Below, piece after piece: positions 1 to 64,000 of a stretch of 64,000 nt of DNA (the stretch's first letter is position 1; each line of letters starts with the position of its first letter). Source of the stretch: Pseudacidovorax sp. RU35E. GTDB lineage: Bacteria; Pseudomonadota; Gammaproteobacteria; Burkholderiales; Burkholderiaceae_C. The notes beneath the pieces were generated by a model. It was not told where the DNA came from and ran no database searches. It saw nothing but the letters and a program-made list of their open reading frames with translations. Where the stretch lies: positions 124,001 through 188,000 of the forward strand of contig NZ_FTMY01000005.1 in NCBI RefSeq assembly GCF_900156165.1. Direction: 5' to 3'. A program made the translations under genes and the position numbers.

Positions 1-325
1 CGAGCGACTCGGCTGCGCCCACACCCACGGCCAGCGACAGGCCGGACCAGCTGCGCGGCGCGAGCGGCAGCGACATGGAGAACATGAGCGAGGCCGCGTG
101 CGAGACGGGCGTGCCGCCTTCCCATTGCCTGCCCAGTCGGCCACGGCCGGCCGTCTGACGCTCGGCCACCAGAAGAGCGGGGCGGGTGTCGCCGGCGCGG
201 GCGCGGCGCATGAGCTCGGTGTTGGTGGAGTCGATCTCGTCCACCACCTCGACCCGCAGGCCGGCCCGCTGGGCGGCCAGGGCCTGATGCAGCGCGTCGA
301 CGGGCCAGCCCGCTGCCATGGCCAT
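1..325 (-). CDS. birA: BirA biotin--[acetyl-CoA-carboxylase] ligase (N-terminal part, runs off the window)
   Basis: Ligates biotin, through biotinyl-AMP, to the carrier lysine of acetyl-CoA carboxylase. About 108 codons are present; the C-terminal part lies beyond position 1. The family signatures are visible: DEIDSTNTELMRR near residue 25, then LLVAERQTAGRGRLGRQW (the biotin/AMP loop is GRGR-like), then SLMFSMSLPL. There is no N-terminal winged helix, so this is the monofunctional ligase type and not the E. coli repressor type. The chosen ATG overlaps the stop of the upstream SET gene by one base (TGATG), which suggests translational coupling. A second in-frame ATG lies two codons later. Confidence 0.9.
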   Translation of the reverse strand, partial: MAMAAGWPVDALHQALAAQRAGLRVEVVDEIDSTNTELMRRARAGDTRPALLVAERQTAGRGRLGRQWEGGTPVSHAASLMFSMSLPLAPRSWSGLSLAVGVGAAESL

Positions 326-981
326 CAGGCCTTGCCCTTCGCCTTCTTCTTGCGGGCCTTGTCGTCGCCCTGCGCCTTGCCGCTGGCCTTCTTGCCCGAC
401 TTGGCAGACTTCTCGGACTTGCCGGCCTTCTTGCCGGATTTGGCCTTCTTCGCCTTCTTGTCCTTCTTCTTGCCGCCCTTGCCCGGCACGGCCTCGGCAT
501 CCTCCGGTGGCGCCAGCAGCGTGCCGCGGCAGTCGGGCGAGCCGCACCAGCAGGGGAAGTCGGCCAGCAGTTCGGGCGTGTACGGCGAGTCGATCACCAG
601 GCCGTAGTCGTAGTTGAGTTCCTCGCCCGCGGCGATGTCGCGCAGCGCGCGGATGAACACGCGGCCGTCCTCGACCTCGGTCTCGCAGTTGGGTCCGCAG
701 GAGTGGTTGATCCACTTGGCCGAATTGCCGTGCACCTTCCCGTCGATCACATGCTTGTCGTCGATGTGGAAGTAGAAGGTGTGGTTGGGCTGCGCCGGGT
801 CGTGCGGATGGCGCCGCAACGCCTCCTTCCAGGTGATGACCTCGCCGGTGTACTCGATCACCAACTCGCCCGCCGCGATGTCCTGCGTCGCGAACACCCC
901 CCTGCCATGCACGCCGGAGCGCCGGGTCTGGATGCGGCGACCGGCAGAGGGTGCGGGCGAAGAAGGGGATTTGGAGGGCAT
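325..981 (-). CDS. SET-domain protein-lysine N-methyltransferase with a lysine-rich histone-H1-like tail
   Basis: A 218-residue protein predicted to transfer methyl groups from S-adenosylmethionine to protein lysines. The SET core runs from about residue 17 to 130: SGVHGRGVFA, EYTGEV, the cofactor-binding NHSC (92-95) and the catalytic NYDYG (123-127). A post-SET zinc motif CWCGSPDC follows at 144-151. Residues 168-218 are almost only Lys, Ala, Gly and Ser, like a histone H1 tail, and could bind DNA or be a self-methylation site. The ATG at 981 follows a poor ribosome site; in-frame starts further upstream would fall in the alternating purine/pyrimidine tract and are less likely. It is followed by birA in an overlapping pair and diverges from topB. 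The substrate is unknown. Confidence 0.88.
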   Translation of the reverse strand: MPSKSPSSPAPSAGRRIQTRRSGVHGRGVFATQDIAAGELVIEYTGEVITWKEALRRHPHDPAQPNHTFYFHIDDKHVIDGKVHGNSAKWINHSCGPNCETEVEDGRVFIRALRDIAAGEELNYDYGLVIDSPYTPELLADFPCWCGSPDCRGTLLAPPEDAEAVPGKGGKKKDKKAKKAKSGKKAGKSEKSAKSGKKASGKAQGDDKARKKKAKGKA

Positions 982-1003
982 CGCCGAGTTCTGATAGCTT
1001 GAG

Positions 1004-1036
1004 ATGTGCACATGTGCGCGCATGCGCACGTGCGCG
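1004..1036. other. 33-bp perfectly alternating purine/pyrimidine tract (potential Z-DNA)
   Basis: Every step from 1004 to 1036 alternates purine and pyrimidine, mostly GC and GT/AC dinucleotides. Nested palindromes are present, such as GCGCACGTGCGC and GCACATGTGC. Such tracts can flip to left-handed DNA under negative supercoiling. It lies in the spacer between the divergent SET and topB genes. A TATAGA-like -10 candidate for topB sits at 1049-1054, just downstream. That the tract is structural or regulatory is inference. Confidence 0.6.
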
Positions 1037-1158
1037 AGAGGCGCAGAGTATAGAGAGCCGTCCTGTGCGCCGCCGGCCCCCGCCGGCGGTGCCTTCGACC
1101 CCGCGGCGCCGCTGTGTCCGGCCCTGCGGGCGGCTCTTGCCCCATGAGAGATTTTTGG

Positions 1159-4137
1159 ATGACCAAGACCCTGGTGATTGCGGAGAAGCCGTCGGTGGCG
1201 CAGGACATCGTGCGCGCGCTCACGCCCGTGTCCGGCAAGTTCGACAAGCACGACGAGCATTTCGAGAACGACAACTACGTCGTGACCAGCGCCGTGGGCC
1301 ACCTGGTGGAGATCCAGGCCCCCGAGCAGTACGACGTCAAGCGCGGCAAGTGGAGCTTCGCCCACCTGCCGGTGATCCCGCCGCACTTCGACCTCAAGCC
1401 CGTGGACAAGACCAAGGGCCGCCTGAACGCCGTGGTGCGCCTGGCGCGCCGCAAGGACGTGACGCAGCTGGTCAACGCCTGCGACGCGGGCCGCGAGGGC
1501 GAGCTGATCTTCCGGCTGATCGAGCAGTACGCCGGCGGCGCCAAGCCGCTGGGCAAGCCGATCCGCCGGCTCTGGCTGCAGTCGATGACGCCGCAGGCCA
1601 TCCGCGACGGCTTCGACCGCCTGCGCTCCGAGCGCGAGATGCAGGGCCTGGCCGACGCCGCCCGTTCGCGCTCCGAGGCCGACTGGCTGGTGGGCATCAA
1701 CGGCACGCGGGCCATGACGGCCTTCAATTCGCGCGACGGCGGCTTCTTCCTGACCACCGTCGGCCGGGTGCAGACGCCCACGCTGTCCATCGTGGTCGAG
1801 CGCGAGGAACAGATCCGCAAGTTCGTCAGCCGCGACTACTGGGAGATCCATGCCGTCTTCCAGGCGCAGGCCGGCCAGTACCCCGGCAAGTATTTCGACC
1901 CGGCCTGGAAGAAGGCCAATGCCCCGCTGCTTCTGAACTCGCAAGGTGTGGGCGAGCCCGACCCCGAGCAGCGCGCCGACCGCCTGTGGACGGCGGCCGA
2001 GGCCCGAGCCATCGCCGAGGCGGTGCGCGGCCGTCCCGCCACCGTCACCGAAGAGAGCAAGCCCACCACCCAGGCCAGCCCGCTGCTGTTCGACCTGACC
2101 TCGCTGCAGCGCGAGGCCAACAGCCGCTTCGGCTTCTCGGCCAAGACCACGCTGGCGCTGGCCCAGTCGCTGTATGAGCGGCACAAGGCGCTGACCTATC
2201 CGCGAACGGACTCGCGCGCCCTGCCCGAGGACTACTTGCCGGTGGTCAAGGACACCCTGGGCATGCTCGCCAACAGCGGCATGCGCCACCTGGCGCCCTT
2301 CGCGCAGCAGGCCCTCGACCAGAACTACGTCAAGCCCACCAAGCGCGTGTTCGACAACGCCAAGGTGTCGGACCACTTCGCCATCATCCCCACGCTGCAG
2401 GCGCCCAGCGGCCTGTCGGAGGCCGAGCAGAAGCTGTATGACTTCGTGGTGCGGCGCTTCCTGTCGGTGTTCTTCCCCAGCGCCGAATTCCAGGTCACGA
2501 CGCGCATCAGCACCGTGGAGGCCGCGGGCAAAAAGCACAGCTTCCGCTCCGACGGCAAGGTGCTGGTCAAGCCGGGCTGGCTCGCCATCTACGGCAAGGA
2601 AGCCGCCACCGATGAGGACGAGAAGGACGGCAAGACGCTGGTGCCCGTGAAGCCCGGCGAGCAGGTGAATACCGAGAGCGCCGAGGTCAAGGCCCTCAAG
2701 ACCCGCCCGCCTGCGCGCTACAGCGAAGCCACGCTGCTGGGCGCCATGGAAGGCGCCGGCAAGCTGGTGGACGACGACGAGCTGCGCGAGGCCATGCAGG
2801 AGAAGGGCCTGGGCACGCCGGCCACCCGTGCCGCCATCATCGAAGGCCTGCTCAACGAGAAGTACATGCTGCGCGAGGGCCGCGAGCTGATCCCCACCGC
2901 CAAGGCCTTCCAGCTGACGACGCTGCTGCGCGGCCTGGGCGTGGAGGAACTCTCCAAGCCCGAACTCACCGGCGAGTGGGAATACAAGCTCGCGCAGATG
3001 GAGCAGGGCCACCTGAGCCGTGACGAGTTCATGCGCGAGATCGCCCGCATGACCGAGCACATCGTGCGCAAGGCCAAGGAATACGACCGCGACACCGTGC
3101 CCGGCGACTACGCCACGCTGTCGGCGCCGTGCCCCAACTGCGGTGGCATCGTGCGCGAGAACTACCGGCGCTTCGCCTGCACCGGCAAGTCCGGCAGCGG
3201 GCAGGACGCCTGCGGCTTCTCCTTCACCAAGTCGCCCGCCGGCCGCACCTTCGAGCTGGCCGAGGCCGAGCAGCTGGTGGCGAACAAGCACATCGGCCCG
3301 CTGGAGGGCTTCCGCTCCAAGGCCGGCTGGCCTTTCGTGGCCGAGATCGTGCTCAAGCACAGCGACGAGGACAACAACTGGAAGCTGGAGTTCGACTTCG
3401 GCGACGACGGCAAGGACCCGGCCGAGACCGGCGAGATCATCGACTTCGGCGCCGCGCCCTCGCTCGGCCCCTGCCCCAAGTGCGGCGCGGGCGTGCACGA
3501 GCTGGGCGCCAACTACGTGTGCGAGCGCTCGGTGCCCACGGCCGACCATCCCACGCCCAGCTGCGACTTCAAGACCGGCAAGGTGATCCTGCAGCAGCCG
3601 GTGGAAGAGGAGCAGATGCGCAAGCTGCTGGCCACCGGCAAGACCGACCTGCTGGACAAGTTCGTCAGCATGCGCACGCGCCGCTCCTTCAAGGCCTTCC
3701 TGGCCTGGAATGCGGAAGAGGGCAAGGTCACGTTCGAGTTCGAGCCGCGCACTTCCAAGTTCCCGCCGCGCAAGACGGCCTCGGCCGCGCCGGCCCGCGC
3801 GCCCGCTGCCAAGAAGGCGGCTGCAAAGAGTGCGACGAAGACCGCCGCCAAGGCCCCGGCGGCCAAGAAGGCGGCGGCCCCCAAGGCGCCGCGCAAGACC
3901 AGCGCCGCCGCGGGCCGCCAGCCCAGTGCGGCGCTCGCGGCGGTGATCGGCCCGGAGCCGGTGGCCCGGCCCGAGGTCATCAAGAAGCTGTGGGACTACA
4001 TCAAGGCCAACGGCCTGCAGGACGCCAAGGACAAGCGCGCCATCAACGCCGACGACAAGCTGCGTCCGCTGTTCGGGCGTGACCAAGTGTCGATGTTCGA
4101 CCTGGCCGGGATCGTGGGGAAGAACCTGGAAGGCTGA
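1159..4137 (+). CDS. topB: DNA topoisomerase III (type IA) with histone-H1-like linker and C-terminal SWIB domain
   Basis: A 992-residue type IA topoisomerase that relaxes and decatenates DNA through a single-strand break. Visible parts: TOPRIM domain (LVIAEKPSVAQDI at 6-18, ACDAGREGELIF near 107-118), active-site tyrosine 347 in LTYPRTDS, and GTPATRAAIIEGL. Two zinc-ribbon segments start near C658 and C772. Residues about 875-916 are Lys/Ala-rich like histone H1, and residues about 938-992 (PEVIKKLWDYI to MFDLAGIVG) form a SWIB/MDM2-type domain. It is longer than E. coli TopB (about 650 residues) because of this tail. The ATG at 1159 is chosen because it starts directly before TKTLVIAEKP and has a GAGAG ribosome site 8 bases upstream; an in-frame ATG at 1144 is possible. 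Confidence 0.95.
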   Translation: MTKTLVIAEKPSVAQDIVRALTPVSGKFDKHDEHFENDNYVVTSAVGHLVEIQAPEQYDVKRGKWSFAHLPVIPPHFDLKPVDKTKGRLNAVVRLARRKDVTQLVNACDAGREGELIFRLIEQYAGGAKPLGKPIRRLWLQSMTPQAIRDGFDRLRSEREMQGLADAARSRSEADWLVGINGTRAMTAFNSRDGGFFLTTVGRVQTPTLSIVVEREEQIRKFVSRDYWEIHAVFQAQAGQYPGKYFDPAWKKANAPLLLNSQGVGEPDPEQRADRLWTAAEARAIAEAVRGRPATVTEESKPTTQASPLLFDLTSLQREANSRFGFSAKTTLALAQSLYERHKALTYPRTDSRALPEDYLPVVKDTLGMLANSGMRHLAPFAQQALDQNYVKPTKRVFDNAKVSDHFAIIPTLQAPSGLSEAEQKLYDFVVRRFLSVFFPSAEFQVTTRISTVEAAGKKHSFRSDGKVLVKPGWLAIYGKEAATDEDEKDGKTLVPVKPGEQVNTESAEVKALKTRPPARYSEATLLGAMEGAGKLVDDDELREAMQEKGLGTPATRAAIIEGLLNEKYMLREGRELIPTAKAFQLTTLLRGLGVEELSKPELTGEWEYKLAQMEQGHLSRDEFMREIARMTEHIVRKAKEYDRDTVPGDYATLSAPCPNCGGIVRENYRRFACTGKSGSGQDACGFSFTKSPAGRTFELAEAEQLVANKHIGPLEGFRSKAGWPFVAEIVLKHSDEDNNWKLEFDFGDDGKDPAETGEIIDFGAAPSLGPCPKCGAGVHELGANYVCERSVPTADHPTPSCDFKTGKVILQQPVEEEQMRKLLATGKTDLLDKFVSMRTRRSFKAFLAWNAEEGKVTFEFEPRTSKFPPRKTASAAPARAPAAKKAAAKSATKTAAKAPAAKKAAAPKAPRKTSAAAGRQPSAALAAVIGPEPVARPEVIKKLWDYIKANGLQDAKDKRAINADDKLRPLFGRDQVSMFDLAGIVGKNLEG

Positions 4138-4161
4138 GGCTGAGGCTGAGGCTGAGGCTGC
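4132..4161 (+). repeat. GGCTGA hexamer repeat carrying four in-frame stop codons
   Basis: Four perfect GGCTGA units and a fifth ending TGC start at the stop codon of topB. Because the unit is six bases, each TGA is in the topB frame, giving four successive stops. Slippage in this tract would not extend the SWIB domain. Confidence 0.8.
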
Positions 4162-4279
4162 GGAGTTTCTGGCCCCGTCGCTGTGGTGCGCTTGTGCCTC
4201 GGTACGGCGGGGTTGTTGGGTAGCCGTGCCTCTGTAGTGTGGGATCGCGAGGTTCTGGGGTTGCGACACCGGTTGGCAC

Positions 4280-4439
4280 TAACCCGTCAGAGGATGCCGG
4301 CATGCGCGCTCCCGGTGCACGCTCGCGCCGACCGGCTTGTCGCACGACACGGGTGCCCGCTCTCTACCGACGTGCTTCGGGCACTGCACGGCGCCGCGAA
4401 TGGCACCTCCGCACGCACACCGTCATCCTCCGCCTGGAC
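4280..4439 (+). repeat. Left arm of a 160-bp inverted repeat
   Basis: Its reverse complement matches 4725-4884 with about 13 mismatches in 160 bases by hand alignment (about 92% identity, no gaps needed). Weaker similarity continues a few bases past both ends. The stretch 4138-4962 has no convincing gene: open frames here read as low-quality Arg/Ala-rich peptides with no family features. The pattern suggests a dispersed intergenic element or two inverted copies of one. Confidence 0.8.
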
Positions 4440-4490
4440 GCTGCGCCCGAACGGCTGGATTTGGCCGCCGGGTGCTGAAATCCGGTCGCC

Positions 4491-4589
4491 CTGAGCCTGT
4501 CGAAGGGCAAGGCGGCGCTCAGCGCAAAGGCCCTGTCGTCCTGGCCCGCGTCATTACAACCCTGACGCGCGCGGCTTCGACAGGCTCAG
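4491..4589. repeat. Inner inverted repeat of CTGAGCCTGTCGAAG / CTTCGACAGGCTCAG
   Basis: Perfect 15-bp arms at 4491-4505 and 4575-4589 lie inside the spacer of the larger inverted repeat. This short sequence resembles a dispersed extragenic palindrome motif that I recall from many GC-rich proteobacteria. A separate 8-bp direct repeat, CCCAAGGT, occurs three times in tandem at 4666-4689. Confidence 0.7.
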
Positions 4590-4724
4590 CTCGAACGGTC
4601 AAGGGTCGGCTTGCCCCGCATTAGTACCCCCAGGAATCGCGGCCCTGCGGCCCACGGCACCCCGGCCCAAGGTCCCAAGGTCCCAAGGTCTCACGGCCTG
4701 AAAAGGGAAGGGTTCGCCAGCATC

Positions 4725-4884
4725 GTCCAGGCAGAGGACGCCGGTGTGCGTGCGGAGGTGCCATTCGCGGCGCCGTGCAGTGCCCGAAGCACGTCGGTAG
4801 AGAGCGAGCACCCGTTATGCGCAACAAGTCGGTCGGCGCGAGCGTGCACCGGGAGCGCGCATGCCGGCGTTCTCTGCCGGGTTA
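4725..4884 (-). repeat. Right arm of the 160-bp inverted repeat
   Basis: Reverse complement of the copy at 4280-4439. The two arms enclose about 285 bp holding a smaller palindrome pair and a tandem octamer. The whole unit spans about 605 bp and lies between the convergent ends of topB and the amidotransferase gene. Confidence 0.8.
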
Positions 4885-4962
4885 GCGCCCCCGCTTTTCG
4901 CCCCCGCGCTGAAGCCGAAGCCGGATGAGGCGCCGCCCATTCCTGACCAGCGAACCCGGCCC

Positions 4963-5889
4963 TCAGCCCCGCCGCAACAACGCCTGCCGCAACATCCGCG
5001 ACGCCCGGTCACGGATGCGCCCCGGCATCTGCCGCAGCGCCCGACGCGGCTGCACCCGTGCAGTGGCACAGGCCCAGAGGAAGTCATGCAGGATCGGCGT
5101 GTCGTTGATCGTGTCGGTGGTGCCGTACTTGTGGAACTCCGGATGCCACTGCGTGGCCGCGATGTAGCTGTGGCTGCCCTGGTCGGGCCGGCGTCGGATG
5201 GCTTCGGGCACGCGGTCGGGCAGGCTCCAGGCCTCCACCTCGAAGCCCGACGCCAGCTTCTTGATGCCCTGGTGGTGGATGCTGTTGACCCGCGCCTGCG
5301 CCACCCCCGGGTACATCTGCGCCAGCCGGGTGCCGGGCACGATCTCGATCCCGTGGAAGTTCTGGTCATAGGCCACCGGGTCGCGGTGGCGCAGCGTCTC
5401 GGGATGACCGTGCTGCTCCTCGATGTCCTGGTAGAGCGAGCCGCCGAAGGCCACATTGATCAGCTGCAGGCCGCGGCAGACGCCGAAGATCGGCTTGCCG
5501 GCCTGCTCGAAGGCCTCCACCAGCGCCAGGTCGTACAGGTCGCGGATCCGGTCGCCGATCCAGGCTTCCTTCAGCGGCTCCTCGCCGTAGCTGCCCGGCC
5601 ACACGTCGGCGCCGCCGTGCATCACCACGCCGTCCAGCCACTCGGCGTAGTGGGCCAGGCTGGTGTCGCCGCGCGCCGTGTCGCCCGTCGGGCAGGGCAC
5701 CATCACCACCATGGCGCCGGCCGACATCAGCCAGTGGCAGATGGACTGCTCCACATACTGAAGCGTCTTGTTGGTGAACAGCGACCGGCCCGGGTCGGCA
5801 TGCTGGAAGCAGGCCGACAGGCCGATCTTGAGGCGGGCAGAGACCGGCGCCGCGCCACCCGCAGGCGGCAACCGAGAGGCTGTGGACAT
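4963..5889 (-). CDS. Gamma-glutamyl-gamma-aminobutyrate hydrolase-like class I glutamine amidotransferase
   Basis: A 308-residue protein of the peptidase C26 family (PuuD-like), expected to hydrolyse gamma-glutamyl amide bonds, for example in polyamine breakdown. The nucleophile elbow is FGVCRGLQLINVAFGG with Cys138; the His and Glu of the triad are in QWHPE (247-251). The GGADVWPGSY segment near 92-101 is also typical. The ATG at 5889 begins a sequence that leads into KIGLSACFQ; an upstream in-frame ATG at 5961 would add an Arg/Pro-rich stretch and is rejected. No other put genes are adjacent, so the true substrate is uncertain. Confidence 0.85.
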   Translation of the reverse strand: MSTASRLPPAGGAAPVSARLKIGLSACFQHADPGRSLFTNKTLQYVEQSICHWLMSAGAMVVMVPCPTGDTARGDTSLAHYAEWLDGVVMHGGADVWPGSYGEEPLKEAWIGDRIRDLYDLALVEAFEQAGKPIFGVCRGLQLINVAFGGSLYQDIEEQHGHPETLRHRDPVAYDQNFHGIEIVPGTRLAQMYPGVAQARVNSIHHQGIKKLASGFEVEAWSLPDRVPEAIRRRPDQGSHSYIAATQWHPEFHKYGTTDTINDTPILHDFLWACATARVQPRRALRQMPGRIRDRASRMLRQALLRRG

Positions 5890-5978
5890 GGCTCGATGGT
5901 GCGCGCTGCCTGCGTCGGGGCGTGTCGGCCGAGGGCGCGTCCGCAGCCGTCCGAGCCGCAAGGAGCGTGCCGCGCCGC

Positions 5979-5984
5979 TACAAT
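5979..5984 (+). promoter_or_regulatory. Candidate -10 element (TACAAT) upstream of infA
   Basis: TACAAT followed by CCCGCGG is the best -10 match in the 288-bp spacer between the divergent amidotransferase and infA genes. No clear -35 box is seen. It would leave a leader of about 190 bases before infA. Confidence 0.4.
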
Positions 5985-6177
5985 CCCGCGGTTTTGCTCC
6001 GCGCGGTCTGTCTGCGCGTGGCGACGTTCAAGCGTTGAGATCGTGGCGATCCGTTTGTGGTCGCCGCGGTCCCTCCCTGACAGTTTCGCGCCCGCCTTTT
6101 CCACGTACACAGGCTCGGGCGCCGGCGGTGGCAGCCGGTGTGCGTACCGGCGTCCTGCCTGCTAGAGGACACACGAC

Positions 6178-6432
6178 ATGGCGAAGGAAGAGCTGATTGA
6201 AATGCAAGGGGCGGTCACCGAAGTGCTGCCCGACTCGCGCTACCGCGTGACGCTGGAAAACGGCCACCAGGTCATCGCGTACAGCGGCGGCAAGGTGCGC
6301 AAGAACCACATCCGCATCATCCTGGGCGACAAGGTGTCGCTCGAGATGTCGCCCTACGACCTGAGCAAGGGCCGCATCACCTTCCGCCACCTCGAGCGCC
6401 GGGGTCCGCCGCCCGAAGGCTCTCGCCGCTGA
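6178..6432 (+). CDS. infA: Translation initiation factor IF-1
   Basis: An 84-residue OB-fold protein that binds the ribosomal A site during initiation. The start [24 protein letters not shown] and the segments [16 protein letters not shown] and [23 protein letters not shown] are canonical. It is about 12 residues longer than the usual 72 because of a tail, [11 protein letters not shown]. Betaproteobacteria often carry a second, longer infA apart from the ribosomal-protein operon, and this looks like that copy because no ribosomal genes are near. AGAGGAC lies 9-15 bases upstream of the ATG. A rho-independent terminator follows at 6486, so it is probably a single-gene unit. Confidence 0.95.
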
Positions 6433-6485
6433 TCGATCCGGCCACCATGCGGTGCCTCCGTGCCGCATGGGCCGGGTTCCGCCAA

Positions 6486-6512
6486 CGGGACTTCCGAGAA
6501 GTCCCGCTTTTT
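6486..6512 (+). terminator. Rho-independent terminator after infA
   Basis: Perfect 9-bp stem CGGGACTTC / GAAGTCCCG with a three-base loop, followed by CTTTTT. It lies 54 bases after the infA stop and before the next gene. Confidence 0.85.
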
Positions 6513-6555
6513 CACGACCCAGGGTCTCGCAGGAGGCCCTTTCTTGTTTGTGCCC

Positions 6556-6879
6556 ATGGACGGCGAAGACCAGCAGACCGAGATCCCTTCCTCCTTCCTC
6601 GCGCTGTATGCCGACGCCCGCCAACGCCTGCGCGAGCCGTTGGCCGTGGTGCGCCAGCGCTATGAGCTGTGCGAGGACCTGGCGCAGTTGCTCACCGGCC
6701 AGGCGCTGGGCCTGTCGCAGAGCGGCACGGTGAGCGACCAGGAAGTGCTGCAGCGCTGCCTCGCCGGCCTGCGCAATGCCGATTCGGGCCTGAGTGCCGC
6801 TGAAGCCGGCTGGGCGGTTCAGCGGCTGGCCGAACTGCTGGGCTGGGGCTGGCCCGAACCGGGGCCGCAGCCGGACTGA
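6556..6879 (+). CDS. Small conserved hypothetical protein
   Basis: A 107-residue acidic protein starting MDGEDQQTEIPSSFLALY. It resembles a family I recall from Comamonadaceae (IP-x-SF-x-AL-Y, then RYELCEDLAQ-L, then AEAGWAVQRLAELLGW) that is often labelled 'ATPase with chaperone activity', although no ATPase motif is visible here. It has no signal peptide or membrane segment. The ATG at 6556 is chosen over an upstream in-frame ATG because the conserved part begins there and the upstream codons overlap the infA terminator. Function unknown. Confidence 0.7.
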   Translation: MDGEDQQTEIPSSFLALYADARQRLREPLAVVRQRYELCEDLAQLLTGQALGLSQSGTVSDQEVLQRCLAGLRNADSGLSAAEAGWAVQRLAELLGWGWPEPGPQPD

Positions 6880-6958
6880 AGGCCCGCGGTGCGCATCCCG
6901 GGCCGGCTCGTCGCGTTGGCCACCAGGTGCCACACGCACTGGATGCTTTCAAGTTAGG

Positions 6959-6972
6959 CTCCAGCGCTGGAG
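6959..6972. promoter_or_regulatory. 14-bp perfect palindrome upstream of the MFS gene
   Basis: CTCCAGCGCTGGAG is a perfect palindrome 27 bases before the chosen MFS start. It could be an operator. No regulator gene lies next to it, so the role is open. Confidence 0.35.
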
Positions 6973-6998
6973 ACACCACCAGAACGCGCCCGGATCCG

Positions 6999-8285
6999 AT
7001 GGGCGCCGCGCCGCCCATGACCCCGCCGCCTTCCTCCAGCGCTGCCGACCCGGCGCGCCGTTCAACTTCCGCCACCCGCTCTCCGAGCCGCAGCGCCTGG
7101 ACCATGCTGCTGATGCTGAGCACCGGCTTCGCGCTCAGCCAGGCCTTCCGCACCGTGGCCGCCATCATGGCGGCGCCGCTGGCGGCCGACTTCCACCTCA
7201 GCCCGCAGGCCCTGGGCCTGTTCGCCGGCGCCTTCCACTTCGCCTTCGGCGCGCTGCAGCTCCTGATGGGCATCGGCATCGACCTGCAGGGCGTGCGGCG
7301 CACCGTGCTGGTGGCCTTTCCGCTGGCCATCGGCGGGGCGGTGCTGTCGGCGCTGGCGCCCAGCTTCGGCGTGCTGGTGGTGGGGCAGGTGCTGATCGGC
7401 ATCGGCTGCGCACCGGCCTTCCTCGTGTGCACGGTCTTCATCGCACGGCACTTCGCGCCGGAGCGCTTTGCGGCGGTGTCGGGCGCCATCCTGGGCCTGG
7501 GCAGCTGCGGCATGCTGGTCACCAGCACGCCGCTGGCCTGGCTGATCGAGGCCAGTTCCTGGCGCATGGGCTTCTGGGTGCTGGCGGCGGCTTCACTGCT
7601 GGCCTGGGGGGCGATCGCGGCCGTGGTGCACGAGCCGGCCCCGCCCGCGTCCAGCGCCCCCCGCGAATCGCTGGGCAGTGCCGTGCGCACCTTCGCCAGC
7701 CTGCTGCTCTTGCCACACACCTGGGGCATCCTGGCACTTGCGCTGGTCACCTATGCCTCCTTCGTGGCGCTGCGCGGGCTCTGGCTGGGGCCCATGCTGA
7801 TGCAGCGCCATGGCTTCTCGCTCGTGGCCAGCGGCAACGTGGCGCTGTTCATGACCCTGATCGCCATCGCCGGGCCGCCGCTGTTCGGCCGCATCGATCC
7901 CGGTCCGGGGCGCCGCCGACGCTGGCTGGTGGGCTTCACCGTGGTCTGTGCCGGGCTTTTCGCCGTGCTGGCCTTCGACGCGCACGCCGGCGCGGACATC
8001 GCCCTGGCGCTCGCCATCGGCCTGCTCTCGGGCTACATGGTGCTGCAGTACCCGGACGTGAAAGGCGCCTACCCGATGGCCGTCACGGGCCGGGCCATGG
8101 CGCTGTTCACCATGGCGATGTTCCTGGGCGTGGCGCTGATGCAGTGGGTGACGGGCGCCATCGCCACCGCGGCGCAGGCGCGGGGCATCGAGCCCTTCCA
8201 GGCGGTGTTCGGCGCCATCGCGCTGATGCTGGCGGCAGGGGCGCTGGCCTACCGTGTGCTGCCGCAGCCCCCGCGGGAGGGGTGA
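6999..8285 (+). CDS. Major facilitator superfamily transporter
   Basis: About 428 residues with roughly 12 hydrophobic segments, typical of an MFS antiporter or uniporter in the inner membrane. The N-terminal half has FALSQAFRTVAAIMAAPLAADF, then GIGIDLQGVRR in the position of the loop 2-3 motif, and the C-terminal half starts near PHTWGILALALVTYASFV. Substrate cannot be told from sequence. The first 30 residues are Pro/Ser-rich and poorly conserved; ATGs at 6999 and 7017 are both possible and neither has a strong ribosome site. It converges on the CYTH-CHAD gene; the 86-bp gap has a GAGGGGAGAGAGG sequence that can partly pair with an upstream CTCTCCCTC. Confidence 0.85.
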   Translation: MGAAPPMTPPPSSSAADPARRSTSATRSPSRSAWTMLLMLSTGFALSQAFRTVAAIMAAPLAADFHLSPQALGLFAGAFHFAFGALQLLMGIGIDLQGVRRTVLVAFPLAIGGAVLSALAPSFGVLVVGQVLIGIGCAPAFLVCTVFIARHFAPERFAAVSGAILGLGSCGMLVTSTPLAWLIEASSWRMGFWVLAAASLLAWGAIAAVVHEPAPPASSAPRESLGSAVRTFASLLLLPHTWGILALALVTYASFVALRGLWLGPMLMQRHGFSLVASGNVALFMTLIAIAGPPLFGRIDPGPGRRRRWLVGFTVVCAGLFAVLAFDAHAGADIALALAIGLLSGYMVLQYPDVKGAYPMAVTGRAMALFTMAMFLGVALMQWVTGAIATAAQARGIEPFQAVFGAIALMLAAGALAYRVLPQPPREG

Positions 8286-8371
8286 GGGCGGCGCTTCGCG
8301 GGCGGCTCTCCCTCTTCCCAACCCCTTCCCGCGAGGGGAGAGAGGCCGCGGCCGTCGGGCGCTCCAAGCTC

Positions 8372-9904
8372 TCAGCCCTTGCGGCGTCCCTTCCAGAACT
8401 TCGGTGCATCCGCGAGCCGGCGCAGCGCCTTGCCGGCCTTCTTCGCGGTGCGGGGCTGCCGTGCGGCCAGCCAGCCGATGGCGAACCAGGCATGGGCATC
8501 CTGTTGCGCCGCCTGCTCGTACAGGCGACGCGCCGTCACCTGGTCGTTGAACAGGCCCAGAGCGTCCTGCGCGGGGCGCAACTGGTCGAGGTAGCGGGCC
8601 GTGCGGCTGTCACCCAGCAGGGGCGCGACGAACTCGGCCAGGTAGCGCAGCCGCTTGAGCCGCTTGCGGATGCGATGACGCTGGCGGTCGTCCAGCTGGT
8701 CGAAGCGCTCGGCGTCGCGCAGCGACCGACGGTGCAGCCGGCGCAGTCGCTCACGCAGGTGGGCCAGCGTGGCATCCGCATCCAGCGTGGCAGCGGCGGC
8801 TGGTCCCGCGGCCAGGGGCTCGGCCGGGTCCTCGGCAGCGCGGCCGGCGAGGGCGACCAGCACGGCCTGGAAGCCAGGATCGCGCACCGCCGCTGTAGGC
8901 GTCGGCACGTCGGCGGCCGCGGGCAGGGTCAGCGTCGGCGCGTCGGCGTCCTCCATCCAGCGACGCGACTCGGCCAGCACCTGTGCGCGGTCGCGCTGGG
9001 CGCCCAGCGCGCCGAAGGTCCGCGTGATCGGCGCATCCCACGCCGGGTCCAGGCCCGGCGCCAGCGGGCCAAGCTCGCGCAGCGCCGTGCGCAGGCGGCG
9101 CAGGCCGATGCGCAGCTGGTGGATCTGTTCGGCGTCCTCGCTGCCTTCCGCGATCTCGCTGGCGTTGGGCAGGACCTGGGCGAGGCAGGCGGCAATCACC
9201 AGCCGCTGCAGCACCGCGCCATCGGGCGCGGGGCTGTCGCCGAAGCGTGGCGCCTCGGCCTTGATGGCCGGCACCTGCGAGATGCCCTTCATCAGCCGCT
9301 CCCCGCGCTCAGCCTTGGAGACGGTGCCCAGCCACAGGCCGTGGCGCTGCGCCCAACGGGCCGACAGTTCCACCAGGCCCCCCAGCGGCCCCTGCAGCAG
9401 CTCCAGCTCGAGCTCGCACACGGGCGCCACGCGCAGGGGACCGCCGGGGGGCGACTGCGCGACGATCTTGCCCACGTCCAGTGCCAGCTCGACCCGCGCG
9501 CCCGCATGGTGGATCTCGCGCGTCAGGCGCCAGATGTCGGTGGCATAGGTTTCGACCAGCTCTTCGCCCGCCGCCTGCAGCACCTGCAGCAGGCGCTCGC
9601 CCACAGGGGTGTCGCGGTGGCGCAGCAGGTCGGGGCGCCGCAGGTCGGCCGCGCGGGCGGCGCCCAGGTCGGCGTTGTGTTCCAGCCGCTGCAGCAGCCC
9701 ATGCCCTGCAGCCTTGACCGTCTGCACCCAGCGCCGGCCTTCCTTGCGCAGGCGCAGCGCCATGCCCGCAGCGGCCAGGGCGCCGGTCGGTGTGTCGAAG
9801 TAGCGCGCCTGCATGCGGGTGCGCTGCACGACGCCCTGGCGCAGTTCGTCCTCGACCCCGGCCAGCCGCCCGGTGGGAATGTGGAACTTGAATTCGGTTT
9901 CCAT
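8372..9904 (-). CDS. CYTH-CHAD domain protein, probable inorganic triphosphatase
   Basis: A 510-residue protein. The N-terminal CYTH domain (about 1-200) opens with METEFKF, the ExExK signature of triphosphate tunnel enzymes, and continues with YFDTP and LRLRKEGRRWVQTVK. The C-terminal CHAD domain (about 215-505) is helical and rich in conserved His and Arg, for example QIHQLRIGLRRLRTALREL and HRIRKRLKRLRYLAEF; CHAD domains bind polyphosphate. The architecture matches E. coli YgiF, a triphosphatase. The ATG at 9904 gives the ExExK motif at residues 2-6 and is firm. The gene diverges from the transglutaminase gene. Confidence 0.9.
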   Translation of the reverse strand: METEFKFHIPTGRLAGVEDELRQGVVQRTRMQARYFDTPTGALAAAGMALRLRKEGRRWVQTVKAAGHGLLQRLEHNADLGAARAADLRRPDLLRHRDTPVGERLLQVLQAAGEELVETYATDIWRLTREIHHAGARVELALDVGKIVAQSPPGGPLRVAPVCELELELLQGPLGGLVELSARWAQRHGLWLGTVSKAERGERLMKGISQVPAIKAEAPRFGDSPAPDGAVLQRLVIAACLAQVLPNASEIAEGSEDAEQIHQLRIGLRRLRTALRELGPLAPGLDPAWDAPITRTFGALGAQRDRAQVLAESRRWMEDADAPTLTLPAAADVPTPTAAVRDPGFQAVLVALAGRAAEDPAEPLAAGPAAAATLDADATLAHLRERLRRLHRRSLRDAERFDQLDDRQRHRIRKRLKRLRYLAEFVAPLLGDSRTARYLDQLRPAQDALGLFNDQVTARRLYEQAAQQDAHAWFAIGWLAARQPRTAKKAGKALRRLADAPKFWKGRRKG

Positions 9905-10064
9905 GGATGCTTGCTCAGGAAGGCGCGAGGCGGCGACGTCGGCGCCCATCGGCACGGGCCTTCGGCCGACAGGCAGGGTGCTCCTCGCTGTCCAGAATGC
10001 CGCCGCCTGCCGATGGTGGCAGGCCTGTGTGTCATTGTCCCCGTCGTTCGAGCCGAGCCTTCCC

Positions 10065-10844
10065 ATGCGCCTCAAAGCCACCAACTTCCTGAAGCTGGAT
10101 TGCCAGCAGCCTTGTCCCGTCGTCGCCATGCTGCGCCCGCGCAGTGGGCTGGCGCAGTGGGTGGTCAGCGAGCACTACCACCTGCGGCCCTGGGTGCCGA
10201 CGGTCGAGTACGTCGATCCCTATGGCAACCTGGGGCAGCGCTTCGTCGTACCGGCCGGGGGGATGGAGATCGAGGTCCAGGTGGAGATGGAGACCGAGGA
10301 AGCGCTGGCCGTGGAGCCCGCTGCACCCGTGACGCCCGTCGACCAGTTGCCCGACTCGACCCTGATGTACCTGCTGCCCAGCCGCTACTGTCCCTCCGAC
10401 CGGCTGGGAGGCCGGGCACGGGAGATCGTCGGTGACCTGACGGCCGGCTATGCGCAGGTGGAAGCCATCCGCCGCTGGATCCACGAGCACATCACCTACG
10501 AGTACGGCGTGAGCGACGCCAGCACCGATGCACTGGGCACGCTCAACCTGGGCAAGGGCGTGTGCCGCGACTTCTCGCATGTGGGCATCGCACTCGTGCG
10601 GTCGTTGCAGATCCCGGCGCGACAGGTGGTGGGCTACCTCCACAAGCTCGACCCCATGGACATGCACGCCTGGTTCGAGGCCTTCATCGGTGACCGCTGG
10701 TACACCTTCGACGCCACCCAGGCCGAGCCGCGCGGTGGGCGCCTGGTGGTGGGCTACGGCCGCGACGCCGCGGATGTGGCCTTCATCTCCAACTACGGCG
10801 AAGTCGAGGTCAAGGAGATGCGCGTGACGGTCGAGCAGGTGTGA
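10065..10844 (+). CDS. Transglutaminase-like cysteine protease family protein
   Basis: A 259-residue cytoplasmic protein. Residues 1-110 form a beta-rich domain common to this subfamily; the papain-like core follows with Cys167 in GKGVCRDFSHVGIALVRSL, His201 in MHAWFEAFI and Asp216 in YTFDATQ. Such proteins may act as peptidases, amidases or crosslinkers. The ATG at 10065 (MRLKATNFLKLDCQQPCPVV) starts the conserved region; upstream in-frame starts are antisense to the CYTH-CHAD gene. No signal peptide is seen. The specific reaction is not known. Confidence 0.88.
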   Translation: MRLKATNFLKLDCQQPCPVVAMLRPRSGLAQWVVSEHYHLRPWVPTVEYVDPYGNLGQRFVVPAGGMEIEVQVEMETEEALAVEPAAPVTPVDQLPDSTLMYLLPSRYCPSDRLGGRAREIVGDLTAGYAQVEAIRRWIHEHITYEYGVSDASTDALGTLNLGKGVCRDFSHVGIALVRSLQIPARQVVGYLHKLDPMDMHAWFEAFIGDRWYTFDATQAEPRGGRLVVGYGRDAADVAFISNYGEVEVKEMRVTVEQV

Positions 10845-10863
10845 GCCGTCGGTGCCGGCGGGC

Positions 10864-10894
10864 CGCCGCAGTGTCCGGGTGCGGACACGCGGCG
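10864..10894. terminator. Hairpin between convergent genes
   Basis: CGCCGC-A-GTGTCC pairs with GGACAC-GCGGCG around a short loop, giving about 12 paired bases with one bulge. It sits in the 54-bp gap between the ends of the transglutaminase and lipoprotein genes. There is no T-run, so termination is probable but not certain. Confidence 0.5.
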
Positions 10895-10898
10895 CCGG

Positions 10899-11180
10899 TC
10901 AGCGCCATCCGCGATGCCAGCCATACACGGGGTGATACCAGCCCCACCCGAAGCGCGGGTGGTAGTGCCACGTGTAGCCGGGTGCCGGCACGGCGTAGGT
11001 GGGAGCCACATAGACCACCGCGGGCGGGGGTGTGTAGACCGGTGGCGTGATCACCATCGGGCGAGGCACCACGTGGACCGGCTCGGGGGCGATCACGCAG
11101 CCGGTCAACAGGGCGGCGGGAAGGGCGGCAAGCGCCCAAAAGTGCGCTGGACCAAGACGCAGACAAGCAAGTTTCTTCAT
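10899..11180 (-). CDS. Small Tyr/His/Trp/Pro-rich lipoprotein
   Basis: A 93-residue protein with an N-terminal signal and lipobox LLTGC (Cys28), so it should be lipidated and exported. The mature part is Pro/Val/Tyr-rich and ends in an aromatic and histidine-rich stretch, PGYTWHYHPRFGWGWYHPVYG. This composition is seen in small YXWGW-type envelope lipoproteins of unknown function and could bind metal or cell wall. It stands alone between the transglutaminase and YihY genes. Confidence 0.7.
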   Translation of the reverse strand: MKKLACLRLGPAHFWALAALPAALLTGCVIAPEPVHVVPRPMVITPPVYTPPPAVVYVAPTYAVPAPGYTWHYHPRFGWGWYHPVYGWHRGWR

Positions 11181-11318
11181 GGCGTTGTGCGGGAAATGCC
11201 CGGAGGGCGATGTCCAGCTTCAACGCAGCGGGCCGGCGCGATGGCCGACCCGGCGGATGTAAAGACCTGTTCACTCAGCCAGCGGTCAGTCTTGTTCAGC
11301 CCACTGTCAGTGGGTTCT

Positions 11319-12479
11319 TCAGGCGGTCCTGCCGCGCGCCGCACTGCGGCGGCTGAAGCTCTTGCGCCGCAGCTTGTTCTTCTTGGCAAGGCGCTTCTGC
11401 CATTGCGACGCGGCGACGCTCAGGACCGTGGCGCCGCCCAGCAACAGGAGCTGCCGCGCGAGGTCGCGCGTGGCGCCCTGCAGGCGACGGTCCACCTCGG
11501 CCTGGGCCTCGCCGGTCTGCACCAGTGCAGTGGCTTGCGGGACGACCGGCGCGACTTCGGCATCCGGCTGTCCGGTTTCCGACTTCGTCGGGACCTCGGG
11601 CGGGTTGGCCGTGCTGGCCGCCACCCGTGCGTCTGCCACCGAACCATGTTCCAGCGCATAGACCTTGGTGAACTCCGCTCCCAGCAGGAAGATCTGCGCT
11701 GCGTAATACACCCACACCAGCAGCACGACCAGCGAGCCGGCTGCAGCGAAGGATTCCGTCATGCTGCTGCGGCCCAGGTACAGCGCGATGGCCGTCTTGC
11801 CCACCTGGAAGAGCATCGACGTCACCGCCGCGCCCACCCATACGTCGCGCCAGGCGATGCGCGTGGTGGGCATGAACTTGTAGATCATGGCGAACAGCAG
11901 CGTCATGATCGAGAACGAGATCACGATGTTGAGCAGCTGAAGCAACAGCTCCCAGCCCGGGAGCAATGCGCCGACCCAGCTGCCCATCGCCGCGAGAAAC
12001 GCAGAGACCAGCAGCGACACCATCAGCAGAAAGGCCAGTCCCAGGATCAGCCCGAAGGACAGCACCCGTGCCCGCAGCACCGACCACACCCCCTGGGGCT
12101 TGGCCGACTGCGGAACGTGCCAGATGCGGTCCAGCGCGCTCTGCAGTTCGGCGAAGACGGTGGTGGCACCGATCACGAGCACACCCGCACCGATCAGGCC
12201 TGCCACCAAGCCTTTGCCCGGCTCGCTGGCACTGCGGATCAGTCCCTGCACCGCGATGGCCGCCTCGCGCCCGATCAGGCCCGAGAGCTGCCCGACGATC
12301 TCACCCTGTACCGCCTCGCGTCCGAACAGAGCACCGGCGATGGCGATCACGATCACCAGCAGCGGTGCCAGCGAGAACAGGGTGTAGTAGCTGATGGCCG
12401 CCCCCATGCTGGGGGCGAAGTCATCGCTCCAGGCGACGACAGCTTTCTTGCAGAGCGAAAAGAGTTCCTTGAAGGTCAT
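11319..12479 (-). CDS. YihY/BrkB family inner-membrane protein
   Basis: A 386-residue membrane protein with about six transmembrane segments: AAISYYTLFSLAPLLVIVIAI near residue 30, the conserved GATTVFAELQSALDRIWHV, and FMPTTRIAWRDVWVGAAVTSMLFQVGK. The family is widespread; its old label 'ribonuclease BN' is wrong and the real role is unclear. The C-terminal 90 residues are a charged cytoplasmic tail, ending very basic. The start MTFKELFSLCKKAVVAW is chosen over an ATG 12 codons upstream because the family begins here. A CCCACT-GTC-AGTGGG hairpin lies just after the stop. Confidence 0.88.
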   Translation of the reverse strand: MTFKELFSLCKKAVVAWSDDFAPSMGAAISYYTLFSLAPLLVIVIAIAGALFGREAVQGEIVGQLSGLIGREAAIAVQGLIRSASEPGKGLVAGLIGAGVLVIGATTVFAELQSALDRIWHVPQSAKPQGVWSVLRARVLSFGLILGLAFLLMVSLLVSAFLAAMGSWVGALLPGWELLLQLLNIVISFSIMTLLFAMIYKFMPTTRIAWRDVWVGAAVTSMLFQVGKTAIALYLGRSSMTESFAAAGSLVVLLVWVYYAAQIFLLGAEFTKVYALEHGSVADARVAASTANPPEVPTKSETGQPDAEVAPVVPQATALVQTGEAQAEVDRRLQGATRDLARQLLLLGGATVLSVAASQWQKRLAKKNKLRRKSFSRRSAARGRTA

Positions 12480-12603
12480 GGCGGCGGCTTCCTGGAGACG
12501 CGTACGACGGCGCACGTTTGCGGCGAGTGTGGGACGTCGGGCGCATCACCGCCATGCGTCAAGGGGCGCATTGCGGGTAGGCCAACTGCGATTGCCGCCC
12601 GGC

Positions 12604-12819
12604 TCAGGCGGGCGGGCCGCCGGCGGTATCGCCACCGTCGCCCCCCAGATGGCGGGCCACGTCCGTGGCCCGGTCGCCGACGGCGGCCACGGCCGCCCGC
12701 AGCGTGGCCTCGTCGATGTCCATGCGGCGTGCCCATTCGGCCACGGAGCCCTCGGATTGCAGGTCGATGCGGTCGGGGTCGTTGCCGGCGGGGGCGATGA
12801 GGGTGTGGTCGTCGGGCAT
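12604..12819 (-). CDS. DUF3606-like small protein
   Basis: A 71-residue soluble protein. The segment VAEWARRMDIDEATLRAAVAAVGDRATDVARHL matches the DUF3606 pattern of a short helix pair with an xxWxxxxxVxxxxLxxAVxxVGxxxxxV spacing. TGGAGG lies 5-10 bases before the ATG. Function is unknown; these proteins are often near stress genes. It is followed by the YihY gene and preceded by the histidine kinase-like gene on the same strand. Confidence 0.7.
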   Translation of the reverse strand: MPDDHTLIAPAGNDPDRIDLQSEGSVAEWARRMDIDEATLRAAVAAVGDRATDVARHLGGDGGDTAGGPPA

Positions 12820-12849
12820 GGGGCCTCCAGATGGTTGGGGAAAGTGGGC

Positions 12850-13569
12850 TCAGGTGGCCATCGGCGCGCCACGGGCAAAACTCGCCACCAGGGTGCGGCC
12901 CGAGGGCGCCGTCTGGCGCATGACCTCCAGCCGGCCACCTTGGGCACGCACCGCGTCACGCAGTCGATCCTCGCCACCGCCGTCCTGGACTTCGCCTTCC
13001 GGGGGCGTCGGCGCGTGCACCGCGATGCGGAAGCGCTCAGGCTCCACGATGGAGGCGACGATCAGGCCGCTGCCGGGCGTCGCCACGGCCGCCGCCTCGG
13101 CCACCATGCGGCCCACCAGTTGGGCCAGGCGGTCGGGATCGGCCTGGCAATGGCCTTCGCCCAGCCGGTCATGCTCCAAGGCATGGCCTGGAAAAGCCTG
13201 CGCCAGCGTCTCGACGCACTGGGCCACCAAGGCGTGGAGGGCAACCGGACGCGGCCGCTCGTCGCCGCGGGTGGCGGTCTGGGCTTCGGCGATGCGCTGG
13301 TCGATGAGTTGCTGCGCGCGCTCGCCTGCGCTGTCGATGTGGTCGAGCACCTGCCGCTGCTGAGGATCGAGTACACCCCGGCGCAACAGCTCGGTGCCCA
13401 GCCGGATGGCGCCCAGCGGGTTGCGTAGGTCGTGGCTCAGACGCGCCAGTTGGCGCTCCAGCTGGTTCACCTGCGTCTGCAGGGCTTCGCGCGTGGCCTC
13501 CAGCTGCGCCAGGGCAGGCCGGGAAGGGGACGCAGGGGGCTCGGCGGAAGCGGATTCCGGGTCGTGCAT
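12850..13569 (-). CDS. Histidine-kinase-like protein with HisKA and degenerate ATPase domain
   Basis: A 239-residue protein without membrane segments or sensor domain. A coiled region (20-42) leads into a HisKA motif, RLSHDLRNPLGAIRLG, with phospho-acceptor His46. The ATPase part is shortened: ADPDRLAQLVGRMVAEAAAVA aligns with the N-box region but lacks the usual Asn, and no clear DxGxG box is present, so ATP binding is doubtful. It may act as a phosphotransfer or phosphatase partner. AGGAGC precedes the ATG at 13569. The lone receiver gene at 15891-16268 could be its partner, but they are 2.3 kb apart. Confidence 0.7.
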   Translation of the reverse strand: MHDPESASAEPPASPSRPALAQLEATREALQTQVNQLERQLARLSHDLRNPLGAIRLGTELLRRGVLDPQQRQVLDHIDSAGERAQQLIDQRIAEAQTATRGDERPRPVALHALVAQCVETLAQAFPGHALEHDRLGEGHCQADPDRLAQLVGRMVAEAAAVATPGSGLIVASIVEPERFRIAVHAPTPPEGEVQDGGGEDRLRDAVRAQGGRLEVMRQTAPSGRTLVASFARGAPMAT

Positions 13570-13849
13570 GTTCGCTCCTGAGGGCGGGAACGTGAAAGCG
13601 GCGGCGAGAGGAAGCATGCATGCTCAAGTGCCGTCCGCGTCCCACCGATGCGCCGTCGGCGCCACCGCAGGTAGGCCAACGACGACGCAGCGCAAACCCC
13701 GCAGCGCTCGCCTTCCCGAAGCGTTCACGCACAATCGGTGGCCCTGGGCGAGCTCCGTCGCCTCCAGGCCGGCCCCCGCATCCCTCGCAGCGTGCGACCG
13801 GCAGCGCCCCTCATCAGCAGGCCCTTCGCGGCCCCAAGCCCTTCTACTC

Positions 13850-14329
13850 ATGCAGATCACCCAAGACACCGTCGTCACCCTGCGCCTGCGCATCGCGGAC
13901 GCCCAGAACGGCCAGCTGCTCGACAGTCCCAAGGAGCCGGTCGTGTACCTGCACGGCGGCTACGACAACATCCTGCCGGCCATCGAGTCCGCGCTGGACG
14001 GGCAGACGGCCGGCCACCAGGCCACGCTGAACCTGTCGCCCGAGCAGGCCTTCGGCTCGCGCGACGACAGCCTTCTGCGCACCATTCCCAAGAGCGAATT
14101 CCCGCCGGGCGTGAAAGTCGGCGGCCAGCTGCGCGGCCAGCTCGACAACGGCGAGCCGCATGTGTTCAACGTCGTCAAGATCAAGGGGCCGCAGGTGCTG
14201 CTGGACGGCAACCATCCCCTGGCCGGCCGCAGCCTGCGCATCCAGCTGAACGTCGTGGCCGTGCGTGCCGCCACCGGTGAAGAAGTCGCCCACCGTCACG
14301 TGCACGGCGACGGCGGCCACCATCACTGA
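13850..14329 (+). CDS. slyD: SlyD-type FKBP peptidyl-prolyl cis-trans isomerase
   Basis: A 159-residue cytoplasmic prolyl isomerase and metallochaperone. The FKBP part has VYLHGGYDNILPAIESALDG and LSPEQAFGSRDDSL; the inserted-flap (IF) chaperone region follows, with NVVKIKGPQVLLDGNHPLAGRSL being a SlyD hallmark. The C-terminus HRHVHGDGGHHH can bind nickel or zinc. The ATG at 13850 begins MQITQDTVVTLRLRIAD, the normal family start. The stop overlaps the end of the convergent amidase gene by 7 bases. Confidence 0.92.
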   Translation: MQITQDTVVTLRLRIADAQNGQLLDSPKEPVVYLHGGYDNILPAIESALDGQTAGHQATLNLSPEQAFGSRDDSLLRTIPKSEFPPGVKVGGQLRGQLDNGEPHVFNVVKIKGPQVLLDGNHPLAGRSLRIQLNVVAVRAATGEEVAHRHVHGDGGHHH

Positions 14330-15798
14330 GCGCTGAAGGCGCCGCCGGGCGTCACGGGCGACGGCGGCACGCCGCGCGCCTCGATGGCTTCGGCGGCTTC
14401 GAGGCAGAGGTCTTCGCGAAAGCGTGCCGCCACGAGTTGCACGCCCACGGGCGCGGGCCCGTGCTCACCTTCGGCCATGCCGGTGCTCACCGTCAGGCCC
14501 GGCAGGCCCATGAAAGGCAGCGCGATCTGGGTCATCTGCGCAGCCCAGACGCGGGCATAGCCGTCGGGGCCCTGAAGGTCCAGGTCGACCGGGAAGGGCA
14601 GCTCGGCCGACACCGGCAGCAGCACCAGCGGGTAGCGCTCGTGCAGGAAGCGTTGCCATTGGCGCGTGAGGGTCGCGCGCCGCACCAGGATGGCCGACAG
14701 CGCGGCGCTGTCCATGCGTGCGGCCACCTCGGCCTGGCCGCGCAGCACCACCAGCGCCGCCGGATCGCCCTCTCGCTCGGCCGTGCGCAGCTGGGCCTCG
14801 TAGCCATCGCCAACCCACAGCAGCGTCTGGTCGTCGGCGGCAGCCCTGAGCGGCGGCAGCGCCTCCACCTCGTCCACCTGCCAGCCGGCGTCGCGCAGCC
14901 GCCGGGCGGCGTCGTGCAGCGCCGACTCGACGGGGGCCGTGGTGGCCAGGCCATCGGGCCGCACACACAGCGCGGCCCGCCGCGGGACCTCGGGGCCGAG
15001 CAGGGGTGCCGGCACCGACCATGGGTCGCGCGCATCCGGACGGGCCATGGCGGCCAGGGCGAGCCGCAGATCCTGCACATGCCGGGCGATGGGACCGGAG
15101 ACGGCGGTGAGCTGGCCGCCGATGGTGCGCTCGGGGCTGGAGGCATTCCACGCGGCCACGCGGCCGAAGCTGGGTCGCAGGCCGTGCACGCCGCAGGCAT
15201 AGGCCGGGTAGCGGATCGAGCCGGCGATGTCCGTGCCATGGCCGATGGCGCCGATGCCCGAGGCCACCGCCGCAGCCGCGCCGCCAGAGGAGCCGCCGGG
15301 CGTCAGCGCCGGGTTGCGCGGATTGCGCGTCACGCCGTGCAACTGGTTGCCGGTGAACCAGCGGTAGCTGAAGGCGGGCGTGTTGGTGCGCCCGATGAGC
15401 ACCGCGCCGGCCGCCAGCAGACTGTCCACCACCGGGCTGTTGTGTTCGGCGATCAGGTCCTTCTGCAGGCGCACGCCGTTGGTGGTGGCGAAGCCGGCCT
15501 GGTCGACGTTGACCTTGAGGGTGACCGGCACCCCGGCGAGCGGCCCCACGGCCTCGCCGCGGGCCAGGGCCGCGTCGATCCCGGCGGCACGGCGCAGCGC
15601 TTCTTCGGGCCGGTGGTCGACCACGGCATTGATGGCCGGGTTGACCGCGTCAAGCCGCGCCAGGGCGGCCTGCGCGGCCTCGGTGGCAGAGATGCGACGG
15701 CTCGCAACCAGGGCAGCGGTCTGGGCGGCGCCCAACTGCCAGAGTTCGGTCGGCAGCGTGGAAGGAAGCACGGCGGAGGAGGCGGCAGCAGAGGACAT
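14323..15798 (-). CDS. Amidase-signature family protein
   Basis: A 491-residue amidase expected to hydrolyse a carboxamide. The Ser-cisSer-Lys triad is visible: Lys95 in VTLKVNVD, the Gly-rich GGSSGG around Ser170/171, and nucleophile Ser194 in GTDIAGSIRYPA. No gatB/gatC partner is next to it, and its length and GTDIAGSIR segment favour a general amidase over GatA. The start at 15798 is the first ATG with the family-like ELWQLGAAQTAALV following. It ends tail to tail with slyD, sharing 7 bases. It is one of three amidase-signature genes in the window. Confidence 0.88.
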   Translation of the reverse strand: MSSAAASSAVLPSTLPTELWQLGAAQTAALVASRRISATEAAQAALARLDAVNPAINAVVDHRPEEALRRAAGIDAALARGEAVGPLAGVPVTLKVNVDQAGFATTNGVRLQKDLIAEHNSPVVDSLLAAGAVLIGRTNTPAFSYRWFTGNQLHGVTRNPRNPALTPGGSSGGAAAAVASGIGAIGHGTDIAGSIRYPAYACGVHGLRPSFGRVAAWNASSPERTIGGQLTAVSGPIARHVQDLRLALAAMARPDARDPWSVPAPLLGPEVPRRAALCVRPDGLATTAPVESALHDAARRLRDAGWQVDEVEALPPLRAAADDQTLLWVGDGYEAQLRTAEREGDPAALVVLRGQAEVAARMDSAALSAILVRRATLTRQWQRFLHERYPLVLLPVSAELPFPVDLDLQGPDGYARVWAAQMTQIALPFMGLPGLTVSTGMAEGEHGPAPVGVQLVAARFREDLCLEAAEAIEARGVPPSPVTPGGAFSAQ

Positions 15799-15890
15799 CC
15801 CAGGGGTGTAGCGGGAGTCAGGTCCGCTTGTCCAGCGCCATTGATGGGCGGTGCCCGATGCCCCGCGCGCTCCTGCGCGGTTGCACGCAC

Positions 15891-16268
15891 TCAGCGCATG
15901 GGGCTCGCGTTGCAGTAGTCGAAAAAGGCGTCCAGGTCGTTCGACTTGTCGAACACGCGATCGGCACCTGCGTCGCTGCAGCGGCGGCGCATGTCGGCCG
16001 TGGCGTAGTTGGTCAGTACCACCATCCGCTGCCGGGCGCCGCCATTGCGCAGCCGCCGCAGCACGCCAAGGCCGGAGCCCTGACGCAGGAAGAGATCGAC
16101 GATCGCCAAGTCCCACGCATCGGAATGCGCCTGCATCCACCGGACCGCCTCGTCCTCGCCTTCGGCCATCCCGACGATCTCGGCGTCGGTAAGGTCTTCG
16201 AGCGTGGGGATGAGGCTGTCCCGGATGGTGGGGTTGTCTTCGACGATAAAGATGCGGGGGGCAGCCAT
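15891..16268 (-). CDS. Single-domain response regulator
   Basis: A 125-residue receiver domain with no output domain. Acidic pocket E10/D11 in FIVEDNPTIRD, phospho-acceptor Asp58 in AIVDLFLRQGSG, Thr86 in VVLTNYA and Lys108 in FDKSND. Such lone receivers act by phosphorylation-dependent protein contact or as phosphate sinks. It is downstream of no kinase gene here; the degenerate kinase at 12850 is the nearest candidate. Confidence 0.88.
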   Translation of the reverse strand: MAAPRIFIVEDNPTIRDSLIPTLEDLTDAEIVGMAEGEDEAVRWMQAHSDAWDLAIVDLFLRQGSGLGVLRRLRNGGARQRMVVLTNYATADMRRRCSDAGADRVFDKSNDLDAFFDYCNASPMR

Positions 16269-16374
16269 GAGGTGGCGCGGACGTGAGCGGGCAGCTTAAG
16301 GGTGCGTCAGGCGGCGGCTTGGCCGCGCGAGGCCAGCCTTCCTGTAAGACGTGGCCTACAGGAGGCGGTGGAAG

Positions 16375-16665
16375 TCAGTACTGGGCGGCTTTCTTTTCCA
16401 GTTCGGACTGGGCGGTCTCGAGGGCGTCGAGCACCTCGGCCGAGCGGTTGATCTGCGCTTCGACCTGGCCCGACTGGTCCAGCGCCTGGGCCACCTCGCC
16501 CACCTGCACATGCTCGGGGAGCGCCTCCTCGAGCACTGTATTGACGACGGCCAGGTTGTCCGCCGCCTGACGGATCTCGGCGGCCACTGCCTTGGCCTGG
16601 TCGATGGTGCGCTCCAGCGCTTCGACCGCCTGCGCCGTCGTCGGATCCTGCTTGTCTTGGCTCAT
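16375..16665 (-). CDS. Small hypothetical coiled-coil protein
   Basis: A 96-residue, acidic, Ala/Glu-rich protein with heptad-like spacing over most of its length (VEALERTIDQAKAVAAEI, then VNTVLEEALPEHVQVGEVAQAL, then LDALETAQSELEKKA). It is predicted to be helical and soluble. AGGAGC lies 7 bases before the ATG. It is 106 bp upstream of the receiver gene on the same strand, so they could be co-transcribed; the gap contains a weak hairpin CCTGTA/TACAGG. No known family recognised. Confidence 0.65.
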   Translation of the reverse strand: MSQDKQDPTTAQAVEALERTIDQAKAVAAEIRQAADNLAVVNTVLEEALPEHVQVGEVAQALDQSGQVEAQINRSAEVLDALETAQSELEKKAAQY

Positions 16666-16872
16666 TCAACGCTCCTGCGGTGGCCTCGTGAGGGCCGATG
16701 CCCGCGTGTGTGACGACGGGCGATGGTAGCGCCGGCCGCCTGGGCGTGCCGACGAATCCACTGTTGCACCCATGGTCCGGGCTGTCGCGTGGGCGGGGTC
16801 TTCCACAATCGAGGCGCCGGCCGCATCTTCGGCCTTCGGGGCCGCCGGCCCCTCGCCCGAGAGAATTTTTCC

Positions 16873-17904
16873 ATGAGCAACACCCTTCCCTCCGCCGTCC
16901 TGGGCGTGCACCCGCTGGGCTTTCCCTGGCCGACGGTGGACCCCTTCCTCTTCTGCGCGTACCACGACGACGGCTATCCGCGCGGCGATGGCCGCATGGC
17001 GCCGGCCGCCTCGCTGGCCGACCGCGAGATCGGCGCCGACTTCAGCCGCAAGGACGGCTGGAGCATGTACCACGGCGAATCCGTGCCCGGCTTCCCGGCC
17101 CATCCGCACCGCGGCTTCGAGACCGTGACGCTGGTGCGCCGCGGGCTGATCGACCATTCGGACTCGCTGGGCGCTGCGGCCCGCTTCGGCGGCGGCGATG
17201 TGCAGTGGGTGACGGCCGGCCGCGGCATCGTGCATTCGGAGATGTTCCCACTATTGCGCGAGGACGCGGACAACCCGCTGGAGCTGTTTCAGATCTGGCT
17301 GAACCTGCCGGCGGCGCGCAAGATGGTCGATCCGCACTTCACCATGTTCTGGTCGGGCCAGGTGCCGCACTGGCGAGCCGAGGGCGTGGACGTGACCGTG
17401 GTGGCCGGCCGCCTGGACGGCGCCGACGCGCCCCTGGCGCCGCCGCCGGATTCCTGGGCTGCGCAGGCCGATGCCGACGTGGCCATCTGGACCGTGCGCC
17501 TGGAGGCCGGCGCGCGCTGGACACTTCCGGCCGCGCGGGGCCAGGGCACCCATCGGGTGCTGTACTTCTTCAAGGGCGCATCGGCCACGGTGGGCGGCCA
17601 GTCGGTGCAGGGGCCGGCGGCCATCGAGCTGCGGGCCGATGCCGACGTGGCCCTGGCGGCCGGTGACGAGGTGTGCGAATTCCTGCTGCTGCAGGGCCGG
17701 CCCATCGCCGAACCGGTGGCGCAGCACGGCCCCTTCGTCATGAACTCGCAGGCCGAGATCATGCAGGCCATGCAGGACTACCGCCGCACGCAGTTCGGCG
17801 GCTGGCCCTGGCCGGACGGGGCGCCGGTGCATGGCGCCGCGCCGGAGCGCTTCGCGCGCTATCCGGACGGGCGGCGCGAAGCGGCGGTGGACGCGGAGGG
17901 CTGA
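16873..17904 (+). CDS. Pirin family protein (bicupin)
   Basis: A 343-residue pirin. The N-terminal cupin has the metal ligands His77 and His79 in FPAHPHRGFETVTL and His121 and Glu123 in GDVQWVTAGRGIVHSEM. The C-terminal cupin begins near the WSGQVPHW region and includes YFFKGASATVGG. Bacterial pirins bind Fe and some have quercetin dioxygenase activity; others regulate pyruvate dehydrogenase. The ATG at 16873 is chosen because MSNTLPSAVLGVHPLGFPWPT is conserved; upstream codons are low quality. Confidence 0.9.
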   Translation: MSNTLPSAVLGVHPLGFPWPTVDPFLFCAYHDDGYPRGDGRMAPAASLADREIGADFSRKDGWSMYHGESVPGFPAHPHRGFETVTLVRRGLIDHSDSLGAAARFGGGDVQWVTAGRGIVHSEMFPLLREDADNPLELFQIWLNLPAARKMVDPHFTMFWSGQVPHWRAEGVDVTVVAGRLDGADAPLAPPPDSWAAQADADVAIWTVRLEAGARWTLPAARGQGTHRVLYFFKGASATVGGQSVQGPAAIELRADADVALAAGDEVCEFLLLQGRPIAEPVAQHGPFVMNSQAEIMQAMQDYRRTQFGGWPWPDGAPVHGAAPERFARYPDGRREAAVDAEG

Positions 17905-17931
17905 GGGTGAGGGGCCTGCGGTGCGCAGGCT

Positions 17932-18855
17932 TCACCGCAGGGCGGCGCTGCCGGCGATGGCGCGCGACAGCCGCCACATCAGCCACAGGAAGCCCAGCGG
18001 CAGCAGCACGGTCTGCACGACGAACACGGCGATCAGCCGAACCATGGTGCGGGTCCATTCGCCGGCCGCCTGCAGGATCGCCTCGTAGCCGGCGCGCAGG
18101 TCGGTGGCGCGCTCGGACCATCGCTTGAGGCGCTCCAGCAGCCCCTCTTCGGCCGGTGCGGCCGGCTGGGTGCGGCCCACCACCTGCTCGGGCGAGGCCT
18201 CGATCACCGCCAGGGCCGACTGGTATTCGCCCGCCATCACGGCCCGGTAGACGCCCTCGTTGGCCAGGCCCACGGCCGGCACCGCGAAGCGCACCAGCAG
18301 CAGGCCGGCGAAGACCGGCGACAGCCAGCGCAGGGCGCGTGCCGCCGCGGCGTCCTTTCTCGCGCCTGGGGCATCGGCGCCGACGGCTGCCCTTTCCGCG
18401 CTGGCGGCGGCCGAGTCCGCCCGCCAGCGCAGCACCAGCCAGGCCAGCAGCACCGCCGTCAGCGCCACCGACACCGCCACATGCCCGCCGATGCCCAGCA
18501 TCAGCAGCTGGATGCCGAAGGCCACGCTGGCGGCCAGCATCACCGCGGCGAAGCGGTCCACCAGCTCGTTGAGCGGCTTGAGGGCCTGGCCTGGGGCCAG
18601 GCTCAGGCCGACGCCGGCGGGCTTGACGTCCAGCTGCGTGCCCTGCGCCACCGACAGCACGGCGCCCAGCGCCCGCGCTGCGGCGAAGGCGGTGAGCGAG
18701 CGCTGCAGGCCGGCGCGCAGCTGCTCGCGGGCCAGGGGCTCCAGCGGCACCAGCCAGCAGCCGGCCAGCACCGCGGTGGCCACGAGTAGCAGCAAGGCGC
18801 GCTTCAGCGCCGCGCCAGCGGCCGACCGCGGTGGCGCGGCAGGGCGCTCGCTCAT
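17932..18855 (-). CDS. Membrane protein of unknown function
   Basis: A 307-residue protein with about four to five hydrophobic segments: an N-terminal one that ends LLLVATAVLAGCWL, FAAVMLAASVAFGIQLLMLGIGGHVAVSVALTAVLL, WLSPVFAGLLLVRFAVPAVGL, and LIAVFVVQTVLLPLGFLWLM near the C-terminus. The C-terminal part is typical of inner-membrane proteins that place a helical domain (residues about 205-270) on one side. No family recognised with certainty. Its ATG overlaps the stop of the YciI gene (ATGA), so it is translationally coupled. Confidence 0.75.
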   Translation of the reverse strand: MSERPAAPPRSAAGAALKRALLLLVATAVLAGCWLVPLEPLAREQLRAGLQRSLTAFAAARALGAVLSVAQGTQLDVKPAGVGLSLAPGQALKPLNELVDRFAAVMLAASVAFGIQLLMLGIGGHVAVSVALTAVLLAWLVLRWRADSAAASAERAAVGADAPGARKDAAAARALRWLSPVFAGLLLVRFAVPAVGLANEGVYRAVMAGEYQSALAVIEASPEQVVGRTQPAAPAEEGLLERLKRWSERATDLRAGYEAILQAAGEWTRTMVRLIAVFVVQTVLLPLGFLWLMWRLSRAIAGSAALR

Positions 18856-19142
18856 ATCGACTTGAGCGCCTCGGCGCCCGGCGCGGTCATGCTGGGCGTG
18901 AACTCGACGATGTCGATGCGAGCCAGCTTGTGCTGCGCGAAGGGGTCTTCGGCCAGCACGGCCTCCAGGGCGGCGCGGTCGCCCGAGCGGGCCAGGATCA
19001 CGCCGCCCACGCGCGGCACCTGCCGGCCGGAGGCGACGAACAGGCTGCTGTCGTAATGGCGGCGCAGCCAGGCGACGTGGGCCTCCATGTGGGCGTCGAT
19101 CTCTTCGACGGGGCGGATGTAGGTGAGGGTGACGATGAACAT
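18852..19142 (-). CDS. YciI-like family protein
   Basis: A 96-residue ferredoxin-like alpha/beta protein: MFIVTLTYIRPVEEIDAHMEAHVAWLRR, GRQVPRVGGVILARS and VLAEDPFAQHKLARIDIVEF. The conserved His and Asp residues (H18/H22 region and DPF) are those suggested to be catalytic in the YciI family. The reaction is unknown. It heads a two-gene unit with the membrane protein and follows the Nramp gene by 69 bp. Confidence 0.85.
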   Translation of the reverse strand: MFIVTLTYIRPVEEIDAHMEAHVAWLRRHYDSSLFVASGRQVPRVGGVILARSGDRAALEAVLAEDPFAQHKLARIDIVEFTPSMTAPGAEALKSI

Positions 19143-19211
19143 GCGCCCGAGGGTAGCCCGCCGGTCCCGCCGCTGTCTCGGAAGGCCTCGGCCGGCGCGA
19201 GGATTGCGACC

Positions 19212-20534
19212 TCAGCCTTGCCCCGTCGCGACCGTCCAGACCAGCCACACATTGGCCGCGCCGATCACCGCGAACAACCCCCAGGCCGCGGCCTTCATCA
19301 ACGGCCCGCTGGCGAACTCGCCCATCAGATCGCGGTCGCTGGTGAAGCGCACCAGCGGCCAGATGGCGAAGGGCAGCTGGAAGCTCAGCACCACCTGGCT
19401 CAGCACCAGCATCTTGCCCACGCCGCCATCGCCGAACCACCACACGCCCACGAAGGCCGGCACGATGGCCAGTGCCCGGGTGACCAGCCGCCGCTGCCAG
19501 CAAGGGATCTTCAGGTCCAGGAAGCCTTCCATGATGATCTGGCCGGCGATGGTGCCGGTGAAGGTCGAGCTCTGGCCCGAGGCCAGCAGCGCGATGCCGA
19601 AGAGCGTGGCCGCCAGGCCGCCCACCACCGGCTCGATGAGCCGGTAGGCGTCCTCGATCTCGGTGACCGGGGCGCGCCCGCCGCCGTGGAAGGCGCTGGC
19701 CGCCAGGATCAGGATGGCCGCGTTGACGAACAGCGCCAGCGTGAGCGAGAGCACGGCGTCCATCGTGCCCAGCCGCACCGCCTCGCGCGTGGCCGCGGGC
19801 GTGCGCGCCACCAGCCGGGTCTGCACGATGGAGGAATGCAGGTACAGGTTGTGCGGCATCACCGTCGCGCCCACGATGCCGATGGCCAGGTACAGCGCGC
19901 CCGGCTGCTGCAGCCGCTCCAGGCTGGGCACGAAGCCCATCGCCACGCCGAACCAGTTGGGCTGGGCCATCGCCAGCTCGACCGCGAAGCAGCCGGCGAT
20001 GGTCAGCACCAGGCCGAGCACGATGGCCTCGACGCGGCGGAAGCCCGCGCCCTGCAGGCCCAGCACCAGCAGCGTGTCGAAGGCCGTGATGGCGATGCCC
20101 ACGGGAATGGAGACGCCCAGCAGCAGGTGCAGCGCCAGCGCGCTGCCCAGCACCTCGGCCAGGTCGCAGGCCACGATGGCCAGCTCGGCGCCGAGCCACA
20201 GAAAGCGGTTGGTGCGCGGGCCATAGCGCTGGCGGCAGGCGCGGGCCAGGTCCAGCCCGCCGGCCAGGCCCAGGCGCACGCACAGGGTCTGCAGCAGCAT
20301 CGCCGCCAGGCTGGCCAGCAGCACCACGAAGAGCAGGCCATAGCCGAAGCGCGAGCCGGCCTCGATGTCGGTGGCCCAGTTGCCCGGGTCCATGTAGCCC
20401 ACCGACACCAGCAGGCCGGGGCCGGCGAACTTCAGCAGCTTCCTGTGGAAGGGCTGGCCGGGGTCGACGGTGACGCTGCCCTTGACTTCAGAGGGGCAGA
20501 AGGGCGCGGTGGCGGTGCGGGGCAGGCGGAACAT
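19212..20534 (-). CDS. mntH: Nramp family divalent metal ion transporter
   Basis: A 440-residue inner-membrane H+-coupled Mn(II)/Fe(II) importer. The metal-binding DPGN motif is at 49-52 in VGYMDPGNWATDIEAGS, and the second one is VMPHNLYLHSSI, with the conserved MPH. About 11 transmembrane segments follow the LeuT-like pattern, including GQSSTFTGTIAGQIIMEGFL. The protein lacks any sign of the eukaryotic extensions. The LysR gene lies 73 bp upstream on the same strand; no Fur or MntR box was recognised in that gap. Confidence 0.93.
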   Translation of the reverse strand: MFRLPRTATAPFCPSEVKGSVTVDPGQPFHRKLLKFAGPGLLVSVGYMDPGNWATDIEAGSRFGYGLLFVVLLASLAAMLLQTLCVRLGLAGGLDLARACRQRYGPRTNRFLWLGAELAIVACDLAEVLGSALALHLLLGVSIPVGIAITAFDTLLVLGLQGAGFRRVEAIVLGLVLTIAGCFAVELAMAQPNWFGVAMGFVPSLERLQQPGALYLAIGIVGATVMPHNLYLHSSIVQTRLVARTPAATREAVRLGTMDAVLSLTLALFVNAAILILAASAFHGGGRAPVTEIEDAYRLIEPVVGGLAATLFGIALLASGQSSTFTGTIAGQIIMEGFLDLKIPCWQRRLVTRALAIVPAFVGVWWFGDGGVGKMLVLSQVVLSFQLPFAIWPLVRFTSDRDLMGEFASGPLMKAAAWGLFAVIGAANVWLVWTVATGQG

Positions 20535-20607
20535 GGCGGGGCCGATGGTAAGGAGGCGCCTCGCGGACCGGGTGGCGCGGGGGCGCCGGGCGGCGGGGTG
20601 CGTGCGG

Positions 20608-21528
20608 TCAGAAGTGTTCGGGCGACGGCATGTGCTCGCGCATCCACGCCGTGAAGGCGCGCAGCCGCGGCGGGTACTGGCGCGCGTAGGGATGCATCAG
20701 GTAGATGGGCAACGGATCGCCCACCCAATGCGGCGCCAAGCGCACCAGCCGGCCCTCGGCCAGATCCGGCGCCACTGCCCAGGCCGACACCAGCGCGACG
20801 CCGGCCCCGCCGAGCACCGCGCGGCGGGTGGCATAGAGGCTGTCGGTCGCGAGGCGGGGCCGGATGGCGAAGGTCTCGCGCCTGCCGTCGGCCTCGTGCG
20901 CGAGCGTGACCTCGTCGCGGTAGAAGGTCTGCAGCGCCAGCCAGGGCAGGGCGGCCAGCTGCTGCGGCGCCTCGGGCGGTGGGCCCTCGCCCCAGAGGCC
21001 GGGCGGCGCCACCACGATGCGCTGGATCTCGGTCAGGCGCTGGGCGACCACCGAGGGATCGCTCACGGCGCCCACGCGGATCGCGCAGTCGATGCCCTCG
21101 GCGATGAAGTCCGGCTGCCTGTCGTGCAGCAGCCATTCGACGCTGACCTCGGGATGGGCCTGCAGGAAGCCCAGCAGCGGCGCCATGAGCTGGTCCTGCC
21201 CGAAGGCATGCGGCACCAGCACGCGCAAATGGCCGCGCGGCGTGTTGCGGGCGCCGCGCACGTCGGCCTCGAAGCTGTCCCAGCGCTCCAGCAGCTCCCG
21301 CGCCTGGGCCAGGCAGCGCTCCCCGTCCTCGGTCAGTGCCATGGCATGGGTGGAGCGGTGCAGCAGCCGCAGGCCCAGGCTGCGCTCCAGCGCCTGCAGG
21401 CGGCGGCTGACGGTGGGCTGGGTGCTGCCCATCTGCTGGGCAGCGGCCGAGAGGCTGCCGGCGTCCACGATGCGCACAAAGGTCTGCAGCAGGTCCAGGC
21501 GGTCGACCGCAAAAGGCGCGTCTTTCAT
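20608..21528 (-). CDS. LysR-type transcriptional regulator
   Basis: A 306-residue regulator with N-terminal winged helix (LDLLQTFVRIVDAGSLSAAAQQMGSTQPTVSRRLQALERSLGLRLLHRS, residues 11-60) and a periplasmic-binding-protein-like effector domain. The subtype is the CrgA-like group (VRGARNTPRGHLRV). It diverges from the MFS gene at 21665, with a T-N11-A palindrome in between, so it probably controls that gene and itself. Confidence 0.9.
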   Translation of the reverse strand: MKDAPFAVDRLDLLQTFVRIVDAGSLSAAAQQMGSTQPTVSRRLQALERSLGLRLLHRSTHAMALTEDGERCLAQARELLERWDSFEADVRGARNTPRGHLRVLVPHAFGQDQLMAPLLGFLQAHPEVSVEWLLHDRQPDFIAEGIDCAIRVGAVSDPSVVAQRLTEIQRIVVAPPGLWGEGPPPEAPQQLAALPWLALQTFYRDEVTLAHEADGRRETFAIRPRLATDSLYATRRAVLGGAGVALVSAWAVAPDLAEGRLVRLAPHWVGDPLPIYLMHPYARQYPPRLRAFTAWMREHMPSPEHF

Positions 21529-21577
21529 GCGTTGAGCGTATAGCCAATCTGCAATCCGGCCGTCTACAGCTTTTTGT

Positions 21578-21594
21578 CATTCGTTGAAAGAATG
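21578..21594. promoter_or_regulatory. Probable LysR operator (T-N11-A type)
   Basis: CATTC-N7-GAATG in the 136-bp spacer between divergent lysR and MFS genes. The inner TTC-N7-GAA fits the T-N11-A rule of LysR boxes. It is the only strong palindrome in the spacer. Confidence 0.55.
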
Positions 21595-21664
21595 CACCCA
21601 ATTCGGCGGCGCCAACCTTGCTTGGACGTGAGAGGCGGCGCCGCAGACTGCCAAGGAGTTCCCC

Positions 21665-22882
21665 ATGTCATCCCTTCCTCTTGCCGCCGGCCCCGCCCCC
21701 GTGCCTGCCCAGCCCGACCTGTCGCGACCCTTGGTGCTGATGCTGGCTGCGGGCGCCGGCCTGGGCGCCGCCGCCCTCTACTACGCACAGCCGCTGCTCG
21801 GCATCCTGGGCGCGGACCTGGGCGCCAGCCCGGCCCATACCGGCCTCGTGCCCACGCTGACGCAGCTGGGCTATGCGGCGGGCATCCTGCTGCTGATTCC
21901 GCTGGGCGACCGCTACGACCGTCGCCGCATCATCCTGGTCAAGGTGGTGCTGCTGATGCTGGCGCTGCTGGCCAGCGCGCTGGCGCCCGGCCTGGGCGCG
22001 CTGCTGGTGGCCAGCCTGGCCATCGGCCTCACGGCGACGCTGGCGCAGGACATCGTGCCCGCCGCCGCCGCGCTGGCGCCGGAGGCGCACCGCGGCCGCA
22101 CCGTGGGTACCGTGATGACCGGGCTCCTGCTGGGCATCCTGCTCTCGCGCGTGGCCAGCGGGCTGGTCGGCCAGCAGTGGGGCTGGCGCGCCGTCTTCCT
22201 GGCCGCGGCCGGCTCCATCGCGCTGATCGGCATCGCCCTGTGGCGCGGGCTGCCGCGCTTCGTGCCGACGACGCAGCTGAGCTACGGCCAGCTCATGGCC
22301 TCGCTGGTGGATCTGTGGAAGCGCTACGGGCCGCTGCGCCGCGCGGCGCTGGCGCAGGGCCTGCTGTCGATCGGCTTCAGCGCCTTCTGGTCCACGCTGG
22401 CGGTGATGCTGCACGAGCGCTTCCAGATGGGCAGCGCCGCGGCCGGCGCCTTCGGCCTGGCCGGTGCCGCCGGTGCGCTGGCCGCGCCGCTGGCCGGTCG
22501 CCTGGCCGACCGGCGCGGCCCCAACCGGGTGACGCAACTGGGCGCCGGGCTGGCGCTGCTCTCCTTCGCGCTGCTGCTGGTGCAGGACCTGCTTCCGCCC
22601 GCCGCGCAGATCGGCCTGCTGGTGGTGGCCGCCATCGGCTTCGACTTCGGCGTGCAGGCCACGCTGGTGGCGCACCAGACGCTGGTCTACAGCCTGGACC
22701 CGGGCGCCCGCAGCCGGCTCAATGCGTTGCTGTTCACCGGCATGTTCATCGGCATGGCCGCCGGCGCCGCGCTCGGCAGCCAGGTGCTGGCCCATGCGGG
22801 CTGGTTCGGCGTGGTGCTGCTGGCAATGGCCAGCGCCGGGGCCACGCTGGCCGTGCGGCTGTGGCCGGCGCGGCGGGGCTGA
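21665..22882 (+). CDS. Major facilitator superfamily efflux transporter
   Basis: A 405-residue 12-helix MFS protein. Visible features: YYAQPLLGILGADLGAS in TM1, the loop motif GDRYDRRR after TM2, VPAAAALAPEAHRGRTVGTVMTGLLLGILLSR near TM5, and a second half beginning RRAALAQGLLSIGFSAFWSTLA. This resembles the YnfM/sugar-drug efflux group. AAGGAG is 8-13 bases before the ATG. It is divergent from a LysR gene, suggesting inducible export of an unknown small molecule. A strong bidirectional terminator follows. Confidence 0.9.
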   Translation: MSSLPLAAGPAPVPAQPDLSRPLVLMLAAGAGLGAAALYYAQPLLGILGADLGASPAHTGLVPTLTQLGYAAGILLLIPLGDRYDRRRIILVKVVLLMLALLASALAPGLGALLVASLAIGLTATLAQDIVPAAAALAPEAHRGRTVGTVMTGLLLGILLSRVASGLVGQQWGWRAVFLAAAGSIALIGIALWRGLPRFVPTTQLSYGQLMASLVDLWKRYGPLRRAALAQGLLSIGFSAFWSTLAVMLHERFQMGSAAAGAFGLAGAAGALAAPLAGRLADRRGPNRVTQLGAGLALLSFALLLVQDLLPPAAQIGLLVVAAIGFDFGVQATLVAHQTLVYSLDPGARSRLNALLFTGMFIGMAAGAALGSQVLAHAGWFGVVLLAMASAGATLAVRLWPARRG

Positions 22883-22899
22883 GCGCTCTCCGGGCCCCC

Positions 22900-22940
22900 T
22901 GCAGAAAGGCCTCCACGCGTACCCGGGCGGCCTTTCTGCA
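22900..22940. terminator. Bidirectional terminator-like hairpin
   Basis: Perfect 12-bp arms TGCAGAAAGGCC (22900-22911) and GGCCTTTCTGCA (22929-22940) around a 17-base loop, between the convergent MFS and glycosylase genes. There is no T-run right after the stem on either strand. Confidence 0.7.
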
Positions 22941-22947
22941 TCCGGCC

Positions 22948-23562
22948 TCATCGCCTCGGAAAGGGCCGGCTCAGGAAGGGCGAGGCCGCCTCGCCGAAGC
23001 GCCAGGGCACGTCCGCCGCGCGGGTGATGCCGATGCGCGGGCCAGTCTGCACCTGAATGTTCTCGTCAGCGACTCGTGGGCGGAGTTCGAAGGGTGGGGC
23101 GTCCAGTCGCAGGTGGTTGAAGCTGGCGTCCACGCCCAGCGCCTGGGCCACACGCCCGGGGCCCGCGGCCAGCAGGCGCACGTCCTGCACCCCGCGGCGC
23201 TCGCGCATGCGGGCCAGGCCCTCGGTGGGCGCCAGCGCGCGGATCAGCACGCCCGCGCCGTGGCCCTCGGGGCCGCACACGAAGTTCAGGCACCAGTGGA
23301 TGCCGTAGGAGCGGTAGACGTAGGCCCGGCCCGGCGGCCCGAACATGGCCGCATTGCGCGGCGTGGGCCCGCGGTGGCTGTGCGAGGCCGGGTCCTCGCG
23401 GTCGTAGGCCTCGGTTTCGACGATGCGGCCGCCGACGCCGTCCACCAGCACCTCGACGCCGATCAGGGCCGGCGCCACTTCATGGGCCGGGGCGAGGAAG
23501 TCGATGAAGGCGGTCGCGGACGAAGGGGCAGGCACAGGTAGCGGCGAGAGGGCGGATCGCAC
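22948..23562 (-). CDS. mpg: 3-methyladenine DNA glycosylase (AAG/MPG family)
   Basis: A roughly 204-residue base-excision repair enzyme that removes alkylated purines. Family blocks: [50 protein letters not shown], the [16 protein letters not shown] segment, and [20 protein letters not shown]; Glu in ETEAY is the catalytic acid. The start is uncertain. No ATG exists just ahead of the conserved region; I chose a GTG at 23562, which gives the usual length of about 200 residues. An ATG at 23664 would add 34 Arg-rich residues. Confidence 0.85.
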
Positions 23563-23705
23563 CAGTCTAGGAGGCGCGCCCCTGCGCCGGCGCCGGACGA
23601 ATGCCGGTGCGCCCGACAGCCCGCGCCCGGGTGCATCGCGCCAGAATGGCGGCGTCCTCGTCACCCAGCAGCGGCGCCGTGCCTCGGCCGCCGACCTCGC
23701 CCGTC

Positions 23706-25097
23706 ATGCCCCAGCCGACCGACTTCGTCACACTGATCCACCAGGGCGCCACCGCCTGCGCCCGCGCCGTCACCACGGGCGAGGCCACGGCGCTCGAACT
23801 CTGCGACGCGGCCATCGCCGCCATCGAGGCGAAGGACGGCGCCCTCAACGCCGTCGTGCTGCGCGACTTCGACCGCGCGCGCGACCAGGCCCGGGCCGCG
23901 GACGCCCGGCGCGCGCAGGGCGAGCGACCGCCGCTGCTGGGTGTGCCGATGACGGTGAAGGAGTCCTTCAACATCGCCGGCTTGCCCACCAGCTGGGGCC
24001 TGCCGCCGTTTCGCGACTTCCGACCGGCGACGGATGCGGCGGCGGTGCAGCGGCTCAAGGCCGCGGGCGCCGTCATCCTGGGCAAGACCAATGTGCCCGT
24101 GGCACTGGCCGACTGGCAGACGGCCAATCCGATTTACGGCCGCACGGTGCACCCGCTGGATGCCTCGCGCACGCCGGGCGGCTCCTCGGGCGGCGGCGCA
24201 GCTGCGCTGGCGGCGGGCCTGGTGGCGCTGGAACTGGGCTCGGACCTGATGGGCTCGCTGCGCGTGCCCGCGCATTTCTGCGGCGTGTGGGCGCACAAGC
24301 CCAGCACCGGCATCCTGCCGATGCGCGGCCAGGCCTTCCCTGGCACGCCCGACACGCTCGGGCCGCCGCCTGACCTGCCCACGGTCATCGGCCCGCTGGC
24401 GCGCAATGCCGACGACCTGCTCCTGGCGCTGGACGTGCTCGCCGGCCCGGAGATGCCCATGGCCCAGGCCTGGCAGCTGCAACTGCCGCCGCCGCGGCAG
24501 CCCGATCCCGCGCGCTGGCAGGTGCTGGTGCTGGACGCCCATCCGCTCGCGCCGGCCGATGCCGAGGTGCGCGGCGCGGTGGCCGAGGCGGCGCGGCGCC
24601 TGCAGGCGCAGGGTGCCCGCATCGTGCGTGCGGAAGATCTGTCGCCCGGCGCCATGCCCGACCTGGCGGTGCTGCACCGGGCCTACCAGCAGTGGGTGAT
24701 GACCGTGCTCGGCGCCTTCGAGCCCGGCGCCGAATGCGACCTGAACGCGCACGAATGGATCCGCCTGGTGGCCGACCGCGGCCGGCTGCGGGCGCAGTGC
24801 TTCGCGTTGCTGGAACGGGTCGATGCCATCGTGATGCCCGCCTTCGGCTGCGCCGCCTTCACGCACCAGGACGACGCCGACTGGGCCCGGCGCCAGCTGC
24901 ACATCGACGGCGCGGACACGTCCTACGAGGCCCAGGCCGCATGGGCCAGCCTCGCCTCGCTGGCCAGCCTGCCGGCCACGGCCGTGCCTGTCATGACGGG
25001 GGCGAGCGGGCTGCCGCTGGGTGTGCAGGTGATCGGCCCGTGGCTGCACGACCGCGGGACCATCGACGTGGCGCGGCGGATCGCGGCCGCGGACTGA
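23706..25097 (+). CDS. Amidase-signature family protein
   Basis: A 463-residue amidase. Triad residues: Lys85 in PMTVKESFNIAG, cis-Ser in TPGGSSGGGAAAL (160/161) and nucleophile Ser184 in GSDLMGSLRVPAH. The last segment, TAVPVMTGASGLPLGVQVIGP, is typical of amidases acting on free amides. The ATG at 23706 starts MPQPTDFVTLIHQG; an in-frame ATG 35 codons upstream adds Ser/Pro-rich sequence and is rejected. It is the gene just before the Sia operon, separated by 112 bp, and is probably a separate transcript. Confidence 0.87.
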   Translation: MPQPTDFVTLIHQGATACARAVTTGEATALELCDAAIAAIEAKDGALNAVVLRDFDRARDQARAADARRAQGERPPLLGVPMTVKESFNIAGLPTSWGLPPFRDFRPATDAAAVQRLKAAGAVILGKTNVPVALADWQTANPIYGRTVHPLDASRTPGGSSGGGAAALAAGLVALELGSDLMGSLRVPAHFCGVWAHKPSTGILPMRGQAFPGTPDTLGPPPDLPTVIGPLARNADDLLLALDVLAGPEMPMAQAWQLQLPPPRQPDPARWQVLVLDAHPLAPADAEVRGAVAEAARRLQAQGARIVRAEDLSPGAMPDLAVLHRAYQQWVMTVLGAFEPGAECDLNAHEWIRLVADRGRLRAQCFALLERVDAIVMPAFGCAAFTHQDDADWARRQLHIDGADTSYEAQAAWASLASLASLPATAVPVMTGASGLPLGVQVIGPWLHDRGTIDVARRIAAAD

Positions 25098-25209
25098 CGC
25101 CCGCCGGGCGGCCGGCGAGACGGGCGGGCTGCCATCCAGTCACAGCGCTGTCACACGCAGTGTTTAACGTTTACTTACATTGCCGTCCACGACCTCTGCG
25201 CCATCTCCC

Positions 25210-26445
25210 ATGGCCGCCGCCAGCGAATACCTCAGCGACTTCCGCCCCCGTTCCCGCCAGCCCAGCGCCGCCGACCTGTGTGTGCCGGTGCCTTGCATGA
25301 CGGTGGACGAGACCAATGACAAGGTCATGGAAGTCTTCGCACGCCACCGCGACCTCAATGGCCTGCCTGTTGTCGAAGAGGGCCGGCCCATCGGCCTCAT
25401 CAACCGCAACAGCTTCCTGTCGCAGATGAGCAAGCCCTTCCGCATGGAGCTTTACGGCCGCAAGAGCTGCATCGCCTTCATGGACAAGGAGCCGCTTGTG
25501 GTGGACGAGGCACTGGACATCGACACGCTCACTTTTCGCGCCGTGGAGTTCGGCGAGAAGGCGCTGGCCGACGGCTTCATCGTGACGCGCGGCGGCGCCT
25601 TCGCCGGCGTTGGCAGCGGGCTGCAGCTCATGCGTGCCGTGGCCGAGATGCAGGCCGCGCGCAACCGCCAGATCATGCTCAGCATCGAGTACGCCAGCGT
25701 GATCCAGCAGGCCATGCTGCGGCCCTCGCGCGACGCGCTGGCGCGGGCCTGCCCAGAAGCCGACCTGGTCTGGGCGCCCCGCGACGTGGTGGGCGGCGAT
25801 TTCTTCCACGCCTGCAGCACGCCGGAGGGCTGGTTCGCCGCGGTGGCCGACTGCACCGGCCACGGCGTACCTGGCGCCTTCATGACGCTCATCGCCTCCG
25901 CCAGCCTGGGCCAGGCCATCGAGCGCCGGGGTCCGCGCGACCCGGGCGGGCTGCTGGCCAGCGTCAACCGCGGGATCAAGCAGGCGCTGGGACAGATGGA
26001 TGGTCAGGACGAGACGCCCGGCTCCGACGACGGCCTCGATGCCGCCTGCCTGTGGGTGCAGCCCGCCGAGGGCACGCTGGTGTTTGCGGGTGCTCGCCTG
26101 TCGCTCTTCGTGCGCCGGCCCGGCGCGGGTGAAGTCGAACTGCTGGAAGGCCATCGCCGCGGCGTGGGCTACGTCGACAGCCCGCTCGACCAGGTCTGGC
26201 CCAACCAGACGCTGCAACTGCCTGCGGGCAGTCTCGTCTTCGCCACCACCGATGGCCTGATCGACCAGATCGGCGGGCCGCGTGCCATCGCCTTCGGCAA
26301 GCGCCGCCTGCGCGAACTGCTGCAGACCCAGCCGGACACCGCATCGCCCGCCGACATCAACCGCGCCATCGGAGCCGCCCTGCACGACTGGCAGGGCGAG
26401 CACCACCGCCGCGACGACCTCACCTTCTTCTGCTTCCGTCTCTGA
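25210..26445 (+). CDS. siaA: SiaA-like PP2C/SpoIIE-family protein phosphatase with CBS domains
   Basis: A 411-residue soluble protein. Residues about 20-140 form a CBS-domain pair (CVPVPCMTVDETNDKVMEVF, then GLPVVEEGRPIGLINRNSFL). A helical linker follows (LMRAVAEMQAARNRQIMLSIE), then the SpoIIE/PP2C catalytic domain: VGGDFF (194-199), VADCTGHGVPGAFM (212-225), FATTDGLIDQIG and the C-terminal DDLTFFCF. The Asp residues bind metal. By analogy with Pseudomonas SiaA it should dephosphorylate the SiaC partner and so activate the downstream cyclase; the Pseudomonas protein has a membrane sensor instead of CBS domains. The ATG at 25210 is chosen; a TTG upstream is possible. Confidence 0.85.
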   Translation: MAAASEYLSDFRPRSRQPSAADLCVPVPCMTVDETNDKVMEVFARHRDLNGLPVVEEGRPIGLINRNSFLSQMSKPFRMELYGRKSCIAFMDKEPLVVDEALDIDTLTFRAVEFGEKALADGFIVTRGGAFAGVGSGLQLMRAVAEMQAARNRQIMLSIEYASVIQQAMLRPSRDALARACPEADLVWAPRDVVGGDFFHACSTPEGWFAAVADCTGHGVPGAFMTLIASASLGQAIERRGPRDPGGLLASVNRGIKQALGQMDGQDETPGSDDGLDAACLWVQPAEGTLVFAGARLSLFVRRPGAGEVELLEGHRRGVGYVDSPLDQVWPNQTLQLPAGSLVFATTDGLIDQIGGPRAIAFGKRRLRELLQTQPDTASPADINRAIGAALHDWQGEHHRRDDLTFFCFRL

Positions 26446-26451
26446 AAACCC

Positions 26452-27024
26452 ATGCCCGCCGACCCGATCGCCGACAAGTACGGGACCTTCTTCAACCTGG
26501 CGCGCCAGCACCAGGTCATCTTCTACTACGTGGGCTACTTCTCGCAGCACATCGTCGGCGCCATGGCCGAGGCGGTGAAGCTGCAGCTTGAAGTGGCCGG
26601 CGTGGCCGGGCCCACGCGGCGCAAGCTGTTCTCGTCATTCGTCGAGATGGCGCAGAACATCATTCATTACTCGGCCGACGCCCTGACGCCGCCGCACCAG
26701 GAAGACCGCGAACTGCGCCATGGCTCGGTGTGCATCCGCCGCGAAGTCGATGGCCGCTTCCTGCTGCTGTGCGCCAACCCGGTCGAGCCCGAAGTGGCCG
26801 GTGAGCTGCGGGCCAAGCTCGAGGCGCTGCGCGCCATGACGCTGGACGAAATCAAGCAGGCCTACCGGCAGAGCCTGCGCGACGAGACGCCCGTAGGCAG
26901 CAAGGGCGCCGGCATGGGGCTGCTCACGGTGGCGCGCGACGCCAGCGAGCCGCTGGACTTCGACTTCGACGCGGCCGATGCCATGCGTGGCGCGCCGGTC
27001 TTCTATCTCAAGGCTTGCATCTGA
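26452..27024 (+). CDS. siaB: SiaB-like kinase of the SiaC partner
   Basis: A 190-residue protein resembling SiaB, the kinase that phosphorylates the anti-sigma-antagonist-like SiaC. It has GHKL-ATPase-like features: FVEMAQNIIHYSAD, an ExxxNxxxH box near residue 65, and GSKGAGMGLLTVARDA, a glycine-rich ATP lid region near 143-157. It lies 6 bases after siaA and 37 bases before siaC. Function is assigned from gene order and these motifs; I cannot exclude a phosphatase-like role. Confidence 0.8.
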   Translation: MPADPIADKYGTFFNLARQHQVIFYYVGYFSQHIVGAMAEAVKLQLEVAGVAGPTRRKLFSSFVEMAQNIIHYSADALTPPHQEDRELRHGSVCIRREVDGRFLLLCANPVEPEVAGELRAKLEALRAMTLDEIKQAYRQSLRDETPVGSKGAGMGLLTVARDASEPLDFDFDAADAMRGAPVFYLKACI

Positions 27025-27061
27025 CGCGCACGCGCGCGAGCCTTTCCCCGAATCCTTCGGC

Positions 27062-27451
27062 ATGGACAACCTCTACATCGCCCCCACGCCCACATCGCCC
27101 GAGGTGGACTTCCGCTTCGATGGCCATTCGCTCGCCCTGCGCGGCGAGTCCTATCCCGAGAACGCGGCCGCCTTCTATGGCGACGTGCTGGCCCGCCTGC
27201 GCGCCTACCTGGCCGAGGCCGCGCCGGCCCGCATCGAGGTGCATATCGCGCTGGCCTACTTCAACAGCTCCAGCACCAAGATGCTGTTCAACCTGATCGA
27301 AGCCCTGCACGGCGCGGCAGAGACGGGCAGCGAAGTGCAGCTGTCGTGGTACTACGACGAGGAGGACGACACCATCCTCGAATTCGGCCAGGAGCTCGCG
27401 GATGACTTCCCGGCGATCGCCTTCCGCTGCCTGCCGGTCGGTGCGCGCTGA
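27062..27451 (+). CDS. siaC: SiaC-like regulatory phosphoprotein (DUF1987)
   Basis: A 129-residue small protein with STAS-like features: MDNLYIAPTPTSPEVDFRFD, LRGESYPENAAAFYGDVL, IEVHIALAYFNSSSTKMLFNLIEALH and SWYYDEEDDTILEFGQELADDF. In Pseudomonas, SiaC is phosphorylated on a residue in the LNTSS-like segment; the corresponding segment here is FNSSST at 67-72, so Ser69 is a candidate acceptor. Unphosphorylated SiaC binds and activates the diguanylate cyclase encoded next. The upstream ORF start at 26978 was rejected because it overlaps siaB. Confidence 0.85.
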   Translation: MDNLYIAPTPTSPEVDFRFDGHSLALRGESYPENAAAFYGDVLARLRAYLAEAAPARIEVHIALAYFNSSSTKMLFNLIEALHGAAETGSEVQLSWYYDEEDDTILEFGQELADDFPAIAFRCLPVGAR

Positions 27452-27473
27452 GCCCGGCCGCGGACGAGCGCCC

Positions 27474-28271
27474 ATGCATGACGTCGCGGCCACGCCGCCC
27501 GACCTCTTCGATGCCGAGCGCCAGGCGTTGGCCGCCGCACGTGCGGTGCACGACGCGGGCCCCGGCGACGCCGCCGCCTCGCACGCCGCCCTTGGCGAGC
27601 TGCTGGCCAGCTATGACCGCCTGCTGCGCGAGACCCGTCGCCTGGTGCGCCGCAGCGACCGTGCCGAGCTGGAGATGACCCGCCTCAACCAGCGCCTGCA
27701 GGACCTCGCGGCCGAACTGGAATACCGCGCCACGCACGACCCGCTCACGGGCGTGCTCAACCGCGCCGCCATCATCGAGCTGGCCAACCGGCACTTCCTG
27801 AGCCATGACGTGGCGCTGGTCGTGCTGGACATCGACCACTTCAAGCGCGTGAACGACAGCTTCGGCCACCCCACCGGCGATCGGGTGATCCTGGGCGTCG
27901 TGGACTGCCTCCAGCACGCCGTGCCGCCCGGTGCGCAGATCGGCCGCGTGGGCGGCGAGGAATTCACCGTGGTGCTGCCCGACGGCGCGATGGAGCGTGC
28001 CGCGCAGCTCGCGCAACGGGTGCGCCGCGCCATCGAAGGCCGCGACTTCGGCCTGCCCGACGGCAGCCGCATCACGGCCAGCTTCGGGCTGAGCTGGATG
28101 CCGCGCGGCGCCGGTTTCGACCTGGCCTATGCGCAGGCGGATGAGGCGCTCTATGCGGCCAAGCGCGGCGGGCGCAACCAGGTGGCGTGCGCCGCGCCCT
28201 GGGTCCCGGCAGCGGGTTCGGACGACGCAGCGCCTGCCCTTCCTTCTGCCGTGGGGGCGCCTGGCGCATGA
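27474..28271 (+). CDS. siaD: SiaD-like GGEEF diguanylate cyclase
   Basis: A 265-residue cytoplasmic enzyme making cyclic di-GMP from two GTP. The N-terminal 80 residues are helical (coiled coil RRSDRAELEMTRLNQRLQDLAAELEYRATHD); the catalytic domain follows with DPLTGVLNR, LDIDHFKRVNDSFGH and active-site GGEEF at 160-164. The inhibitory RxxD motif that normally lies five residues ahead is not present, so it should lack product inhibition. The C-terminal 30 residues are Ala/Pro-rich. The ATG at 27474 is 22 bases after siaC; the stop overlaps the next gene's ATG (ATGA). Confidence 0.88.
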   Translation: MHDVAATPPDLFDAERQALAAARAVHDAGPGDAAASHAALGELLASYDRLLRETRRLVRRSDRAELEMTRLNQRLQDLAAELEYRATHDPLTGVLNRAAIIELANRHFLSHDVALVVLDIDHFKRVNDSFGHPTGDRVILGVVDCLQHAVPPGAQIGRVGGEEFTVVLPDGAMERAAQLAQRVRRAIEGRDFGLPDGSRITASFGLSWMPRGAGFDLAYAQADEALYAAKRGGRNQVACAAPWVPAAGSDDAAPALPSAVGAPGA

Positions 28272-30043
28272 CGTCACCGTTCGTACTTGGCCGGCCAAAG
28301 GCGGCCCGCGCGGACCTGCGCGCACACGGCGAGCCGTCTCCCGATGTGCATGCCGCCGTGAGACGGGCGCTGGCCGAGACCGATGTGCGGGTCTTCGCCC
28401 AGCGTGCGCTGGATCAGCTTGCCCTGCTTCTGGACGCGCCTTGCCACGGGCTGGTCTGCGCTGCGCCGGATGGCCACGCCTGCGGACCGCAGGTGCTCAT
28501 GGCCCGAGGCCGCTACGCCGCATGGCGCGATCTGCCGCTGGCCCAGTTGCCCGAGGCGCCGGTGCGCGCCCTGCTGACCGACGCGCTGGTGCGCGGCGCC
28601 AGCACGCGGGATGCGGCCGGCCGCACGGTGCTCTTCATCGGCCGGGCCGGCACCGGCGGCATGGCCGTGCTGCTCGACGTGCCCCGTAGCCCCGACGCGC
28701 GGCCCGACTGGCGCCTGCTCGATGCCGTCTGCGACAACCTGGGCCTGCTGCTGCACAGCCGCGGGCTGCTGGAGCGACTGCACGACCGGGCGTACCAGGA
28801 CCCCCTGGTGCCGCTGCCCAACCGCGCCCGCTTCATCGAGAGGGTGGACGAATGCGTGCGCCGTGGCCTGCACGGCCACATCCTGGCGCTGGTGGACATC
28901 GACGACTTCAGCGCCACCAACGATGTGATGGGCCACCGCTTCGGCGACCGCCTGCTGGAGGTGGTGGCTGCCCGCCTGGCCGACACCCTGCCGCCCGGAG
29001 TGCTGCTGGCCCGCGTCGGCGCAGACACCTTCGGCGTACTGGGCTCGGCGGGCCAGGTGGCGCCGCAGCGCCTGCTGGACTGCGTGGGCCAGCCGCTGAC
29101 GGTGGAGGCCGTGCCGCACAAGGTCACGCTCACCTGCGGCTGGGTGCGCCTGGGTGAGGGCGGCGGCAGCGGCGTCGATCTGGTCAAGGACGCCACCATC
29201 GCCCTCAAGCGCGCCAAGCGAGACCACCGTGGCCAGCACCTGCAATACCTCGACCACATGGGCGCCGAAGCGCGGGCACGGGCCATGCTGCTGTCGGATC
29301 TGCGCGCCGCCATCGAGCACCGGCAGCTCTTCCTGGTCTACCAGCCGCAGCTGGACCTGGACACCGGCGCGCTGATCGGCCTGGAGGCGCTTCTGCGCTG
29401 GCGCTGCGAGGACGGCCGCTTCATCCCGCCGGCCCAGTTCATCCCGGTCGCCGAGCACTCGGGCCTGATCGTGGCGCTGGGCGAATGGGTGCTGGTCACC
29501 GCATGCCGCACCATGCGCGAGTTGCTCGACGGGGGCGGCGCGCCACAGCGCATGGCGGTCAACGTGTCGATGGCGCAGTTGCAGGACCCGGGCTTTGCCA
29601 CCACGGTGCGAAACGCGCTGGCCGAGTCGGGCATCTCGGGTCGTCACCTGGAGCTGGAGATCACCGAATCGGTGGCCGTGCTGCCCACCGATTTCCTGGA
29701 GGCGACGCTCCAGGGGCTGCGCGCCGACGGCATCTCCATCGCCATCGACGACTTCGGCACCGGCTATTCCTCGCTCAGCTACCTCGAGCGCCTGCCGCTG
29801 GACCGCATCAAGATCGACCGCACCTTCGTGCGCCAACTGGGCGAGCCGCGCGGCGCGCGCATCGCCGAGATGGTGGTGCAGCTCGGTCGCCGGCTGGGCC
29901 TGGCCGTGCTGGCCGAAGGCATCGAGGACGCGGCCGCCTGCCGCGCCCTGCAGGCCATGGGCTGCCACGAGGGGCAGGGGTATCACTTGGCGATGCCCAT
30001 GGAAAAGGCGGCGCTGGAAAACTGGTTGCGGGCGCGGGCCTGA
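28268..30043 (+). CDS. DUF3369-GGDEF-EAL protein, probable c-di-GMP phosphodiesterase
   Basis: A 591-residue soluble protein. Residues about 25-175 match the DUF3369 pattern. The GGDEF domain is degenerate: its signature is GADTF (251-255), so it is probably not a cyclase but may bind GTP as an activator. The EAL domain is intact: EALLRW (373-378), NVS, ELEITES, DDFGTGYSSL, KIDRTFV, EGIED and QGYHLAMPM, so it should hydrolyse c-di-GMP. It overlaps siaD by four bases, placing a synthase and a hydrolase in one translational unit. Confidence 0.87.
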   Translation: MTSPFVLGRPKAARADLRAHGEPSPDVHAAVRRALAETDVRVFAQRALDQLALLLDAPCHGLVCAAPDGHACGPQVLMARGRYAAWRDLPLAQLPEAPVRALLTDALVRGASTRDAAGRTVLFIGRAGTGGMAVLLDVPRSPDARPDWRLLDAVCDNLGLLLHSRGLLERLHDRAYQDPLVPLPNRARFIERVDECVRRGLHGHILALVDIDDFSATNDVMGHRFGDRLLEVVAARLADTLPPGVLLARVGADTFGVLGSAGQVAPQRLLDCVGQPLTVEAVPHKVTLTCGWVRLGEGGGSGVDLVKDATIALKRAKRDHRGQHLQYLDHMGAEARARAMLLSDLRAAIEHRQLFLVYQPQLDLDTGALIGLEALLRWRCEDGRFIPPAQFIPVAEHSGLIVALGEWVLVTACRTMRELLDGGGAPQRMAVNVSMAQLQDPGFATTVRNALAESGISGRHLELEITESVAVLPTDFLEATLQGLRADGISIAIDDFGTGYSSLSYLERLPLDRIKIDRTFVRQLGEPRGARIAEMVVQLGRRLGLAVLAEGIEDAAACRALQAMGCHEGQGYHLAMPMEKAALENWLRARA

Positions 30044-30062
30044 GGGCCGGATGCCGGACCGC

Positions 30063-30094
30063 CAAAAGAAAAGCGCGCCACAGGGGCGCGCTCT
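30063..30094 (-). terminator. Rho-independent terminator of the gapA unit
   Basis: 8-bp stem AGCGCGCC / GGCGCGCT (30072-30092) with a five-base loop. On the minus strand it is followed by TTTTCTTTTGG, a good T-tract, so it should end the tkt-gapA transcript 45-50 bases after the gapA stop. It may also work weakly for the EAL gene from the other side. Confidence 0.8.
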
Positions 30095-30138
30095 TCATCG
30101 CAGTCCAGGGGCCGCCGGGGCAGCCCGTGCGGCGCTGC

Positions 30139-31158
<1,020 letters not shown>

Positions 31159-31722
31159 TCAGTTTGGAAAAACGCGCAGCTCCGAGGCCAGCAGGCCCAG
31201 GAGCGCCATGTCGTGGAAACGGTTGTCCCAGAAGGCCGCTTCGCGCAATCTTCCCTCGATCCGAAAGCCCAGGTACTGGGCCAGGCGCAAGGAAGCGGCA
31301 TTGTCGGGGTGGATCAGCGCCTCGATCCGGTGGATGGCCTGGGTCCGGAAGGCCCAGGCGAGCACCGCGGCCAGGGCCTCGCGCATGTAGCCCTGCTGCC
31401 AGGCGCCACGGGCCAGCTCGTAGCCCAGGGTGCAGCGGTGCCAGCGCGGGTCCCAGTTGAACAGTCCGCAGGTGCCCAGCAACGTGTCGTCGCCGGGGCG
31501 CGCGACGGCCCAGCGCATCACAGGCGGGCTCCATTGCCAGCCGGTGCGGCAGCGGGCGATGAAATCGTGGGCGGCCACCTCGGTGTCGAGCAGGGTGCCA
31601 CCCCAGTGGCGCATGGCCTCGTGGTCGCGGTGCATGGCGGCCACGGCCGGCGCATCGGCATGCGCCAGTTCACGAAGGATGAGCCGCTCCGTCTTCAGTT
31701 CGGGAAAGGCGGCGAGGCTCAT
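31159..31722 (-). CDS. GNAT family N-acetyltransferase (RimJ-like)
   Basis: A 187-residue acetyl-CoA-dependent transferase: the start LKTERLILRELAHADAPAVAAM, the Q/RxxGxA-like segment ARGAWQQGYMREALAAVLAWAF and the C-terminal NAASLRLAQYLGFRIEGRLREAAFWDNRFHDMALLGLL are hallmarks of the ribosomal-protein/amino-acid acetyltransferase group. The substrate is unknown. It starts 17 bases after the tkt stop, between tkt and gapA, so it is co-transcribed with central carbon genes. Confidence 0.88.
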   Translation of the reverse strand: MSLAAFPELKTERLILRELAHADAPAVAAMHRDHEAMRHWGGTLLDTEVAAHDFIARCRTGWQWSPPVMRWAVARPGDDTLLGTCGLFNWDPRWHRCTLGYELARGAWQQGYMREALAAVLAWAFRTQAIHRIEALIHPDNAASLRLAQYLGFRIEGRLREAAFWDNRFHDMALLGLLASELRVFPN

Positions 31723-31738
31723 CGGCGCAGGAGGTTCC

Positions 31739-33772
31739 TCAGCCCTTGAGCACGGCCTGCACGGTGGCGGCCACGTTCTCGGGCGTGAAGCCGAAGTGCT
31801 TGAACAGCACGCCGGCCGGGGCCGATTCGCCGTAGCTGTCGATGCCCACGACGGCATCGACGCCGTATTTCCACCAGCCGCCGGTGCTGCCCATCTCCAC
31901 CGCGATGCGCGGCAGGCCCTTGGGCAGCACGGCCTTCTTGTACTTGACGTCCTGGCGGTCGAAGGTGGTGGTGCTGGGCATGGAGACCACGCGCACCGGG
32001 ATCTTGCGGGCCGCCAGCATCTCCTGCGCGGCCAGCGCCAGCTGCACCTCGGAGCCGGTGGCGATGATCACGGCCTTGGCCTTCTTCTTGAGGCCCACGC
32101 GCGAGGGCTCGGCCAGCACGTAGGCGCCACGGCTGATGTCGGCCAGCTCGTCTTTGGGCGCGTAGTTCAGGTTCTGGCGCGACAGCAGCAGCGCGGTGGG
32201 CTGCGTCTTGTTGCGCAGGGCGCAGGCCCAGGCCACCACCGTTTCGGTGGTGTCGCCGGGACGCCACACGTCGAGGTTGGGAATCAGGCGCAGGCTGGCC
32301 GCGTGCTCGATGGACTGGTGCGTGGGGCCGTCCTCGCCCAGGCCGATGGAGTCGTGCGTGAAGACATGGATCACGCGCTGCTTCATCAGCGCCGCCATGC
32401 GGATGGCGTTGCGGCTGTAGTCGCTGAAGGTCAGGAAGGTGCCGCCGTAGGGAATGAAGCCGCCGTGCAGCGCCACGCCGTTCATGATGGCGGCCATGCC
32501 GAACTCGCGCACGCCGTAGTTGATGTGGTGGCCGATGCGGCCGTCCTCGGTGCGCACCACGGCGCCGTCGGCGGCAAAGCGCAGGTCGGGCGTGGCGGCG
32601 GTCTTGGTCAGGTTGGAGCCGGTCAGGTCGGCGCTGCCGCCCAGCAGCTCGGGCAGCTGCACCGTCAGCGTCTCCAGCGCCAGCTGGCTGGCCTTGCGGC
32701 TGGCCACGGTCTCGCCCTTGGTGTGGGCGGCCAGCACGGCGTCGACCACCACCTGGTCGAAGGCGGCGGGCAACTCGCCCTTCATGCGGCGCTCGAAGGC
32801 GGCGGCCAGGTCGGGGAAGGCCTGCGCATAGGCGGCGAACTTCTCGTTCCAGGCGGCTTCGGCGGCCGAGCCCTTGGCCTTGGCGTCCCAGTCCTGGTAG
32901 ACGGCCTCGGGCAGCTCGAAGGGGGCGTGTTCCCAGCCCAGGGCCGAGCGGGTCAGGCCGATCTCGTCGGCACCCAGGGGTTCGCCATGGGCCTTGGCGG
33001 TACCGCCCCGGTTGGGGCTGCCCTTGCCGATCTGCGTCTTGCAGACCACGAGGGTCGGCTTGCTGCCCTCGCCGGCCTTGGCCTGGGCGATGGCGGCGGA
33101 GACGGCGGCGGCGTCATGGCCGTCCACCGGGCCGATCACGTTCCAGCCGCAGGCCTCGAAACGCTTGGGCGTGTCGTCGATGAACCAGGGCGCGACCTTG
33201 CCGTCGATGCTGATGCCGTTGTCGTCGTACAGGGCGATCAGCTTGCCCAGCTTCCAGGCGCCGGCCAGGGCCACGGCCTCGTGGCTGATGCCTTCCATCA
33301 GGCAGCCGTCGCCCAGGAAGGCGTAGGTGTGGTGGTCGACGATGGCATGGCCGTCGCGGTTGAACTCGGCGGCCAGCAGCTTTTCGGCCAGCGCGAAGCC
33401 CACGGCGTTGGTGATGCCCTGGCCGAGCGGGCCGGTGGTGGTTTCCACGCCGGGGGTGATGCCCACTTCGGGGTGGCCGGCGGTGCGGCTGTGCAGCTGG
33501 CGGAAGTTCTTCAGTTCTTCGATGGGGAGGTCGTAGCCCGTCAGGTGCAGGAGGGCATAGACCAGCATCGACGCATGGCCGTTGGAGAGCACGAAGCGGT
33601 CGCGGTCCGCCCAGTGGGGGTTGGCCGGGTTGTGCTTGAGGTGCTCGCCCCAGAGGGCCGCCGCCATGTCGGCCATGCCCATCGGGGCGCCGGGATGGCC
33701 GGAATTGGCTTGCTGAACGGCGTCCATCGCCAACGCGCGGATCGCGTTGGCCATCAGGGCTTGGTTGGCCAT
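31739..33772 (-). CDS. tkt: Transketolase
   Basis: A 677-residue thiamine diphosphate enzyme of the pentose phosphate and Calvin-type pathways that transfers two-carbon ketol units. Hallmarks: [58 protein letters not shown], the ThDP-binding [13 protein letters not shown] and the C-terminal [22 protein letters not shown]. It heads the operon with an acetyltransferase and gapA. Confidence 0.96.
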
Positions 33773-33969
33773 GGGAAAGGGGCTTTCGGGGAGTGGAAAG
33801 AGGAGAGCCGGGCATTTTAGCGAGGCACGCTTGCCTGGCCCGTCAGCCTGCAGCGGCGCCCGGCTCAGGCCATCGATCCTTGGTCCTGCATCAAAAAGTG
33901 TGGTCTATTTGTTAAGAATATCGGAGCGCTTCGCGCCCCGCGGGCTCGCGGGACTGCTAGAGTGCGCAC
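33773..33969. promoter_or_regulatory. Divergent promoter region between tkt and speD
   Basis: A 197-bp spacer with an AT-rich patch at about 33890-33930 (CATCAAAAAGTGTGG then CTATTTGTTAAGAATATCG), the only such stretch around. TTGTTA could be a -35 for speD and TTAACA on the other strand one for tkt. No recognised operator. Confidence 0.4.
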
Positions 33970-34359
33970 ATGCACGGCCTGCATCTCACAGCCGATCTTC
34001 ACGATTGCCAGTGTGCCGATTTCTGGCTCACTGATGGAACGATCCTTCTCGAATGCCTGACACGCGCGGTCACGGTGGCGAAGCTGACCGCGGTAGGGCA
34101 GATCGCGCACCACTTCCCGGGCACCCCTGCGGGCCGCGGTGGCGTGACGGCTGCGTTGCTGCTGGCGGAATCGCACGTCTGCGTCCACACCTGGCCTGAG
34201 CAGGGCAGCGTGACGCTCGATGTCTATGTCTGCAACTTCGGCGGCGACCATTCCGACGCGGCGCGGGCCGTTCAGGAAGCGCTCATTGCGCTGTTTGCGC
34301 CCCGTCATGTGGAGCGCAACGTCCTGCACCGGGGCAGTGTCACCGGCCATCTGGCGTGA
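33970..34359 (+). CDS. speD: S-adenosylmethionine decarboxylase proenzyme, class 1B
   Basis: A 129-residue enzyme that self-cleaves to form a pyruvoyl group and decarboxylates SAM for spermidine synthesis. The cleavage site is Ser68 in LLAESHVCVHTWPE, with catalytic His73 and Cys88. Their spacing (Ser, +5 His, +20 Cys) is exactly that of the SpeH type (Ser63, His68, Cys83). The stop overlaps the next gene's GTG start (GTGA). Confidence 0.93.
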   Translation: MHGLHLTADLHDCQCADFWLTDGTILLECLTRAVTVAKLTAVGQIAHHFPGTPAGRGGVTAALLLAESHVCVHTWPEQGSVTLDVYVCNFGGDHSDAARAVQEALIALFAPRHVERNVLHRGSVTGHLA

Positions 34360-35093
34360 CACCCGCCATGGTTCTCGCCGCGGGTCGCGGCGAGCGCATG
34401 CGGCCCCTGACCGACGCCACACCCAAACCACTGCTTGCCGTTCAGGGCAAGCCGCTGATGCAATGGCCCATGGAAGCCCTGGCGCAGGGGGGCTTCACCC
34501 GCCTGGTGGTCAACACGGCGTGGCTGGGCGAGCAGATCGCGCAGCGCTTCGGCACGGCGCCCCAATGGGGTGCGGGCCTCGGCTCCCGGATCGCCTATTC
34601 GCACGAAGGTTTCGATTTCGGTGAGGCGCTGGAGACCGCGGGCGGCATCTGCCGCGCGCTGCCGTTGCTCGACGGCGACATCTTCTGGTGTCTGGCCGGC
34701 GACGTGCATGCGCCCGACTTCCGCTTCACGGCTCCCCTTGTCCAGGCCTTTGCCGACAGTGGTCGCCTGGCCCATCTGTGGCTGGTGCCCAACCCGGCGC
34801 ACAACCCTCGCGGCGACTTCGGCATCGGCCAGGACGGCGCCGCCCTGAATCTGCCGGCAGACGATCCGGCCCCCCGCTTCACCTTTTCCACCATCGGGCT
34901 GTACCGGCGTGAGTTGTTCATGGCGCCCTACTGCGACATTCCGCCCGGCAATCCGGCGGGGGTGAAGGCCGCGCTGGCGCCGTTGCTGCGACGTGCGATG
35001 GACAATGGCCGCGTCAGTGCCCAGCTGCACACCGGCCGCTGGACCGACGTCGGCACCCCCGAGCGCCTCGCCCAACTCAACTCGTCGCCATGA
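34356..35093 (+). CDS. murU: MurU-like N-acetylmuramate-1-phosphate uridylyltransferase
   Basis: A 245-residue nucleotidyltransferase. The signature MVLAAGRGERMRPLTDATPKPLL and LAGDVHAPDF match MurU, which makes UDP-MurNAc in peptidoglycan recycling. A general sugar-1-phosphate nucleotidyltransferase is the alternative. The start is GTG at 34356, overlapping the speD stop by four bases, and it aligns with the short MKAM start of MurU; an ATG four codons later is possible. Its own stop overlaps pepP (ATGA). No amgK-type kinase gene is adjacent. Confidence 0.8.
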   Translation: MTPAMVLAAGRGERMRPLTDATPKPLLAVQGKPLMQWPMEALAQGGFTRLVVNTAWLGEQIAQRFGTAPQWGAGLGSRIAYSHEGFDFGEALETAGGICRALPLLDGDIFWCLAGDVHAPDFRFTAPLVQAFADSGRLAHLWLVPNPAHNPRGDFGIGQDGAALNLPADDPAPRFTFSTIGLYRRELFMAPYCDIPPGNPAGVKAALAPLLRRAMDNGRVSAQLHTGRWTDVGTPERLAQLNSSP

Positions 35094-36481
35094 ACGCCAG
35101 TCCTTCCCTCTATGCCGAGCGCCGGGCCCGCCTGGCCACCCAGCTGGGTGCCGACGGCATCGCCCTCATCCCCACCGCGCCTGAGCGCCAGCGCAACCGC
35201 GACAGCGACTTCCCCTACCGGCACGACAGCTATTTCCATTACCTGACCGGCTTCACCGAGCCCAATGCCTGGCTGGTGATCGACGCCGCGGGCCGCAGCA
35301 CGCTGTTCTGCCAGCCCAAGGACCTGGAGCGCGAGATCTGGGACGGCTACCGCCTCGGCCCCGAGGCCGCGCCCGAGCGCCTGGGCGTGCAGGAAGCCTT
35401 CTCCGTCGCCGAACTCGACAGCCGCCTGCCGAAGCTGCTCGAAAACCGCGCCACCGTCTGGTACCCCTTCGCCACCCATCCCGGGCTCGAAGGCCGCGTC
35501 GACGGCTGGCTGCAGAAGGTGCGCGCCCGGGTGCGTTTCGGCGCGCTGTGCCCCGAGCAGCAGCGCGACCTGTGCGGCCCACTGGACGAGATGCGTCTGG
35601 TCAAGGACGCGCACGAGCAGGACGTGATGCGCCGCGCCGCCGACATCAGCGCCCGCGCCCACATCCGCGCCATGCAGCTGAGCGCCCGCATGCTGCGCGA
35701 GGGCCGCGACGTGCGCGAGTACCACCTCGACGCCGAGCTCCTGCACGAATTCCGACTGGGCGGCTCGCAGTTCCCGGCCTATGGCTCCATCGTGGCGGCT
35801 GGCGCCAATGCCTGCGTGCTGCACTACCGCGCCGACGTGGCGCCCGTGCGCGCCGGCGAGCTGGTGCTGATCGATGCCGGCTGCGAACTCGACAGCTACG
35901 CCAGCGACATCACCCGCACCTTCCCGGCCGACGGCAGGTTCACCGGCCCGCAGCGCGCGCTCTACGACCTGGTGCTGGCCAGCCAGGAAGCCGCCGTGGC
36001 CGCCACCAAGGCCGGCAACCGCTTCAACGATCCGCACGAGGCCACGGTGCGCGTGCTCTCGCAGGGCATGCTCGACCTGGGCCTGCTCGACGCCAACAAG
36101 GTGGGCGGCGTGGACGACGTGATCGAGCAGCGCGCCTACTTCCGCTACTACATGCACCGCACCGGCCACTGGCTGGGCATGGACGTGCACGACTGCGGCA
36201 GCTATGTGGAGCCCACGCAGGTGGGCGAGATCAGCGAGCGGCGCGACCCGCTCTCGGGCGAGGTCATCAAGAACCGCCCCAGCCGCATCCTGCAGCCGGG
36301 CATGGTGCTGACCATCGAGCCGGGCATCTACGTGCGGGCCGGCGACGACGTGCCCGCCCAGTTCCACGACATCGGCATCCGCATCGAGGACGACGCCATC
36401 GTCACCGCCACGGGCTGCGAGCTGATCACGCGCGGCGTGCCGGTGGATGGCGACGAGATCGAAGCGCTGATGCGCGGCTGA
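35090..36481 (+). CDS. pepP: Xaa-Pro aminopeptidase (PepP, M24B)
   Basis: A 463-residue manganese aminopeptidase P that removes N-terminal residues preceding proline. N-terminal aminopeptidase P domain: YHYLTGF-like YFHYLTGFTEPNAWLVID. The catalytic domain has the pita-bread metal ligands: IDAGCELDSYASDITRTFP (two Asp), GHWLGMDVHD (His), TIEPGIYV (Glu) and GIRIEDD (Glu). It is translationally coupled to the murU-like gene by an ATGA overlap. Confidence 0.95.
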   Translation: MNASPSLYAERRARLATQLGADGIALIPTAPERQRNRDSDFPYRHDSYFHYLTGFTEPNAWLVIDAAGRSTLFCQPKDLEREIWDGYRLGPEAAPERLGVQEAFSVAELDSRLPKLLENRATVWYPFATHPGLEGRVDGWLQKVRARVRFGALCPEQQRDLCGPLDEMRLVKDAHEQDVMRRAADISARAHIRAMQLSARMLREGRDVREYHLDAELLHEFRLGGSQFPAYGSIVAAGANACVLHYRADVAPVRAGELVLIDAGCELDSYASDITRTFPADGRFTGPQRALYDLVLASQEAAVAATKAGNRFNDPHEATVRVLSQGMLDLGLLDANKVGGVDDVIEQRAYFRYYMHRTGHWLGMDVHDCGSYVEPTQVGEISERRDPLSGEVIKNRPSRILQPGMVLTIEPGIYVRAGDDVPAQFHDIGIRIEDDAIVTATGCELITRGVPVDGDEIEALMRG

Positions 36482-36509
36482 CGCCCGACCGTCGACGTGC
36501 CCTCGAGAA

Positions 36510-36800
36510 TCACTGCCGCAACCGGGCCAGTGCGATCTCGTAGACCTCGTTTCGGTCGCGGCGCCCCACCGCGATGACCGTGACGGTCACGATCCGGTCT
36601 TCTACGGCATAGACAAGACGGTAGCCCGCCTGTCGCAGCTTGATCTTGTAGAGGTGGGTGGCGCCCGACAGCGCGGCGCTGGGGACATGGGGGTTGTCCA
36701 GCCGTTGGGCCAGTTTCTTCTTGAACTGCTCGCGGATGCTGGGCCCGAGCTTCTGCCATTCCTTCAAGGCTGAGGCCTTGAAGGCCAGCTCATAAGGCAT
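36510..36800 (-). CDS. RelE/ParE family toxin
   Basis: A 96-residue basic protein with RelE fold features: MPYELAFKASALKEWQKLGPSIREQFKKKLAQRL, LYKIKLRQAGYRLVYAVED and VIAVGRRDRNEVYEIAL. The conserved Lys, Arg and Tyr fit mRNA cleavage on the ribosome. It lies downstream of its antitoxin gene, overlapping by 11 bases. Confidence 0.9.
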   Translation of the reverse strand: MPYELAFKASALKEWQKLGPSIREQFKKKLAQRLDNPHVPSAALSGATHLYKIKLRQAGYRLVYAVEDRIVTVTVIAVGRRDRNEVYEIALARLRQ

Positions 36801-37038
36801 CGAGCGACACCGGCACCGACGGCTCCTCCTGCCGGGCCTTCACCAGCCGGAGCAGTTCCGCGTCGTCCAGCAGTTCCATCATGGCTTCATAGGCCGCGGC
36901 AGGCACGCAGTAGAAGGCGGGTTGGTTGTGGTTGAGCACCAGCACCGGCATGCCCTCGCCGCTGGCGACGACCTTCATGGGGTTCGCCTTCAACTCGGAA
37001 ATGCTGGCGGCGGTTTCGGCGAAAACTGGGTGGGGCAT
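36790..37038 (-). CDS. Phd/YefM-type antitoxin
   Basis: An 82-residue antitoxin. The N-terminal part (FAETAASISELKANPMKVVASGEGMPVLVLNHNQPAFYCVPAAAYEAMMELL) is the dimeric DNA-binding Phd fold. The C-terminal acidic and hydrophobic tail (DAELLRLVKARQEEPS) should wrap the toxin. It is first in the operon. A palindrome upstream is the likely autorepression site. Confidence 0.88.
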   Translation of the reverse strand: MPHPVFAETAASISELKANPMKVVASGEGMPVLVLNHNQPAFYCVPAAAYEAMMELLDDAELLRLVKARQEEPSVPVSLDAL

Positions 37039-37056
37039 GCCTCGGCTCCTTCAGTG

Positions 37057-37076
37057 AAGACCGAATATTAGGTCTT
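37057..37076. promoter_or_regulatory. Toxin-antitoxin operator palindrome
   Basis: AAGACC-GAATATTA-GGTCTT: six-base arms around an AATATT centre, almost fully palindromic over 20 bases. It lies 19 bases before the antitoxin start and overlaps TAATAT, a good -10 on the minus strand, so binding by the toxin-antitoxin complex would block transcription. Confidence 0.7.
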
Positions 37077-37104
37077 TATTTTGGATCTCTCCAAGGGCGT
37101 GGGC

Positions 37105-38346
37105 TCATGCGCCGAAGCGCTGCGCCGAGTAGGGCGCCGCATCCACCATCGTCGGCCCGCCGTCCATGAGCTCTGCCAGCAGACGTCCGCTGGCCGGGCC
37201 CAGCGTGAAGCCCTGGTGCGCATGGCCGAAGTTGAACCACAGGCCGCGGTGCCGAGGTGCGGCACCGATCACCGGCAGCATGTCGGCGGTGCAGGGCCGC
37301 GCGCCGAGCCAGGGCTCGCCTTCCACGGGGTGCGGCAGATCGAGCAGTTCGCGGGCGTAGGTCTCGGCGCGCGTGAGCTGCCAGGGCGTCGGCGCCGCGT
37401 CCTGGCGGGCGAACTCGGCACCCGTCGTGATGCGCGCGCCCCGCCGCATCGGCGCGATCACCAGGCCGCGGTCCAGGTCGTAAACCGGCCGGCGCAGCGT
37501 GGGGCCGCCGGTGTAGTGCCGGTGGTAGCCGCGCTTGACGAAGAGCGGCAGCCGGTAGCCCAGGGGCTTGAGCAGCCGGTCGGCCCAGGGGCCCAGGGCG
37601 ACCACGGCCTCCTGCGCTTCCACCGGGCCGCGGGTCGTCTGCACCCGCCAGCCCTGGGCGGTGGCCGTCAGCGTGGCCGCGTCGCCCTGCACCAGCACAC
37701 CGCCGAGCTGCTGGAAATGCGCGGCATAGCGGGCCACCAGTTCGCCCGGGTCGCTCACACACCACGGGTCCTGCCAGTGCAGCGCGCCGGGCAGCGCATG
37801 GGTCAAGGCGGGCTCTTCCGTGGCAAGGGCCGCACCGTCAAGCGCACGCACCCGCAAGCCGTGTTGGGCCGCGGTGACCTCGGCCGCGCGCTGCGCCAGC
37901 GCCAGGCTGGCGGTATCGCGGAACACATGCAGGTAGCCGTCGCGCTGCACCAGGTCGTCGGCGCCGGCGGCCGCGATCAGCGGGGCATGCTCGCTGGTCG
38001 AATGTTCGATCAGGCGCGCATAGGCCGCGGCGATGGGCGCATAGCGTTCGGGCGCCGAGTTGCGCCAGTAGCGCGACAGCCCGCCCGCCACCGCCGGCAG
38101 TGCGCCCAGGTGCCAGTTGACGTCGGCCCCGCGCTTGAGCGCCACGCCCGCCAGCTTGGCCAGGCTGCGCGGAAAGGCGTAGGGCGACACGGCTTCGCGC
38201 TGGATGATGCCGGCGTTGCCGTACGAGGTTTCGCGCCCCGGCAGGCCGCGGTCGACCAGCGCCACCGAATGGCCGCGCATCGCCAAATGCAGGGCGGTGC
38301 AGGTGCCGACCATGCCGGCGCCGAGGACGAGGATCTCGCGGGCCAT
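37105..38346 (-). CDS. FAD-dependent D-amino acid dehydrogenase (DadA-like)
   Basis: A 413-residue flavoprotein that oxidises D-amino acids to 2-oxo acids. FAD-binding start ILVLGAGMVGTCTALHLAMRGHSVALVDR; TSYGNAGII, DPGELVARYAAHFQQLGG and the C-terminal NFGHAHQGFTLGPASGRLLAELM are DAO-family hallmarks. The RidA gene is directly upstream, which fits imine intermediates made by the oxidase. No sign of a transmembrane anchor. Exact substrate unknown. Confidence 0.85.
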   Translation of the reverse strand: MAREILVLGAGMVGTCTALHLAMRGHSVALVDRGLPGRETSYGNAGIIQREAVSPYAFPRSLAKLAGVALKRGADVNWHLGALPAVAGGLSRYWRNSAPERYAPIAAAYARLIEHSTSEHAPLIAAAGADDLVQRDGYLHVFRDTASLALAQRAAEVTAAQHGLRVRALDGAALATEEPALTHALPGALHWQDPWCVSDPGELVARYAAHFQQLGGVLVQGDAATLTATAQGWRVQTTRGPVEAQEAVVALGPWADRLLKPLGYRLPLFVKRGYHRHYTGGPTLRRPVYDLDRGLVIAPMRRGARITTGAEFARQDAAPTPWQLTRAETYARELLDLPHPVEGEPWLGARPCTADMLPVIGAAPRHRGLWFNFGHAHQGFTLGPASGRLLAELMDGGPTMVDAAPYSAQRFGA

Positions 38347-38353
38347 GGGTGCG

Positions 38354-38707
38354 TCAGGCCTTCTGCTGGGCGATGACGGTCAGCTCCACCAGCGCGCCGG
38401 GCAGCATCAGGTCGGCGCGCACGGTGGTGCGCACCGGCCGTGGCTCGGCGAAGGCCGCGGCATAGACGCCGTTGAAGGCCGCGAAGTCGGGCGCATCGAC
38501 CAGGTAGGCCGTCACGCTCACCACGTCCGAGAGGGCCAGGCCCTGGCTGGCCAGCGTCGCCGTGATGCGCTCCAGGCACAGGCGGGTCTGCGCCTCGATG
38601 CCGGCCGGCACCGAGCCGTCGGCGGCGATGCCCAGTTCGCCGGAAAGAAAGACGAGCGGCCCGACGGTGCGGACCTTGGAGAAGGGCAGGGCGGAGGTCT
38701 GGGTCAT
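38354..38707 (-). CDS. RidA family reactive imine/enamine deaminase
   Basis: A 117-residue protein. Family features: FSKVRTVGPLVFLSGELGIAADG, a central TRLCLERITATLASQGLALSDVVSVTAYL, and the C-terminal RPVRTTVRADLMLPGALVELTVIA, with the Arg before the hydrophobic strand that binds the substrate carboxylate. It should hydrolyse enamines and imines released by oxidases like the DadA-like one 7 bases downstream. The ATG at 38707 is chosen because it starts the family-like MTQTSALPFSKVRTVG. Confidence 0.85.
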   Translation of the reverse strand: MTQTSALPFSKVRTVGPLVFLSGELGIAADGSVPAGIEAQTRLCLERITATLASQGLALSDVVSVTAYLVDAPDFAAFNGVYAAAFAEPRPVRTTVRADLMLPGALVELTVIAQQKA

Positions 38708-38857
38708 GAAGGATGCCGGCGCCGGGCGCCAGCCCTGAAGGTGGGGAAGGGGCGCCATTGCGCGCCGGAGGCGATTATTCCGCCGGCTGCGTTGCCGACC
38801 AATGTGCGGTTCGCAAGATCGCATTGCCGTAAGCGCAAGACGCCGGCTGTCATCGCC

Positions 38858-39826
38858 TCACTCCAGTGCCTTGCGCAGGTGGTCGATGAAGGCCCGCGCC
38901 GCATCCGGCAGGTGGCGGCCGGCCATTGTCTGCACCTCGAAGTGGCGCTCGTTCATCTCGCGGTCGCGCAGCGGGATGGCCACGACGGCGCGGTTGTGCA
39001 GTTGCTGGCGCAGCGCCAGTTCGCCGCAGAAGGTGACGGCCTGCGTGTGGGTCACGTACTGGATCAGCGGGTAAAGATGGTCGCTCGTGATCACCGGCTG
39101 CAGGACCAGGCCCTGCCGGCTGCTGCTGATGTCCAGCAACTGCCGCAGCGTGGAAGTGCCGGCGGGCAGCGCCAGCGGCCAGGCCAGCAGCTGCGCCAGC
39201 GACACCTGCCGGCGATCGGCCAGCGGATGGTCGGGCGCCACCACCGCCATCACCGGCGAAGGATGGCGAAAGGCCACCTGCAGGCCACTCTCCGAGCTGA
39301 GGCTCACCGTCACGCCCAGGTCCACCAGCCCCTCGCGCACGCGGCGCGCCACCTCGCGCTGCACCGCCATGTCCAGCTGGAAGCGGATGCCCGGGCAGCG
39401 CGCCTGGAAGTCCGCCACCACCGCGGGCAGGAACTCGTAGGCGAAGCCCTCGGTGGCCACGATGCGCACCTCGCCCTGGCGCAGGCCGCGCAGGGCCAGG
39501 ATGTCGTCGGTCACGCGCTCGATGTCCAGCCAGGCGCGGCGCGCATGGGCCGCCAGCAGCTCGCCGGCGGAGTTGAGCGTCATGCCGCGGGCGCGACGCT
39601 CGAACAGCAGGGTATCCAGCTCGCGCTCCAGCCGGCCGATCTGGCGGCTGACGGCCGAGGGCGCCACCTCCAGCCGGGCCGCGGCCTCGGTGACGGAGCC
39701 GGCGCGTGCCACCTCCAGGAAGTAGCGCAGGGCAACTTCCTGCAGCACGCGCTGGTTGGGATCGCGGCGGGTGGACTGGGTGGCGGCAGCGGGGGCAGCG
39801 GTGGAAGAAGAAGCGTTGGAAGCCAT
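38858..39826 (-). CDS. LysR-type transcriptional regulator
   Basis: A 322-residue regulator with HTH LRYFLEVARAGSVTEAAARLEVAPSAVSRQIGRLERELDTLLFERR (about residues 33-80) and a C-terminal co-inducer domain. It diverges from the tctC-like gene, with a T-N11-A palindrome between them. The ATG at 39826 is chosen; an upstream extension would be antisense to that spacer. Confidence 0.9.
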   Translation of the reverse strand: MASNASSSTAAPAAATQSTRRDPNQRVLQEVALRYFLEVARAGSVTEAAARLEVAPSAVSRQIGRLERELDTLLFERRARGMTLNSAGELLAAHARRAWLDIERVTDDILALRGLRQGEVRIVATEGFAYEFLPAVVADFQARCPGIRFQLDMAVQREVARRVREGLVDLGVTVSLSSESGLQVAFRHPSPVMAVVAPDHPLADRRQVSLAQLLAWPLALPAGTSTLRQLLDISSSRQGLVLQPVITSDHLYPLIQYVTHTQAVTFCGELALRQQLHNRAVVAIPLRDREMNERHFEVQTMAGRHLPDAARAFIDHLRKALE

Positions 39827-39843
39827 CGGTGTCGGGCTTGCAA

Positions 39844-39860
39844 ATTGCCGAATCGGCAAT
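39844..39860. promoter_or_regulatory. Probable LysR operator
   Basis: ATTGCCG-AAT-CGGCAAT is a 7-3-7 palindrome that fits T-N11-A (T-GCCGAATCGGC-A). It sits 18 bases from the lysR start and 82 bases from the divergent tctC-like start. Confidence 0.65.
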
Positions 39861-39941
39861 GAAGCTTTAAGAGCCTTGTGCTTGCTGCACGGGAGGCGCG
39901 TTTCTAGCATGCGGCCATCGTCCTCGGAAAGGCTTGCTGCC

Positions 39942-40958
39942 ATGACCTTCGCCTCCACCCTCGCATTCCGCCCCGCATCGGTGTCCCGCCGTGTCGCCGT
40001 GTGCGGCCTGCTTGCTGTCGCCGCCTTGGCCGGCACCCCGCCCGCCGCCGCGCAGACGGACTACCCCAGCCGCCCCGTCACGCTGGTGATCCCCTTCCCG
40101 CCCGGCGGCAGCGCCGACGTGATCGGCCGGCTGATGGGGCAGCGACTCTCCACCGCGCTGGGCCAGCCGGTGGTGGTCGACAACCGTCCTGGCGCCGGCA
40201 CGGCCATCGCCGCCGGCTACGTGGCCAAGGCACCGGCGGACGGCTACACGCTGCTGCTGGGTTCGCCCTCCACCTTCACGGCCAACCCGGCCATCCGCAG
40301 CAACCTGCCCTACGACCCGGTCAAGAGCTACGACCCCATCGCGATCGTGGCGCGCATCCCGCTGGTGCTGCTGGCCAACAAGGACGTGCCCATCAACACG
40401 GTGAAGGAGTTCGTCGCGGCCGCCAAGGCCTCGCCCGAGAAGTACTCGTACGCCTCCTTCGGCGCGGGCACCACTTCGCACTTCGCCGGCGAGATCGTCC
40501 TGGGCGCCGTCGGCGCGAAGATGCTGCACGTGCCCTACAAGGGCAGCGCTCCGGCCATGACCGACCTGATCGGCGGCCAGGTGCCTTTTTCGGTGGACAC
40601 CGTCACCGCCGCCATTCCGCAGCTCAAGGGCGGCAAGGTCAAGGCCATCGCCGTGACCACGGCGCGGCGCTCGTCGCAACTGCCGAACGTGCCCACCTTT
40701 GCCGAGGCGGGCTACCCGGACATCGACGTCGACACCTGGATCATGCTGGTCGCGCCCAAGGGCACGCCCGCACCGGTGCGCGACCGGCTGGAAAAGGCCA
40801 TCGCGCAGATCGTGGCCTCGCCCGATGCCAAGGCCGCGCTCGCAGCCCAGGGCGCCGAGCCCGCTTTCGGCGGCCAGGCCGCGTCGGCCAAGCAGATCGA
40901 GAACGAGCTGCCGCTGATGCGCGCCGTCGCCCTGCGCGCCAACATCAAGGCGGATTGA
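39942..40958 (+). CDS. Tripartite tricarboxylate transporter substrate-binding protein (Bug/TctC)
   Basis: A 338-residue periplasmic protein. The signal peptide ends near AAA|QTDYPSRP (residue 37). Family blocks: PVTLVIPFPPGGSADVIGRLM, VVVDNRPGAGTAIAAGYVAKAPADGYTLLLG, and the later GKVKAIAVTTARRSSQLPNVPTFAEAGY. The ligand is probably a carboxylate or amide. GGAAAGG lies upstream of the ATG at 39942. The amidase gene follows with a one-base overlap (TGATG). No TctA/TctB membrane genes are present here, which is common for orphan Bug proteins. Confidence 0.93.
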   Translation: MTFASTLAFRPASVSRRVAVCGLLAVAALAGTPPAAAQTDYPSRPVTLVIPFPPGGSADVIGRLMGQRLSTALGQPVVVDNRPGAGTAIAAGYVAKAPADGYTLLLGSPSTFTANPAIRSNLPYDPVKSYDPIAIVARIPLVLLANKDVPINTVKEFVAAAKASPEKYSYASFGAGTTSHFAGEIVLGAVGAKMLHVPYKGSAPAMTDLIGGQVPFSVDTVTAAIPQLKGGKVKAIAVTTARRSSQLPNVPTFAEAGYPDIDVDTWIMLVAPKGTPAPVRDRLEKAIAQIVASPDAKAALAAQGAEPAFGGQAASAKQIENELPLMRAVALRANIKAD

Positions 40959-42481
40959 TGGCCGAACTCGTCGAACTCTCCGCCGTCGAGCAGCGCCGCC
41001 TGATCGGCGCCCGCCAGCTCTCGCCGGTCGAACTGCTGGAGGCGTGCATCGCGCGCATCGAGCAGGTCAATCCCTTCGTCAATGCCGTCACCGCCACCTG
41101 CTTCGAGCGGGCGCGGGGCGAGGCCCGCGCCGCCGAGCAGGCCGTGATGCGCGGCGAGCCGCTGGGCCTGCTGCACGGCCTGCCGCTGGGCGTGAAGGAC
41201 CTGGAGCCGACCGCCGGCCTGCTCTCCACCTCGGGCACGCCCAGCCTGCGCAACCATGTGCCGGCGCAGGACATCGAACTGGTGCGCCGCCTGCGCGCGG
41301 CCGGCGCCATCGTGGCCGGCAAGACCAACGTGCCCGAACTGGGCGCGGGGGCCAACAGCCGCAATCCGGTGTGGGGCGCCACGGGCAACCCCTTCGATCC
41401 CAACCTCAACGCCGGCGGTTCTTCCGGCGGCTCGGCGGCGGCGCTGGCGCTGGACATGCTGCCGGTGTGCACCGGTTCGGACACCGGTGGCTCGCTGCGC
41501 ATCCCGGCCGCCAAGTGCGGCGTGGTGGGTCTGCGGCCCTCGCCGGGCGTGGTGCCCAGCGTGCGCAAGCCGATGGGCTTTTCGCCCATCTCGGTGGTCG
41601 GGCCCATGGGCCGCACCGTGGCCGATGCCTGCCTGCAGCTGGCCGCCACGGCCGGCCCGCATGCGGGCGATCCGCTCAGCCATCCGCTGGACGCCATGGC
41701 CTTCCTGGCGCCGCGCACGGCCGACCTGTCGCGCCTGCGCGTGGCCTGGACCGAGGACTTCGGCTGCTGCGACGTCGACCCCGTGGTGCGCCGCGCCTTC
41801 CGCGAGAAGATGGCCGCCATGCGCCACCTGTTCGCCGCCTGCGACGAGGTCCGCTTCGACCTGGGTGAGGTGCACCACTGCTTCGACGTGCTGCGCGCGG
41901 AGGCCTTCGTGGCCGGCATGCGCGAGGCCTACGAGCGCAATCCCGAAAGCCTGGGCCCCAACCCGCGCGCCAACTACGAGATGGGCGTGCGCATGAGCCT
42001 GCTCGACAGCGCCTGGGCGCAGACCGAGCAGACCCGCATCATCAACCGCTTCCAGAAGGTGTTCGAGGGCTACGACCTCGTGCTGTCGCCCACCACGCCG
42101 GTCTCGCCCTTTCCGTGGACGCTGCCGCATGCCGCCGAGGTGGACGGCCGCCCGCAGGAGAACTACTACCGCTGGCTGGCGCTGACCTACGTGGTCACGC
42201 TGACCACGCACCCTTCCATCAGCCTGCCCTGCGGCGTGGACGAGCGCGGCATGCCCTTCGGCCTGCAGGTGACGGGCGCCTTCCGCGGCGACCTGCCGCT
42301 GCTGTCGGCCTCGCTGGCCTTGGAGCAGGCCTTTGTCGCCTCGCCCGTGCTGGCGCGACCGCGGCCGGACATCGCGAAGCTGCGGCCAGCCGAGCCGCCG
42401 CTCAAGAGCATCGTCACCGCCGCGCCGGACGATCCGCGGGCCAGCCGGCCGACCGAAGCGGGCGCCGCCTCGGTCGTCTGA
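40958..42481 (+). CDS. Amidase-signature family protein
   Basis: A 507-residue amidase. Triad: Lys80 in LGVKDLEPTAG, Ser155/156 in NAGGSSGGSAAAL and nucleophile Ser179 in GSDTGGSLRIPAA. It is coupled to the tctC-like gene (TGATG overlap), so the imported compound is likely an amide that this enzyme hydrolyses. The LysR gene divergent from the pair probably controls it. Confidence 0.9.
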   Translation: MAELVELSAVEQRRLIGARQLSPVELLEACIARIEQVNPFVNAVTATCFERARGEARAAEQAVMRGEPLGLLHGLPLGVKDLEPTAGLLSTSGTPSLRNHVPAQDIELVRRLRAAGAIVAGKTNVPELGAGANSRNPVWGATGNPFDPNLNAGGSSGGSAAALALDMLPVCTGSDTGGSLRIPAAKCGVVGLRPSPGVVPSVRKPMGFSPISVVGPMGRTVADACLQLAATAGPHAGDPLSHPLDAMAFLAPRTADLSRLRVAWTEDFGCCDVDPVVRRAFREKMAAMRHLFAACDEVRFDLGEVHHCFDVLRAEAFVAGMREAYERNPESLGPNPRANYEMGVRMSLLDSAWAQTEQTRIINRFQKVFEGYDLVLSPTTPVSPFPWTLPHAAEVDGRPQENYYRWLALTYVVTLTTHPSISLPCGVDERGMPFGLQVTGAFRGDLPLLSASLALEQAFVASPVLARPRPDIAKLRPAEPPLKSIVTAAPDDPRASRPTEAGAASVV

Positions 42482-42505
42482 ACGCCCGGGCGCGCCGGCC
42501 GGCCT

Positions 42506-43453
42506 TCAGTCGAAGGCCCCCGCCGGCGCCTCGGCCGCCACGGCCTCCATGTGCTGGGCGATGGCGCCGGGCGTGGTGAACCACACGCGGCCCTCGTCGC
42601 GCGCACGGGCCAGGTGGCCCAGTACCTCGCGCAGGTGCCGCAGCCGGTAGGGCTGGCCCACGATGTACGGATGCAGCGCCAGGCCCATCACCAGCGGCTG
42701 GGCCTGCGACTGGGTGAGCATCTCCTCGAAGTTGTCCACCACCATGTCGCAGAAGGCGCGCGAGTCCATCTGGCGCGCCACGATCATCGGAATGTCGTTG
42801 AGCTCCTGCGGATAGGGCACGGCCCACAGCCGCCCGCCGCCGCGGGTGCGCATGCGCATGGGCTGGTCGTCGTGGCACCAGTTGAGCGTGTAGCGGTAGC
42901 CCGTCTCGGCCAGCAGGTCGGGCGTGAGGCGGCTCTCGGAGATCCACGGCGACAGCCAGCCGGCCGGCGCCTGGCCGCTCTCGCGTTCGATGCGGTCGCG
43001 GCAGCGCTGCAGCAGGGCGCGCTCCTCGTCCTCGGACAGCTGGCCCTGGCGCTCGGCATTGCTGTGGCCGTGGCCGATCAGCTCGTCGCCGCGGGCCGCG
43101 AAGGCCTGCACGAGTTCGGGGCAGTGGTCGTACAGGGCGGTGTTGATCAGCGTGCCGGTAGGCAGGCCCAGCTGGTCGAAGAGTTCCAGGCAGCGCCAGG
43201 CACCCACGCGGTTGCCGTATTCGCGCCAGCCGTGGTTGAGCACGTCCGGGTGCGGCGACGCCGGGCCGATGCAGGCGCCCAGCCCGTCGCCGAAGGCGAA
43301 GTGCTCGATGTTGAAGCCCAGGTACACCGCCAGCCGCGCGCCATTGGGCCAGGCGTAGTCGTGGCGGCGGGTGATGGGCCGGTAGTCGAAGCGGTCGTGC
43401 CCGGGCAGGCGCTCGGGCCAGCGGGTGCGGGCGGGGTCGTGCGGTGCGGTCAT
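42506..43453 (-). CDS. Polysaccharide deacetylase family protein
   Basis: A 315-residue cytoplasmic protein of the NodB-like carbohydrate esterase fold, in the PuuE/allantoinase-like subgroup: LAVYLGFNIEHFAFGDGLGACIGPASPHPDVLNHGWREYGNRVGAWRCLELFDQLGLPTGTLINTALYDHCPELV, then GHGHSNAERQGQLSEDEE and LALHPYIVGQPYRLRHL. It probably acts on a small amide or N-acyl compound. It is 11 bases after the SnoaL-like gene, in a likely two-gene unit, and converges on the amidase gene 24 bases away. Confidence 0.82.
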   Translation of the reverse strand: MTAPHDPARTRWPERLPGHDRFDYRPITRRHDYAWPNGARLAVYLGFNIEHFAFGDGLGACIGPASPHPDVLNHGWREYGNRVGAWRCLELFDQLGLPTGTLINTALYDHCPELVQAFAARGDELIGHGHSNAERQGQLSEDEERALLQRCRDRIERESGQAPAGWLSPWISESRLTPDLLAETGYRYTLNWCHDDQPMRMRTRGGGRLWAVPYPQELNDIPMIVARQMDSRAFCDMVVDNFEEMLTQSQAQPLVMGLALHPYIVGQPYRLRHLREVLGHLARARDEGRVWFTTPGAIAQHMEAVAAEAPAGAFD

Positions 43454-43464
43454 CGGCAGTCGGC

Positions 43465-43881
43465 TCACAGCGTGGCCAGGCCGGCGCGCACCAGCAGCCA
43501 TTCGGCGCTGTCGTTCCACACGTCCATCTGCACGATCAGGCCGCGGCGCACCACATACCGATCCACGTAGCGGTTGCCCTCGAAGGCCGTGCCATCGGGC
43601 CAGGCGCCGTAGAGCGTGCCCAGGCTGTAGACCACGGTCTCGTCCTCGGTGCCGCCGGCCACCGTCTCGGTGCGGTCGATCTTCTTCTTGACCCAGGCAT
43701 AGCGCTGGGCGTTGAAGGCCGAGGTGTCGCCCGGCGCCGTCATCGGCCGGTTGCCGGTGAAGCGGATGCGGATGTCCGGCGCGGTGTAGCGCGAGGCCGA
43801 GGCGGGGTCGGGAATCATCACGAGGCGCAGGAACTCGTCCACGATCTCGGCGGGGGTGGTGGGAGGGGTGGTGGTCGTCAT
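43465..43881 (-). CDS. SnoaL/NTF2-like protein
   Basis: A 138-residue protein with an NTF2-like pattern: PAEIVDEFLRLVMIPDPASASRYTAPDIRIRFTG, then RYAWVKKKIDRTET and a C-terminal FEGNRYVDRYVVRRGLIVQMDVWND. The family has many enzymatic and binding roles; none can be assigned. Start at 43881 is the ATG before the TTTT-rich N-terminus; it is translated with the deacetylase gene. Confidence 0.75.
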   Translation of the reverse strand: MTTTTPPTTPAEIVDEFLRLVMIPDPASASRYTAPDIRIRFTGNRPMTAPGDTSAFNAQRYAWVKKKIDRTETVAGGTEDETVVYSLGTLYGAWPDGTAFEGNRYVDRYVVRRGLIVQMDVWNDSAEWLLVRAGLATL

Positions 43882-44027
43882 CGATGTTTTGGATGCTTGG
43901 GCGAAAGGAAAGGGGCGGGCGCGTGCAAGCCACGTGCCCGGGGTGCCGCTGGGCCAGTGTCCCCCGCGTCGGCGCCCCCGGTCGAGCCCCCGGCGGCCGA
44001 CATGCCCGACCGGCACAATCGCCGGCT

Positions 44028-45284
44028 ATGCGTTTTTTCCGGGATGTCAACCTGCCCGCCTTCACCGCCGGCTTCGTCGCCGTGCTGGTGGGCTTCACCA
44101 GTTCGGTGGCCATCGTGTTCCAGGCCGCGCAGGCCTTCGGCGCCGACGGCGCCGAGATCGCCTCCTGGATGTGGGCGCTGGGCATCGGCATGGGCCTGGC
44201 GACGGCCATCCCTTCGCTGTGGCTGCGCAAGCCGGTGATGGTGGCCTGGAGCACGCCTGGTGCGGCCGTGCTGGCCACCGCCGGTGCCGGTTACTCCATG
44301 GGCGAGGCCGTGGGCGCCTTCATCGTCTGCGCCGCGCTCATCACGCTGGCCGGCGCCACCGGCTGGTTCGAGCGGGTGATGAACCGCATCCCCCTGGCCA
44401 TCGCCTCGGCCCTGCTGGCGGGTGTGCTGGCGCGCTTCGGCCTCTCGGCCTTCACGGCCGCGCAGACGGCGCTGCCGCTGGTGCTGCTGATGCTGGCCAC
44501 CTACCTGGCAGGCAAGCGCTGGCTGCCGCGTTACGCCGTACCGCTGACGCTGGCGGTGGCCATCGCCTATGCGGCCGTGCGCGGCCAGCTCGCCTGGAGC
44601 ACGGTGCATTTCACGCTGGCGATGCCGGTGTTCACGATGCCGCAGTTCACCTGGCAGGCGGCCGTCAGCCTGGCGCTGCCGCTCTTCGTCGTGACCATGG
44701 CCTCGCAGAACCTGCCGGGCGTGGCCGCCATCCGCGCCGCGGGCTACGACATGCCCATCAGCAAGCTCATCACGCTCACCGGCGTGGCCACGCTGCTGCT
44801 GGCGCCCTTCGGCGGCTATGCGCTCAACCTGAGCGCCATCACCGCCGCCATCTGCATGGGCCGCGAGGCGCATGAAGACCCGCACAAGCGCTACACCGCC
44901 GCCGTGTGCTGCGGCCTCATCTACGTGCTGATCGGCTGCTTCGGCGCCGCGGTGGCGGGGCTGCTCACGGCCTTCCCGAAGGAACTGGTGGCGGCCATCG
45001 CCGGGCTGGCGCTGCTGTCGACCATCGGCGGCGGCCTGGCCACGGCCCTGCGCGACGAGGCGCACCGCGAGGCGGCGCTCATCACCTTCCTGGTCACGCT
45101 CTCGGGCCTGACCCTCTTCGGCATCGGCTCGGCCTTCTGGGGCGTGGTGGCCGGTGCGGCCGCGCTGCTGGTTCAGCAGGCCGGCCGTCCAAAGGCCCCC
45201 GCCGGCAAGGACATCGCGCCTGCCTGCAAGATCAGGCTCGACGCCCGCCAGGGCGGCCCGGACAACAACCACAAGCCATCATGA
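44028..45284 (+). CDS. benE: Benzoate/H+ symporter family protein (BenE)
   Basis: A 418-residue membrane protein with about 12 transmembrane segments. Family features: LPAFTAGFVAVLVGFTSSVAIVFQAAQAFGA, MVAWSTPGAAVLATAGAGY, VTMASQNLPGVAAIRAAGYDMPISKLI and NLSAITAAICMGREAHEDPHKR. It probably imports an aromatic carboxylate. Its last codons overlap the start of gshB (ATGA), which is an unusual partnership. Confidence 0.9.
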   Translation: MRFFRDVNLPAFTAGFVAVLVGFTSSVAIVFQAAQAFGADGAEIASWMWALGIGMGLATAIPSLWLRKPVMVAWSTPGAAVLATAGAGYSMGEAVGAFIVCAALITLAGATGWFERVMNRIPLAIASALLAGVLARFGLSAFTAAQTALPLVLLMLATYLAGKRWLPRYAVPLTLAVAIAYAAVRGQLAWSTVHFTLAMPVFTMPQFTWQAAVSLALPLFVVTMASQNLPGVAAIRAAGYDMPISKLITLTGVATLLLAPFGGYALNLSAITAAICMGREAHEDPHKRYTAAVCCGLIYVLIGCFGAAVAGLLTAFPKELVAAIAGLALLSTIGGGLATALRDEAHREAALITFLVTLSGLTLFGIGSAFWGVVAGAAALLVQQAGRPKAPAGKDIAPACKIRLDARQGGPDNNHKPS

Positions 45285-46231
45285 ATTTCCTCTTCGTCGC
45301 CGATCCGCTGGACCTGTTCAAGACTTACAAGGACACCACCTTCTCGATGATGCGCGAGGCCCAGCGACGCGGCCACCGCATCGCCGCCTGCCTGCCGCAG
45401 GACCTGGGCTGGCGCTCCGGCGGCGTGGTCGAGGCCGAGGTGCTGCGCATCACGCTGACCGGCGATGCCGACGACTGGTACACGGTGGACGTGCGCGAGC
45501 GCGTGGCCCTGAAGGACTTCGACGCCGTGCTCATGCGCAAGGACCCGCCCTTCGACGCCGAGTACATCTACGCCACCCACCTGCTGGAGCAGGCCGAGCG
45601 CGAGGGCGCGCGCGTGGTCAACAAGCCGCGGGCGCTGCGCGACCATCCGGAAAAGCTGGCGATCATGGAGTTCCCGGAATTCACCACGCCCACGCTGGTC
45701 ACGCGCAGCGACGCGGCGGTGCGCGCCTTCCACGCCGAGCATGGCGACATCATCCTCAAGCCGCTGGACGGCATGGGCGGCATGGGCATCTTCCGCGTCA
45801 AGCAGGACGCGCTGAACCTCGGCTCCATCATCGAGACGCTCAACAAGGGCGGCGCCGAGACCATCATGGTCCAGCGCTTCGTGCCCGAGATCAGCGAGGG
45901 CGACAAGCGCGTGCTGGTGATCGCCGGCCAGCCCGTGCCCTACTGCCTGGCGCGCATCCCGCAGGGCACCGAGGTGCGCGGCAACCTGGCGGCCGGCGGC
46001 AAGGGCGTGGCCCAGCCGCTGTCGGCCGACGACCGCCGCATCGCCGAGGCCATCGGGCCCAAACTGTTCGCGCGCGGCCTGCTGCTGATCGGCCTGGACG
46101 TGATCGGCGGCTCGCTCACCGAGATCAACGTCACCAGCCCCACCTGCTTCCAGGAGATCCACGACCAGACCGGCTGCGACGTGCCGGCGCTGTTCGTCGA
46201 TGCGCTGGAGGCGCAGGTCCAGGCCGGTTGA
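45281..46231 (+). CDS. gshB: Glutathione synthetase
   Basis: A 316-residue ATP-grasp ligase that joins glycine to gamma-glutamylcysteine. Features: the N-terminal MNFLFVADPLDLFKTYKDTTFSMMREAQRRGH, substrate loop VVNKPRALRDHPEKLAIMEFP, ATP-binding HGDIILKPLDGMGGMGIFRV and the C-terminal GLDVIGGSLTEINVTSPTCFQEI. The start ATG overlaps the benE stop by four bases. The gshA gene is not in the window. Confidence 0.95.
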   Translation: MNFLFVADPLDLFKTYKDTTFSMMREAQRRGHRIAACLPQDLGWRSGGVVEAEVLRITLTGDADDWYTVDVRERVALKDFDAVLMRKDPPFDAEYIYATHLLEQAEREGARVVNKPRALRDHPEKLAIMEFPEFTTPTLVTRSDAAVRAFHAEHGDIILKPLDGMGGMGIFRVKQDALNLGSIIETLNKGGAETIMVQRFVPEISEGDKRVLVIAGQPVPYCLARIPQGTEVRGNLAAGGKGVAQPLSADDRRIAEAIGPKLFARGLLLIGLDVIGGSLTEINVTSPTCFQEIHDQTGCDVPALFVDALEAQVQAG

Positions 46232-46271
46232 TTCCCCGCCGGTCCACCGATGCGCAGCGGGGGCGGCGCGA

Positions 46272-48521
46272 TCAGAAGTCGACCGTCGCGCTCACGTTGA
46301 AGGTGCGTGGCGCGCCCTGCACCAGATAGCCGTAGCCCGGATAGCCGCCCACCGACGCCCAGTAGTTGCGGTCGGTCGCGTTGTCGATGCGGGCGCGGAA
46401 GGTGACGGGCTTGCCCGCCACCTCGGTGAGGTAGCGCGCGCCCACGTCCAGCCGCGTCCAGCCGGGCACGCGCAGGGTGTTGGCGGCGTCGGCATAGCTG
46501 CTGCCGTTGCGCACCACGCGGCCGGTGAGGGCCAGGCCCGGCACGCCGGGCACGTCCCATTCCAGGCCCAGGCTGCCCTGGGCACGCGCCACGCCGATCA
46601 CGCGCTTTCCGTCGGTGGCGGCGCTGCCGGTGTCCCTCTGCTCGGCGTCCAGCCAGGTCACGCCGCCGAGCACGCGCAGGCCGCGGGTGATCTCGCCGAA
46701 GGTGTTGAGCTCCACGCCCTGGTGGCGGTCCTCGCCCTGCACGCCGTAGTAGCCGTTGGCCAGGTAGGCGCGGGGCTTCTCGGTGCTGAAGACGGCCACA
46801 GTGGCGCCGATGCGGCCACCGTCGTACTTCAGGCCCACTTCCTTCTGCTTGGAGACATAGGGCGCCAGCTGCTGGCCGCCGTTGAGCACCAGTTGCCCGC
46901 CAGACTGGGTGGGCGCCGTATCGCCCTGCGCCAGGCCCTCGATGTAGTTGGCGTAGACCGACAGGTTGTCCTGCAGCCGGAAGACGACACCTGCGACTGG
47001 GCTGGTGCGACTCTGGTCGTAGCTGCTGATGCCGGTGCTGCCGGGCACGAAGCGGCCGGCGTTGGCCACCACGTACGGGATGCTGGTCGATTCGATGGTC
47101 TGGTAGCGCGCGCCCAGCGTCACGCGCAAGCGGTCGTCCAGGAAGGACAGCGTGTCGCCCAGCGCCCAGCTCTTGAGCGTGGTGGTGCCGTTGAGGGCCG
47201 GGCTGGTGAGGTCGTTGCCCAGGTAGCTCAGGCCCGGCGCGATGCGCGGCACCGGCGTGTAGATGCTGCTGACCACCGAGGAGCCGGCCGCCAGGCCCAT
47301 CGCGTAGGCGTTCTTCTTCTTCAGGTCGTACCAGGAATAGCCCAGCACCCATTCATGGCCCACGCCGCCCGTGCGCAGCTTGCCGCGCAGGCCCAGCTCG
47401 GCGGTCTTCACGTCGTCCTCGCGGGTGTTGTCGAAGCGCGTGGCCGTGCTGGCGCCGGTGAAGGCGTTGTTGACGGTCGGGTTGGCGAGCGCGTTGCTCT
47501 CTGCGCTCTGGCGGGCGCCCGCGGCGGCCCAGGCGGTGATGTCGGGCGTGATGTCGTACTCGCCGCGCAGGGAGCCGAAGGTGTCGCGCTCCATGGAATA
47601 GGTCCAGGGCTGGGCGTAGTTGCTGCGGCCGTCGGGCGCGCGCGGCACGACGGTGACGGCGCTGCCCAGCGTCACGTTGGGGCGGGCCGCGTCGAGACGG
47701 TGCTCCTGGTGGCCGATGTCGGCCGACACACGGGCATCGCGGCCGCGCCAGTCCAGGCCCACCGACAGTGCACTCAGCTTGACCGACTCGCCGTCGACGC
47801 CGGTGCCGCCGTCGCGGTGGGCGGCGTTCACGCGCACGCCCAGGCTCTGGTCCGGGCCGAAGCGCCGCGCGATGTCGGCCGCGGCATAGCCCTGCGAGCC
47901 GCTGGCGCCGCCCACCGTCACCTGCGTCAGCGGCTCGTTGCCGGCGCGCTTGGGCAGCAGGTTGATGTTGCCGCCGATGCCGCCGCCCGAGGGCGTGGCG
48001 CCATTGAGGAAGGCGCTGGCGCCGCGCAGCACCTCCACCCGCTCGAACAGCTCCGAGGCGATGTACTGGCGCGGCAGCAGGCCGTACAGGCCGTTGTAGG
48101 CGATGTCGTCCGAATTCACGATGAAGCCGCGCATGAAGTACGACTCCTGGAAATTGCCGAAGCCGCGCGCCACCCGCACCGAGGGGTCGTTCTGCAGCAC
48201 GTCGGCCACGCTGCGGGCCTGCTGGTTCTGGATCAGTTCCTGCGTATAGGCCGTGGTCGCGAAGGGCGTGGCCATCAGGTCTACGGTGCCCAGCAGGCCG
48301 ACCCGCCCGCCACGGGCGACCTGGCCCCCGGCATAGGGTTTGGCCAGGCCTTCGGCCGAGGCGTCGGCACTGGCTTCGACGGTGATGGTGGCAAGCGTGC
48401 CGGCTGCGGATGCCGCGGGCGCGGCGGATGCGGCGGGAGGGGTCTGCGCCGAGGCGGCCAGCGCCTGCAGGGCGAGGCCCGCGGCCAGGGCCAGCGGCGC
48501 CGGCGTGAAGAGTCGGGTCAT
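46272..48521 (-). CDS. TonB-dependent siderophore receptor
   Basis: A 749-residue outer-membrane receptor. The signal peptide ends near LAASA|QTPPAAS (residue 25). The plug domain begins with the TonB-box-like ITVEAS and has RSVADVLQNDPSVRVARGFGNFQESYFMRGF and ERVEVLRGASAFLNGATPSGGGIGG. The 22-strand barrel ends in the aromatic NVSATVDF. The plug motif RGF-NFQ fits catecholate or hydroxamate siderophore receptors. A Fur box lies just upstream. The sequence does not tell which siderophore. Confidence 0.93.
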   Translation of the reverse strand: MTRLFTPAPLALAAGLALQALAASAQTPPAASAAPAASAAGTLATITVEASADASAEGLAKPYAGGQVARGGRVGLLGTVDLMATPFATTAYTQELIQNQQARSVADVLQNDPSVRVARGFGNFQESYFMRGFIVNSDDIAYNGLYGLLPRQYIASELFERVEVLRGASAFLNGATPSGGGIGGNINLLPKRAGNEPLTQVTVGGASGSQGYAAADIARRFGPDQSLGVRVNAAHRDGGTGVDGESVKLSALSVGLDWRGRDARVSADIGHQEHRLDAARPNVTLGSAVTVVPRAPDGRSNYAQPWTYSMERDTFGSLRGEYDITPDITAWAAAGARQSAESNALANPTVNNAFTGASTATRFDNTREDDVKTAELGLRGKLRTGGVGHEWVLGYSWYDLKKKNAYAMGLAAGSSVVSSIYTPVPRIAPGLSYLGNDLTSPALNGTTTLKSWALGDTLSFLDDRLRVTLGARYQTIESTSIPYVVANAGRFVPGSTGISSYDQSRTSPVAGVVFRLQDNLSVYANYIEGLAQGDTAPTQSGGQLVLNGGQQLAPYVSKQKEVGLKYDGGRIGATVAVFSTEKPRAYLANGYYGVQGEDRHQGVELNTFGEITRGLRVLGGVTWLDAEQRDTGSAATDGKRVIGVARAQGSLGLEWDVPGVPGLALTGRVVRNGSSYADAANTLRVPGWTRLDVGARYLTEVAGKPVTFRARIDNATDRNYWASVGGYPGYGYLVQGAPRTFNVSATVDF

Positions 48522-48543
48522 GAAGATGGGCTTTGAAGCGAAT

Positions 48544-48562
48544 GCGAATTGTTATTATTAGT
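48544..48562 (-). promoter_or_regulatory. Candidate Fur box upstream of the TonB receptor
   Basis: Read on the minus strand, ACTAATAATAACAATTCGC matches 12 of 19 positions of the classic Fur consensus (GATAATGATAATCATTATC), by hand count. It is an AT-rich island 23 bases before the receptor start in GC-rich DNA. The rest of the 180-bp gap shows no other signal. Confidence 0.6.
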
Positions 48563-48701
48563 TAACGCATCGTGAATGAAGACGCACGGTCGCAAGCCCG
48601 CCAACGCAGCGGGGCCATCTGTCGCGTGAAGACGTCACCGGGGGTGCGAGCTGCGTTGCCCGCGTCTGAAATCCAGGTATGAAGCGGCTTGGGGCGGGGC
48701 G

Positions 48702-49466
48702 TCAGCCCCTTCTTCTGCCGTTCTCGAAGACCCGCAGCTCACCGGGCGCGAAGGGCACCCAGGTCTCGTTGGTGGTGAGCGGGGCCGTCACCACCACCGC
48801 GACGCGGTCGTCGGGCGTGGTGTGTTGGGCGAAGTCCATCGACAGGTCCTCGTCGGCCAGCTGGGCCAGCGTGAACGGGTGCTGGCGCTCGATGGACCAG
48901 AGGTGGGTGGACGCATGCGCCCACAGCGCCTGCCCGTTGGACAGCAGGAAGTTGAAGGTGCCGTGGCGCGCGATGCGCGGCGCCAGCTCGCGCAGGGTGA
49001 GCGTCAGTTCGTCCACGCTGGGCACGTCGGCATGCGACTTGGCCAGCTCCTGCATCAGCCAGCAGAAGGCGTGCTCGCTGTCGGTGCCGCCCACCGGATG
49101 GAAGCTGCCATGCAGCCGCGGGCGGAAGTCCTTCAGGTCGCCGTTGTGGGCAAAGACCCAGTACCGGCCCCAGAGCTCGCGCACGAACGGGTGGCAGTTC
49201 TGCAGGTTGACCGCGCCCTGCGTCGCCTTGCGGATGTGGGCGATGACGTTGCGGCTCTTGATGGGATAGCGGCGGATCAGCTCCGCCACCGGCGAATCGC
49301 AGGCCGGCAGGTGGTCCACGAAGTGGCGCAGGCCGCGGTCCTCGAAGAAGGCGATGCCCCAGCCGTCCGCATGGTGGTCGGTACGGCCGCCGCGCTGGGC
49401 GAAGCCGGTGAAGCTGAACTGCACATCGGTGGGCACGTTGCAGTTCATTCCGAGGAGCTGGCACAT
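48702..49466 (-). CDS. Class II glutamine amidotransferase
   Basis: A 254-residue protein of the Ntn-hydrolase fold. After Met removal, Cys2 in MCQLLGMNCN is the nucleophile. Other hallmarks: RTDHHADGWGIAFFEDRGLRHFVDHLPA, VIAHIRKATQGAVNLQNCHPFVRELWGRYWVFAHNGDL and GGTDSEHAFCWLM. It belongs to the YafJ/EgtC-like group, which acts on gamma-glutamyl amides. It is 42 bases after the VOC gene, so the two may be co-transcribed. Confidence 0.88.
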   Translation of the reverse strand: MCQLLGMNCNVPTDVQFSFTGFAQRGGRTDHHADGWGIAFFEDRGLRHFVDHLPACDSPVAELIRRYPIKSRNVIAHIRKATQGAVNLQNCHPFVRELWGRYWVFAHNGDLKDFRPRLHGSFHPVGGTDSEHAFCWLMQELAKSHADVPSVDELTLTLRELAPRIARHGTFNFLLSNGQALWAHASTHLWSIERQHPFTLAQLADEDLSMDFAQHTTPDDRVAVVVTAPLTTNETWVPFAPGELRVFENGRRRG

Positions 49467-49508
49467 GGCGGCGGCGGGGCGTTCGAAGCGATGGAAGAAG
49501 GAGGCGGC

Positions 49509-49910
49509 TCAGGCCTTGCGGCCGGGCCGGTACAGCGCGCAGAGCTTGTGGCCGTCGGGGTCGCGCACATAGGCCAGGTGCACGCCGCCGTGGCTTTCGC
49601 CACGCGGGCCGGGCGCGTCCTCGATGGAGGTGCCGCCGTGGGCCACGGCCACGTCGTGGAACTGGATCAGCTGCTCGGGCGAGGTGCACTTGAAGCCGAT
49701 GGTCGCGCCATTGGCGACGCTGGGCGACTCACCGTTGATCGGCTCGGTGATGCCGAAGGTGTTGCCCTCGTGCCGCCAGAAGACGCGCTGGTGGCCACCG
49801 GGCCCCGTGTTGCGCACGCCTTCGGGCGCGCCCAGCACGCCGAGCACGGCGTCGTAGAAGCGCTTGGCGCGCTCGATGTCCTGGCTACCGACCATCACGT
49901 GGTTGAGCAT
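49509..49910 (-). CDS. VOC family (glyoxalase/bleomycin resistance) protein
   Basis: A 133-residue vicinal-oxygen-chelate fold protein: MLNHVMVGSQDIERAKRFYDAVLGVLGAPEG, a central GATIGFKCTSPEQLIQFHDVAVAHGG and the C-terminal HLAYVRDPDGHKLCALYRPG. The first His (residue 4) and the terminal metal site are of lactoylglutathione-lyase type. The substrate is unknown. Confidence 0.87.
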   Translation of the reverse strand: MLNHVMVGSQDIERAKRFYDAVLGVLGAPEGVRNTGPGGHQRVFWRHEGNTFGITEPINGESPSVANGATIGFKCTSPEQLIQFHDVAVAHGGTSIEDAPGPRGESHGGVHLAYVRDPDGHKLCALYRPGRKA

Positions 49911-50015
49911 CTGCGGGATCTCCGTCGTTGTTGTCGGGCGGCTTTCGCCCGGGTTGGAAAAATCGGCCCCGATTAGACCCGAGCCGCCAGGCCGCGGCTG
50001 TCGCGCACACCGCAG

Positions 50016-51500
50016 TCAGAGCGAGCCGCGATGGTGCCGCTCCCGCAGCTGCAGCGCCGCCAGCAGCGCGAGTCCGCACAGGGCGGCCAGGATCAGGAAC
50101 ACCTCGTCGAAGGCCGCCAGGCGCGCCGGGCTGCTCTGCAGTCGGGCCAGCGAATCGCCGTGTGCCGAAAGCCGCCATTCGAGCACCACGGCGCACAGGC
50201 TCACCCCGGCCGAGCCGCCCAGCTGCCGCAGGAAGCTGATGGCGCTGGCGCCCTGCGGGATCATCGACTTGGGCAGGGGCCGCATCGAGCCGATGTTGAG
50301 CGAGGGCAGGATGAAGCCCAGGCCGATGCGCCCGATGACCGCATACAGCGTCAGCAGCCACAGCGGCCCGGCCAGCGACAGCGTGGGCATCAGCGCGAAG
50401 CTGACGGCCAGCAGCAGGAGGCCGGTGCTCACCAGCAGCCAGGTCGGATGCCGGTCGGCCAGCCGGCCCACGCCGGCGATGGTGAAGGCCAGCACGATGC
50501 CGGCCGGCAGCATGATGGTGCCCACGTGCGAGGCCGACAGGTGCAGCGCCACCTGCATGAACACCGGCAGCAGGTAGGTCGAGCCGAACAGCGCCGTGCC
50601 GTAGATGAAGGCCACCACCGTGCCCATGGCGAACTGCCGGTGGGTGAAGAGGCGCATGTCCATCAGCGGCTCGCCGCCGCGCGCGGCCAGGCGCCGCTCC
50701 CACCACACGAAGGCGGCCAGGGCGGCGGCGGCCAGCACCAGCAGCAGCGCGGCCTGCCCAGGCGCATCGCCGCGCAGCTCGACCAGGCCATTGAGCAGGC
50801 AAAGCGTGCCCGCGGTGCCGATCAGGAGGCCGCGCCAGTCCAGCGCATGGCTGCGGCCGGCCTGGGCGCCGCCGGGCGCGGTGGGCGGCACGAACTTCCA
50901 GGCCAGCCAGAAGGCCGCCAGGCAGAAGGGCACCACCATGAAGAAGATCGAGCGCCAGCCCGCCAGGTCCACCAGCACGCCGCCGATGCTGGGTCCGATG
51001 GCCGGTGCCAGCACCACACCCATGCCGAAGAAGCCGCTGGCGCGGCCCTGCTCGTGCGGCTCGAAGGCGCGCAGGATGATGATGGCCGGAATGGGCTGCA
51101 CCACGCCCGCCGCCAGGCCTTCCATCACACGCGCGGCCAGCACCAGCGGGAACAGGTCGGCCAGCCCACCCATCAGCCCGCCCGCCAGCAGCAGCACCAT
51201 GGTGCCGACATAGGTGCGCCGGTAGCCGAAGCGCGCCAGCAGCCATGGCGTGGTCAGCATCGACGCCGTCATTGCCACCATGAAGCCGGAGCTGACCCAT
51301 TGCGCCCGCTCCTGGCCCAGTCCGAAGTGCCGGCTCAGGTCGGGGATGGCCACGTTGACCACGGTGGAGGACATGATGGATGCCATCGTGCCCACCATCA
51401 CCGACAGCAGCAGCAGCCAGCGGTAGCGCGGCCCGTAGCGCTGGCGCAGCGGCGAATGGGCGGGCGGGGGGGCGGCGGGCGTGGGGTCGTGGTGGGTCAT
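50016..51500 (-). CDS. DHA2 (EmrB/QacA) family drug:H+ antiporter
   Basis: A 494-residue membrane protein with about 14 transmembrane segments. Features: STVVNVAIPDLSRHFGLGQERAQWVSSGFMVAMTASML (TM1-2), the loop motif LLARFGYRRTYVG, and motif C region GVVLAPAIGPSIGGVLVDLAGWRSIFFMVVPF. It exports hydrophobic compounds. No emrA-type membrane fusion partner is near; the gene is flanked by the VOC gene and a divergent metallopeptidase gene. Confidence 0.92.
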   Translation of the reverse strand: MTHHDPTPAAPPPAHSPLRQRYGPRYRWLLLLSVMVGTMASIMSSTVVNVAIPDLSRHFGLGQERAQWVSSGFMVAMTASMLTTPWLLARFGYRRTYVGTMVLLLAGGLMGGLADLFPLVLAARVMEGLAAGVVQPIPAIIILRAFEPHEQGRASGFFGMGVVLAPAIGPSIGGVLVDLAGWRSIFFMVVPFCLAAFWLAWKFVPPTAPGGAQAGRSHALDWRGLLIGTAGTLCLLNGLVELRGDAPGQAALLLVLAAAALAAFVWWERRLAARGGEPLMDMRLFTHRQFAMGTVVAFIYGTALFGSTYLLPVFMQVALHLSASHVGTIMLPAGIVLAFTIAGVGRLADRHPTWLLVSTGLLLLAVSFALMPTLSLAGPLWLLTLYAVIGRIGLGFILPSLNIGSMRPLPKSMIPQGASAISFLRQLGGSAGVSLCAVVLEWRLSAHGDSLARLQSSPARLAAFDEVFLILAALCGLALLAALQLRERHHRGSL

Positions 51501-51714
51501 GGAGGCAGGGACCGTCGGGCGCGCAGCCCTGCCGGAAACGGGCCGGGCCGTCCGGTCCTACAAGCATACGGGGCTTCGCCCGCCGACCGGGCTGCGGGGG
51601 CGCTTGAAGAATCTTGCGGTCCGGGGGCGGAGCAGGCGACAGGCGCATTCCATCGTGCGCGATGCGGGTCCAACGTCCCCACGAATCCCATCGATACACA
51701 ACAGGGGAGCGCTC

Positions 51715-53118
51715 ATGCTCACATCCGACGATTCTTCCGCCCAGGTGCACAGCGGCGGCTCGCTGGCCGACGAACTCGCTGCACCTGCCGTCAGTCGCGC
51801 CTACGTCTGCCAGTGCGGCCGGCCGGTCTACCTGCGCAACAGCCAATGCCTGGCCTGCGGCACGCCGCTCGGCTACGTGACCTCGCGCGTGGGCGTGCTG
51901 CCACTCGCGCCCACCGAAGACCCCGAACTCTTCACCGTCTTCGGCGAGCCGGACGGGCCGCGCTACCGCCGCTGCACCAACTTCAGCACCGCCGCCGGCT
52001 GCAACTGGCTGGTGCCGGAGGACGACGAAGCGGATCAGGGCGTGGCCCACACCCACGGCCTGGCGCCCGGGCTGTGTCTGGCCTGCAGTGCGACGCGCAC
52101 CATTCCCGACCTGTCGGTGCCGGAGAACCCGGAGCTTTGGCAGAAGATGGAAACCGCCAAGCGCCGCGTGCTGTCGCAGCTGCTGGCGCTGGGCCTGCCG
52201 ATCAGCACCCGCCTGGCCGATCCGGACCACGGGTTGGCCTTCGACTTCCTGTCCAACCTGCCGGGCGCGCCGCGGGTGCTCACCGGCCATCAGGACGGTG
52301 TGATCACCCTGAACATCGAGGAGGGCGACGACGCCCAGCGCGAGAAGACGCGCGCCGAGATGCGCGAGCCCTATCGCACGCTGGTGGGCCACTTCCGCCA
52401 CGAGATCGGCCACTACTACTGGGACGTGCTGGTGGCGCCCACGCCCTGGCTGCAGGGCTTCCGCGCCCTGTTCGGCGACGAGACGCAGGACTATGGCCAG
52501 TCCCTGCAGCGCCACTACGAGAACGGCCCGCCGGCCGACTGGGCGCTGCGCTACGTCACGAGCTACGCCAGCACCCATCCCTGGGAGGACTGGGCCGAGA
52601 CCTGGGCCCACTACCTGCACATGGCCGACACGGTGGACACTGCGCTGAGCTTCGGCGTCAATGCCGTGAACGTCGAACTGACCAGCGACCTCTTCACCCG
52701 CGAGGACCTGTGGCAGCCCGACCATGAGGACGCCGACCGCTTCCTCGACTTCCTCAACGGCTGGGTGCGCCTGACCAACGTGCTCAACGAGCTGTCGCGC
52801 AGCATGGGCCAGCCCGACTTCTATCCCTTCGTGCTGCCGCATGCGGCAGTGGGCAAGCTGCAGTACATCCACCAGCTGGTGACGGCGCAGCGTGGCCAGC
52901 CGGCCCCGGTACGTGCCGAAGGCGCCGAGCCGGCGCCGGTGCAGGAGCCCCCGCCGATCGGCGACCCGGCGCCGGTGCAGGACCCGCAGCCCGAGCCCGC
53001 CGTTTCCCAGCAGGACCAGGCGCCGGTCCCGGTCGACAGTGCCGTTACGGTGGCGACGGGCGACCAGCCCGCGCCTGCGAACGAGCCGCCGCAGCAGGCC
53101 CAGCCACTGGCCGCCTGA
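51715..53118 (+). CDS. Putative zinc metallopeptidase with N-terminal zinc ribbon (COG4307-like)
   Basis: A 467-residue soluble protein. N-terminal zinc-ribbon cysteines at 32, 34, 45 and 48 (CQCGRPVYLRNSQCLAC) are followed by a second Cys pair region near 96-124. The peptidase site is HEIGHYYWD, with H229, E230 and H233. The C-terminal 80 residues are Pro/Ala/Gln-rich, with repeated 'EPAPVQ' like units. GGGGAGC precedes the ATG at 51715. The peptidase role is inferred from the HExxH motif; the substrate is unknown. No signal peptide is visible. Confidence 0.8.
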   Translation: MLTSDDSSAQVHSGGSLADELAAPAVSRAYVCQCGRPVYLRNSQCLACGTPLGYVTSRVGVLPLAPTEDPELFTVFGEPDGPRYRRCTNFSTAAGCNWLVPEDDEADQGVAHTHGLAPGLCLACSATRTIPDLSVPENPELWQKMETAKRRVLSQLLALGLPISTRLADPDHGLAFDFLSNLPGAPRVLTGHQDGVITLNIEEGDDAQREKTRAEMREPYRTLVGHFRHEIGHYYWDVLVAPTPWLQGFRALFGDETQDYGQSLQRHYENGPPADWALRYVTSYASTHPWEDWAETWAHYLHMADTVDTALSFGVNAVNVELTSDLFTREDLWQPDHEDADRFLDFLNGWVRLTNVLNELSRSMGQPDFYPFVLPHAAVGKLQYIHQLVTAQRGQPAPVRAEGAEPAPVQEPPPIGDPAPVQDPQPEPAVSQQDQAPVPVDSAVTVATGDQPAPANEPPQQAQPLAA

Positions 53119-53125
53119 TCTCTCG

Positions 53126-53151
53126 CGACGGCGCGGCTCAGCGCGCCGTCG
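53126..53151. terminator. GC-rich hairpin between convergent genes
   Basis: Perfect 10-bp arms CGACGGCGCG and CGCGCCGTCG around a six-base loop. It lies just after the metallopeptidase stop and overlaps the last codons of the convergent zinc-ribbon gene. There is no T-run. Confidence 0.5.
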
Positions 53152-53407
53152 TGAACATCACGATGAGCATGGCGATGCCCGCCAGGAAGGCCAGCAGACG
53201 CGCCACCCACGGGAACACCAGCCAGGCGCCGAGGACGGCCGCCAGGCGGCCGAGCAGGCCGGGCGTCACCAGACGCGGGTCGGCCGGGCGGCCGACCGCC
53301 GCGATCGGCGCGCCGCAGTTCGGGCAACTGGGCGCGCGTGGCGACACGCGTCGTCCGCAGTCGGGGCAATCGATCAACGCCATGGGCCTTCCTTGTTCTT
53401 CGCTCAT
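53138..53407 (-). CDS. Small zinc-ribbon membrane protein
   Basis: An 89-residue protein. The N-terminal zinc ribbon MALIDCPDCGRRVSPRAPSCPNCGAPI (two CxxC) is followed by two hydrophobic stretches (LLGRLAAVLGAWLVFPWVARLLAFLAGIAMLIVMF). It is likely an inner-membrane protein. It is the last gene of the fibre cluster: its ATG overlaps the OmpA-like gene stop (ATGA). An in-frame ATG eight codons later (53383) starts right at the zinc ribbon and may be the real start. Confidence 0.7.
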   Translation of the reverse strand: MSEEQGRPMALIDCPDCGRRVSPRAPSCPNCGAPIAAVGRPADPRLVTPGLLGRLAAVLGAWLVFPWVARLLAFLAGIAMLIVMFTTAR

Positions 53408-54117
53408 CCGCCTGCCGTGCGCGGGCCGATGACGATCTCGACGCGCCGGTTCTTCTGGCGACCCTCGGGATCGTCCCGGCCATCAGGCGTGGTGTTGGGC
53501 GCCACCGGTTCGCGCCGGCCCAGGCCTTCGGTCTGCAGCGTCCGCGTGCCCGCCGCAGCGGCCAGCCGCTCGGCCACGCGCTGGGCGCGGCGCAGCGACA
53601 GCGCCTCGTTGTAGGCGTCGCTGCCGCGCGCATCCGTGTGGCCGCGCACCCGCACCGGGGCCTCTGGATAGCCCTGCAGCAGTTCGGCTGCGCGAGCCAG
53701 TGCGGGCTCGGCGTCCGGCCGCAGATCGGCCTTGTCGAAATCGAAGAGCACGTCCGCCGGCAGGTCGACCACGATGGCCTTCTGCGGCGTCGGCCGGGCG
53801 TTCAGTTCGGTCAGCAGGGCGCGGGTGCGGGCCAGGTGCGCGGGCGGCACCTCGGCCAGGCGCAGCGCGGTGTCGGGCGCCGCAGCCTTGCTGAAGGTGG
53901 ACTGGACCGGCGCCGCCTGCCAGCTGCCGGCGTTGCCGGCCGGTCGCCACTCGCTCACGGGGGCGCCCGGGGCCGGCTGCCAGCGTGTGGGCTGGCCGGC
54001 CAGCGCCTGCTCGCTGCGCCGCACCTGGTAGCCCGGCGCCGCGGCGGGGCCCTGCGCCAGGGCCGCGCACGCCGCGATCAGCCCTGCCGCGCCGGCCATG
54101 GCCGCCGTGGGCCTCAT
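53404..54117 (-). CDS. OmpA-family outer-membrane protein with peptidoglycan-binding domain
   Basis: A 237-residue protein with a signal peptide (cleavage near AALAQG) and an N-terminal region of about 100 residues of Pro/Ala/Gln-rich, low-complexity sequence. The C-terminal OmpA domain has VLFDFDKADLRPDAEPALARAAELL, VRVRGHTDARGSDAYNEALSLRRAQRVAERL and QKNRRVEIVI, so it should bind peptidoglycan and anchor something at the outer membrane. It is coupled on both sides by ATGA overlaps. Confidence 0.87.
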   Translation of the reverse strand: MRPTAAMAGAAGLIAACAALAQGPAAAPGYQVRRSEQALAGQPTRWQPAPGAPVSEWRPAGNAGSWQAAPVQSTFSKAAAPDTALRLAEVPPAHLARTRALLTELNARPTPQKAIVVDLPADVLFDFDKADLRPDAEPALARAAELLQGYPEAPVRVRGHTDARGSDAYNEALSLRRAQRVAERLAAAAGTRTLQTEGLGRREPVAPNTTPDGRDDPEGRQKNRRVEIVIGPRTAGG

Positions 54118-54722
54118 CCGCCGGCCTTGAGCGGCAGCACCATCTCCAGGCCCGGGCTGTTGGTGTCGTCCTGCGGACTGCCTTCGTTGATGACGAGCTT
54201 GACCTGCCGTGCATCGGCCGGCACCGCGCCCAGGAAGACCAGCCGGCCTTCCATGGTGTCGCCGGTCTTGATCTTGAGGTAGCGGTTGTCCTCGGGCCGC
54301 TTGAGCATCAGCTTGTTGCCGGCCTCGTCCTGCAGGTAGGTGTCGCCGGACGCCATCTGCGTCCAGTTGGTGAGCGGGCTCGCGAACGAAGCGCTGACGT
54401 CCAGCACGGTGGCGTCGGGCCCCAGTTCCACGCCCTTCACGCGCACGGTGAGGCCGGCGCTGGCCACGCCCTGCACGGCCAGCGGCAACTGGCGCGCGCT
54501 GGTGGGGGTGGCGGCGGCGGGCGCCTGAGCGGGCGTGGAAGCGCTGCCCTCGGTGGGCGCCGCCGCCGGTGGCACTGCGGGCGCCGGGCTGGCCATCGGC
54601 GCCGCGGCCGGTGCCGGCGTGGGGGTGGAGGCTGCCGGTGTGCTGTCGCGGTCGGAGCAGGCGGCCAGCAGGCCCGCCGACAGCGCGAGGGCGGCGAGGG
54701 GAAAGGCGTGCGTGGACTTCAT
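54114..54722 (-). CDS. Lipoprotein of unknown function with Ala/Pro-rich linker
   Basis: A 202-residue lipoprotein with lipobox LLAAC (Cys22), a Pro/Ala-rich linker (residues about 25-80), then a beta-rich domain (LPLAVQGVASAGLTVRVKGVELGPDATVLDVSASFASP, TYLQDEAGNKLMLKRPEDNRYLKIKTGDTMEGRLVFLG). The C-terminal domain resembles DUF4352-type domains. It is between the short repeat protein and the OmpA-like protein and overlaps both (ATGA). Confidence 0.75.
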   Translation of the reverse strand: MKSTHAFPLAALALSAGLLAACSDRDSTPAASTPTPAPAAAPMASPAPAVPPAAAPTEGSASTPAQAPAAATPTSARQLPLAVQGVASAGLTVRVKGVELGPDATVLDVSASFASPLTNWTQMASGDTYLQDEAGNKLMLKRPEDNRYLKIKTGDTMEGRLVFLGAVPADARQVKLVINEGSPQDDTNSPGLEMVLPLKAGG

Positions 54723-55126
54723 CGGATGTTGACGCTGTTGACGTTGGCCGCCGCCCCGGCGCCGCCGGGGGCGCAGTCGACGCCGGCCTTCACGTCGCGC
54801 GTGTTGCGGCCGGTGACGACGACGGTGCGGCCCTGCAGGGCGCGGCTGTCGATGTCGACGCTGTTGATGTTGGCGCCGGCCGTGGCGGCCGTGCCATCGG
54901 CGCAGCGCACCTGCACGTTGCTGGCGCTGTTGCCGGTGACTTCGATGCGGTTGGTGCCGGGGCCGGGGCGTTCGATCATGGTGGTGGTGCTGTGGCTGCG
55001 GTCGGACACGCCGGCAGCCCAGCCGGCGCCGGCCGCGAGGACGACGGCGAGCGCGGCTGCGAGGCGCGGCGCCCGCCAGGGGCTGCGGGCCAGTGCGGCG
55101 AAAGGGGTCGAAGGGTTCTGGGTCAT
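54719..55126 (-). CDS. Small secreted or anchored protein with two NSV-type repeats
   Basis: A 135-residue protein with one N-terminal hydrophobic segment (LAAALAVVLAAGAGWAAG) that could be a signal or anchor. The rest shows two units of one pattern: NRIEVTGNSASNVQVRCADGTAATAGANINSVDI and GRTVVVTGRNTRDVKAGVDCAPGG..ANVNSVNI. The pattern V-x-GN/GR-x-x-x-x-V-x-A or V-x-C..A-N-N-SV-D/N-I is the same as in the two other repeat proteins of this cluster. Each unit contains a Cys, so a disulfide is possible. It overlaps the lipoprotein gene (ATGA). Confidence 0.75.
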   Translation of the reverse strand: MTQNPSTPFAALARSPWRAPRLAAALAVVLAAGAGWAAGVSDRSHSTTTMIERPGPGTNRIEVTGNSASNVQVRCADGTAATAGANINSVDIDSRALQGRTVVVTGRNTRDVKAGVDCAPGGAGAAANVNSVNIR

Positions 55127-55173
55127 GGCGAAGGCCTCGTCACGGGATGCGCAGGGCGGTCGATGTCCAACGG

Positions 55174-56166
55174 TCAGCGCGCGGGCGCGGGCGCGGGCGT
55201 GGCCGGCAGCGACTCCTGCCCTGGAAAGCCGCCGAGCGGCGAGCGGGCGGGCGCAGGTGCGGGCGACGCCGTCGGCGCAGTGGCCTCGGCCGCCCGCAGC
55301 GCGCCCAGGCCGGGCGGGCCGGAGAGCTTGGGCCCCGCCGGCCCCAGGGCCGCGGCCGGTGGCGGCGATGCCGTGCCCGGCATGCCCGGCGTTCCCGATG
55401 CCGCGGCGCCGGGCGCCTGCCGCATCTGGGCTTCCAGCTCGCTGGCGAAGCGGTCCGCCAGGGCGGTCTCCTCGGCCGCCATCTCATGGCCCAGGCTGTT
55501 GATGCTCTCGGCGGCGCCCTTGGCGTTCTGGCTGCCCGGCAAGGCCAGGCGCTGCGCCAGCCGGGCATAGCCCAGGGCCTTGATGTTGTCCTTGGGCACG
55601 CCCTGGCCATTGCGGTAGAGGTCCGACAGGCGCTGCATGGCACGCGGGTCGCCGCGCACCGCACCCAGCAGGTACCAGCGATAGGCCTGACCGATGTCGG
55701 AGATGCCGCTGCGGTTGCTCTGGTAGGCGTCGCCCAGCAGGGTGAGCAGGGCGGGGTTCTGCGTGCGCAGTGCGTCCTCCTTGAGGCGCGAGATCTCGCT
55801 GCCGTACAGCGGCCCCTGGCAGCCGGGGTTGACCATGCCGCGCTCGATGGCCTGCTGGCACGATTCGACAAAGCGCGCGCCCGCCTCGGCGGCGGCGGAG
55901 GGCGCGGTGTTGGCGCCCGCCGGCGTGACCGGTGTCGCCGCCGCCGAGCCGCTGACGACCGCACCGGCCGCTCCGCTGCTCACGGCCGCGCCGGGGTTGC
56001 CGATAACCGTCTGCGCCCGTGCGGCCATGGCGCCCAGCAGGGCGGCGGCCAGCAGTAGCGAGGTCGCCGCCCAGGCCGTGGCGCGGACGGCCGACGGTGC
56101 TCGGGCGGCAGCCAGGGCGCGGTCAGCCGGCGTGACGCGCAGCGGACTCACAGGCCTGTCCCTCAT
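55174..56166 (-). CDS. Sel1-like repeat protein
   Basis: A 330-residue exported protein with a hydrophobic N-terminal segment (ATAWAATSLLLAAALLGAMAARA), a low-complexity linker, one or two Sel1-like helical repeats (LLTLLGDAYQSNRSGISDIGQAYRWYLLGAVRGDPRAMQRLSDLYRNGQGVPKDNIKALGYARLAQRLAL), then an Ala/Pro-rich tail. Sel1 repeats mediate protein contacts. Its ATG overlaps the CsgG-like gene stop (ATGA); an alternative ATG 31 codons upstream lies in that gene. Confidence 0.75.
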   Translation of the reverse strand: MRDRPVSPLRVTPADRALAAARAPSAVRATAWAATSLLLAAALLGAMAARAQTVIGNPGAAVSSGAAGAVVSGSAAATPVTPAGANTAPSAAAEAGARFVESCQQAIERGMVNPGCQGPLYGSEISRLKEDALRTQNPALLTLLGDAYQSNRSGISDIGQAYRWYLLGAVRGDPRAMQRLSDLYRNGQGVPKDNIKALGYARLAQRLALPGSQNAKGAAESINSLGHEMAAEETALADRFASELEAQMRQAPGAAASGTPGMPGTASPPPAAALGPAGPKLSGPPGLGALRAAEATAPTASPAPAPARSPLGGFPGQESLPATPAPAPAR

Positions 56167-57359
56167 GCGCCCGCCCTTGCCGGTGCGGAAGCGGCGGGGC
56201 CACCCTGGCCCGGCGCAGCGGCCGGCAGCGTGGCGGGCGCGGCCAGCTGACCGTCCCACGGCATGGGCACGCCGAAGAACAGCGGCTCGAAGCCCTGCCA
56301 GCTCAGCACGTCCACCGTGTCGCCCAGCTGCGGATAGCGGCTCGAGTACACGCGACGCAGCGCCTCCTGCGTGGGCGCGTCCAGCTGCTGGTTGATGGCC
56401 ACGTTCTCGCCGTACTTGCGCAGCGTCACCTGGATCAGGCCCACCTTCACCTGCGGCGTGAGCGCCTCATAGGACTTGCGCATGTTGTCCACGACCACCG
56501 GGTCGGGCGTGCCGCCGGGGATGCAGCGCCAGTAGGGCGTGTTGGTGGCTTTGCCCATCAACTCCAGCACGCTCAGGTCCACCAGCGTGCGGATGGCCGA
56601 ATGCCGCCCCTGCAGATACTTGCCCTCCAGCTTGAAGCCGAAGGCGTCGCCGTAGAAGCCCAGGCTGGCGTTGTCCTCCTGGCTGAAGTTCAGCACCTTG
56701 ATCACGTTGGAGGCCTGCACGCGCGGCACCATCTGCTGGGTGCTGAAGCTCACCAGGTTCAGGTCCAGCGCCAGGGCCGAGAGGATGGCGGTGCGCTTGA
56801 AGTCGGCACCGAGGTTCGTCTCGCCCTTGCCCTTGCCGAAGTCCACGCTGGCCGAGTTGGAGCGGCCCGCGCCCGACAGCGCACGGTCGAATTCGGTCAG
56901 TGCGCCGGTGATCAGGAAGTCGGGCATCGTCACGCCGAAGCGCGCGCCCAGCTGGGCCTGCGAGATCAGGTAGTCGGGGTGGTAGGGCACGTAGACGATG
57001 CGCGCGCCAATGCGGTTGACGGCCGTGCGGACCATCTCGGTGATGTCACCCGGGATCTCCGAGCCCACCAGCGGGTTGGAGAGGTTGGTCGCGTCGAGGA
57101 TGTTGCGCGTCTGCATGTAGACGACCGGGTCGCCGTCCTTGTAGACGTCGAGCATGGTGCCGAAGCGCGTGAGTGCGGCGGCGTACTGGCTCAGGTTGGC
57201 GGTGGGCAGCGAGCGTGCGGCCTCGCGCTCGGCCAGAAGCTGGTCCGCATCCTTGAGGGCGTTCTCCGTGGTGGCGCAGCCGGCGACGAGTGCGGCGGCA
57301 GCAGTGAGTGTGGCAAGGCGGGCGCTGATCCGGGCGCCGCGGGCGAGTGCGAAGGTCAT
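56163..57359 (-). CDS. CsgG/HfaB-like outer-membrane lipoprotein (curli-type secretion channel)
   Basis: A 398-residue lipoprotein with lipobox LVAGC (Cys28). The segments GDITEMVRTAVNRIGARIVYVPY, MPDFLITGALTEFDR, KVLNFSQEDNASLGFYGDAFGF and RHSAIRTLVDLSVLELMGKATNTPYWRC resemble the CsgG/HfaB fold. CsgG forms the nonameric outer-membrane pore that exports curli subunits. The two secreted repeat proteins encoded upstream would be its cargo. It is similar to, but clearly not, E. coli CsgG: it is over 100 residues longer. The assignment rests on remembered family patterns. Confidence 0.62.
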   Translation of the reverse strand: MTFALARGARISARLATLTAAAALVAGCATTENALKDADQLLAEREAARSLPTANLSQYAAALTRFGTMLDVYKDGDPVVYMQTRNILDATNLSNPLVGSEIPGDITEMVRTAVNRIGARIVYVPYHPDYLISQAQLGARFGVTMPDFLITGALTEFDRALSGAGRSNSASVDFGKGKGETNLGADFKRTAILSALALDLNLVSFSTQQMVPRVQASNVIKVLNFSQEDNASLGFYGDAFGFKLEGKYLQGRHSAIRTLVDLSVLELMGKATNTPYWRCIPGGTPDPVVVDNMRKSYEALTPQVKVGLIQVTLRKYGENVAINQQLDAPTQEALRRVYSSRYPQLGDTVDVLSWQGFEPLFFGVPMPWDGQLAAPATLPAAAPGQGGPAASAPARAGA

Positions 57360-57398
57360 GGTCTGCGAGGAGCGTTGTTGTTATCGGTACGCGGTGTG

Positions 57399-57414
57399 CG
57401 GCCCGCGCGGGCCG
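57399..57414. other. 16-bp perfect palindrome in the gap before the CsgG-like gene
   Basis: CGGCCCGCGCGGGCCG lies in the 65-base gap between the small secreted gene and the CsgG-like gene. It can form a strong RNA hairpin that may limit read-through or protect the upstream message. Confidence 0.5.
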
Positions 57415-57424
57415 GGGCAGTTCA

Positions 57425-57853
57425 TCAGCGGCCGTTGTTGAGAACGGTGATGTTCTCCACCCCCTTGCCATCGACGAACAGCGTCACGTTGCCGCTCACG
57501 TTGCCCTGGATCGTCGGGCTCGCGATGCGCAACTGGCCATCGGCGCCCTGCTGCACGTTGCTGTAGTCGGTGCGGATCACCAGGTTGCTCTGGTTGGCCG
57601 GCAGCTTGAGCGTGCCGTCGGGCTGCACCAGCGCCTGCTGGTCCACCACCTTGTTCTGCTCCAGGGCCTTGGCCACGCGGGCGCGGGCCGTGACGCTGGG
57701 CGTGACGCCGTCGATGAGCTTCACGCCTGCGTCCTTGTTGTCCTTGTAGTTGCCCAGCTGCTCGCCGTAGTTGACGAGCTGGGCCTGGGCACCGCCGGCC
57801 AGCAGCAGGGCGGTGGCGGCGGCGAGAAGTCGCCGTGTCGTGCGTGCGCGCAT
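57425..57853 (-). CDS. Small secreted protein of the fibre cluster
   Basis: A 142-residue protein with a typical signal peptide (LLAAATALLLAGGAQA|QLVNYG, cleaved near residue 24). The mature part ends SGNVTLFVDGKGVENITVLNNG, a beta-strand-like, Asn-rich segment. It is not clearly a repeat protein but the GNVTLFVDGKG segment resembles the GxVTIxGN units of its upstream neighbour. A GGAG ribosome site lies 8-11 bases before the ATG. It may be a subunit, nucleator or chaperone. Confidence 0.7.
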   Translation of the reverse strand: MRARTTRRLLAAATALLLAGGAQAQLVNYGEQLGNYKDNKDAGVKLIDGVTPSVTARARVAKALEQNKVVDQQALVQPDGTLKLPANQSNLVIRTDYSNVQQGADGQLRIASPTIQGNVSGNVTLFVDGKGVENITVLNNGR

Positions 57854-57881
57854 GATGAAGAAGGTCTCCAGAGTAGGGGAA

Positions 57882-60800
57882 TCACATGTTGAGCACCGTC
57901 ACCGCCGGTCCCACCGTCACGCTGCGGTTGACCACGCCGGTGGAGGGCAGGGTGATCGTCTTGCCGACGCTCGCGGCCCAGGGCGCGCCCCCGGCCACGC
58001 CCGCCGAGCCGGCCAGCACGCCCACATTGCGCACGCTGGCGGTGGTGGTGCCCATGCCGGCGCGGGCGTTGTTGCCCACGATGGTCACGCTGCCGGTGAT
58101 GACGCCGCGGTTGATGACCGAGTTGGCCGTGCCGCCCATGCCGGCCGAGCCCTGGTTGCCGGCGATGGTCACCTTGCCGGCCATGGTGCCGGTGTTGACC
58201 AGCGAATTGACCGTGCCGCCGTTCGACGCCGTGCCGCGGTTGCCCACGATGGCCACCGCGCCGCTCAGGTTGCCGCGGTTGACCACGCTGTTGACCACGC
58301 CGCCGCCGCTTGCCGTGCCCTGGTTGCCGAGGATGGTGATGTTGGCCGCCAGGTTGCCGGTGTTGCGCACGCTGTTGGCCAGGCTGCCGTTGCCGCGCGC
58401 GCTGCCCGTGTTGCCGGCGATGTGCACGTTGCCCGTCGCACGGCCGCCGTTGACGAAGGAATTGACGGTGCCGCCGTCCTGCGCGCTGCCCTGGTTGCCC
58501 AGGATGGTGATCTGCCCGCCGGCCAGCGTGCCGCCGTTGTCCACGCTGTTGGCGGTGCCCTTGCGCGCCACCTGGCCCTGGTTGCCGCTGATCGTCACGC
58601 GGCTGCCGGCCATGCTGCCGCGGTTGCGCACCGTGTTGGCGATGGCGTCCCCGCCGTCGGCCTGCACGGTGGCGCGGTTGCCGTCGATGCCGATCTGCGC
58701 GCCGCTGATGCGGCCTTCGTTGACCAGGCTGTTGGCCGCCGCCACATGGCCGCCCTGGGCCTGAACGCCCTGCGCCTGGTTGCCGCGCAGGCTGACGCTG
58801 CTGCCTTCCAATGTTGAGTTCTCGTCCAGCAGCACGCTGTTGGCCAGCGCCAGGGCCTGGTCGCCACGCACCTGGCCGGCCATGTTGTCGGCCAGCGCCA
58901 GACTGCTGCCGCGCAGCTGGCCCAGCACCTGCACCGCGTTGGCATAGGCCTGGCCCACGCCGCCGCTGACGGCCTTGCCGAAGAGCGTGACTTCCTTGCC
59001 GCTGCTGCGCACGTCGATGGCCTGGTTGCCGGTCAGCGTGACCGGGCTGGCCTGCACGTCGCCCTGGCCATTGACGGCCAGCGCATTGGCATTCACCCGG
59101 CCCCCGTCGGCCTGCAGCTGGCGCGCCGTGTTGCCGCGCACCGTGAGTGGCGACGACGCCAGCCGCGCGCCGCCTTCGCCTTCGAGGTACAGGCCGTTGG
59201 CGACCAGGATGCCATTCTTCGCCGAGCCGGCGCCCATGGCCTGGCCCGAGCCGCCGCCCGCCGTCACGTCGCTGGCCTGGTTGTCGGCCAGCGTCACCGG
59301 GCTGCCCGAGAGCTGCGAGTCGCGGTAGACCCCCAGGGCATTGACCAGCGCCGTGCCGCCCGGCGCCCTCACGTTGGACGCGCGGTTGCCCGTCACCTGC
59401 AGGGTGGAGCCGCCGTCGGCGCGCGCGTTCTGGTGCAGCACCACGGCGTTCACCGCGGCGCGAGCGTTCTGGTCGGTCGAGGCCAGGCCGCCCGCCACCG
59501 CGCCCGAGGCGGCGCCGGTTTCGATCTGGCGGGCCGTGTTGTCCTGCACCGTGGTGCGGGCGGACAGGCGCGATGCGCCGCCCTCGCCCTTTTCCACGCT
59601 CACGGCATTGGCCACCAGCTTGCCGCCGCGCGACGAGAGGCCCGCGGCCTGGTTGCCGAGGATGTCGACGCGGCCCGCGTCCACCTCGGAGCCCAGCACG
59701 CCCAGGCTGTTGACCAGCGCCATCGCGTTCTGCTCGCCCGAGGCGATCAGGCCACCGGCCGCGCTGCCCTGGAAGCCGGTGGTGGCGACGTTGTCGGCCT
59801 TGTTGTCCTGGATGACCACGCTGGTGCCGCGCGTGGTGGCCTTGCTTAGCCACACGCTGTTGGCCACGGCCGCGCCGCCGTTGGCGCGCACGCCATCGGC
59901 CACGTTGCCGCTCACCGTGTGCCGGGTGCTGCCCTCGACGCTGCCGCCCTGCACCGAGATGCTGTTGGCCAGCGCCACAGCGGCCATCTGCACATCGGCC
60001 AGCGCGCCGCCCAGCACCGAGCCGCTGCCGCCGTCGGCATCGACGCGGCTGGCGCGGTTGGTGGCGATCTGCGCGCTGTACTGGCGCAGCGCGGCGCCCT
60101 GGTAGTCGGCCAGGTTCAGGCTGTTGGCCAGGGCGCTGCCACCCGTGGCCGTGATCGATTCGGCCTGGTTGCCCTGTTGCAGGACCCGCGCACCTTCAAG
60201 GCGGCTGTTGGCGGCCGTCAGCGCATTGGCCGCGGCCACGCCGCTGAGTTGCGCCGAGGCGATGGCGCCCCAGCCCACGCTGGCGCTGCCGCCGCCGGCA
60301 CGCACATCGCGGGCGCGGTTGTCCGTCTGGGTGATCTGCAGGTCGTCCACGGGCGTGCGGGCCAGCGTGCTGCCGTTGGCGATGGCCGCGCCGCCGAGCG
60401 AGGCCACGCCTTCGACGCGGTTGCCCGTGACGTCTACGCGCAGGCGGCGCAGGTCGCTTTCGTCGGCCAGCAGGCCGTTGGCCGTGGCGCGCCCGGGCAG
60501 TTGCAGCGAGCCCGCGCCAAGCGCCACCGACGCCTTCGCGCCGTGGGCCTCGATGCGGCTCGCCTGGTTGTTCTGGATCTGGATGCGGCTGTCGGCCAGC
60601 GGCCGGCGGCCCTGGCCGCCCGACAGCAGCACGCTGTTGGCCGAAGCCGCGCCGCCTATGGCGCGCACGAAGCCGCTGACCTGGTTCTGCAGCACCGACA
60701 CCTGCGTGTTGCGTGTGTCGAGCGCGGACAGGCCGATCATGTTGGCCTGCGAGGTGGCGATGAGCTCGGCCGAACCGGCGATCCCCGCACCGGCCGTGGC

Positions 60801-61040
60801 CTTGCCGCCGCCGGCCATCACCTCGCCGGTGGTGCGATTGCCGGTGTTGCGCGCCGCACTGCTGCCGTCGAGCGTGCTGCCGGGCCGCGCGGTGATCCAG
60901 CCGAGCCCATGCAGCACGCTTTCCTGTGCCTGCACGGCGGTCGTCGCCAGCCCGGCCAGGCCACCGCACACGAGGGCGAGGGCATGGACCAGGGCGGTGT
61001 TCTTCTGTCTCGGGGCCTGGGGCACGGGCACGGTCTCCAT
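57882..61040 (-). CDS. Large secreted repeat protein (probable surface fibre or adhesin)
   Basis: A 1,052-residue exported protein. A signal-like stretch (ALVHALALVCGGLAGLATTAVQA|Q, cleavage near residue 39) is followed by about 17 imperfect units of 40-55 residues: a beta-like run ending V-x-GN-x-A, then A-x-GG-x-A, then ANS/ANA-x-L/V. From about residue 807 to 1009 the units become shorter, a regular 28-residue repeat (GxVTIxGNxGxAxxGGxxNSVxNxG), then an unrelated 40-residue C-terminus. Low charge, few aromatic residues and no Cys suggest a beta-solenoid or amyloid-like fold. No HlyA- or autotransporter-type ending is visible, so export by the CsgG-like pore is plausible. Start codon directly follows a strong hairpin. 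Confidence 0.8.
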   Translation of the reverse strand: METVPVPQAPRQKNTALVHALALVCGGLAGLATTAVQAQESVLHGLGWITARPGSTLDGSSAARNTGNRTTGEVMAGGGKATAGAGIAGSAELIATSQANMIGLSALDTRNTQVSVLQNQVSGFVRAIGGAASANSVLLSGGQGRRPLADSRIQIQNNQASRIEAHGAKASVALGAGSLQLPGRATANGLLADESDLRRLRVDVTGNRVEGVASLGGAAIANGSTLARTPVDDLQITQTDNRARDVRAGGGSASVGWGAIASAQLSGVAAANALTAANSRLEGARVLQQGNQAESITATGGSALANSLNLADYQGAALRQYSAQIATNRASRVDADGGSGSVLGGALADVQMAAVALANSISVQGGSVEGSTRHTVSGNVADGVRANGGAAVANSVWLSKATTRGTSVVIQDNKADNVATTGFQGSAAGGLIASGEQNAMALVNSLGVLGSEVDAGRVDILGNQAAGLSSRGGKLVANAVSVEKGEGGASRLSARTTVQDNTARQIETGAASGAVAGGLASTDQNARAAVNAVVLHQNARADGGSTLQVTGNRASNVRAPGGTALVNALGVYRDSQLSGSPVTLADNQASDVTAGGGSGQAMGAGSAKNGILVANGLYLEGEGGARLASSPLTVRGNTARQLQADGGRVNANALAVNGQGDVQASPVTLTGNQAIDVRSSGKEVTLFGKAVSGGVGQAYANAVQVLGQLRGSSLALADNMAGQVRGDQALALANSVLLDENSTLEGSSVSLRGNQAQGVQAQGGHVAAANSLVNEGRISGAQIGIDGNRATVQADGGDAIANTVRNRGSMAGSRVTISGNQGQVARKGTANSVDNGGTLAGGQITILGNQGSAQDGGTVNSFVNGGRATGNVHIAGNTGSARGNGSLANSVRNTGNLAANITILGNQGTASGGGVVNSVVNRGNLSGAVAIVGNRGTASNGGTVNSLVNTGTMAGKVTIAGNQGSAGMGGTANSVINRGVITGSVTIVGNNARAGMGTTTASVRNVGVLAGSAGVAGGAPWAASVGKTITLPSTGVVNRSVTVGPAVTVLNM
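58014..58620 (-). repeat. Seven tandem 28-29-codon repeats in the large secreted protein
   Basis: About 84-87 bp each. Encoded consensus: [LM]-x-G-x-V-T-I-x-G-N-x-G-x-A-x-x-G-G-x-x-N-S-V-x-N-x-G. The first unit begins near MAGSRVTISGNQG and the last ends near ASVRNVGV. Codon variation between units shows they are not recent exact copies. Confidence 0.85.
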
Positions 61041-61101
61041 CCGGTGTCCGGGACGGCGGGCGGATCAGCCCTGCTGCACGGTGGCCGTCCCGGCACACCG
61101 G
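61041..61101. other. Strong inverted repeat between the two repeat-protein genes
   Basis: Arms at 61041-61057 and 61084-61101 match over 17 bases with one bulge (CCGGTGT-CCGGGACGGC and its complement). On the minus strand the stem starts 14 bases after the small gene's stop and ends directly before the ATG of the large gene. It may act as a partial terminator or hide the large gene's ribosome site and so set a high small-to-large subunit ratio. Confidence 0.75.
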
Positions 61102-61115
61102 ACGAGGGCATCCGC

Positions 61116-61484
61116 TCAGTTGATGTTCACGGAGTTGACGTTGGCCGTGCCGCCGATGGCCTTGATGGTGTCGGCTTCGTTGCCGCTCACCGTGATCTCG
61201 CTGTTGCGCACCTTGGAGCCGGTGATGTTGACCGAGTTGACGTTGGCCATGCCGGTCATGCTGACGTTGGCGCCCACCTTCAGCACACCGGCCTCACCGC
61301 CGCCGGCCAGGACGTCGCGCGCCTTGTTGCCGCTCACGGTGATGCGGCTGTTGGTGATCTCGGAGCCGGTCGAGCCGTTGGCCTTGCCGACGCCCGGGAT
61401 GGTGACCGCGCCGCTCTGGGCGAATGCGGGGGCGCACAGACCGGCCATGAGGGCGACGGCACCGGCTGCAACGAATTTCTTCAT
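61116..61484 (-). CDS. Small secreted repeat protein, first gene of the fibre cluster
   Basis: A 122-residue exported protein with a signal peptide (MKKFVAAGAVALMAGLCAPAFA|QSGAV). The mature part has two units of the same motif: NSRITVSGNKARDVLAGGG...ANVNSVNI and NSEITVSGNEADTIKAIGGTANVNSVNI. Thus it looks like a short version of the large protein, as CsgA or CsgB relate to amyloid fibres. CAGGAG precedes the ATG. Because it is first in the operon and followed by a strong hairpin, it is likely to be the most abundant product. Confidence 0.78.
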   Translation of the reverse strand: MKKFVAAGAVALMAGLCAPAFAQSGAVTIPGVGKANGSTGSEITNSRITVSGNKARDVLAGGGEAGVLKVGANVSMTGMANVNSVNITGSKVRNSEITVSGNEADTIKAIGGTANVNSVNIN

Positions 61485-61973
61485 GAGAGGGACTCCTGAT
61501 AGATGCGATGGAAGGGGGTTGAAGCGCGGTCCGGTCGGGACCACGGGTCGCAATCTATCGGCCTCCCACATGTCGATCCGACATAGATGTAAGTCGCTGT
61601 GTTGCTCACATTTTTTTGCGTTTGCTTCCAAATTCCACGCCGAAGTCTGGGGATTTCCGGGCTTTGGAGTTCGTAGGCCAATGCGCCTCGGCATCGTCGG
61701 CGCGCGCTCGGTCTCTGTGAATGTGCACACAAAAGTGCTCATTCCGGGTGCAGGGAACGGGCGCGATGTTCCTTAACGGAAGCTGAAGGCCTCTGTCAAA
61801 TCCAAACCCGCGACCTCCATGCGCCTTGAAACGTTTTCGATGGCGCAGAAGTGCGCGCATGGACACAGGCGTTCACAAAGCAGGGGCCGCGGTAACCGGG
61901 CGTCGGCCTTCTCCGTCGCGTCCCGCCCGGCGATCACCGCACACTGAGGCGGTGTTTCACTGAAGCTGTTTTC
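61485..61973. promoter_or_regulatory. Long divergent spacer, promoter region of the fibre cluster
   Basis: A 489-bp spacer, the second longest gap in the window, lower in GC than its surroundings (a run of seven T at about 61611-61617). Short open frames here show no family features. I see no clear -35/-10 pair. The palindrome at 61570-61584 is described separately. Both the fibre operon and the lipoprotein gene at 61974 must be driven from here. Confidence 0.5.
61570..61584. promoter_or_regulatory. 15-bp palindrome ATGTCG-N3-CGACAT upstream of the fibre cluster
   Basis: ATGTCGATCCGACAT has perfect six-base arms and a three-base centre. It lies about 85-100 bases before the start of the first fibre gene and could be a regulator site. 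No known motif was matched. Confidence 0.45.
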
Positions 61974-62597
61974 ATGTCCGTCACGACATCCACGATCCGA
62001 CGCCTGCCACTGGCCGGGGCCGCGCTGGTCGCCGCTGCGGCGCTGCTCCCAGGCTGCGAGCGCACCGCTGGCGCCGATATCCGCTACCCCGATGACGGTG
62101 CCATCGCACAAGCCCTGCGGCAGAACTTCGCCGAGGACCCCGACAACGCCCGGGCCCGCGAACTCATCCAGACCCTGGGCGGTGCCGACGGGCAACTCGA
62201 CTACAAGGTGCGCCGCGTGGTCTGGCGCCAGGGCAGCTTCGAGGTGCACTACGACGCCAGCCTGCGCATGGCCCAGGGCGGCGAGCAGAGTCTGCAGCGC
62301 CTGTACGCCACCATGATCCCCAAGGAAGAAGCCGCCCGGCTGCCCGACCAGAGCCTGAAGGCGCAGGAGGACTGGCTCAACGCCCAGGCCGACGCCCTGG
62401 CGCGCAGCGATGCCGCGCAGGGCCAGTCGCTCAAGGCCAGCCTGGAGAACCTGGGCCGCTGCTACCGGCAGGCCAAGGCCGGGGATACGGTGCCGCTGAT
62501 GGAGGGGCTACACGCGCTCCTGTCGCCCGCGCGCGAAGGGTTGTACGCGGAGCGCCTGCAGGCGCCTGGCGTGCAGCTCAAGTGCCTGCCGCTTTGA
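61974..62597 (+). CDS. Lipoprotein of unknown function
   Basis: A 207-residue lipoprotein with lipobox LLPGC (Cys28). The mature part is helical and charged: DDGAIAQALRQNFAEDPDNARARELIQTLGGADGQLDYKVRRVVWRQGSFEVHYDASLRMAQGGEQSLQRLYATMIP. No family was recognised. Its end overlaps the convergent CWC gene by 20 bases. It diverges from the fibre cluster, so a shared regulator is possible. Confidence 0.7.
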   Translation: MSVTTSTIRRLPLAGAALVAAAALLPGCERTAGADIRYPDDGAIAQALRQNFAEDPDNARARELIQTLGGADGQLDYKVRRVVWRQGSFEVHYDASLRMAQGGEQSLQRLYATMIPKEEAARLPDQSLKAQEDWLNAQADALARSDAAQGQSLKASLENLGRCYRQAKAGDTVPLMEGLHALLSPAREGLYAERLQAPGVQLKCLPL

Positions 62598-62832
62598 CCG
62601 CCCAGTCTGGCGCTGGGCAGGCCTGAGCCACGCAGTTCCTGCAGATGCAGGCCAGCCCCTGCGCTTCGGCCGGCACCTGGGCCCGCAGCGCAGCCGGGAT
62701 GGCCACCGTCATGCACCAGCAGTCGGTGCACGGCTCGCCGGTGCAGCGCGCCGCTTCGGCGCCGCAGGCGTTGGGCTGGCCGCACAAGGGGCACAGACTG
62801 GGGTCGATGGCGGCGCCCCGGGCTTCAGGCAT
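62578..62832 (-). CDS. Cysteine-rich CWC family protein
   Basis: An 84-residue protein with 11 Cys in CxxCG, CxxxPCxxCWC and CxCRNC groups, as in the cysteine-rich CWC family, which probably binds metal. The start overlaps the upstream kinase gene by 8 bases. Function unknown. Confidence 0.78.
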   Translation of the reverse strand: MPEARGAAIDPSLCPLCGQPNACGAEAARCTGEPCTDCWCMTVAIPAALRAQVPAEAQGLACICRNCVAQACPAPDWAVKAAGT

Positions 62833-63844
62833 ACAGGGGCTCCTCGGCCATCGCCTCGCACTGGTCCTGCAGCATCTGGATCTGGCCTTTCCAGTAGTCG
62901 CTGCTGCCGAACCACGGGAAGTTGATCGGGAAGATCGGGTCCTGCCAGCGGCGGGCCAGCCAGGCGCTGTAGTGCAGCAGGCGCAGGGTGCGCAGCGGCT
63001 CGATCAGCGCCAGTTCGCGGCGGTCGAATTCGCGCATCTGCTCGTAGCCGTCGAGCAGGCCCGACAGCTGCCCCGTGCGCTGCGCACGGTCGCCGGAGAG
63101 CAGCATCCACAGGTCCTGCACGGCCAGACCGGTGCGGGCGTCGTCCAGGTCGACGAAATGCGGGCCGCCACCGGGCCGGTCGGTGGGCGTCCAGAGGATG
63201 TTGCCGGGATGGCAGTCGCCGTGCACCCGCAGCCAGCGCAGGTCGCCGGCCGGCCGGGTCGTGTCCAGGGCGGTGGCGCCGATCATGGCCAGCGCCTCGT
63301 TGCAGGCGGCTTCCCATTCCTTCTGCACGTCCAGCGGAACCATGTCGTGCGCCAGCAGCCAGTCGCGCGAGGCGGTGCCGAAGCCCGCCAGGTCCAGCGC
63401 GGGCCGCTCGACAAAGGGCGCCTTGCGGCCCACGGCGTGGATGCGCGCGAGGAAGCGGCCCACCCATTCCACCACCTCGAAGTCGTCCAGCTCCGGTGCG
63501 CGCCCGCCGCGCGAGGGGCTGACCGCGAAGGCGAAGCCGCCGTGGTGGTGCAGCGTGCGGCCTTCCAGCGCCAGCGGCGCCACGACGGGGATGTCGTCCG
63601 CAGCGAGTTCGGTGGCGAAGTCGTGCTCCTCCTGGATCTGCGCGTCGCTCCAGCGGCCGGGCCGGTAGAACTTGACGACCACGTTCGAGCGGTCTTCCAG
63701 GCCCGCCTGGTAGACGCGGTTCTCGTAGGAATTGAGCGTCAGCAGCCGGCCATCGCCGTACAGGCCGACGCTGGCCAGCGCATCGAGCACCGCGTCCGGC
63801 GTGAGGGATTCGTAAGGGTGGCCGAGGGCCGGGGTGTCAGGCAT
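62825..63844 (-). CDS. srkA: SrkA/RdoA family serine/threonine protein kinase
   Basis: A 339-residue kinase-like protein of the YihE family, involved in envelope and stress survival in E. coli. Features: LLTLNSYENRVYQAGLEDRSNVVVKFYRPGRWSDAQIQEEH with the ATP-site Lys, LARIHAVGRK, catalytic VHGDCHPGNILW, metal-binding FVDLDDARTG and YWKGQIQMLQDQCEAM. The start at 63844 (MPDTPALGHPYESLTPDAVLDAL) is the family one; an ATG 30 codons upstream is rejected. Confidence 0.92.
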   Translation of the reverse strand: MPDTPALGHPYESLTPDAVLDALASVGLYGDGRLLTLNSYENRVYQAGLEDRSNVVVKFYRPGRWSDAQIQEEHDFATELAADDIPVVAPLALEGRTLHHHGGFAFAVSPSRGGRAPELDDFEVVEWVGRFLARIHAVGRKAPFVERPALDLAGFGTASRDWLLAHDMVPLDVQKEWEAACNEALAMIGATALDTTRPAGDLRWLRVHGDCHPGNILWTPTDRPGGGPHFVDLDDARTGLAVQDLWMLLSGDRAQRTGQLSGLLDGYEQMREFDRRELALIEPLRTLRLLHYSAWLARRWQDPIFPINFPWFGSSDYWKGQIQMLQDQCEAMAEEPLYA

Positions 63845-63902
63845 CGAGGCATTGTCGGCCTCGTGCCGCCGCGGCACGCCCGGTGGTGTCTTGCGCTGCA
63901 GC

Positions 63903-64000
63903 TCAGGGCGCGAGCGACACCACGTGCGCCGCACGCGGATCGCCCCGGCCGTGCATCACCGTGGGCCACAGCGCCTGCAGCGCCGCGCCGCCACGGTGCT
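63903..64000 (-). CDS. C-terminal end of an unidentified protein (partial)
   Basis: One minus-strand frame stays open from the window edge to a TGA at 63903, giving a tail HRGGAALQALWPTVMHGRG..HVVSLAP. It could be the last 32 codons of a gene upstream of srkA. No family recognised. Confidence 0.35.
   Translation of the reverse strand, partial: HRGGAALQALWPTVMHGRGDPRAAHVVSLAP

What the first reader, a model, noticed from the sequence alone, without database searches (positions are those of the whole stretch)
325..4137. Chromatin-like pair: SET lysine methyltransferase divergent from a topoisomerase III with an H1-like tail and SWIB domain
Seen: a bacterial SET/post-SET enzyme with a Lys-rich tail next to a TopB that carries a Lys/Ala-rich linker and SWIB domain. 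Established: SET and SWIB domains are mostly eukaryotic chromatin modules, and bacterial SET enzymes are known to methylate histone-like proteins. Inferred: the SET enzyme may methylate the TopB tail or its own tail to tune DNA binding.
Basis: partly seen in the sequence, partly recalled or inferred. Interest (0 to 1): 0.7.

Follow-up and report, generated by a model that had tools for sequence, protein, structure and literature searches.

The report
Z-prone DNA between SET and topoisomerase genes
In a large family of environmental bacteria, a gene for a lysine-methylating (SET) enzyme and a gene for a DNA-untwisting enzyme sit back to back, and the DNA between them keeps a rare alternating pattern that could flip into left-handed DNA under twist, which suggests, but does not prove, a built-in twist sensor.

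Summary
In detail: 325-981(-) encodes an intact KMT2-like SET/post-SET protein with a Lys tail, divergent from topoisomerase III (1159-4137,+) with a K/A linker and SWIB. The pair is conserved (24 of 24 family genomes searched; 79 of 80 nearest named loci). SWIB-bearing TopB is already an NCBIfam model (PRK14724). The inferred methylation of the TopB tail is not supported by comparison: the pair persists without SWIB; in a family with SET beside topB the TopB tail has one lysine; the SET Lys tail is patchy (27 of 80 loci). The genome also has an HC2/H1-like protein, a more obvious substrate. Unexpected: the 177-bp intergenic region holds a strictly alternating purine-pyrimidine tract (1004-1036, 33 bp), the only run of 24 nt or more in the 5.69-Mb genome. 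Runs of 15 nt or more occur in 74 of 79 such regions; in 79 loci, runs of 22 nt or more number 52 inside and none in 1,133 kb outside. Sequences differ (65 distinct), alternation persists. The computed B-to-Z threshold is about sigma -0.037. Best explanation: a shared divergent promoter whose Z-prone tract couples both genes to supercoiling. No bench evidence; a binding protein is the main rival.

The parts
1..325 (-). birA (biotin-protein ligase), 5' part; runs off the window; its start overlaps the SET stop (TGATG)
   Evidence: NCBIfam TIGR00121 140 bits over cut-off 83.1
325..981 (-). SET/post-SET lysine methyltransferase gene, 218 aa
601..906 (-). SET domain (residues 26-127)
   Evidence: coordinates
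529..552 (-). post-SET cysteines CWCGSPDC
   Evidence: C99, C144, C146 and C151 invariant in 18 aligned SET proteins
328..480 (-). Lys-rich C-terminal tail (23 K in 51); patchy among relatives; pLDDT below 50 in the model
982..1158 (.). divergent intergenic region, 177 bp
991..996 (-). -10-like box of SET (TATCAG on the - strand), by eye; lies in a block that recurs in relatives
   Evidence: no sigma-70 consensus pair found
1004..1036 (.). 33-bp strictly alternating purine-pyrimidine (Z-prone) tract
1049..1054 (+). -10-like box of topB (TATAGA; ATTGTAG-type in most other genera), by eye
   Evidence: no sigma-70 consensus pair found
1159..4137 (+). topB, DNA topoisomerase III with SWIB, 992 aa
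3751..3915 (+). K/A-rich H1-like linker (residues 865-919)
   Evidence: similar composition in unbroken TopBs of the family
3919..4122 (+). SWIB domain (residues 921-988)
   Evidence: SWIB region matches UAF30 and other SWIB chains

Best explanation
The two genes are an old, probably vertically inherited divergent pair (birA <- SET | topB ->) in the Comamonadaceae-type family. They share a promoter region whose central element is a tract kept as strict purine-pyrimidine alternation. Most likely mechanism (inferred): transcription away from the region on both sides leaves negative supercoiling between the two promoters; above |sigma| of about 0.035-0.04 the tract flips to left-handed Z-DNA, absorbing twist and altering the DNA where the -35 contacts of both promoters should lie, so SET and topB output follows local torsion, and topoisomerase III, which can relax negative supercoils, feeds back on it. 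SET is likely an active protein-lysine methyltransferase for KA-rich DNA-binding proteins of this cell (HC2/H1-like protein, SWIB proteins, possibly the TopB linker). Shown here: gene pair, conservation, tract, its rarity and retention. Inferred: promoter positions, Z-DNA formation in the cell, its effect on transcription, and every SET substrate.
For: Pair: 24/24 family genomes, 79/80 nearest loci. Among 43 loci with 8.9 kb or more on both sides TopB is present in 42 and birA in 42, but the window's first gene beyond topB in 5. Tract: only run of >=24 nt in the own genome. 74 of 79 intergenic regions (window plus 78 loci) have runs >=15 nt, 59 >=20, 33 >=30. In 79 loci, runs >=18 nt: 75 inside 12.9 kb of intergenic DNA against 1 in 1,133 kb outside; >=22 nt: 52 against 0. 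Three more family genomes show 24, 31 and 39 nt. 65 distinct sequences in 74 tracts. Z threshold with published dinucleotide energies (PMC3024258 Table 1): window -0.0369, best site found in the 64 kb; 70 of 79 intergenic regions under |0.040|, 0 of 3000 control tiles. The tract lies between two recurrent -10-like blocks. PMC4060949 (passages) finds alternating patterns suppressed in beta-proteobacteria with its null model. Alternation-breaking changes: 38 of 149 against 0.405 expected, p=9e-5, at flank identity 0.8-0.9.
Against: No experiment. The substitution test is not significant for the closest pairs (10 of 38 against 0.329 expected, p=0.25). Five of 79 regions have no tract (runs of 7-11 nt), and one of 24 in the relatives set (9 nt), so it is not indispensable. 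Six-mers such as CACACA and CATGTG are over-represented, which shared ancestry or a binding protein could explain. Several family genomes have further long runs elsewhere, and G016 has its only >=22-nt run elsewhere. No consensus sigma-70 pair was found. PMC4060949 also cites an earlier study that, with a simpler null, reported a surplus of alternating patterns in beta-proteobacteria. The energy model ignores domain size and protein constraint.
Confidence: 0.45

Rival explanations
1. The tract is a cluster of binding sites for a sequence-specific regulator whose degenerate sites happen to alternate; Z-DNA plays no part.
For: CACACA, ACACAT and CATGTG are over-represented against random alternating sequence (CACACA in 17 of 65 distinct tracts against 1.6 expected); a TGCACACATGCGCG-like start recurs on the SET side.
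Against: No position in the first or last 18 tract columns is near-invariant over 65 distinct tracts, commonest base at most 47 of 65 (a weak test, as tracts differ in phase and a site at a shifting position would escape it); length runs from 15 to 53 nt.
Confidence: 0.25
2. One reading: SET methylates the TopB K/A tail (or its own tail) to tune DNA binding.
For: Pair conserved; K/A-rich C-terminal stretch in the unbroken f1 TopBs; SET motifs intact; K-rich SET tails also in Variovorax-, Polaromonas- and Limnohabitans-type loci (27 of 80); SET and TopB co-occur, 30 of 33 against 47 of 117, uncorrected.
Against: Pair kept without SWIB; one K in the TopB tails of f6 beside SET; K tails in SET-lacking genomes; SET tail K-poor in 53 of 80 loci; other KA-rich proteins available.
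Confidence: 0.13
3. Mere inherited synteny: the ancestor carried SET near topB, and the pair has stayed together without functional coupling.
For: In f6 the order is dnaA-dnaN-gyrB-SET facing topB-dprA, and in two f32 genomes SET follows gyrB with topB about 13 kb away over the contig ends; birA is kept as often as topB.
Against: The gene beyond topB changes while SET-topB stays, and the tract that joins them keeps its alternation.
Confidence: 0.14
4. SET is an injected effector that acts on host histones, as proposed for BtSET and LegAS4.
For: SET-domain similarity to the LegAS4/AnkI model, 46.9 bits, far under its cut-off of 550; BtSET of Burkholderia thailandensis described as a type III effector (PMC3980110 passages).
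Against: Conserved birA-side position in environmental genera; oriC-side position in other families. Secretion was not tested.
Confidence: 0.03

Closest known systems
NCBIfam NF011313 / PRK14724 DNA topoisomerase III (SWIB-bearing TopB)
   Same: Full-length match, 1932 bits
   Different: Nothing seen in the protein itself; the model listing says nothing of SET or the promoter tract
Chlamydial SET (NUE/cpnSET), SWIB and topoisomerase I-SWIB set
   Same: Same module types in one cell; [quoted passage not shown]
   Different: There topoisomerase I carries SWIB; here topoisomerase III does and the SET gene is its divergent neighbour. The passages read mention neither gene adjacency nor an alternating tract
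KMT2/MLL-type SET-post-SET lysine methyltransferases
   Same: Catalytic and post-SET motifs aligned
   Different: Bacterial stand-alone protein, substrate unknown
Supercoiling-autoregulated topoisomerase promoters (mycobacterial topoI)
   Same: Topoisomerase gene under a torsion-sensitive promoter (here only as a proposal)
   Different: There a 14-16 nt spacer between -35 and -10 is the proposed sensor (PMC4770202 passages); here it would be an alternating tract

Membership tests
SET-domain protein lysine methyltransferase | SET profile with the NHxC and ELxYDY-type motif residues (motifs recalled) | tested here: met
   96.7 bits over 22.4; aligned to KMT2A; N92, H93, C95, E121, L122, Y124, Y126 invariant in 18 rows
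SET-domain protein lysine methyltransferase | Methyltransferase activity on lysine | not testable with these tools
   needs an assay
PRK14724 SWIB-type topoisomerase III | Full-length score over the curated cut-off, C-terminal SWIB | tested here: met
   1932 bits over 1088; SWIB 82.7 bits over 25
Z-DNA-forming element | Long alternating purine-pyrimidine run with low B-Z energy | tested here: met
   33 bp; sigma threshold -0.0369
Z-DNA-forming element | Left-handed structure in the cell | not testable with these tools
   needs probing
Supercoiling-autoregulated topoisomerase promoter | Expression changes with superhelicity | not testable with these tools
   needs reporter or RNA data
LegAS4/AnkI effector (NF043024) | Full-length score over the cut-off of 550 | tested here: not met
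   46.9 bits, SET domain only

The most novel reading that the evidence does not exclude
A dedicated Z-DNA torsion sensor, selected for alternation rather than for sequence, has been kept across a bacterial family in the shared promoter of a topoisomerase III and a SET methyltransferase, so that left-handed DNA in that promoter sets both the relaxing enzyme and a chromatin-like lysine-methylation enzyme.
Probability: 0.38. Interest if true: 0.87.

Novelty: new variant of a known kind. Interest (0 to 1): 0.62.

Why it matters
Whether Z-DNA has an evolved role in bacteria is, to my knowledge, open. A family-wide promoter element that keeps alternation while its sequence changes, in a topoisomerase promoter, is a natural and directly testable case. 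It also gives the bacterial SET/SWIB/topoisomerase association (discussed for Chlamydiae in PMC6426960) a possible regulatory link in free-living bacteria.

Tried and rejected
TopB tail as SET partner: tested by presence/absence across an order sample; no consistent link. Within families that have both states, f4 tails are K-richer with SET, f10 the reverse, f8, f11 and f39 mixed. Co-occurrence SET x SWIB 29 of 33 against 29 of 117 (p=5e-11) and SET x TopB 30 of 33 against 47 of 117 (p=1e-7) are not corrected for kinship or genome size, so I do not lean on them.

In one search two rows (L021, L024) read as tail 0 because my motif missed them; one search shows short tails there.

A first transition/transversion count that required both sequences to be inside a run is circular and was dropped. 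A first control of Z thresholds (14 of 767 tiles under 0.040) did not exclude the intergenic regions and was replaced.

Tract upstream of topB in other families: 11 stretches of 1.1-1.3 kb from 11 genomes, longest run 12 nt. Other long runs in f1 genomes: six sites read, some in apparent coding frames, some apparently non-coding by a crude ORF caller; in G009 two further sites are hexamer-type tandem repeats by eye. AlphaFold of SET: residues 11-120 mostly pLDDT 79-96 (one block 65), residues 156-215 under 50; no fold search was run.

Paper searches bearing on this pair or on a Z-DNA element at topB. None of the listed titles or abstract openings describes it (open-licence library only; held 54, 42 and 928 papers, of which 15, 10 and 12 were listed). 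Papers seen in passages only: PMC6426960, PMC3980110, PMC3024258, PMC4060949, PMC12897701, PMC4770202; all others as listings.
Full report
What is there. The window lies on contig C16 of a 5.69-Mb genome; the near match L076 is Pseudacidovorax sp. NFM-22. On the minus strand 325-981 encodes a 218-aa SET protein, its closest solved sequences being KMT2A SET domains, with post-SET cysteines and a Lys tail of 23 K in 51 residues. Its stop codon overlaps the start of birA. On the plus strand 1159-4137 encodes topoisomerase III with a K/A linker and a SWIB domain. SWIB-bearing TopB is a described NCBIfam equivalog.

Conservation of the pair. Of 40 genomes searched as relatives (the own one included), all 24 of the window's family (f1) have the SET gene. 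In 22 of these a SWIB hit lies about 3 kb away on the opposite strand; G019 and G021 lack SWIB there. In all 24 loci the topB start was found 58-622 bp from the SET start (in G016 an apparent extra gene lies between, by eye). L084 ends before birA; L130 (Paraburkholderia ribeironis) has neither TopB nor birA in the 18.5 kb held. These 80 are the nearest by SET sequence, so the sample is biased to close kin. In 43 loci with at least 8.9 kb on both sides, TopB is found in 42, birA in 42, three further genes, mostly on the birA side, in 28-35, and the window's first gene beyond topB in 5. SWIB was found in 55 of 63 loci with enough sequence beyond the catalytic part.

Older history. In 150 genomes drawn from the order, 33 have SET (E<=1e-25), 58 have SWIB and 77 have TopB. 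SWIB in a TopB-sized frame was seen only in the four f1 genomes of that sample. SET lies within 20 kb of topB on one contig in 12 of 30 genomes that have both (four f1 divergent, four f6 convergent, G121, G161, G164, G081), and in two f32 genomes about 13 kb away over the contig ends if the contig is circular. In f6 (G028 and G163 read) the order is dnaA-dnaN-gyrB-SET facing topB-dprA, and in G054 and G099 SET follows gyrB (names tested by NCBIfam for L148, for gyrB of L150 and for dprA of L145; the rest by eye). In the other families read (f13, f11, f40, f8, f47, f19 and two G142 places) SET has other neighbours. SET was thus probably an origin-side neighbour of topoisomerase genes before the f1 arrangement; this is inference.

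Test of the methylation idea. TopB C-termini were fetched for 23 of 30 SET+ genomes (left out: four f1, G078, G093, G123) and 37 of 47 SET- genomes. Tail lysines: median 12 against 8, p=0.06. The f6 tails next to SET have one K each (2 of 2 read). K/A tails occur without SET (for example G030, 16 K). The SET protein's own tail is K-rich in 15 of 15 genomes of the genus, in one of the other nine family genomes moderately (L017, 41 residues, 20% K), and holds 8 or more K in 27 of 80 loci, among them Variovorax, Polaromonas and Limnohabitans: a patchy trait. The genome also encodes a 190-aa KA-repeat protein that matches HC2 (48.2 bits, cut-off 40; a low-complexity match) and two more SWIB hits. 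Of eight SWIB proteins of relatives read, seven carry KA-rich N-terminal stretches (nine loci tried, the own one gave none by that motif). Methylation of the TopB tail is possible but not favoured.

The intergenic region. Between the start codons lies a 33-bp run in strict purine-pyrimidine alternation, 1004-1036. A run of 24 nt occurs nowhere else in the 5.69-Mb genome in either phase (forward and control counts 5 each, all from this run); at 22 nt one further match appears from the counts. In the window plus 79 loci nearly every intergenic region has a long run, against shuffle means of 6-10. After dropping L076, near-identical to the window, 74 of 79 have 15 nt or more; the five without are L080, L099, L112, L128 and L136. 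In the set of 24 relatives, 23 have 15 nt or more; L024 has 9. Three further f1 genomes have 24, 31 and 39 nt (L233-L235). In the 79 loci, 12.9 kb of intergenic DNA holds 75 runs of 18 nt or more and the 1,133 kb outside holds one; at 22 nt or more 52 and none; at 16 nt or more 86 and 23. The tract sits between a recurrent block on the SET side and an ATTGTAG/TATAGA block on the topB side. If these are -10 boxes, the -35 positions of both promoters fall inside the tract; this is by eye, and a sigma-70 scan found no pair.

Is alternation selected? There are 65 distinct sequences among 74 tracts. Counting changes under the tract of one reference per pair, with a null that allows for the bias of choosing an unbroken reference, transversions are 38 of 149 where 0.405 is expected (46 pairs, flank identity 0.8-0.9, p=9e-5), and 10 of 38 where 0.329 is expected (23 pairs, 0.9 and above, p=0.25). 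A neutral simulation keeps a run of 15 nt or more in 48% of cases at 20% change per site and in 10% at 40%. Pyrimidine-purine steps in the tracts are CG 44%, TG 34%, CA 16%, and TA 5% against 9% expected, the direction that Z-DNA favours. With the dinucleotide energies of PMC3024258 (Table 1, passages) and a large-domain approximation of mine, the threshold is -0.0369 for the window tract, the best site found in the window (next -0.0435), and under |0.040| for 70 of 79 regions against 0 of 3000 tiles.

Where else. Upstream of topB in 11 genomes of other families the longest run is 12 nt. With 22 nt, 27 of 40 relatives have some match (list cut); the listed rows show the SET-topB site in G003, G005, G008, G017-G021, additional sites in G008 and G019-G021, and only another site in G016; G015, G022 and G023 have none at that length. 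PMC4060949 (passages) reports alternating patterns as suppressed in beta-proteobacteria under its null, while citing an earlier study with the opposite result under a simpler null. Mycobacterial topoI autoregulation is attributed to a short promoter spacer (PMC4770202, passages). No listing of my paper searches shows a Z-DNA element at topB.

Reading. The pair, its conservation and the tract are shown. That the tract forms Z-DNA in cells and tunes both genes is inference; a binding protein is the main rival. For SET, the substrate is open.

Noticed in passing
G000:C23:137204-137764(-), L247:1492-2064(-): 190-aa KA-repeat histone H1/HC2-like protein in the same genome, a candidate SET substrate.
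   Followed up: partly
window 323-327: SET stop and birA start overlap (TGATG), suggesting translational coupling of SET with biotin ligase.
   Followed up: partly
L148, L149, L150, L152: SET lies directly behind dnaA-dnaN-gyrB in two other families, and in f6 faces topB-dprA.
   Followed up: partly
L008-L013 intergenic regions (for example G009:C41:539656-539707): The tract reaches 53 bp of unbroken alternation in one clade of the genus.
   Followed up: yes
L227:2482-2537 (G020:C25): A second long alternating region in apparently non-coding DNA, flanked by CGCGGTTACG/CGTAACCGCG-type repeats.
   Followed up: no
L030 (G013:C36), L031 (G012:C170) and others: A second, about 40% identical SET paralogue in several genomes of the genus.
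   Followed up: no
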